Shown here piece after piece: positions 1-64,000 of a stretch of 64,000 nucleotides of DNA. Position 1 is the stretch's first letter; every line of letters begins with the position of its first letter. The notes below the pieces were generated by a model, which worked only from the letters and a program-made list of their open reading frames with translations, did no database searches and was not told the origin of the DNA. Source of the DNA: Candidatus Hydrogenedentota bacterium (lineage in GTDB: Bacteria > Hydrogenedentota > Hydrogenedentia > Hydrogenedentales > JAJRTN01); NCBI GenBank assembly GCA_024278275.1, contig JAJRTN010000159.1, forward strand, positions 1 to 64,000. Reading direction: 5' to 3'. A program made the translations under genes and the position numbers.

Positions 1-1
1 C

Positions 2-118
2 GGCAGATACCGAAGGCTCTCAAAGGACTATGAGCAATTGACCGAGAACAGCGAAGCCATGGTGCTCATCGCCATGATAAACCTCATGAGCAAAAGGTTG
101 CCCCACCCAAAGGCATAG
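2..118 (+). CDS. IS5-type transposase, C-terminal fragment (cut by window edge)
   Basis: The first 117 bases form an open frame that enters from outside the window and stops at 116-118. It reads GRYRRLSKDYEQLTENSEAM and continues to MSKRLPHPKA. This matches the C-terminal tail of IS5/IS427-type DDE transposases, where a RR-x-KDYE stretch followed by a short hydrophobic helix is typical. Only about 38 residues are visible, so intactness cannot be judged. The terminal inverted repeat of the element should lie shortly after the stop, within 119-170, but its partner is outside the window. Family assignment is by motif memory only. Confidence 0.6.
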   Translation, partial: GRYRRLSKDYEQLTENSEAMVLIAMINLMSKRLPHPKA

Positions 119-171
119 GGCCTTTGCAAACACCCTCTAAGTCTACAATGTTCACGCCAAGACCCCGGGCA

Positions 172-1152
172 TCAGCCCGCGTTCTCCCGCTGGTAGCGGT
201 CGAGGGCACAACCGGCGGAGCCGATCACCCCCGCGTCACCGCCCAGCCCGGCGGGCACGATCTCGCACCGATTGCCGGGCACCTCGAAACAGTTGGCCCG
301 GACCGCCTCGCGGACAGGCTTGAACAGCAGGTCGCCCGCGGCGATCATGCCGCCGCACAGCACTACCTTCTCGGGGTTCTGCATGTTGATCAGGCTGCCG
401 ATGCCGATGCCGAGCCAGGTGGCGGTTTCCTGAAAGACCCACCGGGCGAAAGCATCACCTTCCCCGGCGGCGTCGGAGATCATCTTCCCCGTGATGGTGT
501 CCGGCCGGCCATCGCACAGGAGATTGAGCTTCGAGTCCGGGTATTTGGCCAGGTTCTCGACGGCCGTCTTCACCATGCCGGTGACGGAGGCATAGGCCTC
601 CAGGCAACCCCGGTTGCCACAGCCGCACGCGCGGCCATCGCGCTGCACCTTGAGGTGGCCCAATTCCGCCGCCGTGCCGTCGATGCCGCGAAGCAAGCGG
701 CCGAACACCACGATGCCCCCCCCCACGCCCGTCCCGAGGGTCAACACGACCATGCTCTCCGTGCCCTGCCCCGCGCCGAGCCAGTACTCGCCGTAACAGG
801 CCACGTTCGCATCGTTGTCCACGTAGCAGGGCACGCCCAGGCGCTTCGCCATTTCGTCGGCGAGGGGCACGTCTTTCCAGCCCGGCAGGTTCGGCGGGCT
901 GTAGACCACGCCGGTGCGCCAGTTCATGGGCCCGGGCGCGCCGAACCCGGCCGCCAGCACGTCCTCGGGCGTCACATCGACCGCCTGCATGGCGTCACGC
1001 GCACTGGCCTCCATGGCCTCGAAGACCGCCACCGGCCCTTCACCCGCATGGGTGGGCCGGGAATCCTTCGACAATACCTCTTTGTCCGGTGTCACGATGG
1101 CGGTCTTCACGTTCGTCCCGCCGAGATCAACACCGATGATTACCTTGCTCAT
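172..1152 (-). CDS. ROK family sugar kinase (glucokinase-like)
   Basis: Cytoplasmic ATP-dependent sugar kinase of the ROK family, 326 aa, which would phosphorylate glucose or a related sugar. Visible motifs: the phosphate loop DLGGTN at residues 9-14, the catalytic-Asp segment VDNDAN (D114), ELGH at 163-166, and the ROK zinc site CGCGNRGC at 176-183. A longer frame runs upstream to 1224, but MSKVIIGVDLGGTN is the normal ROK N-terminus and follows a purine-rich stretch, so the start at 1152 was chosen. It lies just downstream of gltX on the same strand, separated by 81 bases. Substrate specificity (glucose, fructose or ManNAc) cannot be decided from sequence alone. Confidence 0.9.
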   Translation of the reverse strand: MSKVIIGVDLGGTNVKTAIVTPDKEVLSKDSRPTHAGEGPVAVFEAMEASARDAMQAVDVTPEDVLAAGFGAPGPMNWRTGVVYSPPNLPGWKDVPLADEMAKRLGVPCYVDNDANVACYGEYWLGAGQGTESMVVLTLGTGVGGGIVVFGRLLRGIDGTAAELGHLKVQRDGRACGCGNRGCLEAYASVTGMVKTAVENLAKYPDSKLNLLCDGRPDTITGKMISDAAGEGDAFARWVFQETATWLGIGIGSLINMQNPEKVVLCGGMIAAGDLLFKPVREAVRANCFEVPGNRCEIVPAGLGGDAGVIGSAGCALDRYQRENAG

Positions 1153-1233
1153 GCTCTTTTTCCCCTGGTGCTTCCCGCCCTCAACAGAAGAGGGAAAGGT
1201 CTGCACCGAATTCTGCCGGTCCACATTTTCGTA

Positions 1234-2694
1234 TTACAAACTCTTGACGTATTCCAGCCCCGCGCGCATGCGCTTGAGGCATTCTTCCTTGCCCAAGAGT
1301 TCGGCCAATTCGAACAGTCCGGGGCCGACGGACTTCCCGGTGAGGGCCAGGCGGGTGGGGTGAACCAGCTTGCCGAGGCCTTCGCCAGTCTCTTCCGCCA
1401 GCTTCGCGTAAGCCGCCTTAATGCCGTCGTGGGTCCAGTCGTTCACGCTTTCCATGGCCGCCATGAGCCGCGCCATGCGTTCCGCGGCATCGTCTTTCCG
1501 CCAGTGCTTCTTCACGGGCTTCTCTTCGTATTCGGTGATATCCTGGAAGAAGAAATCGGTTTGGGCGACGATGTCGTTGAGGGTGTGCAGTTTTTCCCGG
1601 CACATGGCGGCGAGTTGGAGAAGCCATGGCCGGGAACGGCCGCCGAGGTCGAAACCGGCCTTCTCCAGGATGGGCGTGACCAGGTCGAGTAGTTCCTCCA
1701 CGGACAGCATGCGGATGTGCTGGCCGTTGAGCCAGTTGAACTTCTTGAGGTCGAAGCGGGCCGCCGACTTGCCCCAACGATCGGGGGTGAAATGGGCCTG
1801 CAACTCCTCCGGCGTGAACAATTCGCGGTTCTCCTCCTCCGGGGTCCAGCCAAGAAGGGCCACGTAATTGATGAGGGCCTGCGGCAGGTAACCGTCGTCG
1901 CGCCAGTCGAGCACGTTGGCGCCGCGCATGCGCTTGCTGTATTTTTTGCCCGCCTCGTCGAGCACCATGGGCAGGTGCGCGAAGCGGGGCAGATCGTAAC
2001 CCAGCGCGTTGAAGAGCATGACGTGGCGGAAGGCGTTGGTGAGGTGGTCGTCGCCCCGGATGACGTGGGTGATCTTCATCATCCCGTCGTCCACCACCAC
2101 GGCCAGGTGGAAAATGGGGTCGCCGTTGGGCTTGAGGATGACAAAGTCGTCGATCTCGCGGTTCTCGGTGCGCACCGTGCCCTGCACCAGGTCCTCGATG
2201 ACGGTCGCCCCTTCGGGCACGCGAAAACGCACCACGTGGGGAGCGTCGCCCATGGCCGCCACTTCGTCCGGGGAGGCATCGCGCCACTTGCTGTGAAAAG
2301 ACCTGTTTTCCCGGCGGGCCGCTTCGCGTTCGGCCGCGATCTCTTCCCTGGTGAGAAAGCACTTGTAAGCCTTGCCCTCTTCCACCAGGCGAAGCCCCTC
2401 GCGGACATGAAGGTCACGCCGCTGGGACTGGCGATAGGGGCCATAATCGCCCTTCTCCGGTTCATCCCCAAAGGCGGGGCCTTCGTCCCAGTCAATTCCC
2501 AGCCACTTGAAGCCCTCGCACATGGCCGACACGAATTCTTCCTCCGTGCGGGCGGCGTCGGTGTCTTCGAGGCGGAGGATGAAGGTCCCGCCCATTTTGC
2601 GGGCGAAAAGATGGTTGAACAGGGCCATTTTCGCCGTGCCCAAGTGGAGAAAACCGGAGGGCGACGGGGCGATACGGCAGCGTACGGTACTCAT
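1234..2694 (-). CDS. gltX: glutamyl-tRNA synthetase
   Basis: Class I aminoacyl-tRNA synthetase that charges tRNA-Glu in the cytoplasm, 486 aa, normal length for bacterial GluRS. The HIGH-type motif is HLGT at residues 17-20. The KMSKS-type loop is KYSKR at 251-255, and the family segment RLEDTDAART lies at 41-50. The start at 2694 gives the canonical opening MSTVRCRIAPSPSGFLHLGT. A separate glnS lies 4.6 kb away, so this enzyme probably need not mischarge tRNA-Gln, although that is inference. It is followed on the same strand by the ROK kinase. Confidence 0.96.
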   Translation of the reverse strand: MSTVRCRIAPSPSGFLHLGTAKMALFNHLFARKMGGTFILRLEDTDAARTEEEFVSAMCEGFKWLGIDWDEGPAFGDEPEKGDYGPYRQSQRRDLHVREGLRLVEEGKAYKCFLTREEIAAEREAARRENRSFHSKWRDASPDEVAAMGDAPHVVRFRVPEGATVIEDLVQGTVRTENREIDDFVILKPNGDPIFHLAVVVDDGMMKITHVIRGDDHLTNAFRHVMLFNALGYDLPRFAHLPMVLDEAGKKYSKRMRGANVLDWRDDGYLPQALINYVALLGWTPEEENRELFTPEELQAHFTPDRWGKSAARFDLKKFNWLNGQHIRMLSVEELLDLVTPILEKAGFDLGGRSRPWLLQLAAMCREKLHTLNDIVAQTDFFFQDITEYEEKPVKKHWRKDDAAERMARLMAAMESVNDWTHDGIKAAYAKLAEETGEGLGKLVHPTRLALTGKSVGPGLFELAELLGKEECLKRMRAGLEYVKSL

Positions 2695-2810
2695 GAATGC
2701 TCCTGGTACGTTAAGGTTTCCACGGGACGGCAGGATACCATGCGCCCCGGGGAATATGCATCCCGGTGAGATGAAAAACTACCGCTCACGAAGGGACGGC
2801 CGAAGGAGTA

Positions 2811-3995
2811 CTAATCCCCCGCCTGGACCCAGGCCTCATTGAAATGAACATGCTTGACGGTCTTGAGGTTGTACGAGTAGGTGGCGTGGAGTGAGCCGTC
2901 TTTCGCCTGGATGACGGAGGGATAGTCGAAGCGGCCGCCGGGGGTGTTCTCCAGGTGGCGGGTCCATTTCCAGGTCTTGCCATCGTCGGCGGAGATGGAA
3001 ACGGCCAGGCGGTCGCGGGGCGAGTCTTCCTGGTCGTTGTAAATGAGCAACAGATGGCCGTTCTTCAGGTAGAGGATCTCAAGCCCCGAGAAAGGATGAA
3101 CCCGGTCCGTCAACGTGGGAAGCGACCACGTCATGCCGCCATCGGTGGACACACTGCGCCGGATATGCACTTCATCGTCGGCGCTGCGGAAGAAGGCCAA
3201 CAGGGTGCCATCGGGGGCTTCCGTCACGGTGGGCTGCTCCAGGCCCGCCAGGGGCACCGCATCGGAGATGGTCCACGTTCCCCCGCCGTCCTTCGTGATC
3301 GCCATGGAGACCACACCGAAGTTCTCGTTGCCAAGGGGGAGCAGCATGGCCCCGTCGGAGCGGCGGAGCGGGTGTGCCCGGGGCATCCAGCCCAGGCGGA
3401 CCTGGAGGGGATCCTTCAGGCGCTTGCCCAACCACGCATCGGTGGACTCTTTCTCCCGCACCCGTTTGGGCAGGGCGTTCCGCAAGGCGGTCTCGAATCC
3501 CGTGGGATGGGGAACCAGCACCCGCGCCGCGAACCACGCGGGCCGGCCGGGCCGCTGGTAGTCCGACGCAATCCGGTATTGAACCAGGGCACTGCCCCAG
3601 GTGTTTTCCGGAACCCCCAGCAAGGTCGCGTAAACCAGCCAGAGCCGCCCCGCCCCGTCGATGGCCAGGCACGGGTTGTTGTCCGAAACGCCAAAGGTAT
3701 CGGCCATGACGAAAGGAGCATTCCACCGGTCCGCGCCCTTGGGCAGGCGCGCGCCCCCGATACGGACATCGTCGCTCTTGTCGCCCTGGGCGGAGAAATA
3801 GGGCGGCGACAGGGGCGTGCCGTTTTCATACCACGCCGCCAGGAGATCGCCGTTCGGGCATTCCACGACGCAGGACGCATGAACATGCCCCGGCGTCTGG
3901 TCCGTGGGTTCAAAGACAAGACGGCTTTCGTAAAGGGCCTCCTCCGCGCCGGCAACCGTGGCGAATAAGAGAACCCAGGGTAGAACAACGCGCAT
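2811..3995 (-). CDS. secreted sialidase/BNR-repeat (Asp-box) protein
   Basis: A 394-aa exported six-bladed-propeller protein of the sialidase superfamily. The start at 3995 (MRVVLPWVLLFATVAGAEEA) gives a clean signal peptide and is preceded by AAGGAG nine bases upstream. The frame open further upstream to 4082 has no such support. Asp-box motifs are visible as TKDGGGTWTI, STDGGMTWSL and SADDGKTWKW. The SLPT and FSGLE segments resemble bacterial exo-sialidase-like proteins common in planctomycete and Hydrogenedentota genomes. Whether it cleaves sialic acid is uncertain, since most such homologues are uncharacterised. It is probably part of the polysaccharide-degrading repertoire. Confidence 0.8.
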   Translation of the reverse strand: MRVVLPWVLLFATVAGAEEALYESRLVFEPTDQTPGHVHASCVVECPNGDLLAAWYENGTPLSPPYFSAQGDKSDDVRIGGARLPKGADRWNAPFVMADTFGVSDNNPCLAIDGAGRLWLVYATLLGVPENTWGSALVQYRIASDYQRPGRPAWFAARVLVPHPTGFETALRNALPKRVREKESTDAWLGKRLKDPLQVRLGWMPRAHPLRRSDGAMLLPLGNENFGVVSMAITKDGGGTWTISDAVPLAGLEQPTVTEAPDGTLLAFFRSADDEVHIRRSVSTDGGMTWSLPTLTDRVHPFSGLEILYLKNGHLLLIYNDQEDSPRDRLAVSISADDGKTWKWTRHLENTPGGRFDYPSVIQAKDGSLHATYSYNLKTVKHVHFNEAWVQAGD

Positions 3996-4104
3996 GACTT
4001 GGTACTCCTTGGCCGATGTGTGGTCCCATGCAGGTCGTGGCAGAGAGGGCATTCCGCCGCCAGTCGGCAAAGCCCTGTTCATGCCCCGCAGATTGATCGA
4101 ACAC

Positions 4105-4470
4105 CTACGGATCCTCTTCCGGCGGAGGCCTATCGGCGCCTATCGCCTCGAGTTGCCGAATCAGCAAAGGCAGTTCGTTCCTGCAAATCCTCCAGAGAAC
4201 CTCATGGCGTACTTGATCGTATTCATGGGCCAGTACGTTCCGCAAACCGATGATGGATTTCCACGGTATGTCGGTAAGTGCATCGCGTGTTTCACTGGAA
4301 ACTCGCCGCGCCGCCTCGCCGACAATCTCGAGATTGCGTTCCACGGCGCTTCGGAACATCCGGTCGGAGAGAAGGTCGTTGAAATGCCGCCCCTCGATGA
4401 AACCGAGGACCGCCCCCACGGCATCTGCCATATCCCACAGATAGGCTTTGTCTCTGTCGTCAGGCGGCAT
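4105..4470 (-). CDS. hepT: HepT-like HEPN toxin (DUF86)
   Basis: A 121-aa all-alpha HEPN/DUF86 protein, the toxin half of a type VII (MntA/HepT) toxin-antitoxin pair. The RNase signature R-x4-H-x-Y is visible as RNVLAHEY, with R77, H82 and Y84, so the catalytic motif is intact. The start codon lies inside the 3' end of the upstream nucleotidyltransferase gene (11-base overlap), the normal arrangement for these pairs. In the characterised family the antitoxin AMPylates a Tyr next to this motif, and Y84 is available for that. Function in this organism is inferred. Confidence 0.85.
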   Translation of the reverse strand: MPPDDRDKAYLWDMADAVGAVLGFIEGRHFNDLLSDRMFRSAVERNLEIVGEAARRVSSETRDALTDIPWKSIIGLRNVLAHEYDQVRHEVLWRICRNELPLLIRQLEAIGADRPPPEEDP

Positions 4471-4786
4471 AAATCACCTCGCGCGTCCTCAGGATCTCAC
4501 GCTTCCGCCATGGATTTCTCAAGGCTTCCTTTTCGACAAGATCAATCGAGCGTCCGTAGGATGCCTTGAGTTCGTCTTTCATCTCCAGCAAGTCAGCCAT
4601 GTCAAGGGAAGTTCCCGGCTCAAAGCTCACCAGAAAATCCAGGTCGCTGTCCGGCCCAAAGTCATCGCGCAACGCCGACCCGAAGATCGACAACTCCCGT
4701 ATCCTCCACTTGCGGCAAAACGCCGCCAGTGCCTCCCGATCCAGTTGCACATTCGCATTCACGGCTTCGTTCTCCCTTTCGCACAT
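4460..4786 (-). CDS. mntA: MntA-like nucleotidyltransferase antitoxin
   Basis: A 108-aa minimal nucleotidyltransferase. The polymerase-beta signature GSALRDDFGPDSDLDFLV lies at residues 36-53, with G36-S37 and the metal-binding D48 and D50. It is encoded directly upstream of the HEPN/DUF86 gene with an 11-base overlap. In studied systems this protein neutralises HepT by transferring AMP to it. The length is normal for the family. The 5' flank holds a MITE-like palindrome (4819-4953), possibly placed within the promoter region. Confidence 0.87.
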   Translation of the reverse strand: MCERENEAVNANVQLDREALAAFCRKWRIRELSIFGSALRDDFGPDSDLDFLVSFEPGTSLDMADLLEMKDELKASYGRSIDLVEKEALRNPWRKREILRTREVIYAA

Positions 4787-4818
4787 ACTACTTCACCTCA
4801 ATCTATCCGGTCCACCCC

Positions 4819-4953
4819 ATGCCTCTCCAGGTGCCATTTGCAAAAAGCTGATTAGCGAGACCGCCACATAATCCTGTATGTTGCGGCTCTCTTAGCCGCA
4901 ACATACAGGATGGCACTTAAAAAAATCCTCAATTTCGCAAATGCCTCTCCAGG
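4819..4953. repeat. MITE-like palindromic element with 13-bp flanking direct repeats
   Basis: The 13-base direct repeat atgcctctccagg occurs at 4819-4831 and again at 4941-4953. Between the copies is a 109-bp imperfect palindrome. Its centre is a perfect 18-bp stem (4871-4888 with 4894-4911) around a 5-base loop. The outer arms share catttgc/gcaaatg and GATT/AATC blocks. No transposase or convincing protein is encoded. The layout fits a non-autonomous inserted element, with the direct repeat as target duplication, but no second copy is visible in this window. Confidence 0.55.
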
Positions 4954-5034
4954 AGGGGGGCGCAAGAGAGGTGAGGGGGGGGACAAGATACGGGACTGGG
5001 GAACCGTGGCGGCGCGGCGTTTCTGCTTCCCGGC

Positions 5035-6222
5035 CTACCCCAACGCCTTCAGCATACGCTCGCGGCGGATGGACCGGATGTCGCGGACGATGGCTTCGCG
5101 CATGGCTTTTCCCGCTTCACTCTGCTGGGGGTAGGACATGAAGGTCAATTCCAGGTGGAGCTGTTCCGCGATACGGACGGCCATGAGGGGCCAGATGACG
5201 CCGATATCGCCGATAATGGGGACGCTCCCCTCGTGACGGGCGAAACCGGACATCTCCATGCGGAAAGGTACCTTAAACATCTTGGTCTTCGGAAGGCCGT
5301 CGGCGATGGCCTGCTGCACGGCATGGTCGCCCTGCTCGGCTTGATAGACCTTTTCCAGCGCGGGATCCAAATCGATGCGGATGAGGCTCTTGCCTTCCAG
5401 GGAGTAACTGTAGCCGCCGTCCCAGGCGGACCACAGGCCGTGACCGGTGTAGCGTTCGCAGGGGCCGTCGTGGATCTCCTGGGTCAGCGCCACGGCCGAT
5501 TCAATGATCACGTCCGCCGACGCCAGCATCCGGGCCAGGCGCCCGGCGCGTTCCGTAATGCTCATGCTGTCCCCGATGGCGAGGCCCGTCGCGCCGCCGC
5601 CGATCAGTTGCGGTATGGTCACCAGCACGGGCAGGTTCCGTTTCGCGCCCATGCCGATCATGGTGCGTTCGTCCGCGCCCAGGCCGGCGATTTCCTCGAA
5701 GGAGCGGCCGTGATCACGGGCCAGGGCCGCGATCTCGCCGGACAGACGCTCGATCCAGAGGCCCATGGGGTAGCCGAGATTTCCCGCGGCCTTGATGATG
5801 GTCTTCCCGTCAGCCGCTTCGAGTTTACTGATCAGGGCCGCATCCACATCCATGCCACGGGCGATCTCTTCCGCGATTTCCGGCGTCATGAGGGTCAGCT
5901 CAAAGTCGCCGCCCCGTGGCAGCAGGGAGGCCTCCAGCCCCAATTCAACACCGTTGCACCGCTTCACCTTGTCCAGCGTGCCGCCCATTTCATGGGCCAC
6001 CACCGCCGAACTCGTGGATACACCATCGACCACGCCCACGCGCATCAGCTCGGCGATGAGCGTGGTCACGCCCTCGTGGATGTTCGGGCCGCTGCCGGTC
6101 ACCACCACGACCTTCCCGCCCTTTTCTTTCGCGCCGACAACGCGGTTTACCGCTTCGTCCAGGCGCTCCCTGGGGGTGTCGTCCAACTGATCATACAGGT
6201 CTCGCAGCCATGCCTTATCCAT
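5035..6222 (-). CDS. conserved protein of unknown function
   Basis: A 395-aa protein, probably cytoplasmic, with no signal peptide or membrane segment. I do not recognise the family with certainty. The N-terminal third looks like an alpha/beta Rossmann-type nucleotide or sugar-phosphate fold: VVVVTGSGPNIHEG near residues 38-51, then GVSTSSAVVAHEMGG. Later blocks are rich in Gly and acidic residues (LIGGGATGLAIGDSMS, TGHGLWSAWDGGY). A distant deoxyhypusine-synthase-like fold was considered but not supported by a recognisable catalytic Lys motif. The gene starts 9 bases after kdsB on the same strand and is probably co-transcribed with it, which hints at nucleotide-sugar or envelope metabolism. 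Confidence 0.75.
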   Translation of the reverse strand: MDKAWLRDLYDQLDDTPRERLDEAVNRVVGAKEKGGKVVVVTGSGPNIHEGVTTLIAELMRVGVVDGVSTSSAVVAHEMGGTLDKVKRCNGVELGLEASLLPRGGDFELTLMTPEIAEEIARGMDVDAALISKLEAADGKTIIKAAGNLGYPMGLWIERLSGEIAALARDHGRSFEEIAGLGADERTMIGMGAKRNLPVLVTIPQLIGGGATGLAIGDSMSITERAGRLARMLASADVIIESAVALTQEIHDGPCERYTGHGLWSAWDGGYSYSLEGKSLIRIDLDPALEKVYQAEQGDHAVQQAIADGLPKTKMFKVPFRMEMSGFARHEGSVPIIGDIGVIWPLMAVRIAEQLHLELTFMSYPQQSEAGKAMREAIVRDIRSIRRERMLKALG

Positions 6223-6231
6223 GATCCACCT

Positions 6232-6990
6232 CTATCCTGAATGCCGTTCCCGGAGCATGGCTTCTCCCCGCGCCAAATCTTCCGGCGTGTCAATGCTGAA
6301 CCCGTGGAAAGCCTGGTCCGCGCAGGCGGTTTCCACCACGCGAATGCGCAGGCCGTGCTCCAGCCAGCGCAACTGTTCCAACGACTCGACCCGCTCCAGC
6401 ACCGTCGCGGGCAGGGCGGCCAACTTCAGCAGCGTTTCCCGGCGATACACGTAAAGCCCCACATGCTCATACACTCCATGGGGAACCTCTTTGTGCGGAT
6501 AGGGAATAAGCGAGCGGGAAAAATACAGGGCGTCGCCCGCCAGGTTCACCACCACCTTGACCACGCCGGGATCCTGCAAGTCCGCCTTCCGCGCAATCGG
6601 ATACATGAGGGTGGACAATTCAACCGCGGTATCCTCCAACAGCGGTCGCACCCCTTCCTCGATCATGATCGGGTCGAAAAAGGGCTGGTCGCCCTGGATG
6701 TTGACGATGATATCGCCGTCCAGGGCGTGCGCGGCCTCCGCTATCCGGTCGGTACCGCTGGCGTGGTCGGCGCGGGTCATGCACACCTTCCCGCCGAAAC
6801 CTTCCACCACGTCGCGGATGCGCGGGTCGTCCGTGGCCACGTGGAGGCTGTCCAGCCATGGGGAAGCCGCGCAGCGTTCATACACTTGTTGAATCATGGG
6901 CTTCCCGAGCAACAACGCCAGGGGCTTCCCCGGAAAACGGGAAGAGCCGTATCGGGCCGGAATGATTCCCGCAATGTTTCGTGTACGCAT
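6232..6990 (-). CDS. kdsB: 3-deoxy-manno-octulosonate cytidylyltransferase
   Basis: CMP-Kdo synthetase, 252 aa, which activates Kdo with CTP for lipopolysaccharide inner-core assembly. Diagnostic segments: IPARYGSSRFPGKPL at residues 10-24 (nucleotide-binding loop), TRADHASGTDRIAEA, and NIQGDQPF with the metal-binding Asp. HVGLYVYRRETLL near residue 177 is also typical. Length and motifs fit active KdsB. Its presence implies an outer membrane with Kdo-containing LPS. The unrecognised 395-aa gene follows after 9 bases on the same strand. Confidence 0.96.
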   Translation of the reverse strand: MRTRNIAGIIPARYGSSRFPGKPLALLLGKPMIQQVYERCAASPWLDSLHVATDDPRIRDVVEGFGGKVCMTRADHASGTDRIAEAAHALDGDIIVNIQGDQPFFDPIMIEEGVRPLLEDTAVELSTLMYPIARKADLQDPGVVKVVVNLAGDALYFSRSLIPYPHKEVPHGVYEHVGLYVYRRETLLKLAALPATVLERVESLEQLRWLEHGLRIRVVETACADQAFHGFSIDTPEDLARGEAMLRERHSG

Positions 6991-7318
6991 GGCCGTTTTC
7001 CACCTTGTGAGTCAGGCCCTCGGGCAGGGGTGAAGGGGAGGCCCTTGCGAAACCGGGGATCTCCCCATGCGCCATCCATGGAACCACCTTCGGTCCCAGT
7101 ACATGAATCGGGGGCTTGTGCGTCTCCGTTACACCTCCGGCTCCATGTCGCCCCTTGAGAATACCGGGTTCCCGGAAGCCGAAACAACCGGAACGCACAT
7201 CCGCGCGGCCCGCCCGGGCGCAGCGCCGCCAGCTTGAACGTTCGGGGGACAATGGCCGATAATCCGGTGGTAATCACCCGTTTTCCCACGATTGAATTAA
7301 ACCGGAGAAAGTTGCATC
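6991..7318. other. 328-bp divergent intergenic region (kdsB / glnS)
   Basis: Spacer between the divergently transcribed kdsB and glnS genes. It must hold both promoters, but no good -35/-10 pair, RNA gene or protein was recognised. A GGAGAAAG ribosome binding site for glnS ends shortly before 7319. Confidence 0.5.
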
Positions 7319-9016
<1,698 letters not shown>

Positions 9017-9192
9017 AGGCGCACGAACCGGGGCAATGCCTATCGTCCCCGGCTCATGGCTCCCCGCTCTTGCCGGAATGACGGCGGGACGTGGAGGCGC
9101 AAAGCAACTGCCACCATCATCACGAAAGCTCCTCCCCCAAGGCGCTCAAGCGCTTACCGGACCGCCCCCGGGGAAGCGATGGGGCAGGAAGA

Positions 9193-10542
9193 TTACTTCA
9201 GGTGGTAGAGTCTGAGCGGCGTGGGCGACGGCCAGGGTTTTTCCCTCGGGCGGTCGCGGTGGGGGCCGAGGGTTTCCCAGCGGAGGATATAGCGGGTGCC
9301 GGGAAGGTTGGTACGGCCCAAATCGCCCGTGTAATTGACTTGCATACCGGGAAAAGACGATTCAACTTTTCCCAGTTCGGGGGGGATACCGGGAGGTGGC
9401 AGAGGCAGGCGTTCAACAGGCGCCAGGTTCTTGGGGTCGAGGCGCCACCGCTGGGTGCCGAGCTTGTCGTGCCGTGTGATCTGCGTAAGCGATCCGTCGG
9501 CTTCCACCTTAAGGGCAAACACGCGCAACTCGAATTTTATGGTGCCGCCGCCGCTGAAATCCCAACGGTAGTCGAAGTTGCTGCTTTGGTAAATATGCCA
9601 GCCGTCGGACTCCAGGCGGGCGTTGTAGACCTGCGTATTGCCCTCATTGTCATACTTGTGATAGGTGAGTACGACCCGCTTCTCCCCGTCGAAGCCGATG
9701 CGTGTATTACCGTTGATAATGCCGCCGCCCGGCGGTACCGGATCGATCACCTCGCAAGTGGCAAAGGTGATGGGCAGCGCCAGTGCTTCGCCCCGGCTGT
9801 TTTCCCAGTGACGGAGGTCCTTGCTCCGGGCGTAACTGAGGTCGTGGTTGCTTTCGCACTTGCTCGTGTCCCGCCAGACCCAACAGAGGTGGTAATAGCC
9901 GTCCGGCCCCCGTTGTGGCCCGGTGAGGTAGGCGTTTCGCTTCCCTTCGCCATCCACCAGGGGCTGATCGAGCAAACGCGACCAGGTTCGCGTGGCGTGG
10001 TCGTAGATATTGTATATCTGGTTTCCCGCCCCGCTGCTGCCGTCCCGATAGGTGAAGATCAATTCGTTGGCAGGCCCGCGAAAGAAACGGGGGTACGTGG
10101 CACGCCCTTCCTCCGTGCCGACCATGTGTTCGATGCGCTCGAAGCTCGTAATGTCGTGGGGACGGGTCGTGCGGAAATAGACCAGGGGCACCACGTGCAT
10201 GTTGCCGGACAAGTGAAGACAGTCATCGTCATCGAGGGTCATGGTGATGGTATTGTGGCTGTCCCACCCAACCCGCTCCGGCAAGACCTTGAAAGTCCAT
10301 TTCCCGCCTCCGTCCAGTTCCCGGGAGCCCACGGTCAGGTTCCGGTTGGCATCGTAGAAAGCCACGTACTGATACGGCGCATGGGTAAGGAGGGCGAAGC
10401 CCACGGGGTGTCCGGCCCAAACCGGTGCGACCTCCTCCACCCGGTCCACCGTCACCCCGACGGCGGTGGCGGTGGCCAGGAGCGCGGCCAGGAAACAGGC
10501 GATGAGATGCATTTCTTTCAGGCCCATAACGATCCTTTTCAT
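9193..10542 (-). CDS. secreted BNR-repeat propeller protein (BNR_4 / PL24-25-like)
   Basis: A 449-aa exported protein with an N-terminal signal peptide (hydrophobic MHLIACFLAALLATATAVG at about residues 11-29). The body resembles the BNR_4 family, which includes ulvan and related polysaccharide lyases of PL24/PL25. Segments such as HNTITMTLDDDDCLHLSGNM, TYPRFFRGP, TYRDGSSGAGNQIYNIYD and YHLCWVWRDT fit that seven-bladed propeller. The HN and CWVWRDT blocks sit where this family places active-site residues. The substrate is unknown, but lyase or hydrolase action on an acidic polysaccharide is a fair guess. The start could also be the in-frame ATG five codons later. Confidence 0.72.
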   Translation of the reverse strand: MKRIVMGLKEMHLIACFLAALLATATAVGVTVDRVEEVAPVWAGHPVGFALLTHAPYQYVAFYDANRNLTVGSRELDGGGKWTFKVLPERVGWDSHNTITMTLDDDDCLHLSGNMHVVPLVYFRTTRPHDITSFERIEHMVGTEEGRATYPRFFRGPANELIFTYRDGSSGAGNQIYNIYDHATRTWSRLLDQPLVDGEGKRNAYLTGPQRGPDGYYHLCWVWRDTSKCESNHDLSYARSKDLRHWENSRGEALALPITFATCEVIDPVPPGGGIINGNTRIGFDGEKRVVLTYHKYDNEGNTQVYNARLESDGWHIYQSSNFDYRWDFSGGGTIKFELRVFALKVEADGSLTQITRHDKLGTQRWRLDPKNLAPVERLPLPPPGIPPELGKVESSFPGMQVNYTGDLGRTNLPGTRYILRWETLGPHRDRPREKPWPSPTPLRLYHLK

Positions 10543-10952
10543 GGTTCTTCCCGTGAAGCAAACTTCCGGGTTGTCCGCTCTTCATGCACCCCGCGGAGCG
10601 GCTGAATATAGGGTATTGTCTCTTACCGGCAAAGTTTGGTGCAAATGGTCAACCATACACGGGCCCGAGCCTGCACCCCGACGCGCGCGGGGTTGATTTC
10701 CGTCCCTCAAATAGGGTTGACTTACCGAAGCGGTGTTTGTCTGTACACAGCCCGCTGTTCACCGCCCCTGTTTACCTTACTCGTGCCACGTGGAGCATAG
10801 AACCCAATCTCACCCGGGTACGTTCGAGATAACAACCGGAGCGCGGCCCGCATTGGTCATCCCTTGTGTAAGCGCGGGGGTTTAATGGACCATTATTGCG
10901 ACGCACGGACTTTTCAAACACGATTATACGTAATCTCCTGGAAAGGCATTGC
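10543..10952. other. 410-bp divergent intergenic region with short dispersed repeat
   Basis: Spacer between the BNR protein gene (minus) and the pyrophosphatase gene (plus). It contains gcaccccgcggagcggc at 10586-10602. The same 17 bases recur inverted at 50058-50074. No protein or RNA gene was recognised. Confidence 0.45.
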
Positions 10953-11639
10953 ATGACGAGTTTCAAAAACGAACCCACCTGGGCCCTTCTGGGGGATCTT
11001 TTTCGCGCACACCCGTGGCACGGCATTCAAATTGGCGATCTGGCGCCGGAGGTGATCCAGGTCTACATCGAGATGTTGCCCACCGACACGGTGAAGTATG
11101 AGTTGGACAAACAAACCGGCCTGCTTCGGGTCGACCGTCCCCAACGCTTTTCAAGTGTCTGTCCGGAACTCTACGGCATGGTACCGCAGACTTACTGCGG
11201 GGAACGTGTGGCGGAGTACTGCCGGCGCAAAACCGGTCGCGACGGCATCCAGGGGGACGGTGATCCCCTGGATATCTGCGTGCTCACGGAGAAACACATC
11301 ACCCACGCCAACATTTTCATGCGCGCCCGGCCTGTCGGCGGTTTGCGCATGCTCGACGGCAACGAGGCGGACGACAAGATTATCGCGATTCTTGACGGCG
11401 ACCCTTCCTACGGTTACTGGCAGGACATATCGCAGTGTCCATCCATGGTGATTGAGCGCCTTCGACACTACTTTCTCACCTACAAGCAGGCCCCCGATTC
11501 AGAGCGTACCGTGTGCGAGATCACCCATGTCTACGGACACGAGGAAGCCCTTGAGGTCATTCGCCGCTCGCGGGAGGATTACCTGGAGCGATATGGCGAC
11601 CTCGCCGAGCTTCTCCGCAGCATCCAGGAACAGCGCTGA
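10953..11639 (+). CDS. ppa: inorganic pyrophosphatase (family I)
   Basis: Soluble Mg-dependent enzyme that hydrolyses pyrophosphate, 228 aa. Visible: VKYELDKQTG at residues 47-56, YGMVPQTYCG at 74-83, and the metal-binding signature DGDPLDICVL with D102, D104 and D107. ATG at 10953 follows GGAAAGG with six-base spacing and gives a family-like N-terminus. An ATG at 10896 in the same frame lacks such a site. The protein is longer than the E. coli enzyme (about 175 aa), with an added C-terminal helical region, as in a subset of bacterial family I members. It appears monocistronic. Confidence 0.9.
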   Translation: MTSFKNEPTWALLGDLFRAHPWHGIQIGDLAPEVIQVYIEMLPTDTVKYELDKQTGLLRVDRPQRFSSVCPELYGMVPQTYCGERVAEYCRRKTGRDGIQGDGDPLDICVLTEKHITHANIFMRARPVGGLRMLDGNEADDKIIAILDGDPSYGYWQDISQCPSMVIERLRHYFLTYKQAPDSERTVCEITHVYGHEEALEVIRRSREDYLERYGDLAELLRSIQEQR

Positions 11640-11712
11640 ACGGGGCGACCCACGTCCCTCGCAAAGGCGGTCTCCCGGTTTCACTTCGCCGGGTCGGGGC
11701 GGCGGAAGAAGG

Positions 11713-12291
11713 TCAGTTTACTTCAACGCCCACTTTCGCCAGGGCGCGGCGCAGGTCGTCGGGTGTGAAAGGTTTCTGTAAGAGCATCTCCGCGCCCAGT
11801 TCAATGATTCTCTGGGCCACGTCCCCCTCGTAATAACCGGTCATGGCGATAATCTTCGCGGAGGTGGCATTCGGATCCGCTTTGATGCGGCGGCATACCT
11901 CGAAGCCATCCAGACCGGGCAGACGCAGGTCAAGAAAAATGACGTTCGGCCGAAACGTGGCCACCTGGTGGCCTGCGTCGTAGCCGTCCATGGCCACCTC
12001 GATCTGGAAAGGCGTTCTCGACCGCTCCAGGAAACGGCGTATAACGGAGATCACGGCCTTTTCGTCATCCACCACCAGGATCTTAACGCCCGAGTTGTCC
12101 AGGTCCTCGTGAACGGGAATGTTGTTATCGCGCAGGAAACGTATCAGGTCCTCCCTGCGGATACGCCGGTGTCCCCCCGGCGTCTTGAAGACTTGAATGC
12201 GGCCCGCCTCCGCCCACTTGCGGATAGTATCCGCGGTAACATGGCAATATCGCGCTACCTCAGAGGTGCTGAAAGATTGTTTCGTTTCCAT
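11713..12291 (-). CDS. HTH-REC response regulator (MerR/excisionase-type HTH plus receiver)
   Basis: A 192-aa regulator with an inverted domain order. Residues 6-58 form a MerR/excisionase-type helix-turn-helix (SEVARYCHVTADTIRKWAEAG, then the wing TPGGHRRI). Residues 69-190 form a CheY-like receiver with D75/D76, phosphoacceptor D121 in IFLDLRLPG, T151 and K173. All receiver residues are intact, so phosphorylation is likely. No sensor kinase is adjacent, so the partner is unknown. The gene is convergent with the pyrophosphatase gene and downstream of nothing on its strand, so it is probably transcribed alone. Confidence 0.88.
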   Translation of the reverse strand: METKQSFSTSEVARYCHVTADTIRKWAEAGRIQVFKTPGGHRRIRREDLIRFLRDNNIPVHEDLDNSGVKILVVDDEKAVISVIRRFLERSRTPFQIEVAMDGYDAGHQVATFRPNVIFLDLRLPGLDGFEVCRRIKADPNATSAKIIAMTGYYEGDVAQRIIELGAEMLLQKPFTPDDLRRALAKVGVEVN

Positions 12292-12393
12292 GATCGGTGT
12301 TGTCCCGCACGGTTTTCCTTGAAATTATGACTTATTTTAGCAGATTCACGTGATATATTCCAGCGGATTAATCATAAAGCCCCGTAAATCGCT

Positions 12394-14949
12394 TCAATGG
12401 GTGGAACCGGACGGACGCAATCCAACCATGGCGAAAAGCGCCAGGATACAGGACGACAACGTGACGGCCACCCCGGCATAAACCCGCACGGGCCGGTACA
12501 CAAAGCGGGCATAGTGCGTGCCCGGGGGGATCTCCACTGCCTTGAAGGCGTCGTTGGCAAGAAGAATGGGGACGGGTTTCCCGTCGATGAAAGCCTGCCA
12601 GCCGGGATAGGCGGCATCGAAAAAGCTCAGAATACGGTAGCCCGGCAGGTCTTCGAGCAATAACGAGACCTCGTTGGCGGTCCGCGACAGTACACGAATG
12701 TGCCGATCCTCATCGGCGTCATCGGCCAGGAGGAACACCTCCTTCAGATCCAGTTTCGCCCCGGGATCGCCCAAGGCGAAGGTAATCGTCGGCCGGAGCC
12801 GCACAAAGTCCGGAAGCGGCAGTTGCAGCGTGATCGGCCCGCGCCGCCGCGGCGCGATGCGTGCCCGTTTTCCCCGTTGCCATTGCCCGGTGTCCGGGTC
12901 GCGGAAGACGCTCTCGCAAGTCAGGCGGCCCGTGTTTTGGAAGGTCAGGCACAGTACCGTATATTGCGGCGGCAGATTGATGATCGGCAGGTTCAGAACC
13001 CGTTTTGTCGTTCCCGGCCGAACCCGCTGTCGCAGCCCGGCCAGGGCTTCTTCCGAAAGATAATCCATGCGCCGCGCTTGGTTTGAAAGCGCCACGGGAG
13101 GCACCTCGGACGCCGCCACCCGCGGCACGGCGAGTTTGCCCGGGTTTTGCAGGAAGACCGTGGTGGCGGCGGGAAAGAGGGTGTCCTTTCCGCGCAGCGG
13201 TCCGTCCACGTATTGCCTCGCCAACCAGAAGGCGCGTTTGAGGAAGAGGTTGCCCCGGTGGTTCTCCTGGGTGATCTCGTTATCCTTCACGCTTCGCTGG
13301 TAGCGCCGGCCCCGCGCGTCTCCCGCCAGCACGCGCCGCACCGCGCGTAAGTGGACGGGGTCGTAGCCGTGCATGGCGGGGCGCAGCGCGTAGAGGTGGC
13401 GGTTCTGCACGTGATCCACACCGCGCCGATTGTCCGGCCAGAAGGGATCGCCGCCGGGGAACACCCCCGCCCAGGTGGTGAAGTTTTTTCGCGTGGTGAT
13501 ACGGGGAACGTACTTCCCGTTCCACACCGCGGTTTCCGCGAAGACCAGGACAACGAGGAGGATGGCCCACGACAGGCGGCCCGGCGTCCACGGGGTCAGC
13601 ACCATGATGCCGGCCGCAATGGCCGGCAGCACGACCACCGCGAGACCGGGAGCCAGGAACGTGTCCGGGCCGATAAGTCCGAGCAGGGTCCGCAGGAAAA
13701 CAAAGCCCGCCCCCGCCAGTGTCACGCTCAGCAACACGCGGCCCCATCGGGACCGGGTTCGGTCGCCGAGCGCGTCGAGTCCCGCGGCCGCGAGCAGTGC
13801 CAGGGGAAGGAGCGCGAAGTCGAAAGCCCGGTTCGATCCGATCATCTGGAAGGGTGCCAGACCATAGAAGATACGCGACAGGGGCCAGGGCGGCCCCATG
13901 GCGAGATCGAAAAGCAACAGGAAAAGCAGGACGCAGAGCAGGGACACCCGCCAACGCCGGTACGCCAGCCCGGCGAGGACCAATAACAACCCGGCCACGC
14001 CGAAGCCTCGAATGTCCTCGACCGCCCATTGGGTGCCGGGAAAGCGGACGAGGTCGTGGTAGAGCTTCTCGGGCGTACCGCCATAATGGGGCGCGGCCAG
14101 GCGCTGGTTGGCATCGTTGCTGCGGCCACTGTGCGCGGCCAGTTCCATGCCCGGCGCGAGCAACGCCGCGGCAACGAGGAGCCCCACGATCAACGCCGTA
14201 CCGCCATAGAGCACGTCGCCTCCCAGCACGCGCGCTCGGGAACAGTTGCGCAGGGCTTCCGCCCTCGGAAAGAGGAAGCGTGTGAAAACGGCATGGGCGA
14301 CGCAGGTGCAAACGAGGTAGGGGGCGATATTCATGGTGCCCGCCAGAAGCGCGATCCCCAGCAGGATGCCCGCGCCACAGCCCAGGCGGACACGCCGTCG
14401 CCAATCGCCCGCGGCCAGGGCGCGCAGGTTGATGAGCAGCAACCAGGGAAGCCACGACACCATGTTGATGAAATGGTATTCGCCAACCCGGCGGATCCAG
14501 ATGGCGCTGAACATGAACAGCAACGCGGCGAGAATGGACGCGGAAAAAGTGAGCCGGTAGCGTCGCGCCAGGAAGAAGATCCCAAGCCCCGCCCAAAGCA
14601 GGTGCAGGCCGATCATGATGGCCCATCCCAACTGTGATTTGAACGGTGTCGGGTGGAAGGTGAGCAGGGAACGCAGGAGGTTCGGCGGGTAGAAAGCGGC
14701 CGTCACGGGGTTGGCGGCATAGGGCATGCCACACAGGGTCAACGGATTCCAGAGGGGGAAGACGTGCTGCTCGTGCAGGCAATAGTCAAGGTAGTAGGCA
14801 TAGGGCCCCTGCGCGCGGTAGACGTCGTAACCGCCGGAGAGTTCGGCCCAGTCGCCGAAGAACACGGTGCGGTAGGTGACGACACCCGCGGCCGTCAGGA
14901 GCAGCGTGGCCGCCAAGGCGACACCTATCCGGCGCGACCGCGCACTCAC
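12394..14949 (-). CDS. YfhO-family polytopic membrane protein (GT-C-like)
   Basis: An 851-aa integral membrane protein of the YfhO type. It has an N-terminal helix, then about a dozen membrane segments up to roughly residue 480, and a large soluble C-terminal region ending in another membrane helix. The C-terminal block (LPGYRILSFFDAAYPGW, GTHYARFVYRP) is the characteristic YfhO end. Family members are GT-C-fold proteins linked to glycosylation of cell-wall polymers with lipid-linked sugars. The ATG overlaps the stop of the upstream acyltransferase gene by 4 bases (ATGA), so the two are translationally coupled. It is the last gene of a three-gene minus-strand operon. Confidence 0.85.
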   Translation of the reverse strand: MSARSRRIGVALAATLLLTAAGVVTYRTVFFGDWAELSGGYDVYRAQGPYAYYLDYCLHEQHVFPLWNPLTLCGMPYAANPVTAAFYPPNLLRSLLTFHPTPFKSQLGWAIMIGLHLLWAGLGIFFLARRYRLTFSASILAALLFMFSAIWIRRVGEYHFINMVSWLPWLLLINLRALAAGDWRRRVRLGCGAGILLGIALLAGTMNIAPYLVCTCVAHAVFTRFLFPRAEALRNCSRARVLGGDVLYGGTALIVGLLVAAALLAPGMELAAHSGRSNDANQRLAAPHYGGTPEKLYHDLVRFPGTQWAVEDIRGFGVAGLLLVLAGLAYRRWRVSLLCVLLFLLLFDLAMGPPWPLSRIFYGLAPFQMIGSNRAFDFALLPLALLAAAGLDALGDRTRSRWGRVLLSVTLAGAGFVFLRTLLGLIGPDTFLAPGLAVVVLPAIAAGIMVLTPWTPGRLSWAILLVVLVFAETAVWNGKYVPRITTRKNFTTWAGVFPGGDPFWPDNRRGVDHVQNRHLYALRPAMHGYDPVHLRAVRRVLAGDARGRRYQRSVKDNEITQENHRGNLFLKRAFWLARQYVDGPLRGKDTLFPAATTVFLQNPGKLAVPRVAASEVPPVALSNQARRMDYLSEEALAGLRQRVRPGTTKRVLNLPIINLPPQYTVLCLTFQNTGRLTCESVFRDPDTGQWQRGKRARIAPRRRGPITLQLPLPDFVRLRPTITFALGDPGAKLDLKEVFLLADDADEDRHIRVLSRTANEVSLLLEDLPGYRILSFFDAAYPGWQAFIDGKPVPILLANDAFKAVEIPPGTHYARFVYRPVRVYAGVAVTLSSCILALFAMVGLRPSGSTH

Positions 14950-15578
14950 GGGAGTGTCCTGTGTAAACGCGCGGGAACGCCGGCCATCACGCTGTCATCC
15001 GCCACCGCGCGGGTCACCACCGCCCCCGCGCCGATCACGCAGCCCCGGCCCACGCTTGTACGGGGAAGAACCACCGCGCCCGTGCCCAGCGCCGCCAGGC
15101 GCCCCACGGTGACATGGCCCGCCAGGTGTACCCCGGGTGCCAGGGTGGCGAAGTCTTCGAGCGTGGCGTCATGGCTGATCGTGGCGTTGAGATTGACAAT
15201 GACATGCGCGCCCAGGCGAACGTCCGTGCTGACGACCGCCCCCGCACCGATGATGCACCCCGCGCCGACACGGGCCGAGGAGGACACGGTGGCGCGGGGG
15301 TGAATGGCGGTGGCGAATCGTGCGCCCCGCGCTTCCAACGCCGCTGCCAGCGCGGCGCGGCCCCGGGGATCGCCCACGGCGCAGACCACGCGCGCCTCGG
15401 GGTGATCCCGCAGCCAGTCGCGCCCGCCCAGCACCGCTTTGCCCGAACAGGTTCCGCCATGTTCCGGAGCGTCATCCGTGAGGAAACCGGCTACCTCCGC
15501 CCCGGCGCGGGCCAGCGCGTCGAGCGTCTCGCGGCCCATGCCGCCCGTGCCGTAGATCACCACGGGACCGTCCGTCAT
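14946..15578 (-). CDS. NeuD/PglD-type sugar O-acyltransferase
   Basis: A 210-aa cytoplasmic left-handed beta-helix acyltransferase. The N-terminal Rossmann-like part opens with VVIYGTGGMGRETLDAL. Hexapeptide repeats follow from about residue 95 (IHPRATVSSSARVGAGCIIG, GAVVSTDVRLG, LGTGAVVLPRTSVGRGCVIG), with a catalytic-type His in ATISHDATLED. Family members acetylate amino-sugars or sialic acid with acetyl-CoA. The start at 15578 overlaps the stop of the GT2 gene by ATGA and gives the normal N-terminus. A longer upstream frame only reads through the GT2 gene out of frame. Confidence 0.88.
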   Translation of the reverse strand: MTDGPVVIYGTGGMGRETLDALARAGAEVAGFLTDDAPEHGGTCSGKAVLGGRDWLRDHPEARVVCAVGDPRGRAALAAALEARGARFATAIHPRATVSSSARVGAGCIIGAGAVVSTDVRLGAHVIVNLNATISHDATLEDFATLAPGVHLAGHVTVGRLAALGTGAVVLPRTSVGRGCVIGAGAVVTRAVADDSVMAGVPARLHRTLP

Positions 15579-16540
15579 TCGCCATTCCTCCGCAGCACTT
15601 CGCGAATAACATAGGTGGGGTCTCGCCGCAGGGTGGCGAAATTGCGGATAACATACTCGCCGATGGCCGAAAGCACGGCCAGGGAAACGAGCAAATGCAA
15701 GGCCAGGGCATTCAGGATCAGTCCCGGCGTCACCTCGGGAAGCAGGGAAAAGGGAAGCGCCCAGGCGGCCACGATACGCGCCACCAGCAGCAAGGCGCCC
15801 AGAAAGCACAGCGCCGAAAGGAGTTGAAAGGGACGGTAGGACACGCCCACGAGATGGTCCATGAGAAAGGCGCTGAGGCGCAGCAGGGACCACCCGGATT
15901 TCCCGTGGCGGCGCGGGTGGTGACGCACGGGGATCTCCTTCACCCGCCCGGCTTGCGCGAAGACATAGGCCGTTTGCCAGGGCTTGTACGGACCGAAGCC
16001 GAAGGCGCGCACCAATTCCCCCCGATAAACCTTAAAGGTGCAGCCGAAATCGCGCAGCCGGTGGCGCGCCACGCGCCGCATGATGACGTTGGCCACCCGA
16101 GACGGCAGCGTGCGCAGGAGGCTGTCCTTGCGCTTTTCGCGGTAACCGCTCACGATGTCATGGCCCTCGTCGAAGGCATCGATCAGCCGGGGCAGTTCCT
16201 CGGGATCAAGCTGAAGATCGCTGTCCATGAAAATGAAATGCCGTCCCCGTGCGAGGGAAATACCGCAGCTCATGGCGCAAACCTGCCCCGTGTTGCGGAA
16301 AAGATCCGCCACGGCGCCCACGCGCGGGTCGCGCTCATAAATGGCCTTCAACTTCTCAAAGGTGCCGTCCGTGCTGCCATCATTCACGAAGACGATCTCG
16401 AAGGCGCGGCCCGTGGCCTCCATGGATGCGGAAAGGCGGCCGTGGAACTCGTCAATGGTCGGCTCCTCGAAGTAACACGTGATGATGACCGAGAACTCGG
16501 GCGGCGCATGCTCGGGCCGGGTTGTGACAATTTCGTTCAT
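15575..16540 (-). CDS. family 2 glycosyltransferase, membrane anchored (DPM1/ArnC-like)
   Basis: A 321-aa GT-A glycosyltransferase that probably transfers a sugar to a polyprenyl-phosphate at the inner membrane. The nucleotide-binding segment is VNDGSTDGT (52-60), and the metal-binding DxD is FMDSDLQLD (D106, D108). Two C-terminal membrane helices span about 233-295, as in DPM1/ArnC/GtrB proteins. It is the first gene of the operon GT2, acyltransferase, YfhO, each junction overlapping by four bases. The three together suggest modification or assembly of a surface polysaccharide. Confidence 0.9.
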   Translation of the reverse strand: MNEIVTTRPEHAPPEFSVIITCYFEEPTIDEFHGRLSASMEATGRAFEIVFVNDGSTDGTFEKLKAIYERDPRVGAVADLFRNTGQVCAMSCGISLARGRHFIFMDSDLQLDPEELPRLIDAFDEGHDIVSGYREKRKDSLLRTLPSRVANVIMRRVARHRLRDFGCTFKVYRGELVRAFGFGPYKPWQTAYVFAQAGRVKEIPVRHHPRRHGKSGWSLLRLSAFLMDHLVGVSYRPFQLLSALCFLGALLLVARIVAAWALPFSLLPEVTPGLILNALALHLLVSLAVLSAIGEYVIRNFATLRRDPTYVIREVLRRNGE

Positions 16541-17042
16541 TTCTTCCTGTCCCGCGTTACGTTATCATTCCCCCGACTCCCCCTTCAAAGGGGAGCGCAC
16601 GAAAGACCTTCGGTTTATACGCGAGTCCCCGATAAATGCTCCGGCCAACGGAAAGCATGTCTTTCATAAGGATGGCTCCCTTCGCCAACGGGCATGCAGG
16701 CGCATGCTATTTCCGCACAGCCCCGAAAGGGGCGGCAGCCTGTAACCGTGGGTGAGCGCAGCGAACCCACGGTCAGGTCGTTCTCAAAGTCGATAGCCCC
16801 GGAGGGGTGATAGTCCCCCTGACGTTCACATGGTCTCCCGGAAACCGTTTCAGGCAAAAGAAGGATAGCGATGGCGCCGGATTGCTGCCACCCCTTCGGG
16901 GCTTGGGTATGTTGCGCACGGCAACCGTGGGCTCGCTGCGCTCACCCACGGCTACGGACTGTCGGCCCTTCGGGCCTGAATGGGACATAACCCCATAAAA
17001 CAACTTCCTACCCATGGGTAGGCGCTCGTAACTAAATCGACC
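16541..17042. repeat. repeat-rich intergenic region with inverted pair of palindromes
   Basis: No gene was found. Two hairpins share the core ccgtgggtgagcgcagcg in opposite orientation. The first has a 9-bp stem, 16745-16753 with 16765-16773. The second has a 7-bp stem, 16925-16931 with 16945-16951. Other small palindromes (ccccttcggggct, gcccttcgggcc) lie between and around them. The block from 16733 to 16990 therefore looks like one composite inverted element. Confidence 0.6.
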
Positions 17043-17225
17043 GTGAAGGGTGGGCCTTGGCCCACCATGGCCGTTCTTCCAAGGGAGACGGTTTCGTCGT
17101 CAAGGTTTCCGTCCTGGCGGGTCAAGGCCCACCCGCCACGCCCTGCGTGGGAACGGGAAAATCGGCGTCATCTGCGCAATCTGCGGATACATTATCATGG
17201 AGTCCGCGCTCGCGGGGATGGCGGT
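17043..17225 (+). repeat. dispersed ~185-bp repeat, copy A
   Basis: This stretch matches 42383-42568 along its length with scattered changes. Both share gtgaagggtggg at the start, ttggcccaccatgg, gggagacggttt, caaggcccaccc, cacgccctgcgtgggaac, and a long block ending in attatcatggag. The copy ends in a palindromic gcgctcgcgggg unit like the short GTCATTCCCGCG-type repeats. It lies just upstream of a secreted-protein gene and stays open in frame with it by chance. Confidence 0.75.
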
Positions 17226-17304
17226 TTTGGGGGACACCAGCGCCAGCCGGTACCTTTACCCAACATTGGGGTATACTTGGACACACGTAACGGAGGTATC
17301 TCTC

Positions 17305-19122
17305 ATGGAATGCAGTTTGATAACACGCTTAATCGGCATGGCGCTGGTGGCGTTTTTTGTCGTGGGATGGACGGGTCGCGCTCACGCGGCGGAAGTCGGC
17401 AGGGTTTTCCACGTTAAGGATTACGGCGCCATCCCCGGCGATGGCAGCGACGCGGCGCCCGGCATCCGTGCCGCCATCGCCGCGGCCCGCGGGGCCGGTC
17501 CCGGCGCGGTGGTGCTGCTGGACGCGGGGATCTATCGCGTGAGCAGTGCCGCCGGACGGGGCAAGGTCTGCTTTCCGATGAATGGATGCGACGGCCTGAC
17601 GGTGCGCGGCCAGGGCGCGGCGACGGAACTTATCGTGACCAATCCCCGGTACCGGGTTTTCCATCTCAACGGGTGCAAGAACGCGGTGTTGAAGGATTTC
17701 GTGGTGGACTACGACCCACCGCCTTTCACCCAGGGCACCATCGTCTCGGTGGACCGGGAGGCGGGCACGTTCGTCTATGAACTCCAGCCCGGCTTTCCCT
17801 CTTTGGCGGAGCCCTGGTTCGCCGAATGCCCCGAACCTTATGGTCGATGGGGCATGCTCTTTGACCGCGGGGAGCGACGGCTGAAAACGGGCGCGCCGGA
17901 CTTCTTCTTCATGAAGTCGTGGGAGAACGTAGAGGGCCGCGTATGGCGGATGCACGTGTCGCCGGGACAGGAGGGCAAGCTCCGCGCCATGGAACCGGGC
18001 GACCCCTTTGTCTACATGGCCCGTTCGGGGGGCGCGGTGGTACACTTCGCGGGCTGCATCGACAGCCTGGTCGAGAATGTCACCATCCACGCCTCGCCCG
18101 GCCTGGCCCTCGCGCTGGTGGGGAACGAACAGGTGACCGTGCGCGGCGTGAAGATCCTCTTTCGCGAGGGCACGAACCGGCTGCTTACCACCGACGCCGA
18201 CGGGGTTCATTGTCAGCAGAATCGCAAGGGCCCCATCATCGAGGATTGTCTCTTCGAGGGTATGGCCGACGACAGCATCAATATCTATTGCCCGCCCAAC
18301 GTGATACGGGAGGTGGTGTCGCCCACGGAACTGGTGGTGCGCCGCCATACGCGGATGCGGGACGGTGACCGGATCCAGATCTACGACGCCCGCGCGGGCC
18401 GCATGGTGGGCGTGGTGACGGCGGAAAAGGTGGTCGAGGAACGGGGCACATACCGGCTCACCCTGTCGGAGCCGGTGGCGGGGGTCACCCCCGGCAAGGA
18501 CCATACCGACGCGGATTGCGTCTACAACCTGTCGGCCTGTGGCGCGGGCTTCGCCATCCGCAACAACACCTTCCGTCTGCACCGGCGTCACGGCATTTAC
18601 CTGCGTGCCGGTAACGGGCTGGTCGAGGGAAACACCATCGACCGGGTGGCGGGGCTGGGGATTGTTATCAGCAACGAGCCGACCTGGCCGGAAGGCCCCG
18701 TGCCCTGGAATATCACGGTGCGGAACAACACGGTGAAGGGTGTGGGCTACGCGGCGGGTTACGGCGGCAGTCCCCACGGCGCGGGCATCCAGGCCCAGAG
18801 CGCAAAGCTCGGTTATGCCCCGGCACGGGAACGGGCGGCCCATGATTTCACTTTCGAGAACAACACCATCATCGATCCGCCGGGCAGCGGGTTTTACCTC
18901 GGCGCACTGACCGGCGCGGTGTTGCGCGATAACCGTATCGTCTACCCCGAGTCGCCGCGGGTCCGCGCCACCTCGGCGCCGGTCATCGTTCAGAACGCCG
19001 ACGGCGTTGTGGTGGAGGGCTTGCACATTGAGAGCGAAACACCCGTGGAGCCCGCGGTGCGGCTGTTGGACGAAAGCACCCCGAAGCCGGAGGTTTCGGG
19101 CGTGACGTGGCGGAAGCCTTGA
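17305..19122 (+). CDS. secreted right-handed parallel beta-helix protein
   Basis: A 605-aa exported protein. The start ATG at 17305 has a strong GGAGGT seven bases upstream and gives a clean signal peptide (MECSLITRLIGMALVAFFVV, cleavage after AHA at about residue 28). The frame continuing upstream to 17050 only translates dispersed repeat A and was rejected. After the signal, VFHVKDYGAIPGDGSDAAP is the typical opening of pectate-lyase-3-type beta-helices. NNTF, GNTI and NNTV turns then repeat to the C-terminus (PbH1-like repeats). It probably acts on a polysaccharide, but catalytic residues cannot be assigned. The following gene begins within its last 16 bases. Confidence 0.8.
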   Translation: MECSLITRLIGMALVAFFVVGWTGRAHAAEVGRVFHVKDYGAIPGDGSDAAPGIRAAIAAARGAGPGAVVLLDAGIYRVSSAAGRGKVCFPMNGCDGLTVRGQGAATELIVTNPRYRVFHLNGCKNAVLKDFVVDYDPPPFTQGTIVSVDREAGTFVYELQPGFPSLAEPWFAECPEPYGRWGMLFDRGERRLKTGAPDFFFMKSWENVEGRVWRMHVSPGQEGKLRAMEPGDPFVYMARSGGAVVHFAGCIDSLVENVTIHASPGLALALVGNEQVTVRGVKILFREGTNRLLTTDADGVHCQQNRKGPIIEDCLFEGMADDSINIYCPPNVIREVVSPTELVVRRHTRMRDGDRIQIYDARAGRMVGVVTAEKVVEERGTYRLTLSEPVAGVTPGKDHTDADCVYNLSACGAGFAIRNNTFRLHRRHGIYLRAGNGLVEGNTIDRVAGLGIVISNEPTWPEGPVPWNITVRNNTVKGVGYAAGYGGSPHGAGIQAQSAKLGYAPARERAAHDFTFENNTIIDPPGSGFYLGALTGAVLRDNRIVYPESPRVRATSAPVIVQNADGVVVEGLHIESETPVEPAVRLLDESTPKPEVSGVTWRKP

Positions 19123-21896
19123 GGGGACGGCAGGTGTATTTGCCACGAAGCACGAACGAACAGGGACCAACATGGACAAGGACGGACACCCACCGTCGCG
19201 GCCTGTCCGTGTCCGTCCGTGTTCGTCCTTGCCTGGTCCTCGGGCTGATCCTCCTGCTTTTCCCCGGCCCGGCCACCGCTCAACCCGACACCCCGGCTTC
19301 GTTTTGGCAGCGGGCCACGATTTACCGGGACGGGTGGGGCGTGCCGCATATCGAGGCGCGGGACGTGCGGGCCATGGCCTTTGCCTTCGGTTACGCCCAG
19401 GCGCAGGATCACCTTAAAGATATGCTGTTGGCCTACCGGGTGGCGAATGGCCGGGCGGCCGCGGTATTGGGCGAGGCCTATGCGGCCTCCGATGTCTTCG
19501 CCCTCAAGATGGGGCATGGCCGCCTCGCGGCCGCGGCGCTGGAGAAGGCCGACCCCGTCACCGGCGACCTCTGCGAGGGCTTCGCCATGGGAGTCAATGC
19601 CTGGCTGGTGAAGCATCCGGGCGACGCGCCCGACTGGGCCGAGGGCGTGCAGCCGCCAGACATACTTGCCTTGTGGCACGCCTTCGTGATGAGTTTCGCG
19701 AAACTTGACCTGCCGGGCGTGTGGCAGCCGCCCCCGGCCATGCCCACGGCGAACGCCTGGGCCCTGGCGCCTAAGCGGACGGACGAAGGAAAATCGCTGC
19801 TGGTCATCAACCCGCATGAATACCATGACGGTCCCTTCCGGTGGTACGAAGCCCATCTTAGCGTGGGAGATATGGACGTGGCGGGAGCGACCTTGTTCGG
19901 GTTGCCCGTGATCGTCATGGGCCACAACCCGGCGCTGGGCTGGGCCATGACGCCCAACAAAGCGGACTTCGCCGACGTGTTCGAGGAGCGTCTGACCTTT
20001 CCCAGGCCGCGGGCGAACGAACTCAGAACCGCCGGGATAGCCTTGGAGCGGGCCTTCCTCCTGCGTTATTACGCCAGCGCCGAGCCATACTACGTGCGCA
20101 CCACCGCGGGACTCGAAGAGCGTTTCACGCCGACCCTGTCCGGTCCGCGCGGTCCTCTCTTTGAACAGGGAGCGTCGCTGTACTCCTGGCGCGTCGGCGG
20201 CTATGGGGAGTTCGGCGGATTGCGTCAACTGGTCGAGATGGCGCGGGCGACCAACCTGGACGCTTTTCAGCAGGCTTTGTCGGCCCAGCAGATACCCTGT
20301 TTCAACATTCTCTACGCGGATCGTGCGGGGAGACTTTTCCTGATCTACAACGCACGGGTGGGCGATAAACCGGCTTCCCGGGTTCCCGCCGCCAAGAATC
20401 CCATGGAGCAGCGCCGCCCGGTGGACTGGAAGACGCCCCTGCCCGCCGCCTTCGCGGAGAATGCGTGGCGAACCATTGTGCCGCCGGGACGGCTTCCCAT
20501 GGTGCTGGATCCCGCGTCGGGCTATATGCAGGCCTGCGGTTCGCCGCCATGGTTTGCCACGGAGAAGAGCGGGCTGCGCGCGGAAGACTGGCCCTTCTGG
20601 TTCGTGGGTGAGACCGACAACTACCGGGCCCGGCGTGTGCGCCAGTTGCTGCGCGCGGGGCTCCGTTCGCAACGCGATATGGAATCCATGCTGTATGACG
20701 CCTCGGTGCCCGCGGCCATGGACCTCGTGCCGGGTTTGGTGGAGGCGGTCAAGCAGCGAAGCGGCATTCTCGGCGGACCCCACCCCGATTTGCCGTGGGC
20801 CATAAATCTATTGCGCGATTGGAACCATATGGCGGCCACCGATTCCGAGGCCATGACCTTCTACCACGTCTGGTGGTCCCTTTTTCAAACCCGGGTCGCG
20901 GCGAAGTTGAGCGATGACAATATGCGCTATGGGGCCCTGGCGGCGGGCGACCGGGAAACGTGGGACGCGGCCGTCATGGCGGCCGACGACGCCGTGCGCC
21001 GGATGATCAATCAGTTCCAGACCATCCACGTGCCGTGGGGCCGGGTGCATCGAATCGTGCGGGGAGCACGAGACGAAGCCGCGTCCGGCGCCCTCACGGG
21101 AGAGCCCGTCTTTCTTGCCTCGGACAGCCTCTATCGAAACGGGAAGTGGGTGGCCAACCAGGGCTATGGTTTTGCCATGGTGGTGTCCTTCGGTGAAAGC
21201 CCCGAAGCGGTCAGCGTGGTGCCTTTCGGCGCCTCCGAGAATCCCGATTCCCCCCACTTTGACGACCAGCTCGACTTGATGCTGGAGAAGCGTTTCAAGC
21301 GTGTCCGCTTCAGGGCGGACGAGGTAAAGCGGTACGCGGCCGAAGCCATGGGGCGCCGTATTCGGCTCTATCCCCTGGGCATACAGGGGGCCGCCACCAT
21401 CGAAACCACCGCTCCCGTGACCCTGCGCCTGGAGTCCACGCCCGATGCGCCCGCGCCGCTTCCGGATGGATTGGCGGCTTTCACCCCCTTTGTCGTTCCC
21501 CGATGGGAACCCGCCCCGGCGGGTGTACGGGTGCGGTATGACTTTGTGGTTCCGCCGGTCCTCTGCCAGGTGGCACGATTGGCCGAACTTCGATTCCAGG
21601 GCTGGACCGCCGATGGCCAATGGAAGGTGCTGGAAAGGCAGCGATTCGATGCCGCCACGGGGGTGTTCACCGCATCGGCCCCGGGTGGGCTGACGGTCGC
21701 CATCCTTGGCCCGAAGGAATACCTGGAGGTGCCCGAAGTCCCCTCTCCCGAGACCATTGGCATGGAGGAAGGAGACACGCCCACCGCACCCCCGGCTGAA
21801 GCCGCCCCGCCGGACTCATCGGAACCCGCCGAAGCCCCGGATCGCTCGGAACCCCGATTCAACTTCAATCAGAAGTTGTCCGTCCATCCCAAGTAG
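19107..21896 (+). CDS. penicillin-acylase-family protein with Ala at nucleophile position
   Basis: An exported Ntn-hydrolase homologue of up to 929 aa. After a signal-like stretch (CLVLGLILLLFPGPATAQ) the alpha-chain region opens with IYRDGWGVPHIEARD and AFAFGYAQAQD, as in penicillin and glutaryl acylases. The beta-chain junction reads TANAWALAPKRT, whereas active relatives have Ser directly before N-x-W. Here that position is Ala215 (codon 19749-19751). Autoprocessing and classical acylase activity are therefore doubtful. The start is uncertain: ATG 19107 overlaps the previous gene, while GTG 19209 gives a short signal peptide but no ribosome site. A Pro/Glu/Ala-rich tail precedes the stop. 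Coupling to the beta-helix gene suggests one transcript. Confidence 0.85.
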   Translation: MAEALRGRQVYLPRSTNEQGPTWTRTDTHRRGLSVSVRVRPCLVLGLILLLFPGPATAQPDTPASFWQRATIYRDGWGVPHIEARDVRAMAFAFGYAQAQDHLKDMLLAYRVANGRAAAVLGEAYAASDVFALKMGHGRLAAAALEKADPVTGDLCEGFAMGVNAWLVKHPGDAPDWAEGVQPPDILALWHAFVMSFAKLDLPGVWQPPPAMPTANAWALAPKRTDEGKSLLVINPHEYHDGPFRWYEAHLSVGDMDVAGATLFGLPVIVMGHNPALGWAMTPNKADFADVFEERLTFPRPRANELRTAGIALERAFLLRYYASAEPYYVRTTAGLEERFTPTLSGPRGPLFEQGASLYSWRVGGYGEFGGLRQLVEMARATNLDAFQQALSAQQIPCFNILYADRAGRLFLIYNARVGDKPASRVPAAKNPMEQRRPVDWKTPLPAAFAENAWRTIVPPGRLPMVLDPASGYMQACGSPPWFATEKSGLRAEDWPFWFVGETDNYRARRVRQLLRAGLRSQRDMESMLYDASVPAAMDLVPGLVEAVKQRSGILGGPHPDLPWAINLLRDWNHMAATDSEAMTFYHVWWSLFQTRVAAKLSDDNMRYGALAAGDRETWDAAVMAADDAVRRMINQFQTIHVPWGRVHRIVRGARDEAASGALTGEPVFLASDSLYRNGKWVANQGYGFAMVVSFGESPEAVSVVPFGASENPDSPHFDDQLDLMLEKRFKRVRFRADEVKRYAAEAMGRRIRLYPLGIQGAATIETTAPVTLRLESTPDAPAPLPDGLAAFTPFVVPRWEPAPAGVRVRYDFVVPPVLCQVARLAELRFQGWTADGQWKVLERQRFDAATGVFTASAPGGLTVAILGPKEYLEVPEVPSPETIGMEEGDTPTAPPAEAAPPDSSEPAEAPDRSEPRFNFNQKLSVHPK

Positions 21897-21972
21897 GTGT
21901 AATAATAGGACCGTAATCCATCACTAACGGATTGTTTGGCATGAGGCCCATCACCACAGGAATACAACCCAC

Positions 21973-22956
21973 ATGGAGCCCGTCTTTCCCATGCTCATCA
22001 AAACCACGCTGTCTTTTCTCCTTCTCGTGGCCCTGTTAGCCATGGCGTACCCGGCCACCGCCGCACCGACCTATGCCGAGCGCCTCGGCTGGGAGCCCGG
22101 CGCCAAGGTCGTCATCTTTCACGTGGACGACGTGGGCATGTCCCACTCGTCAAACGCGGGCGCCATCAAGGCCATGGAACAAGGCGCCGCCACCTCGTGC
22201 AGTGTGATGATGCCGTGCGGCTGGGTGAGTGAGTATGCCCGCTACCTCAAGGAACACCCCGATACCGATGCCGGGCTGCACATGACCCTGACCGCGGAAT
22301 GGAAGAACTACCGATGGGGGCCGCTGGCAGGGAAGAACCAGGTGCCCGGCCTGGTGGATGAGGAAGGCTGCCTGTGGCATAACGTCGCGCAGGTGGTCGC
22401 CCACGCTTCGCCCGACGAAGTGGAATTGGAGATGCGTGCCCAGATCGACCGCGCCCTGGCTATGGGGTTAAAGCCGACCCACCTTGACACCCACATGGGC
22501 ACGGTTTATGCCACGCCCGAGTTCATGGAACGCTATATCAAGCTGGGCGTGGAGTACCAGATCCCCGTCATGATCCCCGCGGGCCACGCCCAATTCATCG
22601 CCGAGGAAGAGCGGGCATCCCTCGATCAGATTCGTGTTATCGGTGAGCACGTATGGGCCGCGGGTCTGCCCGTGCTCGACGACCTGTTCACGGGAGGGTA
22701 CGGCTGGAAAGACCGGGATCAGCTTGAACGCTACATCCAAGTACTCAAGAATATGAAACCCGGCCTTTTGCAGATTATCATCCACGCCTCGGATCCGTCG
22801 GACATCTTTCCGCTGATTAGCGGTAGCGGCCCGACGCGAAAGGCCGATATGGAAGCCATGATGGCCCCCCGTCTTCGCGATACCATCCGGTCGGAAGGCA
22901 TCATTCTCACCACGTGGCGCGAACTCAAGGCGCGCCGCGACAAGGCCGGCAAGTAG
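21973..22956 (+). CDS. secreted YdjC/ChbG-type carbohydrate deacetylase
   Basis: A 327-aa protein with an N-terminal signal peptide (LLLVALLAMAYPATAA, about residues 16-31). YdjC-family features: FHVDDVGMSHSSNAG (metal-binding Asp pair at about 56-57), DAGLHMTLTAEW, and THLDTHMGT with the metal His. In the family these residues coordinate a divalent metal for removal of acetyl groups from chitooligosaccharide-like or other sugars. ATG at 21991 is an alternative start with GGAG upstream. It follows the acylase homologue after 76 bases on the same strand. Export is unusual, since ChbG itself is cytoplasmic. Confidence 0.85.
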   Translation: MEPVFPMLIKTTLSFLLLVALLAMAYPATAAPTYAERLGWEPGAKVVIFHVDDVGMSHSSNAGAIKAMEQGAATSCSVMMPCGWVSEYARYLKEHPDTDAGLHMTLTAEWKNYRWGPLAGKNQVPGLVDEEGCLWHNVAQVVAHASPDEVELEMRAQIDRALAMGLKPTHLDTHMGTVYATPEFMERYIKLGVEYQIPVMIPAGHAQFIAEEERASLDQIRVIGEHVWAAGLPVLDDLFTGGYGWKDRDQLERYIQVLKNMKPGLLQIIIHASDPSDIFPLISGSGPTRKADMEAMMAPRLRDTIRSEGIILTTWRELKARRDKAGK

Positions 22957-23000
22957 GGGCGGGGAAAGAAAAGGCGAAAGGGTTCAGGCCTTTCATAGAC

Positions 23001-23110
23001 CGTCATTGCAAGGGAGCCTCGGCGACCGTGGCAATCTGGATACACCCAGGAACTCTCCCTTATGCCGGATTGCCGCGTTGCCTGTTCCTCGCTACGTCCT
23101 CGCAATGACG
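23001..23110. repeat. 110-bp element with 9-bp terminal inverted repeats (GTCATTGC type)
   Basis: The element starts with cgtcattgc and ends with gcaatgacg, a perfect 9-bp terminal inverted repeat. It also has internal ggcaatctgg/ccggattgcc inverted blocks. Elements bounded by GTCATTGCGAG-like ends are widespread non-coding repeats in many bacterial genomes. It lies within a 400-bp gene-free gap (22957-23356) in which nothing else was recognised. Confidence 0.65.
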
Positions 23111-23356
23111 GGTTGGACGGGTCGTCAACGGCTCCCAGGGCTTTTCTTACGTGGCACAGCCGCCGGGGACGGCGGACCGTGGGAACGAGCCGCTTTCACG
23201 TTTCCTACGGCGCGTAACCTCTCGTGCCGGTCCGGTGTACCCAATCCCATGGGGTAAAATACCCCGTGGGAAGGACCCGGCTCTATCGAAGCACCACGAC
23301 AGCCCATAACCATCCATCCGGCCCTGCTATGGACCTATGGGCTACCCGTCGCCCTG

Positions 23357-25498
23357 ATGGACCGGCTTCAGCGACTGGTGAATTACATTCCCTTTCGCGA
23401 AGTGCGCCTGCCGCTCTGGGTGATGATTTCGGGCGTCGGGGGGGCGTTGGGACTTCGCTTCGCCCCTCGGGAACGGGGTGTGTCGTGGGTTGTTCCACGT
23501 TGGCTACTGGCTTGGCTGCTCTGCCTGGCGGGCATGTTCGGCATGGCCGCCCTCTTCATGGGAATGAAGGGGATCCCCCTGATCCTGGTCCTACTCATCG
23601 CCGCCGTGTCCCTTCCTGCGCGCCTGGCGCGGCATGTCTGGCGGGGCGGCGCGCTCCCGGAATGGGGCTGTTCTGTTCGTGGCGCATTGGCGGCGGCATG
23701 GCGTGAAACCGGCATTCGAGGGGGGCGCGACGCGTTCCTCGCCCTGGTGCTGTTCCCCATCACCGTGCAGCGGGTTCTGCGCCATGCCTGGCGAAAGCTC
23801 GCGGGCGACGACTGGTATGCCCCCGGCTACGCCCTGGCCACCGCTTTCCTCGGCCCCTTCTCCCTGTGGCTGGCGGAACGCCCCCTGCGCTGGTGGTGGC
23901 GGGTGCCCCTGACGCTGTCGGCCCTTCCCCTGGCGGCGGGCGGCGTGGCCATGCAGCTCTGGCGTGGCTGGTGGATCCTCATGTTGGTACCTTTTCTCCG
24001 ACAGGGCCGTTGGTTGCGCGCGGCGCCCTGGCGGCCCAAGGAGGAAGGGCTCGACGCACGCCCGCACGGCATCGCCCTGGAACCCCTCGACCGCGTGGCC
24101 CTTGCCGTCATGGGCGGACTCCTGCTCCTGTTGCTGGTGGGATCGCCCCGCCTGCGGCCCTTTGCCCCCGACGCCTACTATCACCTGCTGGTGGCGCAAC
24201 GGATCGTGGAAACGGGCGTCGTGCCGCTCTGGGACTGGTGGGAATACGCACCACTCGGTCGTCCTCACCTCTACGCGCCCCTCGTTCACCTGCTTATCGC
24301 CCTCTTCAGCCTGCCCTTCGGCGGCGACGTCGTGCTGGGGTTGCGCGTACTCCAGATTTTCATGCTCCCCACGGCCCTGTTCTCCACGTGGTACGTCGTG
24401 CGCTGGATCCATGACGCCCGCGTGGCCCTGCTCACCATGCTTATCCTCGGTGCGGATCTCATGTTCGCCCTGCTCGCTTACATGGCCCTGCCCAGCATAC
24501 TGGCCAACGCGCTTCTACCGCTGCTTCTGCTCATGGTGCTCCGCAGGCGTCTCGTGCCCGCCATCGCCCTGCTCGCCATGATGCTCTACGCTCACCCGGG
24601 TGTAGGTGGACTGACCGTGCTGAGCCTCCTCGTGTTCGCGGCGTGGGAAAAAGACTATCGCCGATTCGTGCTGAAGGTGATTCCCCTTGGCGTGGTCCTT
24701 GCCCTGCCCTGGTACGGGCACGTGTGGGCCTGGCACGCATGGATGGGTCATCCCATGCGCGGCGTCATGAGCGGACCGAAAGCCTGGCTCTTCAAGCTCT
24801 TCTGGCTGATGAACCTGAACCTGCTGATCATGATCCTGGCCTTTCGAGGTCTGCGCTACGTTCGCTGGAAAGACGCTTCCACCCGGCTCATGGCGAGCCT
24901 CCTCATCGGCTTCCTGCCCATGCTCATCAGTTACGGCGGACGCTATTTCGCCCATACCATCCAATGGTGGGCGTTTTTCGCCGCCGTGCCCGTCGCGCCC
25001 CTGCTGCTTCGCCGCGACCGGCGACCCATCCTGGCGGCGTTGCTTTTCATCGTCTTTCTCGCGCCCGTGGCCATGCTCGGCGGCTTTGGCCAGGGAGGCG
25101 GCATGCCCCGTTACCAACCCATGGTGTCCGGCTATATCCTGGCCCCCGCCTTTGCTCTCGGGGCGGGAAAGGAATCGGACCGGGGTTCACACGCCACGCC
25201 CGGTCTACTTGAGGCCGCGGCCTATATCGACGAACACACCCCGCCCGGGACGATCCTGCACGTTGCGGGCGACGCATCCCTGGGCGTCATGCTGGCCTAT
25301 CACGCCCGTCGCCGCATTGATGCCGCGGCCTGGCCCGAGGTGCGCGGCGCCAACTACGCCACGCTGCTGCCCCATTATGCCAGGCAGGATCGCACGGGCT
25401 GCTTCGTGTCCTGGGACGCGACGAAGCTTCCCGAAGGCATGGACAGCATTGAAGTCGGCGGCCTCCATATCGCATTGGGCAGCACAACCGCTCCGTAA
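23357..25498 (+). CDS. polytopic membrane protein, GT-C glycosyltransferase-like
   Basis: A 713-aa integral membrane protein with many hydrophobic helices from about residue 20 to 590 and a small soluble C-terminal domain. The arrangement resembles lipid-linked-sugar GT-C transferases (ArnT/PMT-like). An acidic loop motif is plausible at APDAYYHLLVAQRI, about residues 271-284, where GT-C enzymes carry catalytic Asp/Glu before a helix. The residues after it (WDWWEYAPLGRPHLYAPLVH) fit that idea. Substrate is unknown. The gene stands alone. Its 3' end is overlapped in antisense by the remnant of a HEPN gene, which suggests a past rearrangement at 25500-25550. Confidence 0.75.
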   Translation: MDRLQRLVNYIPFREVRLPLWVMISGVGGALGLRFAPRERGVSWVVPRWLLAWLLCLAGMFGMAALFMGMKGIPLILVLLIAAVSLPARLARHVWRGGALPEWGCSVRGALAAAWRETGIRGGRDAFLALVLFPITVQRVLRHAWRKLAGDDWYAPGYALATAFLGPFSLWLAERPLRWWWRVPLTLSALPLAAGGVAMQLWRGWWILMLVPFLRQGRWLRAAPWRPKEEGLDARPHGIALEPLDRVALAVMGGLLLLLLVGSPRLRPFAPDAYYHLLVAQRIVETGVVPLWDWWEYAPLGRPHLYAPLVHLLIALFSLPFGGDVVLGLRVLQIFMLPTALFSTWYVVRWIHDARVALLTMLILGADLMFALLAYMALPSILANALLPLLLLMVLRRRLVPAIALLAMMLYAHPGVGGLTVLSLLVFAAWEKDYRRFVLKVIPLGVVLALPWYGHVWAWHAWMGHPMRGVMSGPKAWLFKLFWLMNLNLLIMILAFRGLRYVRWKDASTRLMASLLIGFLPMLISYGGRYFAHTIQWWAFFAAVPVAPLLLRRDRRPILAALLFIVFLAPVAMLGGFGQGGGMPRYQPMVSGYILAPAFALGAGKESDRGSHATPGLLEAAAYIDEHTPPGTILHVAGDASLGVMLAYHARRRIDAAAWPEVRGANYATLLPHYARQDRTGCFVSWDATKLPEGMDSIEVGGLHIALGSTTAP

Positions 25499-25724
25499 TG
25501 CTGTTATCCCAAACGTACTCGAGAGAGGGCTTGTCCGCGGTAACGGATGCGGCATCCTGCCCCTCCGCGAAAAGCAATGCGGACACCATGTAGAAACACG
25601 CGTAATACAGTCGATTGACAGCACTGTGCAGATGTCCGTCCGTTAGCGCCGACCGGGCCACCTCAATGGTTTCGCGAGCCAAGGCCATGCGATAGCGGAC
25701 GTATTCAACCGTGCGGGCATTCAC
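25287..25724 (-). pseudogene. truncated HEPN-domain protein (toxin remnant)
   Basis: Residues 1 to about 57 (25553-25724) match the N-terminal half of HEPN proteins that pair with minimal nucleotidyltransferases: VEYVRYRMALARETIEVAR, then HSAVNRLYYACFYMVSALLF. After AEGQDA the similarity ends. The frame runs on through intergenic DNA and antisense into the 3' end of the preceding membrane-protein gene, giving a low-complexity Arg-rich tail to 25287. The C-terminal half that carries the R-x4-6-H catalytic motif is missing, so the toxin is presumably dead. The ATG overlaps the upstream nucleotidyltransferase stop by four bases. Confidence 0.7.
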
Positions 25725-26062
25725 AGTGCGACACCGTGTTTCTCGACTTCGTTATAAAAAGGGAGGGCGAGACGCAAGCGCCATTCCGACTTGGAGTGGT
25801 ATATCGTTGACAAGACAACATCGTTGGCCAGTTCCAGTTCAAGAATCTGGCGCTCAATGCCACGTCTCAATTCCGCGGCCAACGCTCCATCGGTCAGTAC
25901 CAGAATGTCGTAATCCGACTCCGGATCCTTCGTCCCCCTTGCCACGCTGCCATGAAGCAATACCTCCGCGGTTGGCAACTCCTTTTGAACAATCGCCTTC
26001 ATTTCTCGAAGCAAGGCCTTGTCTTCGGCGGAGATGACTTGGCATTTCTCAATCGTATCCAT
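25721..26062 (-). CDS. minimal nucleotidyltransferase (MNT), partner of truncated HEPN
   Basis: A 113-aa nucleotidyltransferase. The signature GSVARGTKDPESDYDILVL has G38-S39 and the metal-binding D50 and D52. It lies directly upstream of the HEPN remnant with an ATGA overlap, as in intact HEPN/MNT pairs. It is a different lineage from the MntA at 4460-4786 (little similarity outside the signature). Because the HEPN gene is broken, this gene may be an orphan antitoxin kept by chance or protecting against another copy elsewhere. Confidence 0.85.
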   Translation of the reverse strand: MDTIEKCQVISAEDKALLREMKAIVQKELPTAEVLLHGSVARGTKDPESDYDILVLTDGALAAELRRGIERQILELELANDVVLSTIYHSKSEWRLRLALPFYNEVEKHGVAL

Positions 26063-26219
26063 TGGCGCCCTCTCGTATTCCAGGATTGGGAAAAATGCGC
26101 CTCCATTCTCTGATTTGATTATACATGGTTTGCTGCCGCGTGGTGAATGGGTCGATCTACGGAGAACAGATTTGGTGCGCTGAAGCGCACCCTGCGGAAT
26201 TCCCGTGGACGGTTACGAA

Positions 26220-27209
26220 CTATTTGAGATATGCCATGCGGGCCTGCCAGTCGCGCAGGTAGGCGACGCGCCAGCGGCTGACGGTCTTTGCCCCCAGTTT
26301 GTCACCCTCGGCCAGGGCCGGATTCGGATCATCGGTCCAATAGTGCGGGCCGTGACCGGTGGCGACGTAACGTCCGCCCCAATGGTCCGCCGTGGGGTCG
26401 GCGGGGTCGCCGGCCAGCATGTAGAGCACGGCGGGGGTGTCGCCCATCTTGATGGCGGGGAGTTTCTCCACCAGGAAATCGCCGAGGGCGCCATGGCCGC
26501 GCACATGGGCATCAAGGAAAGACTTGTTGCCCAGGTCGCCCTGCTGGTTGCCGCCCATGTACATGCCGCGGAAGGTGGTGTCCGCTTCAATCAGCCACAG
26601 ATCGGGGTGGTGATTATAGAGATAATCGCGGGAGGCCTGGTCCATAACCCGGTTCCAGGAACTGATGAAATAGACCCGGATCTTGTCCTTGATATCCGGC
26701 GCGTCATGGACCGCCTGGGCCACGTCGGTGATGGATCCCCAAACCTGGATATAGAGTGGCCGGTCGTCTTTGGCGCGGGCACGCTCGATAATCCAGCGGG
26801 ATCCCTCGGTGGGCTTGGAAAAACCGGCCTTTGGCGCGGCGTCGATGGCACCCTGCTTTACCAGCGCACGAAGCTTGTCCGGCGCGGGGTAGGTTTTGGC
26901 ATGACGGGCCAGTGCCGGATAGTCCTTTTCATAGGCATCAATAACCATCTGGATGTTCTTGACCCGCCCGGCCGAGGGAGGCGAGGAAACAAGCCCTTCA
27001 ATGTCGAACAAATCGGCATAAACCAGGAAATGAACCATGGACTGGTAATCGTCGTTGTCGTCGCCACCAATGTCGGTGGACACGATGACGCGGTACCGTT
27101 CCCCCGCCAGGGCGCCATGGGAGCGCACCGTATCCTCGTCGGCCCGGGCCATGGACGGCAGAAGCAGTGTGGACAGGAGAAGCGCAACAGGGCAAAAGAG
27201 ATGGGTCAT
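26220..27209 (-). CDS. secreted DUF1593 protein (nucleoside-hydrolase-like fold)
   Basis: A 329-aa protein. The start at 27209 (MTHLFCPVALLLSTLLLPSM) has GGGAGGA upstream and yields a signal peptide. A longer frame to 27320 lacks support. After the signal, VIVSTDIGGDDNDDYQSMVHFL is the DUF1593 opening, related to the Asp-rich Ca site of inosine-uridine nucleoside hydrolases. Later blocks (VWGSITDVAQAVHD, VYFISSWNRVMDQASRDYL) also fit. DUF1593 proteins often sit in polysaccharide-use loci and have no settled activity. It is divergent from the GH88-like gene at 27529, suggesting a shared regulatory gap. Confidence 0.85.
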   Translation of the reverse strand: MTHLFCPVALLLSTLLLPSMARADEDTVRSHGALAGERYRVIVSTDIGGDDNDDYQSMVHFLVYADLFDIEGLVSSPPSAGRVKNIQMVIDAYEKDYPALARHAKTYPAPDKLRALVKQGAIDAAPKAGFSKPTEGSRWIIERARAKDDRPLYIQVWGSITDVAQAVHDAPDIKDKIRVYFISSWNRVMDQASRDYLYNHHPDLWLIEADTTFRGMYMGGNQQGDLGNKSFLDAHVRGHGALGDFLVEKLPAIKMGDTPAVLYMLAGDPADPTADHWGGRYVATGHGPHYWTDDPNPALAEGDKLGAKTVSRWRVAYLRDWQARMAYLK

Positions 27210-27528
27210 GGTCGATTCCTCCCGCAGGCGTGAATGGCCGGCGATTGCTGTGCTAAGGTCTGGGGGATGCCACCGCGAAGCAACGTGTCTATTTTCCCCT
27301 CTTTGGGGCGATATGGTCAAGTCGGGCGTGTGCGTAAGGGTGCTTAACCGAACACGAATGCGGTGGCGTCACATAATGGTCCTGTCATCAATGTTTGAAT
27401 TTGGCGGGCCAAGGCCCACCCTGTAATAGGTGTTTGCCCTGTGTTGACGTAAAGTCGTTGAAGGCTGGAAGGCGGGCGTCACGGTAACGGGCAAGCGGGG
27501 GCTTGTCCCTGTCCTTTCGAGGCGAAGT
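27210..27528. other. 319-bp divergent gap with short repeat
   Basis: Gene-free spacer between the DUF1593 and GH88-like genes. It contains ggcgggccaaggcccacc within 27402-27426, also found within 56068-56091, and related to a block in the 185-bp repeat. No RNA gene was seen. Confidence 0.5.
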
Positions 27529-28893
27529 ATGATAATAGATAACAAACTTCGAGCCCCGCACCTCGCGGAGGCGCTGGATGCTTTCTTTGGACTGGCCGGA
27601 AAGAAGATCGCGCGGTTGCAGCGCGAGTGGGACCCCGCGCGGGGTACCCCCGTTTTCACGGAGCGCGGGAAGTACACTACCCGCGGCTGGACGGAATGGA
27701 CCCGGGGCTTCCTGTATGGGTGCCAGATCCTCCAGTTCGACGCGACGGGCGATGAGCGCTTCCTGGCCATGGGACGGGAGAACACCATCGCCTCCATGGC
27801 GCCCCATGTAAGCCACACGGGGGTACACGATCACGGCTTCAACAACGTGTCCACCTATGGCAACCTGCGGCGGCTCGCCCTGGAAGGACGCACGGATGAA
27901 AGCCCCGATGCCCTGAGCTTTTACGCGCTGGCCCTGAAGGTTTCGGGCGCGGTGCAGGCCGCGCGGTGGACCGAACTCGCCGATGGCACGGGTTTCATTC
28001 ATTCCTTCAACGGACCCCATTCGCTCTTCAGCGACACGGTCCGCTCGTGCCGTTCCCTGGTGTTGGCCGACCGCCTGGGCCATTGCCTCATGGGTGAAAA
28101 CGACCGTGCCTTCAACCTTCTCGACCGGGCAGTGCAGCACCTGCGCAACACGGCGCGGTACAACGTCTACTTCGGCGAGGGCCGCGACGGTTATGACGTG
28201 CGGGGCCGTGTGGTCCACGAAAGTATCTTCAACACCGCCGACGGCCACTACCGCTGTCCGAGCACGCAGCAAGGGTATTCGCCCTTCTCCACGTGGACCC
28301 GGGGCTTGGCGTGGATCATCACGGGCTATGCCGAGCAACTGGAGTTCTTCGATGCCCTGTCGTCCGGAGACCTGGCGCGGGTTGACCCGGAGAATGATCT
28401 CAGGGCCTTGCTGCTTGAGACGGCCCGGGCCACGGCGGATTTTTATATTGAAAATACCTCCATAGACGGAATCCCCTATTGGGACACGGGCGCGCCGGGC
28501 CTGGCGCGTATGGGCGACTACCTGGACCGCCCCGCCGAGCCGGACAATCCCCACGAGCCGGTCGACAGTTCCGCGGCCGCCATCGCCGCGCAAGGGCTGC
28601 TGCGGTTGGGCCGGTGTCTTGGTTCGAAGGGGAGACGCTATCGTCGAGCCGGGTTGACCGTGGCGAAAACGCTCTTCGCGCCGCCGTACCTCTCCGAAAG
28701 CCCGAGGCACCACGGGCTGATCCTCCACTCCGTCTATCACCGGCCCAACGGCTGGGATTACATCCCCAAAGGCAAGAAAGTGCCCTTCGGGGAGTCCTCC
28801 ATGTGGGGCGACTATCACGCCATGGAACTGGCGGTGTATCTGCAACGGGAAATCACGGATGGGCCGTACCTCACGTTTTTCGGTCCGCCGTAG
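27529..28893 (+). CDS. glycoside hydrolase family 88-like protein
   Basis: A 454-aa (alpha/alpha)6-barrel protein resembling unsaturated glucuronyl/rhamnogalacturonyl hydrolases, which remove the 4,5-unsaturated uronic acid left by polysaccharide lyases. Supporting blocks: RGWTEWTRGFLYGCQI near residue 51, HDHGFNNVSTYGNLRRLA, the family segment QQGYSPFSTWTRGLAW, and PVDSSAAAIAAQGLL near 345. The catalytic Asp candidates cannot be fixed without alignment. No signal peptide is visible, so it is likely cytoplasmic and acts on imported oligosaccharides. It precedes the oxidoreductase operon by 188 bases. Confidence 0.75.
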   Translation: MIIDNKLRAPHLAEALDAFFGLAGKKIARLQREWDPARGTPVFTERGKYTTRGWTEWTRGFLYGCQILQFDATGDERFLAMGRENTIASMAPHVSHTGVHDHGFNNVSTYGNLRRLALEGRTDESPDALSFYALALKVSGAVQAARWTELADGTGFIHSFNGPHSLFSDTVRSCRSLVLADRLGHCLMGENDRAFNLLDRAVQHLRNTARYNVYFGEGRDGYDVRGRVVHESIFNTADGHYRCPSTQQGYSPFSTWTRGLAWIITGYAEQLEFFDALSSGDLARVDPENDLRALLLETARATADFYIENTSIDGIPYWDTGAPGLARMGDYLDRPAEPDNPHEPVDSSAAAIAAQGLLRLGRCLGSKGRRYRRAGLTVAKTLFAPPYLSESPRHHGLILHSVYHRPNGWDYIPKGKKVPFGESSMWGDYHAMELAVYLQREITDGPYLTFFGPP

Positions 28894-28907
28894 GGAACGT
28901 TGTTGCG

Positions 28908-28940
28908 AGGCATGAACCCGCTTTCGCGGGAATGACGGTC
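28908..28940. repeat. short palindromic repeat (GTCATTCCCGCG type)
   Basis: The palindrome cccgctttcgcggg is followed by aatgacgg. It belongs to the same family as the units at 33004-33032, 42355-42383, 44370-44457 and 54703-54732. Confidence 0.6.
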
Positions 28941-29081
28941 GGGGTGGACGTGAACGGCTACGACCATGGAACCCTACGGGTTCCACAGCCGGGGGCGGCT
29001 GTGCTACATTTTGGGTTCCCCTGTACACAAGCACATTGGGCGCGCTACGGACACACCGATTCACTCCCAAAGGAAGCACGA

Positions 29082-30227
29082 ATGAAAACCCATCACATCG
29101 GCATCATTATGAACGGCGTCACGGGACGCATGGGGACGAACCAGCACCTTGTCCGATCCATCCTCGCCATCCGCGAAGAGGGCGGCGTGCAGGTCAGTCC
29201 CGATGAAGCGATCCTTCCCGAGCCCGTCCTCACGGGACGCAACGAGAACAAGCTGCGCCACCTGTCGGAAGCCCACGGCGGGCTGCCCTTCTCGACCGAC
29301 CTGGAAGCCCTGCTGGCGGACGATGCCTGCACGGTCTATTTCGACGCGCAGACCACGCCGCGCCGCGTGGCCTCGGTCATGCGGGCCATCGACGCGGGCA
29401 AGCATGTCTACTGCGAGAAACCGACGGCCACCAACACGGCGGAGGCCATGGCGCTCCACGACTACGCCGTGAAGCAGGGCGTGAAACACGGGGTGGTGCA
29501 GGACAAGCTGTGGCTGCCCGGCCTGCTCAAGCTGAAGCACCTCATCGACACGGGCTTCTTCGGTGAGATCCTCGCCGTGCGCGGCGAATTCGGCTACTGG
29601 GTCTTCACTGGCGAGGATCAGCCCGCCCAGCGGCCCTCGTGGAACTACCGCAAGGAAGACGGCGGCGGCATCATCGTGGACATGCTCTGTCACTGGCGTT
29701 ACGTGGTGGACAACCTCTTCGGCAACGTCACCGCCCTGACCTGCCTGGGCGCGACCCACATCAGGCGCCGGTGGGATGAGCAGGGCAGGCCCTACGAGGC
29801 TACGGCGGACGACGCGGCCTTCGCCACCCTGGAAACCGACCGGGGGATCATCTGCCACTTCAATTCGTCCTGGTGTACCCGCGTGGACCGGGACGATCTG
29901 CTCACGCTGCACGTGGACGGCACGAAGGGATCGGCCGTGGCGGGCCTGCGGAACTGCAAGGTGCAGCACGACGCGAACACGCCCAGGCCCGTATGGAATC
30001 CGGATATTCCCAGTCCCATCGATTTCCGGGCCGGCTGGGTGGACGTGCCCACGAACCGGCTTTTCGACAACGCCTTCAAGGCGCAGTGGGCGTTGTTCCT
30101 CCGCCACGTGGCGCTCGACGAACCCTTCCGCTGGGACCTGAAGGAAGGCGCCAAGGGCGTGCAGATGGCGGAATTGGGCCTGGAAAGCTGGGAGAAACGG
30201 GCGTGGGTGAATGTGCCCGATCTCTAA
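29082..30227 (+). CDS. Gfo/Idh/MocA family oxidoreductase
   Basis: A 381-aa NAD(P)-dependent dehydrogenase-like protein, probably acting on a sugar, inositol or glycoside. The start at 29082 (MKTHHIGIIMNGVTGRMG) follows AAGGA at good spacing. The frame open before it runs through non-coding repeat DNA. The N-terminal Rossmann glycine motif is GVTGRMG, which is unusual for the family and closer to dihydrodipicolinate reductase. The lysine motif CEKPTATN near residue 113 is standard for MocA proteins. It overlaps the EamA gene by 17 bases and forms an operon with it and a TIM-barrel isomerase, as in 3-keto-sugar pathways. Confidence 0.88.
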   Translation: MKTHHIGIIMNGVTGRMGTNQHLVRSILAIREEGGVQVSPDEAILPEPVLTGRNENKLRHLSEAHGGLPFSTDLEALLADDACTVYFDAQTTPRRVASVMRAIDAGKHVYCEKPTATNTAEAMALHDYAVKQGVKHGVVQDKLWLPGLLKLKHLIDTGFFGEILAVRGEFGYWVFTGEDQPAQRPSWNYRKEDGGGIIVDMLCHWRYVVDNLFGNVTALTCLGATHIRRRWDEQGRPYEATADDAAFATLETDRGIICHFNSSWCTRVDRDDLLTLHVDGTKGSAVAGLRNCKVQHDANTPRPVWNPDIPSPIDFRAGWVDVPTNRLFDNAFKAQWALFLRHVALDEPFRWDLKEGAKGVQMAELGLESWEKRAWVNVPDL

Positions 30228-31152
30228 ACCCCAAGACCAACCCCACTTTCATCTGCTGGCCTTTGTCGCTTTGATTCTCGGGGCGTGTGCCATCGGGCTG
30301 GCACCGATCTTTGTGCGGGTGAGTCCCGTCGGCCCCACGGCGACGGCGTTCTGGCGGGTGCTGTTGGCGTGTCCCCTTTTCCTGGCGGTGGCCTTTGTCA
30401 CGCGCAAGCACACGGCTGGGCGGGCGCACCTTGCCGTGCCCCGGGGTCGCGACGGGTGGTTTCTCATCGTGCCCGGCCTCTGTTTCGCGGGCGACATGGC
30501 CTTCTGGCACCGTTCCCTCAACGACACGACGGTCGCCAACGCCACGCTTCTCACCAACATGGCACCCATCTTCGTCACGCTCATGGCGTGGCTGTTCTTC
30601 CGCGAACGGGTGACGGGGCGTTTCGTGGCGGGTCTGGTGGCAGCCCTTCTCGGCGCGGTGCTGCTCCTGGGCGACAGCCTTCAGATCAGCCCCGCCAATT
30701 TTCGGGGCGACCTGCTGGGGTTATTCTCGGCCGTGTGGTACGGAAGTTATCAACTCACCGCCAAGGGCGCGCGTCGCCGTTTCACCACGCCCCTGCTCAT
30801 GGCCTCCGTCGCCGCTTCGGCCGCGGTGGCGCTCTATGTCTTCGCCCGGCTCACGGGCGAGCCGCTCCTGTGGGAAAGCGATATGCCCCTGCGGGGCTGG
30901 ACCGTGCTCCTCGGCCTGGCGCTGGTGTCGCATGTCTGCGGCCAGGGTTTCATTGTCTATGCCCTGGCCCACCTGCCAGCCGGCTTCGCTTCGACCAGCC
31001 TCCTCGTGCAGCCCCTCGTGGCGGCCCTGACGGCCTGGCTGCTCCTGGGCGAAGGCATCGGCCCTTGGCAGTTCCTGGGCGGGACTGTTATCCTCTTGGG
31101 CATATTCGTCGTGCAACGGGCAACTTTCGGCGGGGGACGCAAAAGGAACTGA
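30211..31152 (+). CDS. EamA/DMT-family transporter
   Basis: A 313-aa inner-membrane protein with ten predicted helices arranged as two EamA halves (about residues 16-145 and 167-300). Characteristic blocks: PTATAFWRVLLACPLF, NATLLTNMAPIFVTLMAWLF and the second-half LQPLVAALTAWLLLGE. Members export or exchange metabolites such as amino acids, and the substrate here is unknown. The start overlaps the oxidoreductase gene by 17 bases, and the next gene begins 3 bases after the stop, so the three are co-transcribed. Confidence 0.9.
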   Translation: MCPISKPQDQPHFHLLAFVALILGACAIGLAPIFVRVSPVGPTATAFWRVLLACPLFLAVAFVTRKHTAGRAHLAVPRGRDGWFLIVPGLCFAGDMAFWHRSLNDTTVANATLLTNMAPIFVTLMAWLFFRERVTGRFVAGLVAALLGAVLLLGDSLQISPANFRGDLLGLFSAVWYGSYQLTAKGARRRFTTPLLMASVAASAAVALYVFARLTGEPLLWESDMPLRGWTVLLGLALVSHVCGQGFIVYALAHLPAGFASTSLLVQPLVAALTAWLLLGEGIGPWQFLGGTVILLGIFVVQRATFGGGRKRN

Positions 31153-31155
31153 TTC

Positions 31156-31980
31156 ATGGCAGACAAGCTCCAGGACACGCGCCGCATGTGCGTGCATACG
31201 CAGACCACGAAACCGTGGTCGCTGGCCGAGGCCATCGAAGGCTACACCAGGGCCTCCGTCCCCGGCATCACGGTCTGGCGGGATCACATCGCGCCTTACG
31301 GCGCCGAGGAAGCGGGGAAGATGCTCCGCGACTCGGGCCTGGAGGTGGTGAGCCTCTGCCGGGGCGGCTTCTTCCCGGCCACCAGCGGCCAGGCCCGCCT
31401 GGACGCGCGCAACGACAACCGGGCCATCATCGACGAGGCTGTCGCCATCGGCGCGCCGCTGGTGGTGCTGGTGTGCGGGGCCTCGCCCGAGATCGAGTTG
31501 CCCGTGGCGCGGCAGATGATCCTCGACGGACTGGCCGACATCGAGCCCCACGCGAAGGACGCGGGCGTGAAGCTCGCCATCGAACCACTTCATCCCATGT
31601 ACGCCGACACGCGGTCGGCCATTAATACCATGGACCAGGCCAACAACATGATCATGGCCCTCGGCAGCAACCAGGTGGGGATTGCCGTGGACGTCTACCA
31701 TGTATGGTGGGACTCGTTCCTGAAGGCCGAGATTGGCCGCGCCAAGGGCAGTATCTTCGCCTTCCACGTCTGTGACTGGCGCACGCCCACGCGGAACCTC
31801 CTGACCGACCGGGAGATCATGGGGAAAGGCTGTATTCGCATCCGCGAGATCCGTGAATGGGTGGAGCAGGCCGGGTTCAACGGCTTCATCGAGGTGGAGA
31901 TTTTTTCCGACGACTATTGGAAGCAGGACCAGGACAAGTATCTCTGGCGGCTCAAGAGCGCGTTTTTGAATCATGTGTAG
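31156..31980 (+). CDS. sugar phosphate isomerase/epimerase (xylose-isomerase-like TIM barrel)
   Basis: A 274-aa TIM-barrel protein of the AP-endonuclease-2/xylose isomerase superfamily. It has the metal-binding Glu in LAIEPLHPMYADTRS (about residue 142), the His/Asp block AVDVYHVWWD, FHVCDW, and a terminal Glu in GFIEVEIFSDDYW. These are the residues that usually bind Mn or Co. Together with the preceding Gfo/Idh/MocA enzyme it suggests isomerisation or epimerisation of an oxidised sugar, but the substrate is unknown. It is the last gene of the operon. Confidence 0.88.
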   Translation: MADKLQDTRRMCVHTQTTKPWSLAEAIEGYTRASVPGITVWRDHIAPYGAEEAGKMLRDSGLEVVSLCRGGFFPATSGQARLDARNDNRAIIDEAVAIGAPLVVLVCGASPEIELPVARQMILDGLADIEPHAKDAGVKLAIEPLHPMYADTRSAINTMDQANNMIMALGSNQVGIAVDVYHVWWDSFLKAEIGRAKGSIFAFHVCDWRTPTRNLLTDREIMGKGCIRIREIREWVEQAGFNGFIEVEIFSDDYWKQDQDKYLWRLKSAFLNHV

Positions 31981-32337
31981 GCCCCGGGAAAAGGGGACCC
32001 TTATTCCCATCCCTTCCATGGGGCAAACATGATGGAGGAATATCCCCGTGAAAGGGCCTGTTGATCAGGTTGTCGTGCCATCGGCAAATAAGACAAACGA
32101 TTCAGCGGGACCGTTACTATGAAATGCCGGCAACGCCCTGTTTGAATTTTGCCGGCCCCCGAAGGTACTATGAAGCGACTTAGAAGGTGTTGTTTGCGTT
32201 CAGAAGTATTTCGGTGAGGTCGCCGGATCTTTCCGTGGGTTTTGAAATCCCGGGCCATGGCGTCCGGGGACGGGAGCCGAACAACCGCTCCCACGGATAA
32301 AATTCTTCAACTCGTGAAACACCTCAAGGAACAGGCG
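31981..32337. other. 357-bp gap before the metal-efflux cluster
   Basis: No RNA gene or convincing protein was recognised. It separates the sugar operon from the metal-resistance genes and should carry the promoter of the small exported protein at 32338. An ATG at 32242 in frame with that protein could extend it into this gap. Confidence 0.4.
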
Positions 32338-32736
32338 TTGACCATAGTTCGCAGTACATGCTGTATCATTCTCGTTCTTTTGCTCGCCGGCGTGGCCACG
32401 GGTGATGCGGGTGGGCTGGTGCTGTGTATTGAAGCGGATGGGCGCGCCGTCCTTGAGGCCGCGGAACGGGAGGGGTGCTGTTCGGGGGCCACGAAGGTCG
32501 ATGGCCTCAGCGGGATTGAGCAGCGCCTTGCCACGGCTGTTCCCCTGGAATGCGGTCCCTGTAATGATCTCGCTGAAATCGCCTTCAAGGCGAGTCCTTC
32601 CCGGAATATGGTCAACGCGGTGTGCATTCAGCCATTGTGGTTGACGCCATCGACCCCGCCTCTCATCGCGCGGGTAGACGAATTCCACTTTCCCCCACAC
32701 CTGGTTTGCCTCCATTCCGTGCGCATACTGCGCTGA
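32338..32736 (+). CDS. small exported Cys-containing protein preceding a czc-type operon
   Basis: A 132-aa protein starting with TTG, which has AAGGA seven bases upstream. An ATG at 32242 would add 32 residues before the signal peptide. The N-terminus TIVRSTCCIILVLLLAGVAT is hydrophobic. After it come GGLVLCIEADGRAVLEAAE and a CGPCNDLAEI motif. This layout, LC-x-EADGR and later C-x2-C, resembles small proteins I recall upstream of CzcCBA/CusCBA genes in several Gram-negative phyla. No activity is known, and a periplasmic metal-related role is inference from context. It is 410 bases upstream of the CzcC-like gene. Confidence 0.6.
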   Translation: MTIVRSTCCIILVLLLAGVATGDAGGLVLCIEADGRAVLEAAEREGCCSGATKVDGLSGIEQRLATAVPLECGPCNDLAEIAFKASPSRNMVNAVCIQPLWLTPSTPPLIARVDEFHFPPHLVCLHSVRILR

Positions 32737-33146
32737 TCCTTCCCCTTCCCTTTCTCTAATGGTGCATGGCGCCGTTCTTTTGGAAAGGGCTTCCCTGTCT
32801 CGTCGCCACGCCCCGTGACGCCACAAAAGAGACAGGGACACGAACACCCCCGTTCCCGTTACAGGGAGGACCCTATTCCCTTTCGGCCTGTAAGCCCTTC
32901 ACGGCCCGCCAGGACCGTCATGGTGAGTTGGAACCCGCCTCCGGCGGGCAGTTGGAACAAAAGGAGGTGCACCCGGAATAGCCCCTTGTCCCTTCATTCA
33001 AACCTCATCCCCGCGAAAGCCGGGCTCCATGAAGTGACGGGAATGATGGCCTTTGTTGATGATTTGGCGTGGAGAACACTCATTCCATGCTGTTTGAGAC
33101 CGTAAACGGTTGCCGGCGCGGCAACCAGGATAACCAAGGAGTGACG
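32737..33146. other. 410-bp gap with inverted repeats
   Basis: Contains the 10-bp inverted repeat tccctgtctc (32792-32801) and gagacaggga (32829-32838), and a short palindromic repeat at 33004-33032 (ccccgcgaaagccgggctcc). No gene was recognised. The AAGGAG site for the CzcC-like start lies at 33135-33140. Confidence 0.5.
33004..33032. repeat. short palindromic repeat (GTCATTCCCGCG type, degenerate)
   Basis: tcatccccgcgaaagc followed by cgggctccatga. It is a diverged member of the family seen at 28908, 42355, 44370 and 54703. Confidence 0.5.
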
Positions 33147-34679
33147 ATGTTTTTGCACACAGTACAAACCAGGCGGTACAGGCCTTTTCTGGCTCTCCTC
33201 ATGCTTATGGCATGGGCGGTGACCAGTTCCGCGCAAGAGACGGCGCTCCCTGTTTCCGCCAGAACGACCGGGGAGGAAGCGGAGATACTGACGCTTCCCG
33301 ACGCCCTTTCACTGGCCCTGCGACAGAACCCTGCCTTGGCCGAGTTCACTTGGGAGGCGCGCGCCGCCGATGCGATGATTGAACAGGCGGGCCGTCGTCC
33401 CAATCCGGAGTTGTCCGTGGAAATAGAAGAGGTTCGCCTGAACGCCGGCCCGTCCGAACGGACGAAGTCAACCGCTTTGTCCGGCACCTTGAATCCCCTC
33501 GGTGTTCCCTCGATTGCCTGGGACCGGGAACAGGTTCAGGGCGCCGGTTCCGGTTTTTCCGAGTCGGAATTGACCATCACCATCGCCCAACCCATTGAAC
33601 TCGGCAGGAAACGGGCAAAGCGCGTGACCCTCGCGGAGCGAGAAAAAAACCTGCTTCTTTGGGACTACCAGGCGGCGCGGGCCGATGTGCTGGCTAAGAC
33701 GGCGTCGGATTTCGTGGAAGTCCTTGCCGCCCAGGAACGCGTGGCGCTGGAACAGGAGTTGGTCGAGCTGGCGGAAGAAATCGTGCGCACCATCTCTTTC
33801 CGTGTCGAGGCCGGCCAGGTGTCGCCCCTTGAACTGGCGCGGGCGGAGGTGGCGATGGTCACCACCCGGATCATCCATGAAGAAAGCCTCAAGGCGCTTG
33901 AAGCGGCACGTGCCGTCCTCGCTTCGAACTGGGGTGAAAAAAGGGCGTCCTTTACACGGGCCGCGGGACGTTTGGACGAGAGAACGCCTTTGCCCGCCCT
34001 TGAGGAAATGGAGGCGCTCATTGACCGGAATCCGGATCTCGCGCGATGGGCGGCCGAGTTGGAGGCCCGCCGCGCGACCTATGCGTTGGAACGTGCCCGG
34101 CGCCTCCCGGACCCCACGGTTGAATTGGGTCTTCGCAACACGGGCCTGGGCCGCGCCCATGGAAGCCAGTTCGGATTCGGCACCGCGGGCGACGTGGGCT
34201 TCTCGCGAAGTACTTCACGCTTCGATTCCAACCGGACCACCTCGTTCGTGTTGGGCTTCTCCATCCCCCTGCCCCTCTTCGACCGCAATCGGGGCAACAT
34301 CGCCGCGGCCGAAGCGATGGTATCCAAGGTAAGCCTTCAGCGGCGCACCGCGGAAACAGCCGTTTTCTCGGAGCTTGCCGCGGCACATCAAATGGCGTCG
34401 AGCGCCTTCCTGAAGGCCCGGAGGTTACAGGACGAGGTAATGCCGAAAATACAGGAAACCTTTGAAAAGATTCAGCGAGGCTATCGGCAAGGCAAATTCA
34501 GCTATCTCGAAGTGTTGGATACCCAGCGCACCTTGTTTGATGCGCGGGAGACTTTTCTCGATGCATTACGCCAGTACCACCAGGGCGTGGTCCGGATGGA
34601 GCGCTTGACGGGACAGGCACTGGCGGAACATGGCCCAAAGGCCGAACTCGACACGGAGACGACCATTCATGAAAACTAG
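33147..34679 (+). CDS. czcC: CzcC-like outer-membrane efflux protein (TolC family)
   Basis: A 510-aa outer-membrane channel of a heavy-metal RND system. The start at 33147 has AAGGAG at 33135-33140 and gives a signal peptide (MFLHTVQTRRYRPFLALLML, cleavage near SSAQ). The upstream frame to 33069 is unsupported. Two TolC-type repeats are recognisable: TLPDALSLALRQNPALAEF near residue 48 and the second half from about 285, with long coiled-coil stretches. The typical C-terminal segment is GYRQGKFSYLEVLDTQRTLF. Its last 11 bases overlap the CzcB-like gene, so the two are translationally coupled. Confidence 0.9.
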   Translation: MFLHTVQTRRYRPFLALLMLMAWAVTSSAQETALPVSARTTGEEAEILTLPDALSLALRQNPALAEFTWEARAADAMIEQAGRRPNPELSVEIEEVRLNAGPSERTKSTALSGTLNPLGVPSIAWDREQVQGAGSGFSESELTITIAQPIELGRKRAKRVTLAEREKNLLLWDYQAARADVLAKTASDFVEVLAAQERVALEQELVELAEEIVRTISFRVEAGQVSPLELARAEVAMVTTRIIHEESLKALEAARAVLASNWGEKRASFTRAAGRLDERTPLPALEEMEALIDRNPDLARWAAELEARRATYALERARRLPDPTVELGLRNTGLGRAHGSQFGFGTAGDVGFSRSTSRFDSNRTTSFVLGFSIPLPLFDRNRGNIAAAEAMVSKVSLQRRTAETAVFSELAAAHQMASSAFLKARRLQDEVMPKIQETFEKIQRGYRQGKFSYLEVLDTQRTLFDARETFLDALRQYHQGVVRMERLTGQALAEHGPKAELDTETTIHEN

Positions 34680-35952
34680 AACAGAAACGACCTCCCGGCG
34701 TCTGCCGCTCGGATTGGCATTGTTCCTCGTTGTTGGCGGCGCTGCCGCATTGGCCTCCGCGGTATTCCCCGGAGATCCCGCCTTCGCCGTGCATGCGCCG
34801 GATAAGGAAAAAGAACATCAGGAAGACACGTCCCCGGCAGGGGCTTCCGAATCGCATGAGGAAAGCGGCCATGGGGAAGAGGGTGGCGCGGGCAAGGTGG
34901 TGCTTACACCCGGCCAGGCGGAACTCGCCGATATCCAAACGGAACCCGCGCGAATCGGGGACATTGACATTGAGCTTTCCCTGCCCGCCGAGGTGAGGCT
35001 CAACGAGGATCGCCTGGCCCACGTGGTCTCCCGCGTGCCCGGCGTCGCCAAGGCCGTACTCAAAACACTGGGTGAAACCGTTCAGGAAGGCGATGTCATG
35101 GTGGTGGTCGAAAGCCGCGAACTGGCCGATGACAAGGCGGCTTATCTTGCCGCCCTGGAACGGGTTGCCCTGGCACGGGCGAACTACAATCGCGAAGAAG
35201 GTCTTTGGAAACGAAAAATATCTTCCGAAAAAGAGTACTTGAACGCCAAGCAGGCCCTGGCCGAGGCCAGCATTGAATCGCGTTTGGCGGGCCAAAAGCT
35301 GCACGCCCTGGGCTTCTCCCATGAATACCTCCAGCAACTGCCCTCCCAACCGGATGAAGCCTTCACCCGTTACGAGATAACGCCCCCCTTCGCCGGAACG
35401 ATCATCGAAAAACATATCACGCGGGGTGAACTGGTAGGCGATAAAGACCTTTACCTGATAGCCGATTTGGATACGGTCTGGGTCATGGCCAGCGTATACG
35501 AGAAAGACATTGCCCGTGTCAGCAAGAACCAGAAAGCCACGGTCATCGTGAAGGCTTACCCGGACCGGCGTTTCAGCGGAAAAGTCACCTGGATTGCCGA
35601 TGTCATCGAGGCGGAGACCCGCACCCTGAAAGTCCGCGTCGAGGTGGATAACCGGGAGCGCCTTCTCAAACCGGGCATGTTCGCCAGGATAATCCTGGGC
35701 GTGGGAACACGGCGGAAAGCGGTGACCATCCCCGCGTCGGCGGTTCAGCGGCAGCAGGGCGAGAAGATCGTGTTCGTGGACCAGGGCTCCGGGCAATTCG
35801 CGCGGCGTGAAATCGAGACCGGCATTCATTCGGCAACCCGCGTGGAAGTCCTCGAAGGTATCCGGGAAGGCGAGAAGGTGGTCAACAGCGGCAGTTTTAT
35901 TCTGAAATCCGAACTGGAAAAAGAAGGGTTTGAAGCAGGCCACGGACACTGA
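34669..35952 (+). CDS. czcB: CzcB-like RND periplasmic adaptor (membrane fusion protein)
   Basis: A 427-aa periplasmic adaptor with an N-terminal membrane anchor or signal (about residues 10-33). It then has a His/Glu-rich linker (SHEESGHGEEGG) and a C-terminal HGH, which suit metal binding. Barrel-sandwich and hairpin domains follow, with RVPGVAKAVLKTLGETVQEG and PPFAGTIIEKHITRGELVG, and a beta-barrel block around residues 280-350. The start at 34669 has CGGAGAC upstream and overlaps czcC by 11 bases. A frame open from 34630 lies inside czcC and was rejected. It links the CzcA pump to the outer-membrane channel. Confidence 0.92.
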   Translation: MKTRTETTSRRLPLGLALFLVVGGAAALASAVFPGDPAFAVHAPDKEKEHQEDTSPAGASESHEESGHGEEGGAGKVVLTPGQAELADIQTEPARIGDIDIELSLPAEVRLNEDRLAHVVSRVPGVAKAVLKTLGETVQEGDVMVVVESRELADDKAAYLAALERVALARANYNREEGLWKRKISSEKEYLNAKQALAEASIESRLAGQKLHALGFSHEYLQQLPSQPDEAFTRYEITPPFAGTIIEKHITRGELVGDKDLYLIADLDTVWVMASVYEKDIARVSKNQKATVIVKAYPDRRFSGKVTWIADVIEAETRTLKVRVEVDNRERLLKPGMFARIILGVGTRRKAVTIPASAVQRQQGEKIVFVDQGSGQFARREIETGIHSATRVEVLEGIREGEKVVNSGSFILKSELEKEGFEAGHGH

Positions 35953-36001
35953 GAACCACCACTCATAGCCCGCGCAATACCGCGCACAAGAGGATCTTTT
36001 C

Positions 36002-39000
36002 ATGATAGACAGAATCATCGAGGGAGCCATCAAGCAACGATTCCTGGTGGTCGTGTTCGCCTTGTGTCTCGTTGCCTATGGCGTCTACTCCACCCTGCGT
36101 TTAAACGTGGATGCCTTTCCCGACGTGACGAATATCCAGGTTCAAGTCAATACCGCCTCTCCCGGACTGGCGGCGGTGGAGGTGGAACAGCTTATTACGT
36201 TTCCCATCGAAACCGTCATGAACGGCCTGCCCGACGTGGTGGAAGTGCGCTCCATTTCCAAGACGGGCCTGTCGGTGGTGACCGTCGTCTTCAAGGACAA
36301 CGTGGATATCTACTTTGCGCGCCAACTCGTGCTGGAACGGCTCCAGGCCGCCAAGGAGCGTATCCCGGAGGGACTTGGCTCCCCCGAGATGGGGCCCATC
36401 ACGACGGGGCTGGGGCAAATCTACAAGTACGTGCTGGCGGGCGACGGCATATCGTCGATGGAGTTGCGCACGATCAACGACTGGCTCGTCAAGTTTCAGT
36501 TGCGGACGGTTCCCGGGGTGACCGACGTGTTGAGTTTCGGCGGCGTGGTGCGCCAATACCAGGTGAACGTGGACCTGAACGAACTCCTCAAGTACGACCT
36601 GACCCTGGACGAACTGCGGGAGGCCATCGCCACCAACAACACGAACGCCGGCGGCTGGTACATCGAAGGGGATCAGGAGCAACTCGTCGTTCGTGGCGAG
36701 GGTCTGATCCGGGGCGGACCGGAGGGCCTTACCGATATCGAGAATATCGTGCTCAAATCGGTGAACGGGACGCCCGTCTACATACGGGACGTGGCCAAGG
36801 TCGAATATGGCGCCGAGATACGGCAGGGCACGGTGACCATGGACGGTCAGGGCGAGGTCGTCATGGGGGTCGTGCTCCAACTGCGGGGTGCGAACACCAA
36901 GGTGGTTATTGATGGCGTTCAAAAGAAGATCGCGTCAATCCAGGATTCCCTGCCCGAAGGTGTTCGCATTGTTCCGGTTTACAACCAGGCGGACCTCGTG
37001 GAAAAGGCGATTTCAACGGTAACCCGGGCCCTCACGGAAGCGGCCATCCTCATCGCCGTGGTGCTTTTCCTTTTCCTTTGGAACCTGCGCTCCTCCTTGG
37101 TCGTCATCTGCTCGATCCCCCTCTCCATGCTCATCGCCTTCACCATGATGCGCTGGTACGGCCTCTCGGCCAACCTGCAATCCCTGGGGGGGCTCGCTAT
37201 CGGCATTGGCATGATGGTGGACGGTTCGGTGGTGATGGTGGAGAACATCATGCGCCACCTTTCGGAGCACGACCACGCCCACGAGCCGCTCGCCCACCGC
37301 GTCCTCCGCGCCGCCAAGGAAGTGGGGCAACCGGTGTTTTTCGCGGTGCTCATCATCGTGGTGGTCTTCATGCCCCTTTTCACGCTTCAGGGCGTGGAAG
37401 GAAAGCTCTTCAGCCCCATGGCCTTCACCATTGCCTTTGCCATGATGGGTTCCCTGCTCGTGGCCCTGACCATTGTCCCCGTGCTTTCCATACTCGTGTT
37501 CCGCGGAAAGATCAGCGAGAAAGACAGTTTTCTCATGCGCTTCCTCAAATGGGTCTACCGGCCCGTTCTGGCGGGGGCGCTGCGGTTTCGCTGGGTTGTC
37601 ATCGCCGTTTCCCTCGTCGCTTTGTCCGCCGCTTTGGCAACCTTGCCCCTGTTGGGAACGGAGTTTATTCCGGAACTGGACGAGGGCACCATGACCATAC
37701 GTGTCACCATGAACCCGAGCATCTCCCTGGATGAATCCAAACGGATTGGCAGGCGCCTGGAGAAGAAGCTTCTCAAGTATCCGGAGGTTGTTTACGCCTT
37801 CAGCCAGATCGGGCGCGCCGAACTCGGCGGCGACCCCGAACCCATTTCAAACAATGAAATCTTCGTGGGACTGAAGCCACAGGCGGAATGGACGACCGCC
37901 CACACGCGGGGAGAACTGATAGCCGCTTTCGAGAAGGACCTGGGCGAGCATCCCGGCATCATGCTCAACTTCTCCCAACCTATCGCGACGCGCGTGGACG
38001 AGCTCCTTTCGGGCATCAAGGCCCAGATCGCCATCAAGCTGTTTGGGGAGGATCTCGATGTATTGGAGAAGAAGGGGCAAGAAATCAAAAGTGTCGTCGA
38101 AACGATCCCCGGCGTCTCCGACTTGCAGATGGAGCAGATCAGCGGCGAGGCGCAACTGGTTGTCCGGGCCAACCGTGATGAACTGGCCCGGTATGGCCTC
38201 AACGTGACGGAAGTCATGGAGATCGTCTCGCTGGCCATCGGCGGCGAGGCGGTGACCACGGTCATCGAGGGCCAGAAACGCTTTGATGTCTACCTGCGGA
38301 TGGCCAAGGCCTACCGGGACAGCCCGGAAACCATCCGTAACCTGTGGGTATCCACCCCGAAGGGGTTGCGCGTGCCCCTGTCCCAGGTGGCGGATGTTCG
38401 TCTCGTGGAAGGACCGCCCACGGTAAGCCGGGAGGACGCGCAGCGCCGCGTTGTTGTCCAGTGCAACGTGCGCGGACGCGACATGGGCGGATTCGTCGAG
38501 GAAGCCCGAAAGGCCGTGGATGCCCAAGTCGATCTGCCGCCCGGTTATTTCGTGACCTGGGGCGGGCAGTTTGAAAACCAGCAAAGGGCGCAGAAAACAT
38601 TGATGGTCGTCGTTCCGGTATGTCTCGGCCTCATTTTTCTGCTGCTCTACCTGTCCTTCAATTCGGTCAAGAACTCCATCCTCATCATTCTCAATGTGCC
38701 CTTTGCGCTTATCGGAGGCATATTCGCGCTATACATCTCGGATCAGTACCTGAGCGTGCCGTCCTCCGTCGGTTTCATTGCGCTCTTCGGTGTGGCCGTG
38801 TTGAATGGTGTGGTCATGGTGTCCTATTTGAACCAACTGGTACGCCAGGGAATGGACTTCGACGAAGCCGTCATGACCGGGGCCATGCTGCGTCTCCGGC
38901 CCGTGCTGATGACGGCCACCGTCGCCGGCCTGGGGCTGATTCCACTGCTCCTGTCCACGGGCATCGGTTCCGAAGTTCAGCGCCCGCTGGCGACCGTGGT

Positions 39001-39097
39001 CGTGGGGGGGCTGGTTACGTCCACCCTGTTGACCTTGATCGTACTCCCCGCGCTGTACAAGTGGTTTGCCATCCCGGTCGAGCGTGACGCGGGATAG
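36002..39097 (+). CDS. czcA: CzcA/CusA-like heavy-metal RND efflux pump
   Basis: A 1031-aa inner-membrane RND transporter, proton-driven, with 12 membrane helices and two large periplasmic loops. Helix 4 carries the HME motif in the form GIGMMVDGSVVMVEN. The D-G and E-N residues needed for proton transfer are present, but the first Asp of the DFG version typical of Zn/Co/Cd pumps is Gly. It is therefore neither the standard CzcA nor the CusA form (which has DAA), and the metal cannot be named. It starts 49 bases after czcB with AGGA upstream. Length is normal for the family. Confidence 0.94.
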   Translation: MIDRIIEGAIKQRFLVVVFALCLVAYGVYSTLRLNVDAFPDVTNIQVQVNTASPGLAAVEVEQLITFPIETVMNGLPDVVEVRSISKTGLSVVTVVFKDNVDIYFARQLVLERLQAAKERIPEGLGSPEMGPITTGLGQIYKYVLAGDGISSMELRTINDWLVKFQLRTVPGVTDVLSFGGVVRQYQVNVDLNELLKYDLTLDELREAIATNNTNAGGWYIEGDQEQLVVRGEGLIRGGPEGLTDIENIVLKSVNGTPVYIRDVAKVEYGAEIRQGTVTMDGQGEVVMGVVLQLRGANTKVVIDGVQKKIASIQDSLPEGVRIVPVYNQADLVEKAISTVTRALTEAAILIAVVLFLFLWNLRSSLVVICSIPLSMLIAFTMMRWYGLSANLQSLGGLAIGIGMMVDGSVVMVENIMRHLSEHDHAHEPLAHRVLRAAKEVGQPVFFAVLIIVVVFMPLFTLQGVEGKLFSPMAFTIAFAMMGSLLVALTIVPVLSILVFRGKISEKDSFLMRFLKWVYRPVLAGALRFRWVVIAVSLVALSAALATLPLLGTEFIPELDEGTMTIRVTMNPSISLDESKRIGRRLEKKLLKYPEVVYAFSQIGRAELGGDPEPISNNEIFVGLKPQAEWTTAHTRGELIAAFEKDLGEHPGIMLNFSQPIATRVDELLSGIKAQIAIKLFGEDLDVLEKKGQEIKSVVETIPGVSDLQMEQISGEAQLVVRANRDELARYGLNVTEVMEIVSLAIGGEAVTTVIEGQKRFDVYLRMAKAYRDSPETIRNLWVSTPKGLRVPLSQVADVRLVEGPPTVSREDAQRRVVVQCNVRGRDMGGFVEEARKAVDAQVDLPPGYFVTWGGQFENQQRAQKTLMVVVPVCLGLIFLLLYLSFNSVKNSILIILNVPFALIGGIFALYISDQYLSVPSSVGFIALFGVAVLNGVVMVSYLNQLVRQGMDFDEAVMTGAMLRLRPVLMTATVAGLGLIPLLLSTGIGSEVQRPLATVVVGGLVTSTLLTLIVLPALYKWFAIPVERDAG

Positions 39098-39268
39098 GTC
39101 GCCGATAAAAAGATGGGTCGGTTATTGGAACCAATACCGTATCCTGGAGGAGACTTGCCGTGACAACGACGCCTGGCCGGCGGGGAATATGCCCCGTGCT
39201 TGCAGGCACGCGTTTTCACGCAGGCGCACGGATGGAACAGCTCGGAAGAACCTTGGGAGACTGGACGG

Positions 39269-39610
39269 ATGAAAGAGATCAAGGCCTACATCAAACCCAA
39301 CCGATTGTCGGCGGTAACCTTGGCCCTCCACGAAGTGGAAGGCCTTACCGGCATGAGCGTGGTTGACGTCCGCGGCTTCGGGCGCGGCAAGGGAAGGGAC
39401 GCCCCCCATCGCATTGTAAACGACCTGGTGGACTATGTCACCCATGTCAAAATCGAGATCGTCTGTTGTGACGACATCATGGAGAAGGTTATCTCCGCGA
39501 TCCAGGAAAATGCACACACGGGACTGCGAGGCGACGGGAAAATCTACGTTTCGAACGTGGAAACCGCCATCCGCATTGCCACGGGCGAGCGTGATGACGG
39601 CGCGGTTTAG
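39269..39610 (+). CDS. PII-like signal protein linked to metal efflux
   Basis: A 113-aa PII-superfamily protein. It starts MKEIKAYIKPNRLSAVTLAL and has the nucleotide-binding loops GFGRGKG (about 37-43) and TGLRGDGKIYV, ending VETAIRIATGERDDGAV like GlnB. The T-loop lacks the uridylylated Tyr region of GlnB/GlnK and is replaced by RDAPHRIVNDLV. The start was set at 39269, with GGGAGA eight bases before, over a frame from 39200. Its position between the RND pump and a P1B ATPase matches a described PII subgroup that travels with metal efflux genes. It may sense nucleotides or metals rather than nitrogen. Confidence 0.88.
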   Translation: MKEIKAYIKPNRLSAVTLALHEVEGLTGMSVVDVRGFGRGKGRDAPHRIVNDLVDYVTHVKIEIVCCDDIMEKVISAIQENAHTGLRGDGKIYVSNVETAIRIATGERDDGAV

Positions 39611-40055
39611 TGTTTCACTCTCCCATGAGAGACATGAAGGACAACCGTTCACGACCCCTGTTTCAACGTAGAATCGGCTTTCAACCGTATTAAAAGGGGC
39701 TGGAAGCCTTCTATGCCGTCGGGCCGTGATGTGACAAAATGTCTCCATGCTATACTCATATACCCGCATTCCCACGAAGGCGAGGCCCATGAATCAACGG
39801 GACCGCCTTGCCCTGTGAGCGTTGATCCCTCCTTTCACGGGATGACGATTGGTCGTGGCACAAACGGCGAAAGCGATTCCTGGTGCCGGCCAAGCGGGCT
39901 GGGAACACCTGCTCCGCCGGTGGTGATGGTGGGCCCGGTGCCGGCCGCCGTTGGTGCAGTCAAGGTTAACCGGGGCGCCATGTGAATAGGATGACGAAGG
40001 AATCCATGGTGACCCTTTCCATCCCCAGGGACGCAGTTCCATGGAGGAGACCATC
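39611..40055. repeat. 445-bp gap holding a dispersed repeat (copy 1, inverted)
   Basis: On the minus strand, 39821-39906 matches 42301-42383 and 54649-54730: all read GGAATCGC, then GCCGT, TGCCA, then CGTCAT and a terminal palindromic unit. A further degenerate palindrome (gcattcccacgaaggcg) lies at about 39766-39782. No gene was recognised in the gap. Confidence 0.65.
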
Positions 40056-42233
40056 ATGAACGAGTTGGCTTTCAGAATTCGCGGAATGGATTGCGCCGAG
40101 GAGGTTGCCGCGCTTAAGAGCGAGGTGGGGCCCCTGGTGGGCGGTGACGGCCGGATGCGCTTCGACGTGCTGAACGGCAAGATGACGGTAACCCTTGAAA
40201 GCGAAGGGGCCGGCGAAGAAGAGATTGTCGCCGCCGTTGCCCGGACCGGGATGCAGGCCGTTCCCTGGGAGGACCATGTCCGGCAAGGGGCGGAGGCGGA
40301 AACGGCCTGGGCGCGTCATGGCCGCAGGCTCATGACCACGGCGAGTGGTTTCGCCCTGGTCCTCGGCTTCGCGTTTCATGCCTATCGGCACGGTGTCGTG
40401 GATGCCCTGGCGGGCGGTGACGCGGCGGACCATGCCTTTCCGTGGCCTTCCATCCTGTTCTATGGGTTGGCGATCCTCACCGGCGGCTGGTTCATCTTCC
40501 CCAAGGCCTTCCACGCCGCGAAACGGGTCCGGCCGGACATGAACCTCCTCATGATGGTGGCCGTCATCGGCGCCGTGGCCATTGGCGAGTACTTCGAAGC
40601 CGGCGCCGTCAGCTTCCTCTTCGCCCTGGCCCAATTGCTCGAATCCTGGAGCGTGAGCCGGGCCAGGAGAGCCATTGGCGCGCTCATGGATCTCTCTCCC
40701 ACCACGGCCCGCTACCTTTGTCCCACCGACGGAGACATTGAGGAGAAACCCGTCGAGCATGTTCCCGTGGGCGCCACGGTACTGGTCCGGCCGGGGGAGA
40801 AAATCCCCCTGGACGGCGAAGTTACCAAGGGGAGCACCACGGTTAACCAGGCGCCCATTACGGGTGAATCCATGCCGGTTTCCAAGGCGGTGGGCGACGA
40901 GGTTTTCGCGGGAACGATCAATGAAGACGGCGCCATCGAGTTCCGGGCGACGAAGGCCGCGAACGACACGACCCTGGCGCATGTCATCAGGATGATCGAA
41001 GAAGCCCAATCCCGGCGGGCCGCGAGCGAGCAGTGGGTGGAGCGGTTTGCCCGCTACTACACGCCCGCCATGATGCTGCTGGCCGTGGCGATTGCCGTGG
41101 TGCCGCCCCTGGCCCTGGACGGCTCATGGTACCGGTGGTTTTACGAGGCCCTGGTCATCCTGGTGATTGCCTGTCCGTGTGCCCTGGTGATCTCCACGCC
41201 CGTGAGCGTCGTGGCCGGGCTGGGCGCCGCGGCCCGCGCGGGCGTGCTCATCAAGGGAGGCATGTACCTCGAAAAGCCCGCCCGGTTGAAGGTGTGCGCC
41301 ATGGACAAAACGGGCACCCTGACACGAGGAACGCCCGATGTGCAGCAGGTCATTCCGTTGAACGGCCACACCGAAGAAGAACTCCTGTGCCGCGCCGCCG
41401 CCCTGGAGGCCTCCAGTGAACATCCCCTTTCCCGCGCCATTCTTCGGCGGGCCGAGGCGCTGGATATCCACCCCGCTTCCGCCGAAGACTTTCAGATCCT
41501 GAAAGGGCGCGGCGCCGAAGGAACGATTGAAGGACGCCGGTTCTGGATCGGCAGCCACCGCCTGCTCCACGAAAAGGGCGGCGAAGACGCCGCCCTCCAT
41601 GAGCAGGCGGACCACCTGGAAAACGCCGGTCATTCCATCGTTATCGTGGGAAACGACCAGCACATTTGCGGACTCATCAGCGTGGCGGACGAGGTGCGCC
41701 CCGAAAGCAGGCAGGCCGTCGCGGACCTCCGGGCCGCCGGCATCCAGCGTATTGTCATGCTCACCGGCGATAACGAAGGGACGGCCAAAGCCGTGGCCGA
41801 GGCCTGCGGGCTGGACGCGTTTCACGCCGAGTTGCTGCCCGCGGAGAAAGTGGATGCCGTCACCCGGCTGGTGGAGCAGTACGGAGAGGTGGCCATGGTC
41901 GGCGACGGCGTGAACGACGCCCCCGCCATGGCCTCGGCCTCCCTCGGAATCGCCATGGGCGCCGCGGGCACCGACGCCGCCATCGAAACCGCCGATATCG
42001 CCCTTATGTCCGACGACCTGGGCAAGCTGGCCTGGCTCGTGCGCCACTCCCGGAACACCCTCAACATCATCAAGCAGAACATCATCTTCGCCCTGGGCCT
42101 TAAGCTGGCCTTCATCGTGCTGGCCCTGTTTGGCCTGGCCACCCTCTGGATGGCCATCGCCGCCGACATGGGCGCTTCCCTGCTCGTCATCGCCAACGGC
42201 CTGAGGCTGCTCCGCGCCGCTCGCACCGCCTGA
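40056..42233 (+). CDS. P1B-type heavy-metal ATPase (Zn/Cd/Pb type)
   Basis: A 725-aa metal-exporting P-type ATPase. GGAGGAG just before ATG 40056 decides this start over the ATG at 40041. The N-terminal metal domain keeps GMDC but has AEE where the second Cys of CxxC normally lies. Core motifs: TGES, C373-P-C375 in membrane helix 6, DKTGT with phosphorylated D417, SEHPLS, and GDGVNDAP. The last helix has AADMGASLLVIANGLRLL, whose Asp is typical of ZntA-type P1B-2 pumps. It would move metal from cytoplasm to periplasm, from where the RND pump could expel it. It is probably co-regulated with the preceding cluster. Confidence 0.93.
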   Translation: MNELAFRIRGMDCAEEVAALKSEVGPLVGGDGRMRFDVLNGKMTVTLESEGAGEEEIVAAVARTGMQAVPWEDHVRQGAEAETAWARHGRRLMTTASGFALVLGFAFHAYRHGVVDALAGGDAADHAFPWPSILFYGLAILTGGWFIFPKAFHAAKRVRPDMNLLMMVAVIGAVAIGEYFEAGAVSFLFALAQLLESWSVSRARRAIGALMDLSPTTARYLCPTDGDIEEKPVEHVPVGATVLVRPGEKIPLDGEVTKGSTTVNQAPITGESMPVSKAVGDEVFAGTINEDGAIEFRATKAANDTTLAHVIRMIEEAQSRRAASEQWVERFARYYTPAMMLLAVAIAVVPPLALDGSWYRWFYEALVILVIACPCALVISTPVSVVAGLGAAARAGVLIKGGMYLEKPARLKVCAMDKTGTLTRGTPDVQQVIPLNGHTEEELLCRAAALEASSEHPLSRAILRRAEALDIHPASAEDFQILKGRGAEGTIEGRRFWIGSHRLLHEKGGEDAALHEQADHLENAGHSIVIVGNDQHICGLISVADEVRPESRQAVADLRAAGIQRIVMLTGDNEGTAKAVAEACGLDAFHAELLPAEKVDAVTRLVEQYGEVAMVGDGVNDAPAMASASLGIAMGAAGTDAAIETADIALMSDDLGKLAWLVRHSRNTLNIIKQNIIFALGLKLAFIVLALFGLATLWMAIAADMGASLLVIANGLRLLRAARTA

Positions 42234-42300
42234 CCGGCCCCCACGGTACGCACCCCCCTGGTGGCTCCGTTTTCAGGCAATCGGGCCGCCTGCGTCCCTT

Positions 42301-42383
42301 ACCCGGCCAAGCCAGAGCCGGGAATCGCTACAGCCGTCCATGCCATGACCAATCGTCATCCCCGCGAAAGCGGGGCTTCATGG
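42301..42383 (+). repeat. dispersed GGAATCGC/GTCATCCCCGCG repeat, copy 2
   Basis: Begins acccggccaagccagagccg and ends with the palindrome ccccgcgaaagcggggc and ttcatgg. It aligns without obvious gaps with 54649-54730 and, inverted, with 39821-39906. The 185-bp repeat copy B begins where this one ends. Confidence 0.7.
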
Positions 42384-42568
42384 TGAAGGGTGGGCTTGGC
42401 CCACCATGGCCCCGACTCCAGGGGAGACGGTTTTGTCGTCAAGGTTTCAGGCTTGGTGGGCCAAGGCCCACCCTGCCACGCCCTGCGTGGGAACGGAATG
42501 AATCTGCGTTCATCTGCGCAATCTGCGGATACATTATCATGGAGCCCCGCTTTCGCGGGGATGGCGAT
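42383..42568 (+). repeat. dispersed ~185-bp repeat, copy B
   Basis: Full-length match to 17043-17225 with scattered substitutions and a few short indels. It ends in the palindrome ccccgctttcgcgggg. The rest of the gap to 42706 holds degenerate palindromes (gctttcgcaaaagcg) and no gene. Confidence 0.75.
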
Positions 42569-42706
42569 AACGTAGAAGATGCTTGCAGCCGCTTTCGCAA
42601 AAGCGTACTTTCCCCATCGCGCAACGGCTCGTTTCCCGCTACACGCCTCGCCATGACAGACTCTTGCCGGTGGCATCCTCGTTCCATTTTGAACAAGATT
42701 CATCCA

Positions 42707-42958
42707 CTACCCCTCGTCCTCCTCGGCGGGCATGGCCACGCGCATGTCATGCAGCACCCCCTCCACCTGCGCCCGGTATTCCTCCGGCGCCATGACGCAG
42801 CCCCACCCCTTCTGCGTCTGAAAGATGCCATCGTAGGCGGCGTCGTGAAAACACCGCATGATGTGCGGTATGGCATTCTCCGCGAGCACTTCCTCCAGGA
42901 GCGCCGCTTCGATCTCGTTGTCCACTACGGCGATGCGTACCGCGGAATCATCATCCAT
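42707..42958 (-). CDS. DUF2007-like small signal-transducing protein
   Basis: An 83-aa cytoplasmic protein resembling the DUF2007 putative signal-transduction domain: VRIAVVDNEIEAALLEEVLA, then NAIPHIMRCFHD and a terminal VAPEEY-like block (VMAPEEYRAQVEGVL). ATG at 42958 was chosen. A GTG at 42976 overlapping the previous stop is possible, but the AGGGG site suits the ATG. It follows the GspE-like ATPase gene by 14 bases and so is likely in one transcript with it. Function is unknown. Confidence 0.7.
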   Translation of the reverse strand: MDDDSAVRIAVVDNEIEAALLEEVLAENAIPHIMRCFHDAAYDGIFQTQKGWGCVMAPEEYRAQVEGVLHDMRVAMPAEEDEG

Positions 42959-42972
42959 GACGCACAATCCCC

Positions 42973-44235
42973 TCACGCCAGTGCCGGTAAAACCCGCACA
43001 AGTTCCTCGATGGTGGTGATGCCTTTCAGGGCTTTCTTCATGCCGTCCGCGGCCAGCGTCTCCATGCCGGACTCAACGGCAATATCCTGCAGACTCGACG
43101 TGGTGGGCCGGCTCAACACGGCTTCGGATATTCTTTGTGTAACCATGAGCAATTCACCGATGGAGGCCCGGCCGCGATAGCCGATGTCCTTGCAGGCCTC
43201 GCACCCCTTGCCGCGGTAGAACCTGGCGGATTTCCTCGTGCCTCCGAAATGGCTGAGCAAGAGAGGGTCGGGTTTGTATCGGGCCGTGCAGTCGGGACAG
43301 TTCAGCCGAACCAGGCGCTGGGCCAGTACGCCCGTAACCGAGGAGGCCACCAGGAAAGGCTCGATGCCCATGTCGAGCAGCCGCGTGAACACCCCGGCGG
43401 CCGTGCCGCTGTGAATGGTGCTGATGACAAAATGCCCCGTGAGCCCGGCCTGGATGGCCATGTTGGCGGTTTCATTGTCGCGGATCTCGCCCACCATGAT
43501 AACCTCCGGGTCCTGGCGGAGAATGGACCGAAGGGCGTTCACGAAAGAGAAGTCCACGTGGGGATTCACCTGGATTTGCGCGATTCGGTCCATGCTGTAT
43601 TCGACCGGGTCCTCAATGGTGACAATGTTGGTGGTGTGATTCTGGAGCGCCATCATCTCGCGCAGAAGGGCGTAAATGGTGGTCGTTTTTCCGCTTGAAC
43701 TGGGGCCGGTGAGCAGAATCGTGCCCTGGGAGCGCACAATGACGGCACGCAGTTCCTCCGTTACCTCGGGTTGAAAGCCCAATGAATCCAGCGTGTAGAG
43801 ATCCTGCATGTCGCCCAAAACGCGGATCACTGTCTTCTCGCCCTTGATGGTGGGCACCGTTGAAACCCGCAACGGGCGGCCGCACGTGGTTTTCTCCCGG
43901 TCGATGCGGCCATCCTGGGGCATGTCTTTGCGATAAACCACGAGATCCGCCAGCACCTTGACGCGGGCAATGATCTTCGGCTGGTATTCGCGCGGAAGCA
44001 GCGCCACCTGCTGTAAGATGCCGTCGAGGCGGTAGCGCACGGAACAGTAGTCGGACCACGGCTCGAAATGAACATCGCTCGCGCCGTGGTAGGCGCCCTG
44101 ACTGATCACCAGATCCACGGCATCGCTTACGCCGCGATCATCCTTGCTGTCAAGAAATTCAAGCGCCCGCTGCTGAATACGTTTCAGCGGCATGGCGCGA
44201 ACCAGTTCCTGTCCCGATGGGTCCCCTTGCTGCAT
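42973..44235 (-). CDS. GspE/PilB-type secretion or pilus assembly ATPase
   Basis: A 420-aa hexameric ATPase that powers type II secretion or type IV pilus assembly. The start at 44235 has AAGGA upstream. The longer frame runs through a palindromic repeat. Motifs: an N1-like block DVHFEPW, Walker A GPSSSGKTT, the Asp box TIEDPVEYSMDRIAQIQVNP, Walker B VIMVGEIRDNETANMA, the His box GHFVISTIHSGTA, and a zinc tetracysteine (CPDC and CEAC). The N-terminal MshEN domain of full-length PilB is absent, so it is a short form. No other pilus genes are adjacent, so its partners, perhaps the prepilins at 62 kb, are elsewhere. Confidence 0.92.
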   Translation of the reverse strand: MQQGDPSGQELVRAMPLKRIQQRALEFLDSKDDRGVSDAVDLVISQGAYHGASDVHFEPWSDYCSVRYRLDGILQQVALLPREYQPKIIARVKVLADLVVYRKDMPQDGRIDREKTTCGRPLRVSTVPTIKGEKTVIRVLGDMQDLYTLDSLGFQPEVTEELRAVIVRSQGTILLTGPSSSGKTTTIYALLREMMALQNHTTNIVTIEDPVEYSMDRIAQIQVNPHVDFSFVNALRSILRQDPEVIMVGEIRDNETANMAIQAGLTGHFVISTIHSGTAAGVFTRLLDMGIEPFLVASSVTGVLAQRLVRLNCPDCTARYKPDPLLLSHFGGTRKSARFYRGKGCEACKDIGYRGRASIGELLMVTQRISEAVLSRPTTSSLQDIAVESGMETLAADGMKKALKGITTIEELVRVLPALA

Positions 44236-44575
44236 AGGGTTTTCCTTGCCGGTGCCGGCGATGGATTGGCCTTGATGGTTAACGCGGCCGTGAATCACGC
44301 CGCGCCTAATCTTCCTATATTCAAGCGGGAAAGTCAAAGAAGCCGCGCTGACAAAAAGCCGCGCGCTGCCGTCGTCCCCGCGAACGCGGGGCTCCATGGG
44401 TTGGAAGCGATGCCTTGCCCTTTCCTTTAGATTCCCGCTTTCGCGGGAATGACGGTAGGGGGGAACAACTATGTATTTGTGTCGTTTTGTACTGAACTTC
44501 GCGGAGAATATATCGTGGTTTGCCGGGCCATTGTGCTATCGTAATCCTGTTTTGGAATGGCCCAGGGACATCGGT
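44236..44575. repeat. divergent gap with paired inverted palindromes (44370-44457)
   Basis: Two GTCATTCCCGCG-type units face each other: cgtccccgcgaacgcggggc at about 44373-44392 and attcccgctttcgcgggaat at 44431-44450, followed by gacgg. The unit is bounded by ccgtc at 44369 and gacgg at 44451. No RNA or protein gene was recognised in this gap between the GspE-type and SprT-like genes. Confidence 0.65.
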
Positions 44576-45415
44576 ATGAACGAACAAATGGAATTCCCCT
44601 GGAACAAAGCGCCCGTGGAGGATGGGGCACACAAAACGGTTGCATCGCCCCGTCCCGCACCGAAAACCGCGCAAGCCCCGGTGAATGGGGGACACGACAG
44701 CCGGCGGGAAATGCTGCATCAGGCACAAGCCCTTCGGGACGAACTCGCACAGCGGTCGGGACTGCATGTTTCCTTGCGTATCACCAACAACAGCTCGACC
44801 ATGATGTCCGTGCGGTATGGCGAGAACGGTACGGCGGCTCGTCTCAGCCTTCACCATATGTTCCTCACCGCGCCGCCCAAGGTACGCACCGCCCTGGTCC
44901 GCTGGCTGAAAAACCCCAAGGCGAAGCGCTCGGGCGAAAAGCTGAATGCCTTCATTCGCGAGCGGAATCACCAGGTGGTTCCCCGTGCTCCCCGCCGCAT
45001 CACCCTGTATACGCAAGGTCGACATCACGATCTGGCGCGCTATTTTCGCGAAGTGAATGCCGGGCACTTTGATAACACCATCACGGCGGCCATCACCTGG
45101 GGTCGCATGCCGCGACTTACCAGGCGCCGTTCCATTCGCTTCGGAAGCTACATGCCAAGCGACAGGATCATCCGTATTCACCCCTTGCTGGACCAGGACT
45201 TCGTGCCCGACTTTTTCGTGCGTTACGTGGTGTACCACGAGATGCTGCATGCCCACCTTGGCATAGGGGAACTCCCCTCGGGCCGACGAAGCATCCATGG
45301 CAAGACCTTTCGCGACCAGGAAAAAAACTACCCCGACTTTCAGCGCGCCACGGAATGGGGCGCGGATGCGAAAAATCTGAAACGTCTCCTGCAACGCTAC
45401 AAAAAGGGGCGGTGA
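44576..45415 (+). CDS. SprT-like zinc metalloprotein
   Basis: A 279-aa protein. The C-terminal half is SprT-like: FGSYMPSDRIIRIHPLLD, then the HExxH zinc site in VVYHEMLHAHLG and a third ligand in HGKTFRDQEKNYPDF. The N-terminal ~60 residues look unstructured and Pro/Ala rich. The start at 44576 follows AGGGA and avoids an upstream extension lacking a ribosome site. SprT relatives in eukaryotes cleave DNA-protein crosslinks, while bacterial roles are poorly known. It is followed two bases later by a membrane-anchored unknown protein, so they are probably co-expressed. Confidence 0.82.
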   Translation: MNEQMEFPWNKAPVEDGAHKTVASPRPAPKTAQAPVNGGHDSRREMLHQAQALRDELAQRSGLHVSLRITNNSSTMMSVRYGENGTAARLSLHHMFLTAPPKVRTALVRWLKNPKAKRSGEKLNAFIRERNHQVVPRAPRRITLYTQGRHHDLARYFREVNAGHFDNTITAAITWGRMPRLTRRRSIRFGSYMPSDRIIRIHPLLDQDFVPDFFVRYVVYHEMLHAHLGIGELPSGRRSIHGKTFRDQEKNYPDFQRATEWGADAKNLKRLLQRYKKGR

Positions 45416-45417
45416 AA

Positions 45418-45939
45418 ATGGGCGGGGCCGGCCGTTTTTCGCGGTTTCTCCGTACCACGCTGATCGGCCTCTGCCTGGCCATGGCGGCTTCTTGGGCCGG
45501 GTACCATGGCATGCTCTATTACCTTTCCCGTGACACGGCGCCGGTTGGACCGCCCCCGCCGCGGGTCCGGGACGACGCCACGCGAATCCAATACCTCACC
45601 AACGAGACCGTGCGGCTGATGAATGACTATCTGCATTATTTTCCCCTGGCCGAAGGTTTTGGCGCCAAGGGAGCGGCGCAGTGGGCCCAACAGGTCTTTC
45701 TTCCCCGCCTGGAGGCACTGCGCGACCAACTGCCACGCGGCGGAACGGGCCGTGCCGCGCCCTATCCGGAACTTCGGGGGCTGTTCAACCGTATGTTTAC
45801 CATGGCCTCCCACCCCTCGGATCAGAGGTTGCGTCGTGCCACGGTGGAAGAACTTCAGGCGCTCCACGCAACGGTTCGACACTACATGTTGGGGTTGAAT
45901 CTTGTGCCTGATCTAAATAAGCCGCCGCCATCATCTTGA
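45418..45939 (+). CDS. membrane-anchored protein of unknown function
   Basis: A 173-aa protein with one N-terminal membrane helix (about residues 12-33: FLRTTLIGLCLAMAASWAGY), then a soluble alpha-helical region with many charged residues to the C-terminus. No family was recognised. The ATG at 45418 lies two bases after the stop of the SprT-like gene and is preceded by AGGGGCGG. The helical domain probably faces the periplasm. The only functional clue is co-transcription with the zinc metalloprotein. Confidence 0.7.
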   Translation: MGGAGRFSRFLRTTLIGLCLAMAASWAGYHGMLYYLSRDTAPVGPPPPRVRDDATRIQYLTNETVRLMNDYLHYFPLAEGFGAKGAAQWAQQVFLPRLEALRDQLPRGGTGRAAPYPELRGLFNRMFTMASHPSDQRLRRATVEELQALHATVRHYMLGLNLVPDLNKPPPSS

Positions 45940-46165
45940 GGTGCCGGTCTTTCGTGAGTCTTCCCGCGGCGACACCCCGCGGCGACACCTTCCAAGAGAG
46001 GGCCGAATTCCTTTACAATCCCGAGAAAACCATTATCCATGAGTGCCCAATCAACCCATGGCATGTGATGTTTGCGGATTTCGTTTGTATCCTGATCACA
46101 GGGCATAAATCGAGAGAAGGACAGGCGACTTGCCGAGTTGCGCAACATCCCATGCGGAGTCACGC

Positions 46166-46765
46166 ATGCCCATCGCGGATTCACTGGCGGATGCCAATGA
46201 TGAGCACTTGATGCATTTGCTTTGCCGCGGCACGGATGAGGCCCTGGCGGAGCTGGTCAGGCGCTATCAAAACGACGTCTTTCGCTTCAGCCTGTATTAC
46301 GTGAAGAACGTGGAAGTAGCGAAGGAGATGGCGCAGGAAACCTTTCTGCGCATCTATTCGGCGCGCGACCGTTTTGACACGGAACGCAGTTTCAAGCCCT
46401 GGATGCTCTGCATCACCCGTAACCTCTGCCTGAACGAATTGAAGCGCAAGAAGACGGTGTTGATGGAGACCCTTGAAGAATACGCCAGCGAAGCACGGGA
46501 GGATTCGGGTGAGATCCTCCGGTGGGACGCGACAGACGCCTCGGAAGCCCTCATGGCGGACGAACGCCGCGGGGCCTTGCTGGAGGCATTGAACAAGCTT
46601 TCACGGGACGCCCGTGAAATGGTGATGCTGCGCTATTTCGAGTTGCTTTCCGCGCGGGAAATCGCCGAGATCATGGACAGTACGGAAGGGGCCGTGAGAA
46701 CGCGGATCCACCGGACGTTGCGCCAGTTGCGCAAACATTGCGCGCATATTTGGGAGACGATGTGA
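46166..46765 (+). CDS. ECF-type RNA polymerase sigma factor
   Basis: A 199-aa sigma-70 family factor. Region 2 is near residues 25-90, with the -10 recognition segment AKEMAQETFLRIYSARDRF and the core-binding stretch LVRRYQNDVFRFSLYYVKN. Region 4 lies near 140-195, with helix-turn-helix LSAREIAEIMDSTEGAVRTR. The region 2-4 linker is short, as in ECF factors. The start at 46166 follows CGGAG, and an upstream in-frame ATG at 46130 was rejected. It shares a 4-base overlap with the anti-sigma gene that follows, the usual arrangement for co-regulated pairs. Target genes are unknown. Confidence 0.92.
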   Translation: MPIADSLADANDEHLMHLLCRGTDEALAELVRRYQNDVFRFSLYYVKNVEVAKEMAQETFLRIYSARDRFDTERSFKPWMLCITRNLCLNELKRKKTVLMETLEEYASEAREDSGEILRWDATDASEALMADERRGALLEALNKLSRDAREMVMLRYFELLSAREIAEIMDSTEGAVRTRIHRTLRQLRKHCAHIWETM

Positions 46766-48789
46766 GCACGCCGTGTGAGACATACCAGGCCGCCATCATG
46801 GCTCACCTGGACGGAGGCCTGGGCAAGGGCGAAGTAGCGGCGCTGGAGGCGCACATGGCTCGTTGCGCGTTCTGCCGGGAACATCACGCGGCACTGGCCG
46901 CCCTGACCGAGGGCCTGGTGGCCATCGGTGCGGCGACTGCCCCCAAAAACGAGGTGGATATCGTCGATTCGGTCATGACCGGCGTGCAGGAAATCAGGGA
47001 AGGCACGCGCCTTATCGATGAAGCCTCCCTGCCCGAACACCCGCTGGTGATGCCCTACGTGGACCATGCCCTCGACGAGGTGACGCGGGCACGCTTCGAG
47101 CGGACCTTGCGAACCCATCCCGATTTACGCCGGGAGGTGGACGAGATGCGGCGCTTGGACAGCGCGTTGCGCGTGCTGGCGGATGAGTGCCGGGCGGTTC
47201 CCCCGAACCTTTCCGTCGAACAGGCGGTCATGGACGCGGTTGCGTGCGCCCGCGAATTGGCTGAAGACCCCCAAACGCACCGGGTTGAAGAGGCGCTCTG
47301 GGGGCTGGGTGAAACCATCCGGGATCACACCCAGGCCGTTGATATTGAAGACGAGGTATGGGCCACCGTGGCGGCCCGCGAGGACATGGAGCTTGAGGAA
47401 ACCCTGACGGCGCTGGGCCGGGATTTGGCGCAAGGGACGCCACGGGTGGATATGGTTGACGAGGTCATGCACGTGGTCAAGACGAGCCGCCGGGCGAGAC
47501 AGGTGACCGCCAGACCCGCCACGTGGCGCGCTTCCACCCGCACCTTCTCCTATTGGTTGCGGGGGCTTGGCTTGACGGCGGCGGCGACCGTGGCGATCCT
47601 CGCCGGGTTGCTGGCGGCACGCTGGACGGATCAACCGGTCGAGCAGCCACGAGTCGCCCGCGGCGGCACCCACCTCCCGGCGGGGAATGGGCCGCCCCAT
47701 GCCGGCAACGCTACCGAGCCCGGTAAGGGCAACGGCAACGAACTGGTGTTGCCCGACTGGCCCCCCATCAGCGCCTTGCCCCAGGCGATTCTGAAACGTC
47801 CCGAGCCCGACGCGGAGAAAAAGGCAACGGAGAAGACCGCGCAGGAACGAAAGGTAACGCTTGCAGAGGCCATAGAACAGCACCGGCTGGGTCAGGCCAA
47901 TGACAAGGACGCCCTCGCGCGTCTGGCCGAATGGGCGCAGTTAACGCCCCAGGAAGCCCGGGACCTGCTCGAAGAAGGCGGTCTCACCGTCGAGCAGATG
48001 GTGGGTGCCACCCAGTATCTCCCGCCGGATGAGGCGGTCCAGGTACTGGAAGGCCTGGTGGCCGATCATCCGGAGGACCCTTACTTGCAGTTGTCCCTTG
48101 CCCGCGCCATGGGCGACAACGGCGCCTCCCTGGAAGAACAGCTCGCCCAAGTCGCCCTTTGGGGCGCTTTGGACACCAACAACGGCCTGCCCTCTTACGC
48201 GGAAGCGGCCCTCTACTATGAAACGGGTGACTATGACGCGGCGCTTCAGGCGCTCGCCCAGGGAAATACCTACGAGGAAGCCCAAAACTACAGCCTGGAA
48301 AGTGCCAATGCCCGCGCGGACGTGCTGGAAGCGGCCGGTTTGGACCGTGAAACCGCGAAATACCTGTCGGCCCTGCTCGGCGGCGCGGATGAATATGCCG
48401 ATATTTCCTCCATGACCGCGAAGTTGGCGGAACTGGGTGCTTACTATGAGTCGGTGGGTGATTTTGACAGCGCCACGCAGGTCTACCAGGCCTTGCTGCG
48501 GCTCGGAGAGCAGGTAGGTAATTCCGCGGCCCTGCCCAGCGACACCCTGGCTTCCGCCGACACCATCATGCTGGCCACCCAGGCGCTTCAAGAATTGCTC
48601 AGTGATCCCGACACCCTCGCGCTGCTCTCACAAACGGTGAATCAACTGTTCCAGTTGCTGGGAAACTTCACCACGGCGCTGGGGGAGTACAACGCACTGC
48701 TCAGCGGAGACCCGGAGGCCGTTTCGTCCTTTGTCGAGTCCATCCTGATGGGCGCCTGGGACCAGATGATTGGACAGGCCTTCCCGTAA
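46762..48789 (+). CDS. large zinc-finger anti-sigma factor with C-terminal helical repeats
   Basis: A 675-aa membrane protein with GTG start and GGGAG upstream. The N-terminus is an anti-sigma zinc domain: H31-x3-C35-x2-C38 in EAHMARCAFCREH, repressing the adjacent sigma factor. A second region (about 80-230) has repeated acidic helices. A membrane helix (about residues 265-290) follows, with a Pro-rich linker and then a long periplasmic TPR-like helical domain (residues 340-660, e.g. LARAMGDNGASLEEQLAQVA). Anti-sigma factors are typically 100-250 aa, so the periplasmic TPR-like portion, perhaps a sensor, is unusual. Confidence 0.83.
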   Translation: MSTPCETYQAAIMAHLDGGLGKGEVAALEAHMARCAFCREHHAALAALTEGLVAIGAATAPKNEVDIVDSVMTGVQEIREGTRLIDEASLPEHPLVMPYVDHALDEVTRARFERTLRTHPDLRREVDEMRRLDSALRVLADECRAVPPNLSVEQAVMDAVACARELAEDPQTHRVEEALWGLGETIRDHTQAVDIEDEVWATVAAREDMELEETLTALGRDLAQGTPRVDMVDEVMHVVKTSRRARQVTARPATWRASTRTFSYWLRGLGLTAAATVAILAGLLAARWTDQPVEQPRVARGGTHLPAGNGPPHAGNATEPGKGNGNELVLPDWPPISALPQAILKRPEPDAEKKATEKTAQERKVTLAEAIEQHRLGQANDKDALARLAEWAQLTPQEARDLLEEGGLTVEQMVGATQYLPPDEAVQVLEGLVADHPEDPYLQLSLARAMGDNGASLEEQLAQVALWGALDTNNGLPSYAEAALYYETGDYDAALQALAQGNTYEEAQNYSLESANARADVLEAAGLDRETAKYLSALLGGADEYADISSMTAKLAELGAYYESVGDFDSATQVYQALLRLGEQVGNSAALPSDTLASADTIMLATQALQELLSDPDTLALLSQTVNQLFQLLGNFTTALGEYNALLSGDPEAVSSFVESILMGAWDQMIGQAFP

Positions 48790-48800
48790 CGCCGGAATGT

Positions 48801-50054
48801 TTACCCGCCGGTCCATGTCTCCACGAGGCGCCGCAACGCGCGCTGTCCGGCCGCTTCACGCTTGAAGCTGAACCCACAGTTCCAGTTAAAAATGGAAATG
48901 AAGCGGCAGTCCCCATGGGTCAGGGTGTCGCGAAAGTGACGGTACCAGCCCGCTTCCCCGGGCGCCCCCCACCACCATTCGACCGCCGCCCACCGTTCGT
49001 TCCCCTGTCGCGCAAAGGCATCCTCCATCCCCTTCGCGGCGCGGGGGTCGAGTCCGTAGAAGCTCCAGCCGGGCGTGGCATGGGGATTACATGCCGCGGT
49101 AAAGGGCAGGTGTTTCCCCCAGGGCGCATAGGTGCCGCCCTGGTGGGTGTAGACCAGCGAAGGGGGCAGTCCGTTCTCAACGCACGCGCGGGACAGGAAG
49201 GCAAGGTAACGTCGGGTCACCTCGCCAATTTGTTCCCGGGTGATGGCCCCGTGGTCGGCGATGCCCGCGGTTTTCACGGCGGCGTAACCCAATTGCGCCA
49301 AGCCGCCGCCCAGGCCCCGATCAAGATCCAGGCCGTATTGCGGGTCCGCCTCCACCGGTTGTTCCAGGTAGCGGTTTCCATCAGGGTAGTGGTAGGCGTT
49401 ATAGCCAATGCCCGCTTCATGGCCCACCTTCACCCCGCCAAGCAGGTACTTCCGGTCTGTCGGAAGCTGTTGCCACCACGCCGTGATCACCGGCACGAGC
49501 TTGTCGAGGGCTTCCCGATGGGCTTTCAAAACGGCCGGACTTGCCAGGTTCGGCGCGGGTAACACGCGAACCTGGCGGCCCCAATTCCGCCAGCAGATTT
49601 TTACCGCGCACTCAGCTTCCCACCCGGTCCATTCCACGTTCAAGACGTTGGCCGGGTTGTAGCCCGGCGCCCTGGGATCCCACCAGTTCCAAAGGTCGGA
49701 ACGGTATCCCCACCAGTTCTGCCCATCCAACTGCACCAGTACGGGGATGCCGGTCTCCTCGCTCAGGGCCAGGAAGCGCTCGAGACTTTCGCGAAGGGCT
49801 TTCGGATCGTAGCGAAAAAAATCAAAAACAAAGGTTACGCCAATCCGGAGCAAAGGGTTTTCCGGACAGGCCAGGGTATTGGGGATTTCCTCGAAACGCT
49901 CCGCGGTAAAGGATTGGGGATGTCCGGCGGACCAGGCAACGCCGGGCGCACGGTTGACGAACACGTACCGGGGCATTTGCCCGGAAGGCGCGTCGGCCAT
50001 GGATACTCGGGCACCCAACAACATGACGATGAGGATATTGCGCAACATGCCCAT
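48801..50054 (-). CDS. secreted glycoside-hydrolase-like protein
   Basis: A 417-aa exported protein. ATG at 50054 (GGAG seven bases before) begins a signal peptide (MGMLRNILIVMLLGARVSMA). The remainder looks like a TIM-barrel hydrolase: VQLDGQNWWGYRSDLWNWWD, GGVKVGHEAGIGYNAYHYPD, SLVYTHQGGTYAPWGKH and NERWAAVEWWWGAPGEAGW carry clustered Trp, Glu and His, as in beta-galactosidase-type clefts. No family number can be given. The start codon lies just after a 17-bp repeat (50058-50074) that recurs at 10586-10602. It is convergent with the anti-sigma gene. Confidence 0.7.
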   Translation of the reverse strand: MGMLRNILIVMLLGARVSMADAPSGQMPRYVFVNRAPGVAWSAGHPQSFTAERFEEIPNTLACPENPLLRIGVTFVFDFFRYDPKALRESLERFLALSEETGIPVLVQLDGQNWWGYRSDLWNWWDPRAPGYNPANVLNVEWTGWEAECAVKICWRNWGRQVRVLPAPNLASPAVLKAHREALDKLVPVITAWWQQLPTDRKYLLGGVKVGHEAGIGYNAYHYPDGNRYLEQPVEADPQYGLDLDRGLGGGLAQLGYAAVKTAGIADHGAITREQIGEVTRRYLAFLSRACVENGLPPSLVYTHQGGTYAPWGKHLPFTAACNPHATPGWSFYGLDPRAAKGMEDAFARQGNERWAAVEWWWGAPGEAGWYRHFRDTLTHGDCRFISIFNWNCGFSFKREAAGQRALRRLVETWTGG

Positions 50055-50113
50055 TGTGCCGCTCCGCGGGGTGCCTACACCAAGTAAAACAACATCCATG
50101 GCCATTGGTCCGT

Positions 50114-51517
50114 TTACCGAAGCTTGAGCCCGTGCTTCTTGAGCGTGGCGTAAACATGGGGCCGCGACAGACCGGAAATCCGGCAGGCGGCCTCAATGTC
50201 GCCCTCCGCCCGGCGTACCAGTTCAGTCATGTAAACCTTTTCAAACTGGTCGCGCATCTCCCTGAAAGGACCGAGCGTTTCGGAAAGGCCGACCTTATCC
50301 TTCGAATCCGTTTCGACGGGCCCGGGAGCGGGGCTTTGAACAACATGGGCTCTTGCCAGGGGTACGCGAACGCTGATGGGGAGGTGATTGGCAAAGAGAA
50401 TAGGATCGATGCCCGCGTTCACCACGGCCGCGGCAATGGCATGGGACAACTCCCGGACATTTCCGGGCCAGTGGTGGGCCTGAAGCGCCTCCGTGAAGTC
50501 TTCGCTCACGCCGGGAATATCGCGGCCCCGAAGATTGCATTCGCGCCGTATGAAATGGGCGGTCAGCAGGGGCAGATCTTCAAGCCGCTCGCGCAAGGGA
50601 GGCAGTGGGATGGTCACCGAACGCAACCTGAAAAGAAGATCCTGCCGAAAAAGGCCCCGGGCCACCATCCGGTCAAGATCCTGGTGGGTGGCCGCAATGA
50701 CCCGGAAGTTGCTTTGTTGCTCGGTCTGGGCGCCAACAGGGCGGAAGCGGTGTTCCTGCAACACGCGAAGAAAGGCGCGCTGAATCGCGGGGGGCATCTC
50801 ACCCACTTCGTCCAGAAAGAGTGTTCCCCCGTTGGCCTGTGAAATGAGCCCCTGGTGGCTTTGGTCCGCACCGGTAAAAGCACCCTTCTCATGCCCGAAA
50901 AGCATGCTGCCAATAAGCGTTTCGGGCAGTGCGGCGCAATCCACGACGACAAAAGGTTCCAAGCCGCGGGCGCTGTTTTCGTGGACGGCCCTCGCGAGGA
51001 GTTCCTTACCCGTTCCGGTCTCACCCACGATAAGCACATCCACATCGCCGTTGGCGGCCCGGGCCGCCATGTCCAACGCAATCCGCAAGGCGGGCGCGTG
51101 CCCCACGATGTCGGGGGTGTGGAAAACGACGTGTTCCACCGCGGCCAACCGGCTCTCCCGGTACTGCATGGCCCGGGATAGAGATAAAAGGATTACTTTC
51201 GAGGAAAAGGGCTTTTGGACAAAATCCCATGCACCGCACCGCATGGCCAGTTCGGCGCTTTCCGTGTCGCCCGCGCCGGTGATGATAATCACCTCGGGCG
51301 GCCACACGCCGGACTTCAGCCGGGGAAGCACATCCAGTCCCGAGCCGTCGGGGAAACGCAAATCAAGGAAGATGATGTCGAAGGCCGTGCGCGCCGCGGC
51401 GTCGAGCCCATCCCGGAGCGAATGGGCCAGCGAGACATGATGGCCCGCCCGCGCAACATGTTTTGCCAAGACGTTACTGACATCCTTGTCGTCATCAAGA
51501 ATCAGAATCTGGCCCAT
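50114..51517 (-). CDS. NtrC-type sigma-54-dependent response regulator
   Basis: A 467-aa transcription activator. Receiver at residues 1-115, with acidic pocket LDDDK, phosphoacceptor D52 and K102. AAA+ domain at about 135-360, with Walker A GETGTGKE (165-172), the sigma-54 contact loop GAFTGA (212-217) and Walker B GGTLFLDEVGEMP. A Fis-type HTH lies at about 425-467 (AACRISGLSRPHVYATLKKH). All key residues are present, so it should drive sigma-54 promoters after phosphorylation. No cognate kinase is adjacent, making it an orphan here. Confidence 0.94.
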   Translation of the reverse strand: MGQILILDDDKDVSNVLAKHVARAGHHVSLAHSLRDGLDAAARTAFDIIFLDLRFPDGSGLDVLPRLKSGVWPPEVIIITGAGDTESAELAMRCGAWDFVQKPFSSKVILLSLSRAMQYRESRLAAVEHVVFHTPDIVGHAPALRIALDMAARAANGDVDVLIVGETGTGKELLARAVHENSARGLEPFVVVDCAALPETLIGSMLFGHEKGAFTGADQSHQGLISQANGGTLFLDEVGEMPPAIQRAFLRVLQEHRFRPVGAQTEQQSNFRVIAATHQDLDRMVARGLFRQDLLFRLRSVTIPLPPLRERLEDLPLLTAHFIRRECNLRGRDIPGVSEDFTEALQAHHWPGNVRELSHAIAAAVVNAGIDPILFANHLPISVRVPLARAHVVQSPAPGPVETDSKDKVGLSETLGPFREMRDQFEKVYMTELVRRAEGDIEAACRISGLSRPHVYATLKKHGLKLR

Positions 51518-51829
51518 AAGGAATGTACCTCGCCAAGCACCATGGTGTTCAGCATGGGGGAAACAACCCTGGCAAACCGGTGTTTCCCCGTGGTTTCATA
51601 AATCCTCCCAGGAAGCGGCATCCCATGTTTCGGTTTACCGCTACCTTATCACTCTTCCCCGTAGGCATGACAAGTTCGGCGTCAAAGGCGTTGTCCGGGG
51701 TACGTGGAAGCCTGTCCCGCCTTTCCCCTCCAAGCCATGTCGGGGGCAATTGTTCTGCCGGGCGGATGGCTTGATATACTTCCGTTTTGTGGCGGAAGCA
51801 AATGCCGAACATCCATGGGAGCACAACGC
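51518..51829. other. 312-bp divergent gap
   Basis: Spacer between the NtrC-type regulator gene (minus) and the epimerase-aminotransferase gene (plus). No RNA or sigma-54 promoter was confidently recognised. The ribosome site for the downstream gene (GGGAG) is at 51816-51820. Confidence 0.4.
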
Positions 51830-54010
51830 ATGCAAGTCTTGGTCACGGGGGGCGGCGGCTACCTGGGCTCCTGTCTCGTGTCGAGGTTGCTCCACGCGGG
51901 ACACCGCGTCAGGGTTTTCGACCGGTTCTGTTTCGGGCGGGAAGCCCTTGAAACACTGGCGGCAAACAACGGGTGCGAAGTGGTGGAAGGCGATGTTCGC
52001 CGCCTGCAGGAGCACCCGGAGCTGCTGGACGGTGTGGAAGCCATCATGCACCTCGCCAGCCTGTCGAACGATCCCTCCTGTGATCTCGATGCCGACACCG
52101 CCATGGATGTCAACGTGGAGAGTACCATCGAACTGGCCCAGCGGGCGGTGCGCGCCGGTGTGGGCCGCTTCGTGTTGGCTTCTTCATGCAGTGTCTACGG
52201 GCTGGGGGTTTTTGAACTCCTCGACGAGGAAAGCCCCGCCAATCCCGTTTCCACGTTCGGGAAGAGCAAGCTGGCCGCCGAAACGGCCCTGCGGGCCATG
52301 GCATCCCCTCATTTCACGCCCGTCGTGGGACGCACCGCCACCCTCTTCGGGTTGGCGCCCCGCATGCGTTTCGACCTTGCCGTCAACCAGATGGTGGCCA
52401 CCGCCGCGCGCCAGGGGCGCATCGAGGTGCGCGGCGGTGGCAATCAATGGCGGCCTTTCATCCACGTGCGGGATGCCGCGCGGGCCTTTCAGCTCTTTCT
52501 CGAAGCCGACGCTGCGGTCGTGGGGGGCGAAGTCTTCAACGTGGGGGCGGACGAGTTCAACCTCCGCATCGCCGATTTGGCGGCACTGGTGGCCGCCCAC
52601 TTTGAAGGGATCCGGGTGGATCGGGCCACGGATGACGATGACCTGCGCAACTTCCGCGTCCTTTTCGGCAAATTGAAGGAGCGGCTCCATTTTCTCCCGA
52701 AGCACACCCTGGAAGAAGGCATCATCGAGGTGCGCGGCTTCCTGGATGACCCGACCGTCGATCCCTTCGACGAAGCCTTTTTCAACGTGTACCGCATGAA
52801 AACCCTGCGCGCCACGCCCGTGGATGAAGGCGGCGAGCCGGTGGCCGCCCGCTTTGTTCCCCTGGCCCGGCCCAACCTCGGCCCCGAGGAGGAAGAGGCC
52901 ATTCTCACCGCCCTTCGAGGCGGGTGGATCACGTCGGGGGACCGAATCGCCGCCTTTGAGCGGGCCTTTGCCGACACGGTGAACGCGCCCCACACCGTGG
53001 CCGTGAACTCCTGCACCGCCGCCCTGCACCTGTGCCTGGCCGAGGCCGGTGTGAAGGCGGGCGACGAGGTCATCAGCCCGCCCATCACCTGGAGCAGCAC
53101 GGGCAACACCCTGCTGAACATGGGCGTCACGCCCGTTTTCGTGGACGTGGAGGCCGATACGCTCAACGTCAATCCCGACCTGGTCGAGGCGGCCATCACG
53201 CCCCGCACCCGGGCCATCATCCCCGTTCACATGGCCGGCCAGCCCTGCGACATGGCACGGCTCCAGGAAATCGCCACCCGCCACGGCCTGCCCCTCATCG
53301 AGGATGCCGCCCATGCCCTCGGCGCCGCCCGCGACGGTGTGCCCGTGGGTGCCACGGGCAACCCCACCTGCTTCAGTTTCTACGCCATCAAGAACATTAC
53401 CACCATGGAGGGCGGCATGATCGCCCTCAAGGATCCCGAGACCGCCGCGCGGCTCCGTCTCCTTGCCGCCAACGGCATGGAGGCCACCGCCTGGGACCGC
53501 TATGGCCGCAGCGCCGTGGCCGCGCCACGGGAGGTCGTGGCGCCCGGCTTCAAGTTCCTCATGGGCAACGTGAGCGCCACCATGGGCATCGAGCAACTCA
53601 AGAAGTTTCCCCAATTCATGGCCGCGCGCCGTCGCCTGGCGCAAATGTACCGTGCCGTACTCGCTGAGATCGACGAGATCGAGCTGTTGCGCGTGTGTCC
53701 CGGAGTGGAACACGCCTGGCACCTCATGGTGATCCGTTTGAAGCTGGATCGCCTCGACCGAAGCCGCGACGAGATCGCCTATTTGCTGCGCCAGGAGAAT
53801 ATCGGGACGGGCGTCCACTTCTACGGACTCCATTTGCACCGGTACTACCGGGAACATCTGGGCATGAAGCCTGAAGACCTGCCCGAGGCCACGCGCGTAT
53901 CCCATGAGATCCTCTCCCTGCCCCTGCACCCGCAAATGACCGACAAAAACGTGCATGAGGTGGTGACGGCGCTCAAGAAGGTCATTCATCACGTCCGGCA
54001 CACCTCCTGA
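51830..54010 (+). CDS. fused NAD-dependent epimerase/dehydratase and DegT-type aminotransferase
   Basis: A 726-aa two-domain protein, probably for nucleotide-sugar biosynthesis. Residues 1 to ~325: extended SDR with GGGGYLG (7-13) for NAD. The catalytic Y-x3-K motif reads F143-G-K-S-K147, so the Tyr is Phe. Residues ~345-726: DegT/DnrJ/EryC1/StrS aminotransferase with NSCTAALHLCLAEAGV, IEDAAHALG and the PLP lysine K521 in SFYAIKNITTMEGG. The start at 51830 has GGGAG eight bases before, while ATG 51815 and the frame from 51704 are unsupported. A 4-keto-sugar made by another enzyme could be aminated here, e.g. for surface glycan amino-sugars. The domains are normally separate genes. Confidence 0.9.
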   Translation: MQVLVTGGGGYLGSCLVSRLLHAGHRVRVFDRFCFGREALETLAANNGCEVVEGDVRRLQEHPELLDGVEAIMHLASLSNDPSCDLDADTAMDVNVESTIELAQRAVRAGVGRFVLASSCSVYGLGVFELLDEESPANPVSTFGKSKLAAETALRAMASPHFTPVVGRTATLFGLAPRMRFDLAVNQMVATAARQGRIEVRGGGNQWRPFIHVRDAARAFQLFLEADAAVVGGEVFNVGADEFNLRIADLAALVAAHFEGIRVDRATDDDDLRNFRVLFGKLKERLHFLPKHTLEEGIIEVRGFLDDPTVDPFDEAFFNVYRMKTLRATPVDEGGEPVAARFVPLARPNLGPEEEEAILTALRGGWITSGDRIAAFERAFADTVNAPHTVAVNSCTAALHLCLAEAGVKAGDEVISPPITWSSTGNTLLNMGVTPVFVDVEADTLNVNPDLVEAAITPRTRAIIPVHMAGQPCDMARLQEIATRHGLPLIEDAAHALGAARDGVPVGATGNPTCFSFYAIKNITTMEGGMIALKDPETAARLRLLAANGMEATAWDRYGRSAVAAPREVVAPGFKFLMGNVSATMGIEQLKKFPQFMAARRRLAQMYRAVLAEIDEIELLRVCPGVEHAWHLMVIRLKLDRLDRSRDEIAYLLRQENIGTGVHFYGLHLHRYYREHLGMKPEDLPEATRVSHEILSLPLHPQMTDKNVHEVVTALKKVIHHVRHTS

Positions 54011-54057
54011 TACGTGGAATAATGGTATAATCTCTTGGAATTGAGGAGAATATACCA

Positions 54058-54624
54058 TTGCCGACCTTAGCTAAATGCGCTCGTTGTAAAGAATTATTCC
54101 TCCAGGAGGATCAACCGGTCTGTCCAAGCTGCTGGCCCCAGGAGGAGGCGGAATACGCCCGAGTGCGAGAGGCCCTGGATTTCCGCGAAGGATTGACGGC
54201 CCCGGAGGTGGCCTCCGTGGCCCAGGTAACGCTGGATGTGGTGACGCGCATGCTGGATGGGGGGCGCATCGGGGGTAACGGAACGGAGGAACCACCCCGT
54301 TGCGGTTGCTGTGGTGCCCCCGCCATCAGCCACAGCAAGCGCCTCTGTCAGGCCTGCCTCATCAAGCTGGACCAGGAATGCGCGGAAGCCATGCGCGACC
54401 TTCGTAAGCGCATGAGCGGTTTTGCCACGGCGGGCATTCACCAGGTCCATGCCGCCCTGTCCGCCAAACGCAAGGGCCGGGCCGGAGATCGGATTGAAAG
54501 GGCTTTTTCCGAAGCAAACGCGGCCTCTACCGCACCGGGTACGGGGGGCATGCGCATGGGCGTGGTGGTCCCCCGAAACCGTGCCGGGCGCGCCGAACGG
54601 GGCAGCCGCCAGCCCGCGCATTGA
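54058..54624 (+). CDS. double zinc-ribbon protein with HTH-like region
   Basis: A 188-aa protein starting with TTG, with GAGGAG nine bases before it. It contains two Cys clusters: CARCKELF...CPSC near residues 7-25 and CGCCGAPA...CQAC near 82-100. Between them is a possible helix-turn-helix (LTAPEVASVAQVTLDVVTRM). A basic, Gly/Arg-rich tail follows. The layout recalls small flagellar-operon or DNA/RNA-binding zinc proteins (YvyF/FlgN neighbourhood types), but no family can be assigned with certainty. It follows the epimerase-aminotransferase gene by 47 bases. Confidence 0.65.
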   Translation: MPTLAKCARCKELFLQEDQPVCPSCWPQEEAEYARVREALDFREGLTAPEVASVAQVTLDVVTRMLDGGRIGGNGTEEPPRCGCCGAPAISHSKRLCQACLIKLDQECAEAMRDLRKRMSGFATAGIHQVHAALSAKRKGRAGDRIERAFSEANAASTAPGTGGMRMGVVVPRNRAGRAERGSRQPAH

Positions 54625-54648
54625 GAAAAGCGGGCGTTCACGACCCCA

Positions 54649-54732
54649 ACCCGGCATAGCCGGAACCAGGAATCGCCGCCGCCGTCCGTGCCACAACCGA
54701 CCGTCATTCCCGCGCACGCGGGAATCCATGAA
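54649..54732 (+). repeat. dispersed GGAATCGC/GTCATTCCCGCG repeat, copy 3
   Basis: Begins acccggcatagccggaacca and ends cattcccgcgcacgcgggaa. It aligns with 42301-42383 and inverted with 39821-39906. Further degenerate palindromes continue to about 54790. The gap 54625-54925 has no gene. Confidence 0.7.
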
Positions 54733-54925
54733 TAAGGGCAACGTCATCGCCAACACATGGCTCTTCGCGTTCGCGAGGACGATGGTTTGGGGTAGTGCCA
54801 ACGGCTGAGTTTTTTATGCACCATGGGGGATTACCCTCGGGAGATTGTCCTGTACGACGGAAAAGTTTGCCTTTCATGGTCGCATTCCGGGGAATGAGGT
54901 TGCGGCTGGTTTCGTTAAGGAACAT

Positions 54926-55336
54926 ATGGATCAACCCCCGTTAATCGTGGTTTACGATGCCCAGTGTCCCCTTTGCCAAAGGGCACGGCGCTGGTTCGAG
55001 CGGCGTTCCCCCGAGAATGCGCTGCAATTCGTGGATTGCCGTTCCGCGGCACGCATCGCAAAGGCCCCCATGGTCTCGGAGGACGCCTGTCGGACCGCAA
55101 TACAGGTTGTCGCGCAGAATGGAGACGTGCGCGCCGGTGTGGAGGCATTGCCCCTGCTGCTTTCCGTGATTCCCCGGTGGCGTTGGCTGGGCCGCATGCT
55201 TGGCTGGCCCCTTATGGGGCATTTCGCACGTCCCGCGTATCGCGCCATCGCCCGGCGGCGTCTGCGCCTGTCATCCTTCCTCCCATACCAAAAGCAAGGC
55301 GATGCCTGCGATGGGAAGGGCTGCCGGGAGAAATAG
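54926..55336 (+). CDS. DCC-family (DUF393) thiol-disulfide-type protein
   Basis: A 136-aa protein. VVYDAQCPLCQRARRWFERR near residue 8 is the DUF393 hallmark: D, then C-x2-C with Arg. The family name DCC reflects this motif. Members may act as small thiol oxidoreductases or electron carriers, often near membranes, and the residues 75-115 (PLLLSVIPRWRWLGRMLG) look amphipathic or membrane-associated. The start at 54926 has TAAGGA upstream and gives the family N-terminus. A frame starting at 54845 has no support. It precedes the thioesterase gene by 91 bases. Confidence 0.87.
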   Translation: MDQPPLIVVYDAQCPLCQRARRWFERRSPENALQFVDCRSAARIAKAPMVSEDACRTAIQVVAQNGDVRAGVEALPLLLSVIPRWRWLGRMLGWPLMGHFARPAYRAIARRRLRLSSFLPYQKQGDACDGKGCREK

Positions 55337-55427
55337 ATTCCGGCGAAGCCCCGCCCCGCATGCGTTTTCAAGCCGAGGGGGTGTTTTGTTATGATCGACG
55401 CTTCACCCCCACCTGTTAGAGGAGTCT

Positions 55428-55931
55428 GTGTTGAGCGAAAACGGCCGAAAGATGCTGCCCAATTCCACGTCGTGCTTTGTTTGTGGAGAAGACAACCCCG
55501 CCGGTTTGCGGGGACGATTCTACGTGGAAGACGGAAAGGTGAAAATGCGTCTCACCGCGGTGGAGCACCATTGCGGCTACCCGAACACGGTCCATGGCGG
55601 GGTGGTGGCGGCCGTGTTGGACGAGTGCATGGGCTGGGCCGCGGCGCGGGCGGTGAAACGCATGTGCGTCACGGGGGAACTCAAGATACGCTATGTGCGG
55701 TCCGTTCCGGCCGGCCGGGACTTGACCGTGTGCTGCGACGTGAAGGAAGTGCGGCGGCGTTATGTTCAGGCACGGGGCGAAATAGTCGATGGGGAAGGCG
55801 TGGTTCACGCGCGGGGTGAAGGAAAGTTCTTTCCTCTCACCAGGGAAGAGACCCTGGCCGTGGACGACATGCTGCTCTACCGGGGCGACGAGGAGGAGAT
55901 TTTCAGCGGGCTTCGGGAAGAAACCGTCTAG
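55428..55931 (+). CDS. PaaI-family acyl-CoA thioesterase (hotdog fold)
   Basis: A 167-aa hotdog-fold protein. The N-terminus has SCFVCGEDNPAGL, and the catalytic loop is VHGGVVAAVLDECMGWAA (HGG at about 56-58 and a later acidic residue), as in PaaI/YbgC-type thioesterases. It probably hydrolyses acyl- or aryl-CoA thioesters. GTG 55428 and TTG 55431 are adjacent start candidates, and AGAGGAG with 6-base spacing fits the TTG slightly better. No operon partner is clear. The following region is a repeat-bearing gap. Confidence 0.88.
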   Translation: MLSENGRKMLPNSTSCFVCGEDNPAGLRGRFYVEDGKVKMRLTAVEHHCGYPNTVHGGVVAAVLDECMGWAAARAVKRMCVTGELKIRYVRSVPAGRDLTVCCDVKEVRRRYVQARGEIVDGEGVVHARGEGKFFPLTREETLAVDDMLLYRGDEEEIFSGLREETV

Positions 55932-56067
55932 CTGAAAGACGTCTCTTGATGGGGGGTGTCCCACCGTTTTTCCCGCTTCGCGGGCGTAATCACCGCTATC
56001 TTTGCGTGCCGTTGGCCGCTTGTCTGCCCGCGTCAACGGCGGACACACCACCCTCGAGGGAAGGTTG

Positions 56068-56091
56068 TGGCGGGCCAAGGCCCACCCTGTA
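56068..56091 (+). repeat. short repeat also present at 27402-27426
   Basis: ggcgggccaaggcccacc followed by ctgta, identical in this part to the block in the DUF1593/GH88 gap. It resembles part of the 185-bp repeat and lies in the gap before the Mla operon terminus. Confidence 0.5.
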
Positions 56092-56137
56092 CGAAACCCT
56101 TTTGCTCGTTCCCATGCCTCCATGGGAATACATTTGC

Positions 56138-56725
56138 CTACCGCACCGCCGCGGCCATGGCTTGAGCGGCCTCCGCGGCCACGTCCGCCACGGCCCGTGC
56201 GAGGGCGCGGGCGGCGCCGGAAGCACTTTCATCCTCCATGGGCGCCGTTGCCCGAAGGGTGGCGGCCCACACCAGCTTCACGCCGCGGGCTTCGCGCAGT
56301 TCCAACCGCACTTCGATCTCTCCCTGCCAGGGCGTCGTGGTGCGGTTCTCGCGGAACTCGCGCACCTCCCCCGTGAGGAGATAGTCCGGACGGGCCATGT
56401 GGGCGGCATTGCCCGCGTCGGCGAAGCATCCCGTGGCGGCCAGGGCATCGGTAATGGCGCGGGTCAACACCTCCTCGGGCCGTTCGGCCCATTCTTCCCG
56501 GATTCTTCGGCCTAATTCCCGGCCTTGGTCCAGGTACACCATGGCTTCCCGGTAGGGACGGGCCGCTTCCAATGGACGGATGCCCAGGGTTCTGTCGGTG
56601 GCCTCCGAACGGGTCACCTCGATGACGGGCTCGATGGTGTAGCGCCGCGTGGGCGTTACTTCCCCGCTGGTGAGACATCCGGCCAATCCCGCCACCATCA
56701 GCGCGGCCAAGAGGGTTCGTTTCAT
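56138..56725 (-). CDS. lipoprotein of the Mla-type operon (ABC transport auxiliary lipoprotein)
   Basis: A 195-aa lipoprotein. The signal ends with lipobox LAGC (C17), so it should be membrane-anchored in the periplasm, probably on the outer membrane. After it, RYTIEPVIEVTRSEATDRTLGIRPLEAARPYR resembles ABC-transport auxiliary lipoproteins (MlaA/PqiC-associated, DUF330-like). It is the last gene of a minus-strand operon after MlaD, with which it overlaps by 4 bases (56722-56725). It probably helps lipid transfer through the MCE complex. Confidence 0.82.
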   Translation of the reverse strand: MKRTLLAALMVAGLAGCLTSGEVTPTRRYTIEPVIEVTRSEATDRTLGIRPLEAARPYREAMVYLDQGRELGRRIREEWAERPEEVLTRAITDALAATGCFADAGNAAHMARPDYLLTGEVREFRENRTTTPWQGEIEVRLELREARGVKLVWAATLRATAPMEDESASGAARALARAVADVAAEAAQAMAAAVR

Positions 56726-57711
56726 TCCCCATTCTCCTTGATAACCGCCGGCCCGCGAAGAAATGCCGCGGGATCTTCCTTCGCCTGGTCCACGAGCTGG
56801 CGCACGGCGTCCAGCGTATCGCTGATCTCCCGCACGGCATCGCGCAGGCTGTACGCGACATTGTCCGTCTTGTGCTGTAAGTTCGCGCTGAGCGCGTCGA
56901 ACTGTCCCATGGCGTCATTGAGTTTACTCGAAAGGTCGCCCAGATTGGTCAACACGCGATTCAGCTCGGCCTGGGTCTGGGTAACGTCAAGCGCTTCCAC
57001 CTTGGCGGTGGCCACGACGATAAGGGCGTCCACGTCCCTGGCGGTGTTGCGGAGCTCCGAAGCCAACTCCCGCACTTCGTCGATGACGCCCCCAGTTTGG
57101 CCCCGCACCTGCCGGACGGTTTCAGTGGTTTCTTTCACGAGTGCCTGGCTTTCTGCGAGGAAACCCTCGCCGTCTTCCAGCAGGGCGTTCACCCGTTCGA
57201 CAACGAGATTCAGCTCGCCTTCCTCCAGCCCCTGGAGTCCCTCTTTAACTTGCGCCACGACCCGGGCCACGTCGGCCATGAGTTGGTCCACGCTGCTGCT
57301 CACCGATTTGAACATGCTCGATTTGGCGGGAATCCGGCTGTTGGGAGGAAGGGGAGCGCCCCCATCGCCGCCGCTGAGGGAGATGGCCATGGTGCCGGCC
57401 GCCAGGCTGTACATGACCAGTTGGGCCTGGACCCCCTGCCGCAACTGTACCTTGCCGGGATCGATGAGGATATCCACCCTGACCTGGTTGGCCCGGGTAA
57501 CCTCGATGTTTTGCACCTTACCCACCGCCACGCCCAGGTACTCCACCAGTCCGCCCTCGTAAACGCCCAGGACCGATTCGTCGAAAACAATTGAGTAGGA
57601 CAGGCCCTTTTCCTCGTAGAGGCCGGACAGGTAGACCGCGCCCGCGGCCATCAGGCCGAAGCAGAAAACCAGGAAAAGGCCCACTTTGAATTGCTGCTTA
57701 CGTGTTGCCAA
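56722..57711 (-). CDS. mlaD: MlaD-like MCE-domain substrate-binding protein
   Basis: A 329-aa inner-membrane protein with one N-terminal helix (about residues 10-30) and an MCE domain (about 35-120; VLGVYEGGLVEYLGVAVGKV, with the glycine/valine pattern typical of MlaD). A long coiled coil follows (about 150-310), longer than E. coli MlaD. It would form the hexameric lipid channel with MlaE/MlaF. The start is probably TTG 57711, which has GGAAGGAAAGG before it. The frame upstream continues antisense to mlaF and lacks an ATG in a useful place. Confidence 0.85.
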   Translation of the reverse strand: MATRKQQFKVGLFLVFCFGLMAAGAVYLSGLYEEKGLSYSIVFDESVLGVYEGGLVEYLGVAVGKVQNIEVTRANQVRVDILIDPGKVQLRQGVQAQLVMYSLAAGTMAISLSGGDGGAPLPPNSRIPAKSSMFKSVSSSVDQLMADVARVVAQVKEGLQGLEEGELNLVVERVNALLEDGEGFLAESQALVKETTETVRQVRGQTGGVIDEVRELASELRNTARDVDALIVVATAKVEALDVTQTQAELNRVLTNLGDLSSKLNDAMGQFDALSANLQHKTDNVAYSLRDAVREISDTLDAVRQLVDQAKEDPAAFLRGPAVIKENGE

Positions 57712-57730
57712 TGCGCCTTTCCTTCCGCGC

Positions 57731-58495
57731 TCATATATTGCGTTGCGTGATGTACTCGTCGGCGCGACGGTCGAAGAACTGCCGCACCCGGTCGCTGCCT
57801 TGGGTTTCCACGTCGTCCACGGTGCCGAGAAAGACCGTTTTGCCCCGGTCCAGCATGAGCATACGGTCGGCAATCTTTCGGATCGAATCCAACTCATGGG
57901 TCACGATGATGAAGGTCGTGCCCAGCATGCGCCGCAGGTCGAGGATGAGATCGTCCAGGCCCGCCGCCATGATGGGATCCAGGCCCGCCGAGGGTTCGTC
58001 GAAGTACACCACGGGCGGATCCAGTGCGATGGCCCGGGCCAGGCCCGCGCGTTTGCGCATGCCGCCGGACAGCTCGCTGGGCATGAGGTGCTGCGCTGTC
58101 GCCATGCCCACCAGGCTGAGTTTCATCCGTACCACGGCGTCGATCAACGCCGGGTCAACGTTGCCGTACTCCCGCAGGGGCATGGCCACATTATCGCCGA
58201 TGGTCATAGAATTGAACAAGCCGCTGGACTGGAGGGCAATGCCGATGGCGCGCTGGATCGTCACCAGTTCTTCCTCGTCCATGACCGTAATATCCCGGTC
58301 GCCATAGTAGATGCTCCCCGAAGTGGGGCGCAGGAGGCCGCACATGTGTTTGAGGAGGGTGCTCTTCCCGCAGCCGCTACCGCCGATAATGACGAAGATC
58401 TCGCCCTTTTCCACGTCGAAGGAAACGCCGTCGAGCACCTTGGTCTCCCCGTAGTGGGTCACCAGGTTTTCCACGCGCAGGATGGTTTCGCTCAT
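57731..58495 (-). CDS. mlaF: MlaF-like ABC transporter ATPase
   Basis: A 254-aa ABC ATPase. Walker A GGSGCGKST (38-46), signature LSGGMRKRAGLARAIALDPP, Walker B VVYFDEPSAGLDP and the switch THELD are all intact. LSGGMRKR and the IALQSSGLFNSMT Q-loop are typical of MlaF. It is the third gene of the operon, six bases after mlaE, and powers lipid movement through MlaE-MlaD. Confidence 0.94.
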   Translation of the reverse strand: MSETILRVENLVTHYGETKVLDGVSFDVEKGEIFVIIGGSGCGKSTLLKHMCGLLRPTSGSIYYGDRDITVMDEEELVTIQRAIGIALQSSGLFNSMTIGDNVAMPLREYGNVDPALIDAVVRMKLSLVGMATAQHLMPSELSGGMRKRAGLARAIALDPPVVYFDEPSAGLDPIMAAGLDDLILDLRRMLGTTFIIVTHELDSIRKIADRMLMLDRGKTVFLGTVDDVETQGSDRVRQFFDRRADEYITQRNI

Positions 58496-58501
58496 GGTGC
58501 C

Positions 58502-62080
<3,579 letters not shown>

Positions 62081-62109
62081 TTGACATTATCGGGTTTCCG
62101 CGCAATAAT
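62081..62109 (+). promoter_or_regulatory. sigma-70-type promoter of the prepilin gene
   Basis: TTGACA at 62081-62086, spacing of 17 bases, then AATAAT at 62104-62109 (one mismatch to the -10 consensus). It lies about 205 bases upstream of the prepilin start at 62315, so the leader would be roughly 200 nt. Confidence 0.65.
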
Positions 62110-62226
62110 TGCACAAGTGGATCTTGCTTCGGTCAAGGCATGTCGTGGTTATGGGAAAAACGAGGGCGTGGTAGTTCGGCCGGGCAAGAGAAAAAACTTG
62201 TCGTTTCATGGAAGGGAGGTGATAAC

Positions 62227-62259
62227 AACGCCGATGAGTTCATTGGGGTCGTTTTTTTT
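62227..62259 (+). terminator. terminator-like hairpin within the prepilin leader (possible attenuator)
   Basis: aacgccgatg (62227-62236) pairs with cattgg and cgtt across a four-base loop (agtt) and a GGT bulge. Eight Ts follow at 62252-62259. The structure sits between the promoter and the coding start. Whether it stops transcription or is overridden is unknown, and the same segment contains an alternative ATG (62234). Confidence 0.5.
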
Positions 62260-62314
62260 AGAAAATGTGATTCATAAAAACCTGGAAATCCATCAGCAAA
62301 GGAGGATTATTGTC

Positions 62315-63352
62315 ATGCAACGGAAAGGCTTTACGCTTATTGAGCTGTTGGTGGTTATCGCCATCATCGGTATTCTGGCGGCGATCCTGCTGCCGGCGTT
62401 GGCCCGTGCCCGCGAGGCGGCCCGTCGCGCGTCCTGCGCCAACAACCTCAAGCAATGGGGACTTGTTTTCAAGATGTACAGCAGCGAGAACAAGGGCAAG
62501 TTCCCGAATTGTTCACCCACCACGTGGTGGCTTTACATGGACGCCGCCCAGATTTATCCCGACTACTGGACGGATTACGCCATCACATTGTGTCCTTCTG
62601 ATTCCCATGCCATTGATTCATTGGCGGCGTTGCGCATGCCTCCCGGTGATGCGATGGATGTGTGGAACCAGGCGGTTCAGGCGGCCCAAGGCGGCGATGC
62701 CGCAGACAAGGCATGCCTGCGTTACCTGGCTTCCATCCCGCGTTCCTATATGTACCCCGGCTATGTCTGCCAGGACTGGCACTGCATGGGCGGCGTGGAA
62801 TATGGGATTACGTCATTCTGGGGTTCAAGCATGGGCGGCTCCAGCCAGCAGTGGAATTCAACCGCCGGAACTGTGTGTGAAGGTCATCCGGGGAACTTGC
62901 AGGATACGACGGCACCAAACGTTGACATTCCATGCTGTGGCGATTTCGTCGGACCCAAGTTCGGTGGTCCGCCTTCCATGCATGGTAGCGACGGCCAGCC
63001 TCAAACGACCATCAAGCTGTTGAAGGAGGGCATCGAGCGCTTCTTCATCACGGACATCAATAATCCCGCCGCCGGTGCCAAGGCACAGAGCACCATCGCG
63101 GTGATGTGGGACGTTCTCTCCGGCCAGCCGCCCGCGCCCGGTTACGCCGGTGGCCACCCGGCGCTCGAACCCTCGTCGATGAATTTTAACCACGTGCCGG
63201 GCGGTGGCAACGTGCTGTGGATGGACGGTCACGTCGAGTTCCTCAAGTATCCCAAGAAGGCAACCGGCTGGAACGACCCCCCGGAGGGTACGTTCCCCTA
63301 CAGCACCGAGATCATCAATGCCTGGCAGGCCAACTCCCACGGTGCCGGCTGA
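62315..63352 (+). CDS. prepilin-like secreted protein (first tandem copy)
   Basis: A 345-aa prepilin-type protein. [19 protein letters not shown] begins with a short basic leader, a prepilin peptidase site G|F and the conserved Glu five residues later. The hydrophobic helix runs to about residue 30. The C-terminal region has [17 protein letters not shown], an H-x10-DG motif typical of families abundant in Lentisphaerota and Hydrogenedentota. AAAGGAGG precedes the ATG at 62315. An in-frame upstream ATG at 62234 follows an extended anti-16S-like GGAGGTGAT, so the leader could be longer. A near-identical 5' region starts a second copy at 63585. Function in secretion or surface assembly is inferred. 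Confidence 0.85.
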
Positions 63353-63399
63353 CGGGCGTGGCGGATCGACTGCGTATTGTTCTGAGTAAACACATGGGA

Positions 63400-63423
63400 A
63401 GCCCGGTCCCCGGGGACCGGGCT
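63400..63423 (+). terminator. palindromic terminator-like hairpin after the first prepilin gene
   Basis: A 24-base perfect palindrome whose arm is agcccggtcccc, lying 48 bases after the first prepilin stop and before the second prepilin gene. It is followed by ttcc rather than a T run, so termination strength is uncertain. Confidence 0.5.
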
Positions 63424-63584
63424 TTCCATCGGTGAATGCGGCGAAGGACAAAGTGCTTCAGCGACGGGCAGCCATGCGCATGGTGCCGACACAATGAACT
63501 GTTTTTCCTAGAAAGCAGGTGATAGCAAGGATGAAGACTTGCGGATTTGCGTTTTTCCGACCGGGGCCCAACAAGAGGAAATAC

Positions 63585-64000
63585 ATGATGTACAGAAAAG
63601 GCTTTACACTTATTGAGCTGTTGGTGGTTATCGCCATCATCGGTATTCTGGCGGCGATTCTGCTGCCGGCGCTGGCCCGGGCACGCGAGGCGGCCCGCCG
63701 CGCGTCCTGCGCCAACAACCTCAAGCAATGGGGGCTCATTTTCAAAATGTACAGCAGTGAAAACCGGGGCAAGTTCCCCCGCCAGTCCAACACGAGCTGG
63801 TGGATGTTCGTTGAATCCCGCGATGTCTATCCGGACTACTGGACCGACTATGCTATTGCACTGTGTCCCTCGGATTCTCATGCCATTGACGGCCTCGGAC
63901 TCGTGCGCCTGCCGTCCGGCGATGCGATGGACGTGTTCGAGCAAGCCACGCAAGAGGCCTCCCGGGGGGTTCCGAATGCCAAGGAGTGCTTGCATTTCCT
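63585..64000 (+). CDS. prepilin-like protein, second tandem copy (cut by window end)
   Basis: At least 138 residues visible: [20 protein letters not shown], then the hydrophobic helix and a body similar to copy one ([40 protein letters not shown]). The frame is open to the window edge. AGAGGAA precedes the start. An in-frame upstream ATG at 63531, after AGGTGATAGC, would add 18 residues. The first ~185 bases differ from copy one at scattered positions, then the genes diverge further. The conserved leader motif suggests shared control. Confidence 0.82.

Follow-up and report, generated by a model that had tools for sequence, protein, structure and literature searches.

The SDR proteins form a very large enzyme superfamily, for which textbooks give the catalytic tyrosine as the acid/base. 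The closest relative with a solved structure of the SDR studied here is Cj1427, which oxidises C4 of GDP-heptose and whose tightly bound NADH is recycled by 2-oxoglutarate (PMC10680097). In 4,6-dehydratases, the catalytic Ser/Thr is followed by one of the pairs DE, DK or SE (table in PMC8987622). Two of these, the UDP-GlcNAc 4,6-dehydratases WbpM and PglF, have Met in place of the Tyr (Mx3K) and are active enzymes, and for PglF it has been proposed that a Thr-Asp pair stands in for the tyrosine (PMC8987622). The effect of an engineered Tyr-to-Phe exchange is also described: Rv3634c Y146F is inactive (PMC5389812), and the UDP-glucuronate 4-epimerase of B. cereus (BcUGAepi) carrying Y149F, through a TAC to TTC exchange like the one considered here, keeps its NAD+ but is 1.2x10^3-fold slower, and is faster at high pH (PMC7984243).

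Here, we describe a natural protein with Phe at this position, encoded in a 64,000 nucleotide stretch of DNA from a Candidatus Hydrogenedentota bacterium, referred to as the window. The gene is a single open frame of 726 aa followed by a stop, with no frameshift in its translation, see Table 1. Pfam assigns Epimerase (PF01370) to residues 3-239 (E 1.4e-42) and DegT_DnrJ_EryC1 (PF01041) to residues 351-715 (E 1e-119, 400 bits). In the full-length AlphaFold model, which used 53 homologous fusions as input, both domains are complete and the mean pLDDT is 93.5, while the SDR half modelled alone reaches 94.1. The initial annotation, made from the sequence only, had described a one-frame fusion of an SDR and a DegT-type aminotransferase with GGGGYLG at 7-13, F143-x3-K147 and K521, and this description is confirmed by the translation, the two Pfam domains and the homologous fusions. 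A literature search for this exact SDR-aminotransferase fusion found none.

Table 1. Features of the fusion gene and of the gene downstream of it (positions in the window).
Feature	Position	Strand	Evidence
SDR-aminotransferase fusion gene	51830..54010	+	Translation; Pfam; fusion kept in 55/68 genomes of the order
Extended SDR domain (NAD-dependent epimerase/dehydratase fold), residues 3-320	51836..52789	+	PF01370; AlphaFold; Foldseek
GGGGYLG NAD-binding glycine motif, residues 7-13	51848..51868	+	G7, G10, G13 invariant (53 fusions)
S118-S-C-S-V-Y-G124 with active-site Ser/Thr (S119)	52181..52201	+	Alignment with PelX S121 and Cj1427
F143 codon TTC, at the SDR catalytic Tyr position	52256..52258	+	Translation and alignment of fusions
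K147 codon AAG, SDR catalytic/NAD-binding Lys	52268..52270	+	Kept in 37/37 Phe-type fusions
P177-RMRFDL-183 motif, common to Cj1427	52358..52378	+	Alignment with 6vo6; R178, M179, R180, D182 invariant (53 fusions)
Q206-W-R208, putative nucleotide-sugar pocket	52445..52453	+	Conservation in the order; absent only in L096/L110
Interdomain linker, residues 321-342	52790..52855	+	Domain limits
DegT/ArnB-type PLP aminotransferase domain, residues 343-720	52856..53989	+	PF01041; ArnB 1mdo; Foldseek ArnB
PLP lysine K521 codon	53390..53392	+	K521 in 60/60 sequences covering the site
Small zinc-ribbon, cysteine-rich protein, distant YvyF/TIGR03826 relative (below cut-off)	54058..54624	+	TTG start

The SDR half is an extended SDR, with the GxxGxxG Rossmann signature and the acidic D31 (G7, G10, G13 and D31 are all invariant). 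Its catalytic S/T...Y-x3-K set is however incomplete: S119 and K147 are present, while the Tyr is replaced and the Y-x3-K position reads F143-G-K-S-K147. A profile search with this half ranks Cj1427 first (6vo6, E 1.5e-60), and Foldseek places the Cj1427 structures 6VO8 and 6VO6 on top with TM 0.87-0.92. The two proteins have the PRMRxDLxVN motif in common and both lack the acid/base pair of the 4,6-dehydratases, as the window has C120-S121 after the catalytic Ser/Thr. Thus, in nearest sequence, fold and motif the SDR half follows the C4-dehydrogenases of the Cj1427 type, but not in the catalytic Tyr, which Cj1427 keeps (S-E-Y-G-I-D-K aligned to S-T-F-G-K-S-K of the window). Cj1427 is also a stand-alone protein, about 30% identical to the SDR half, and its GDP-heptose substrate is not implied for the fusion.

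The other half has the PF01041 fold and the PLP lysine of the DegT/DnrJ/EryC1/StrS proteins. It is closest to ArnB, the UDP-4-amino-4-deoxy-L-arabinose aminotransferase (1MDO, 1MDX, 4OCA, 8SNJ), both by profile (1mdo, E 2.2e-91) and by Foldseek (TM 0.95). With ~40% identity the two share the PLP Lys and core residues; however, ArnB is stand-alone and its substrate-pocket residues are different, and with 371.8 bits against a cut-off of 631 the half falls outside the NCBIfam ArnB equivalog. The residues D492, H495, Y518 and K521 do not vary, each being found in 60/60 of the sequences that extend over these sites.

Within Candidatus Hydrogenedentota, where the search set is one order with 68 genomes, a match to the fusion (E<=1e-120) is found in 55 genomes; nearly all matches span both domains and a few are truncated at contig ends. 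Outside the phylum, sampled by a single scan of one genome collection, fusions with the same domain order occur in 7 genomes: a Myxococcales bacterium, Streptomyces, Longimycelium, two Nocardia, a Clostridia bacterium (a copy cut by the contig end) and one further bacterium. A frameshift or an assembly join between the domains, which the initial annotation named as a possible refutation, is excluded by the shared frame and domain order in these two sets of genomes. Around the Streptomyces and Myxococcales members the fusion is sporadic, as it is found in 1/200 and 1/3 genomes, respectively, in each case the starting genome alone. The domain trees suggest that the fusion arose once. The public label of one record titled Nitrospiraceae bacterium (JAACEL010000107.1, L010) is probably wrong, since its fusion is identical to that of a genome from the window's order (L047, L113).

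Searching for homologues and aligning position 143, as the initial annotation had proposed, gives the following pattern. Within the order, the residue is Phe in 37 and Tyr in 15 of the 54 copies covering the site, and the remaining 2 lack this region; outside the phylum it is Tyr in 7/7 fusions. The Phe codon is TTC in 21 copies and TTT in 16; as both are in use, Phe has been maintained while its codon changed synonymously, which excludes a read error. An explanation of F143 as an error of sequencing or assembly, or as a local pseudogene, can practically be dismissed given Phe in 37 independent genomes with both codons, the uninterrupted frame and the low omega of the SDR half given below.

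The direction of the change was taken from a tree of the aminotransferase half, which is independent of the SDR half. In this tree Tyr143 is ancestral and three Tyr-to-Phe changes are required; a quick full-length tree gives four Tyr/Phe changes, and some branches of the trees are weak. The oldest change lies at the base of a clade of 37 rows (35 Phe and 2 degenerate) and the others are in L059 and L055. In the large clade Phe143 is kept in 35/35 non-degenerate members and never reverts, which suggests that Phe is selected for, beyond mere tolerance. Judged from these trees, the F143 of the window is an old inherited state of one large clade, to which two parallel gains are added. In the window's own genome, nearly all PF01370 proteins with an alignable motif, among the 30 best loci, have Tyr. 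One other, L141 (C127:22243-23064), is an extended SDR with Phe at the Tyr position (SVFGASK), and we take it to resemble CDP-paratose 2-epimerase-like proteins.

Apart from the tyrosine, the site is conserved. In the Phe group S118, Y123, K147, R178, M179, R180, D182, Q206 and R208 are kept in 37/37 fusions, all of which have either Ser or Thr at residue 119. Of the 70 SDR positions that do not vary among the outside fusions, those of the cofactor and pocket are 98-100% kept in the order. In its 52 non-degenerate copies, retention is 100% for the glycine motif, D31, R178-M-R-D182, Q206 and R208; W207 is found in 51/52 (Q206 and R208 in 52/52) and C120 in 50/52, while Tyr143, though invariant outside, is retained in just 29%. 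Residue 119 is Ser/Thr in 51/52, with Ala in L109, a contig-edge sequence. The full S/T-Y-K set survives in only 11 copies of the order.

Counted by lineage, the catalytic losses are Tyr-to-Phe three times, Lys-to-Ser/Asn once, Ser/Thr-to-Ala once and deletion of the whole site in one genus. The Lys loss concerns a separate lineage (L084, L089 and L099), where Tyr143 is kept and Lys147 is Ser or Asn. The deletion is seen in L096:8555-10597 and L110:2865-4913 (genus g9), where the SSCSVYG and QWR segments are gone and Y-x3-K is unrecognisable; still present in these fusions are the N-terminal portion of the Rossmann fold and the RMRFDL motif, and their aminotransferase is intact.

Purifying selection acts on the SDR half in both groups, with omega 0.05-0.22 for close Phe-type pairs and 0.06-0.18 for Tyr-type pairs. 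These values are close to those of the aminotransferase half (0.04-0.24 for the pairs in which omega could be computed). As the Phe-type omega is similar to that of the Tyr-type, Phe is not part of a general decay; a general decay of the SDR in Phe lineages is ruled out by the low omega together with the SDR/AT distance ratios, 1.25 (Phe) vs 1.17 (Tyr). Relaxation is found only in L096/L110, with an SDR omega of 0.36 and an SDR/AT dN ratio of 4.05.

Because K147 and S/T119 are strictly retained in the Phe clade and Phe does not revert, it is a serious alternative, though less likely than the reading favoured below, that the SDR half of the Phe type still works as an oxidoreductase and does not depend on the tyrosine, the proton being taken by Ser/Thr119, Cys120, a water ordered by K147, or hydroxide. 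This would agree with the strict conservation of the other active-site, NAD- and sugar-pocket residues, with an SDR omega this low, and with WbpM and PglF being active with Met for Tyr (PMC8987622); the BcUGAepi Y149F mutant also still turns over, and faster at high pH (PMC7984243). However, Tyr-to-Phe mutants of relatives are dead or very slow, what is a Thr-Asp pair in PglF is Ser/Thr119-Cys120 in the fusion, and the most shifted columns contain no new acid/base residue that changes together with Phe. Columns 201, 104, 121, 471 and 665 differ between the Phe and Tyr groups and were considered as candidates for a compensating residue, but rejected. At columns 201, 104 and 471 the parallel Phe gains L059 and L055 depart from the main Phe clade, and these columns therefore look like clade markers.

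The surroundings of the gene were also examined. The zinc-ribbon gene starts 47 bp downstream of the fusion; homologues exist on 15 fusion-bearing contigs and in several of these the homologue is the next downstream gene, which suggests that the two are co-transcribed, a putative link that does not imply a functional tie. Immediately upstream and divergent lies an NtrC/AtoC-like sigma-54 response regulator (50114-51517, minus strand). A biosynthetic operon was considered and rejected, as there is no conserved sugar-pathway neighbourhood around the fusion within the order, and PADLOC gives no defence-system match. On a Pantoea agglomerans plasmid (L117:5995-8596), an SDR gene lies next to a separate aminotransferase gene, with NUDIX and EamA-family transporter genes after them, and this pair is likely a two-gene counterpart of the fusion. 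NUDIX and inositol-monophosphatase-family genes lie 3' of the Streptomyces fusion, and a NUDIX gene lies 3' of one Nocardia copy.

We tentatively suggest, with a confidence slightly short of even, that the protein is ancestrally a fusion that oxidises C4 and then aminates it, and that in the window's clade the oxidase half has become a module for binding ligands, its redox activity being small or absent. Ancestrally, the SDR half with bound NAD+ would oxidise the C4-OH of a nucleotide-sugar to a ketone, which the ArnB-type half would turn into an amine using PLP. In the window's clade, the catalytic Tyr became Phe in one old event and has remained so. The Phe-type SDR half would have become inefficient at moving the C4 proton, and could have been kept as a folded binder of NAD(H) and nucleotide-sugar, serving as scaffold, for substrate capture or for sensing. 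The productive chemistry would fall to the aminotransferase half, whose 4-keto sugar may come from another enzyme or be made in situ, but only slowly.

We favour this ligand-binding reading because different catalytic residues have been lost separately while the binding residues and the aminotransferase are kept. It is also supported by Tyr-to-Phe being the mutation used to disable relatives; among the Foldseek matches, 8RDI (Y145F), 6WJ9 (S121A/Y146F) and 6ZLJ (Y149F) are such engineered mutants. The similarity of the two halves to Cj1427 and ArnB, as well as the Pantoea gene pair, also count in its favour. Counted against it, the Phe-type proteins preserve S118, S/T119, Y123 and K147 beyond the needs of a mere scaffold (the retention of K147 could be explained by NAD binding), the Phe of the large clade does not revert, purifying selection on the SDR is close to the Tyr-type level, the Ser/Thr-to-Ala loss comes from a single contig-edge sequence, and an oxidase that is 10^3-fold slower may still be fast enough in the cell. 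The proposal in the initial annotation of a non-catalytic or altered SDR half that hands a 4-keto intermediate to the aminotransferase stands in part: a loss or change of chemistry is plausible, but the rest of the active site is strictly kept. A 4-keto sugar is indeed expected, refined to a plain 4-keto and not a 4-keto-6-deoxy sugar, because the nearest solved SDR is the C4-dehydrogenase Cj1427 and the 4,6-dehydratase signature is absent.

Two further readings give the SDR half control over its partner. In one, which we regard as unlikely, the dehydrogenase half is silenced phylum-wide and would hold NAD(H) and sugar, sense or present the sugar and govern the aminotransferase; if true, the Tyr-to-Phe change that nature has fixed is the one by which crystallographers trap substrates. 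In the other, which is improbable, the SDR half would be a slow or single-turnover gate, where the NAD(H) redox state or the bound sugar regulates the aminotransferase and Phe has been selected as a block on turnover. Such a gate is consistent with Phe in every non-degenerate clade member with both codons used, with the kept ligand-site residues and with the bound NAD+ in the related BcUGAepi Y149F (PMC7984243), but communication between the halves is without direct evidence and one genus has deleted the pocket yet keeps the aminotransferase.

The fusion probably adds an amino group to activated sugars. Automatic annotation would label it a normal epimerase/aminotransferase, and thereby assign a reaction that it possibly does not perform. 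The natural Tyr, Phe, Lys-loss and site-deletion variants, all on an intact aminotransferase, form a ready-made test of the role of the SDR half, and also bear on whether this half can work without the tyrosine.

Among known systems, WbpM and PglF resemble the SDR half of the window in being natural extended SDRs with the catalytic Tyr replaced. However, they have Met and not Phe, they are dehydratases without a fused aminotransferase, and they use a Thr-Asp-Lys acid/base set that is absent here (S119-C120-S121 in the window, S/T-C-S/A across the fusions). In couples of the WbpB/WbpE type a ring carbon is oxidised and then aminated, with glutamate/2-oxoglutarate linking both steps; WbpB is a Gfo/Idh/MocA dehydrogenase that acts at C3 and is a separate protein from the aminotransferase. 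The fusion is like such a couple in the idea of oxidation followed by amination.
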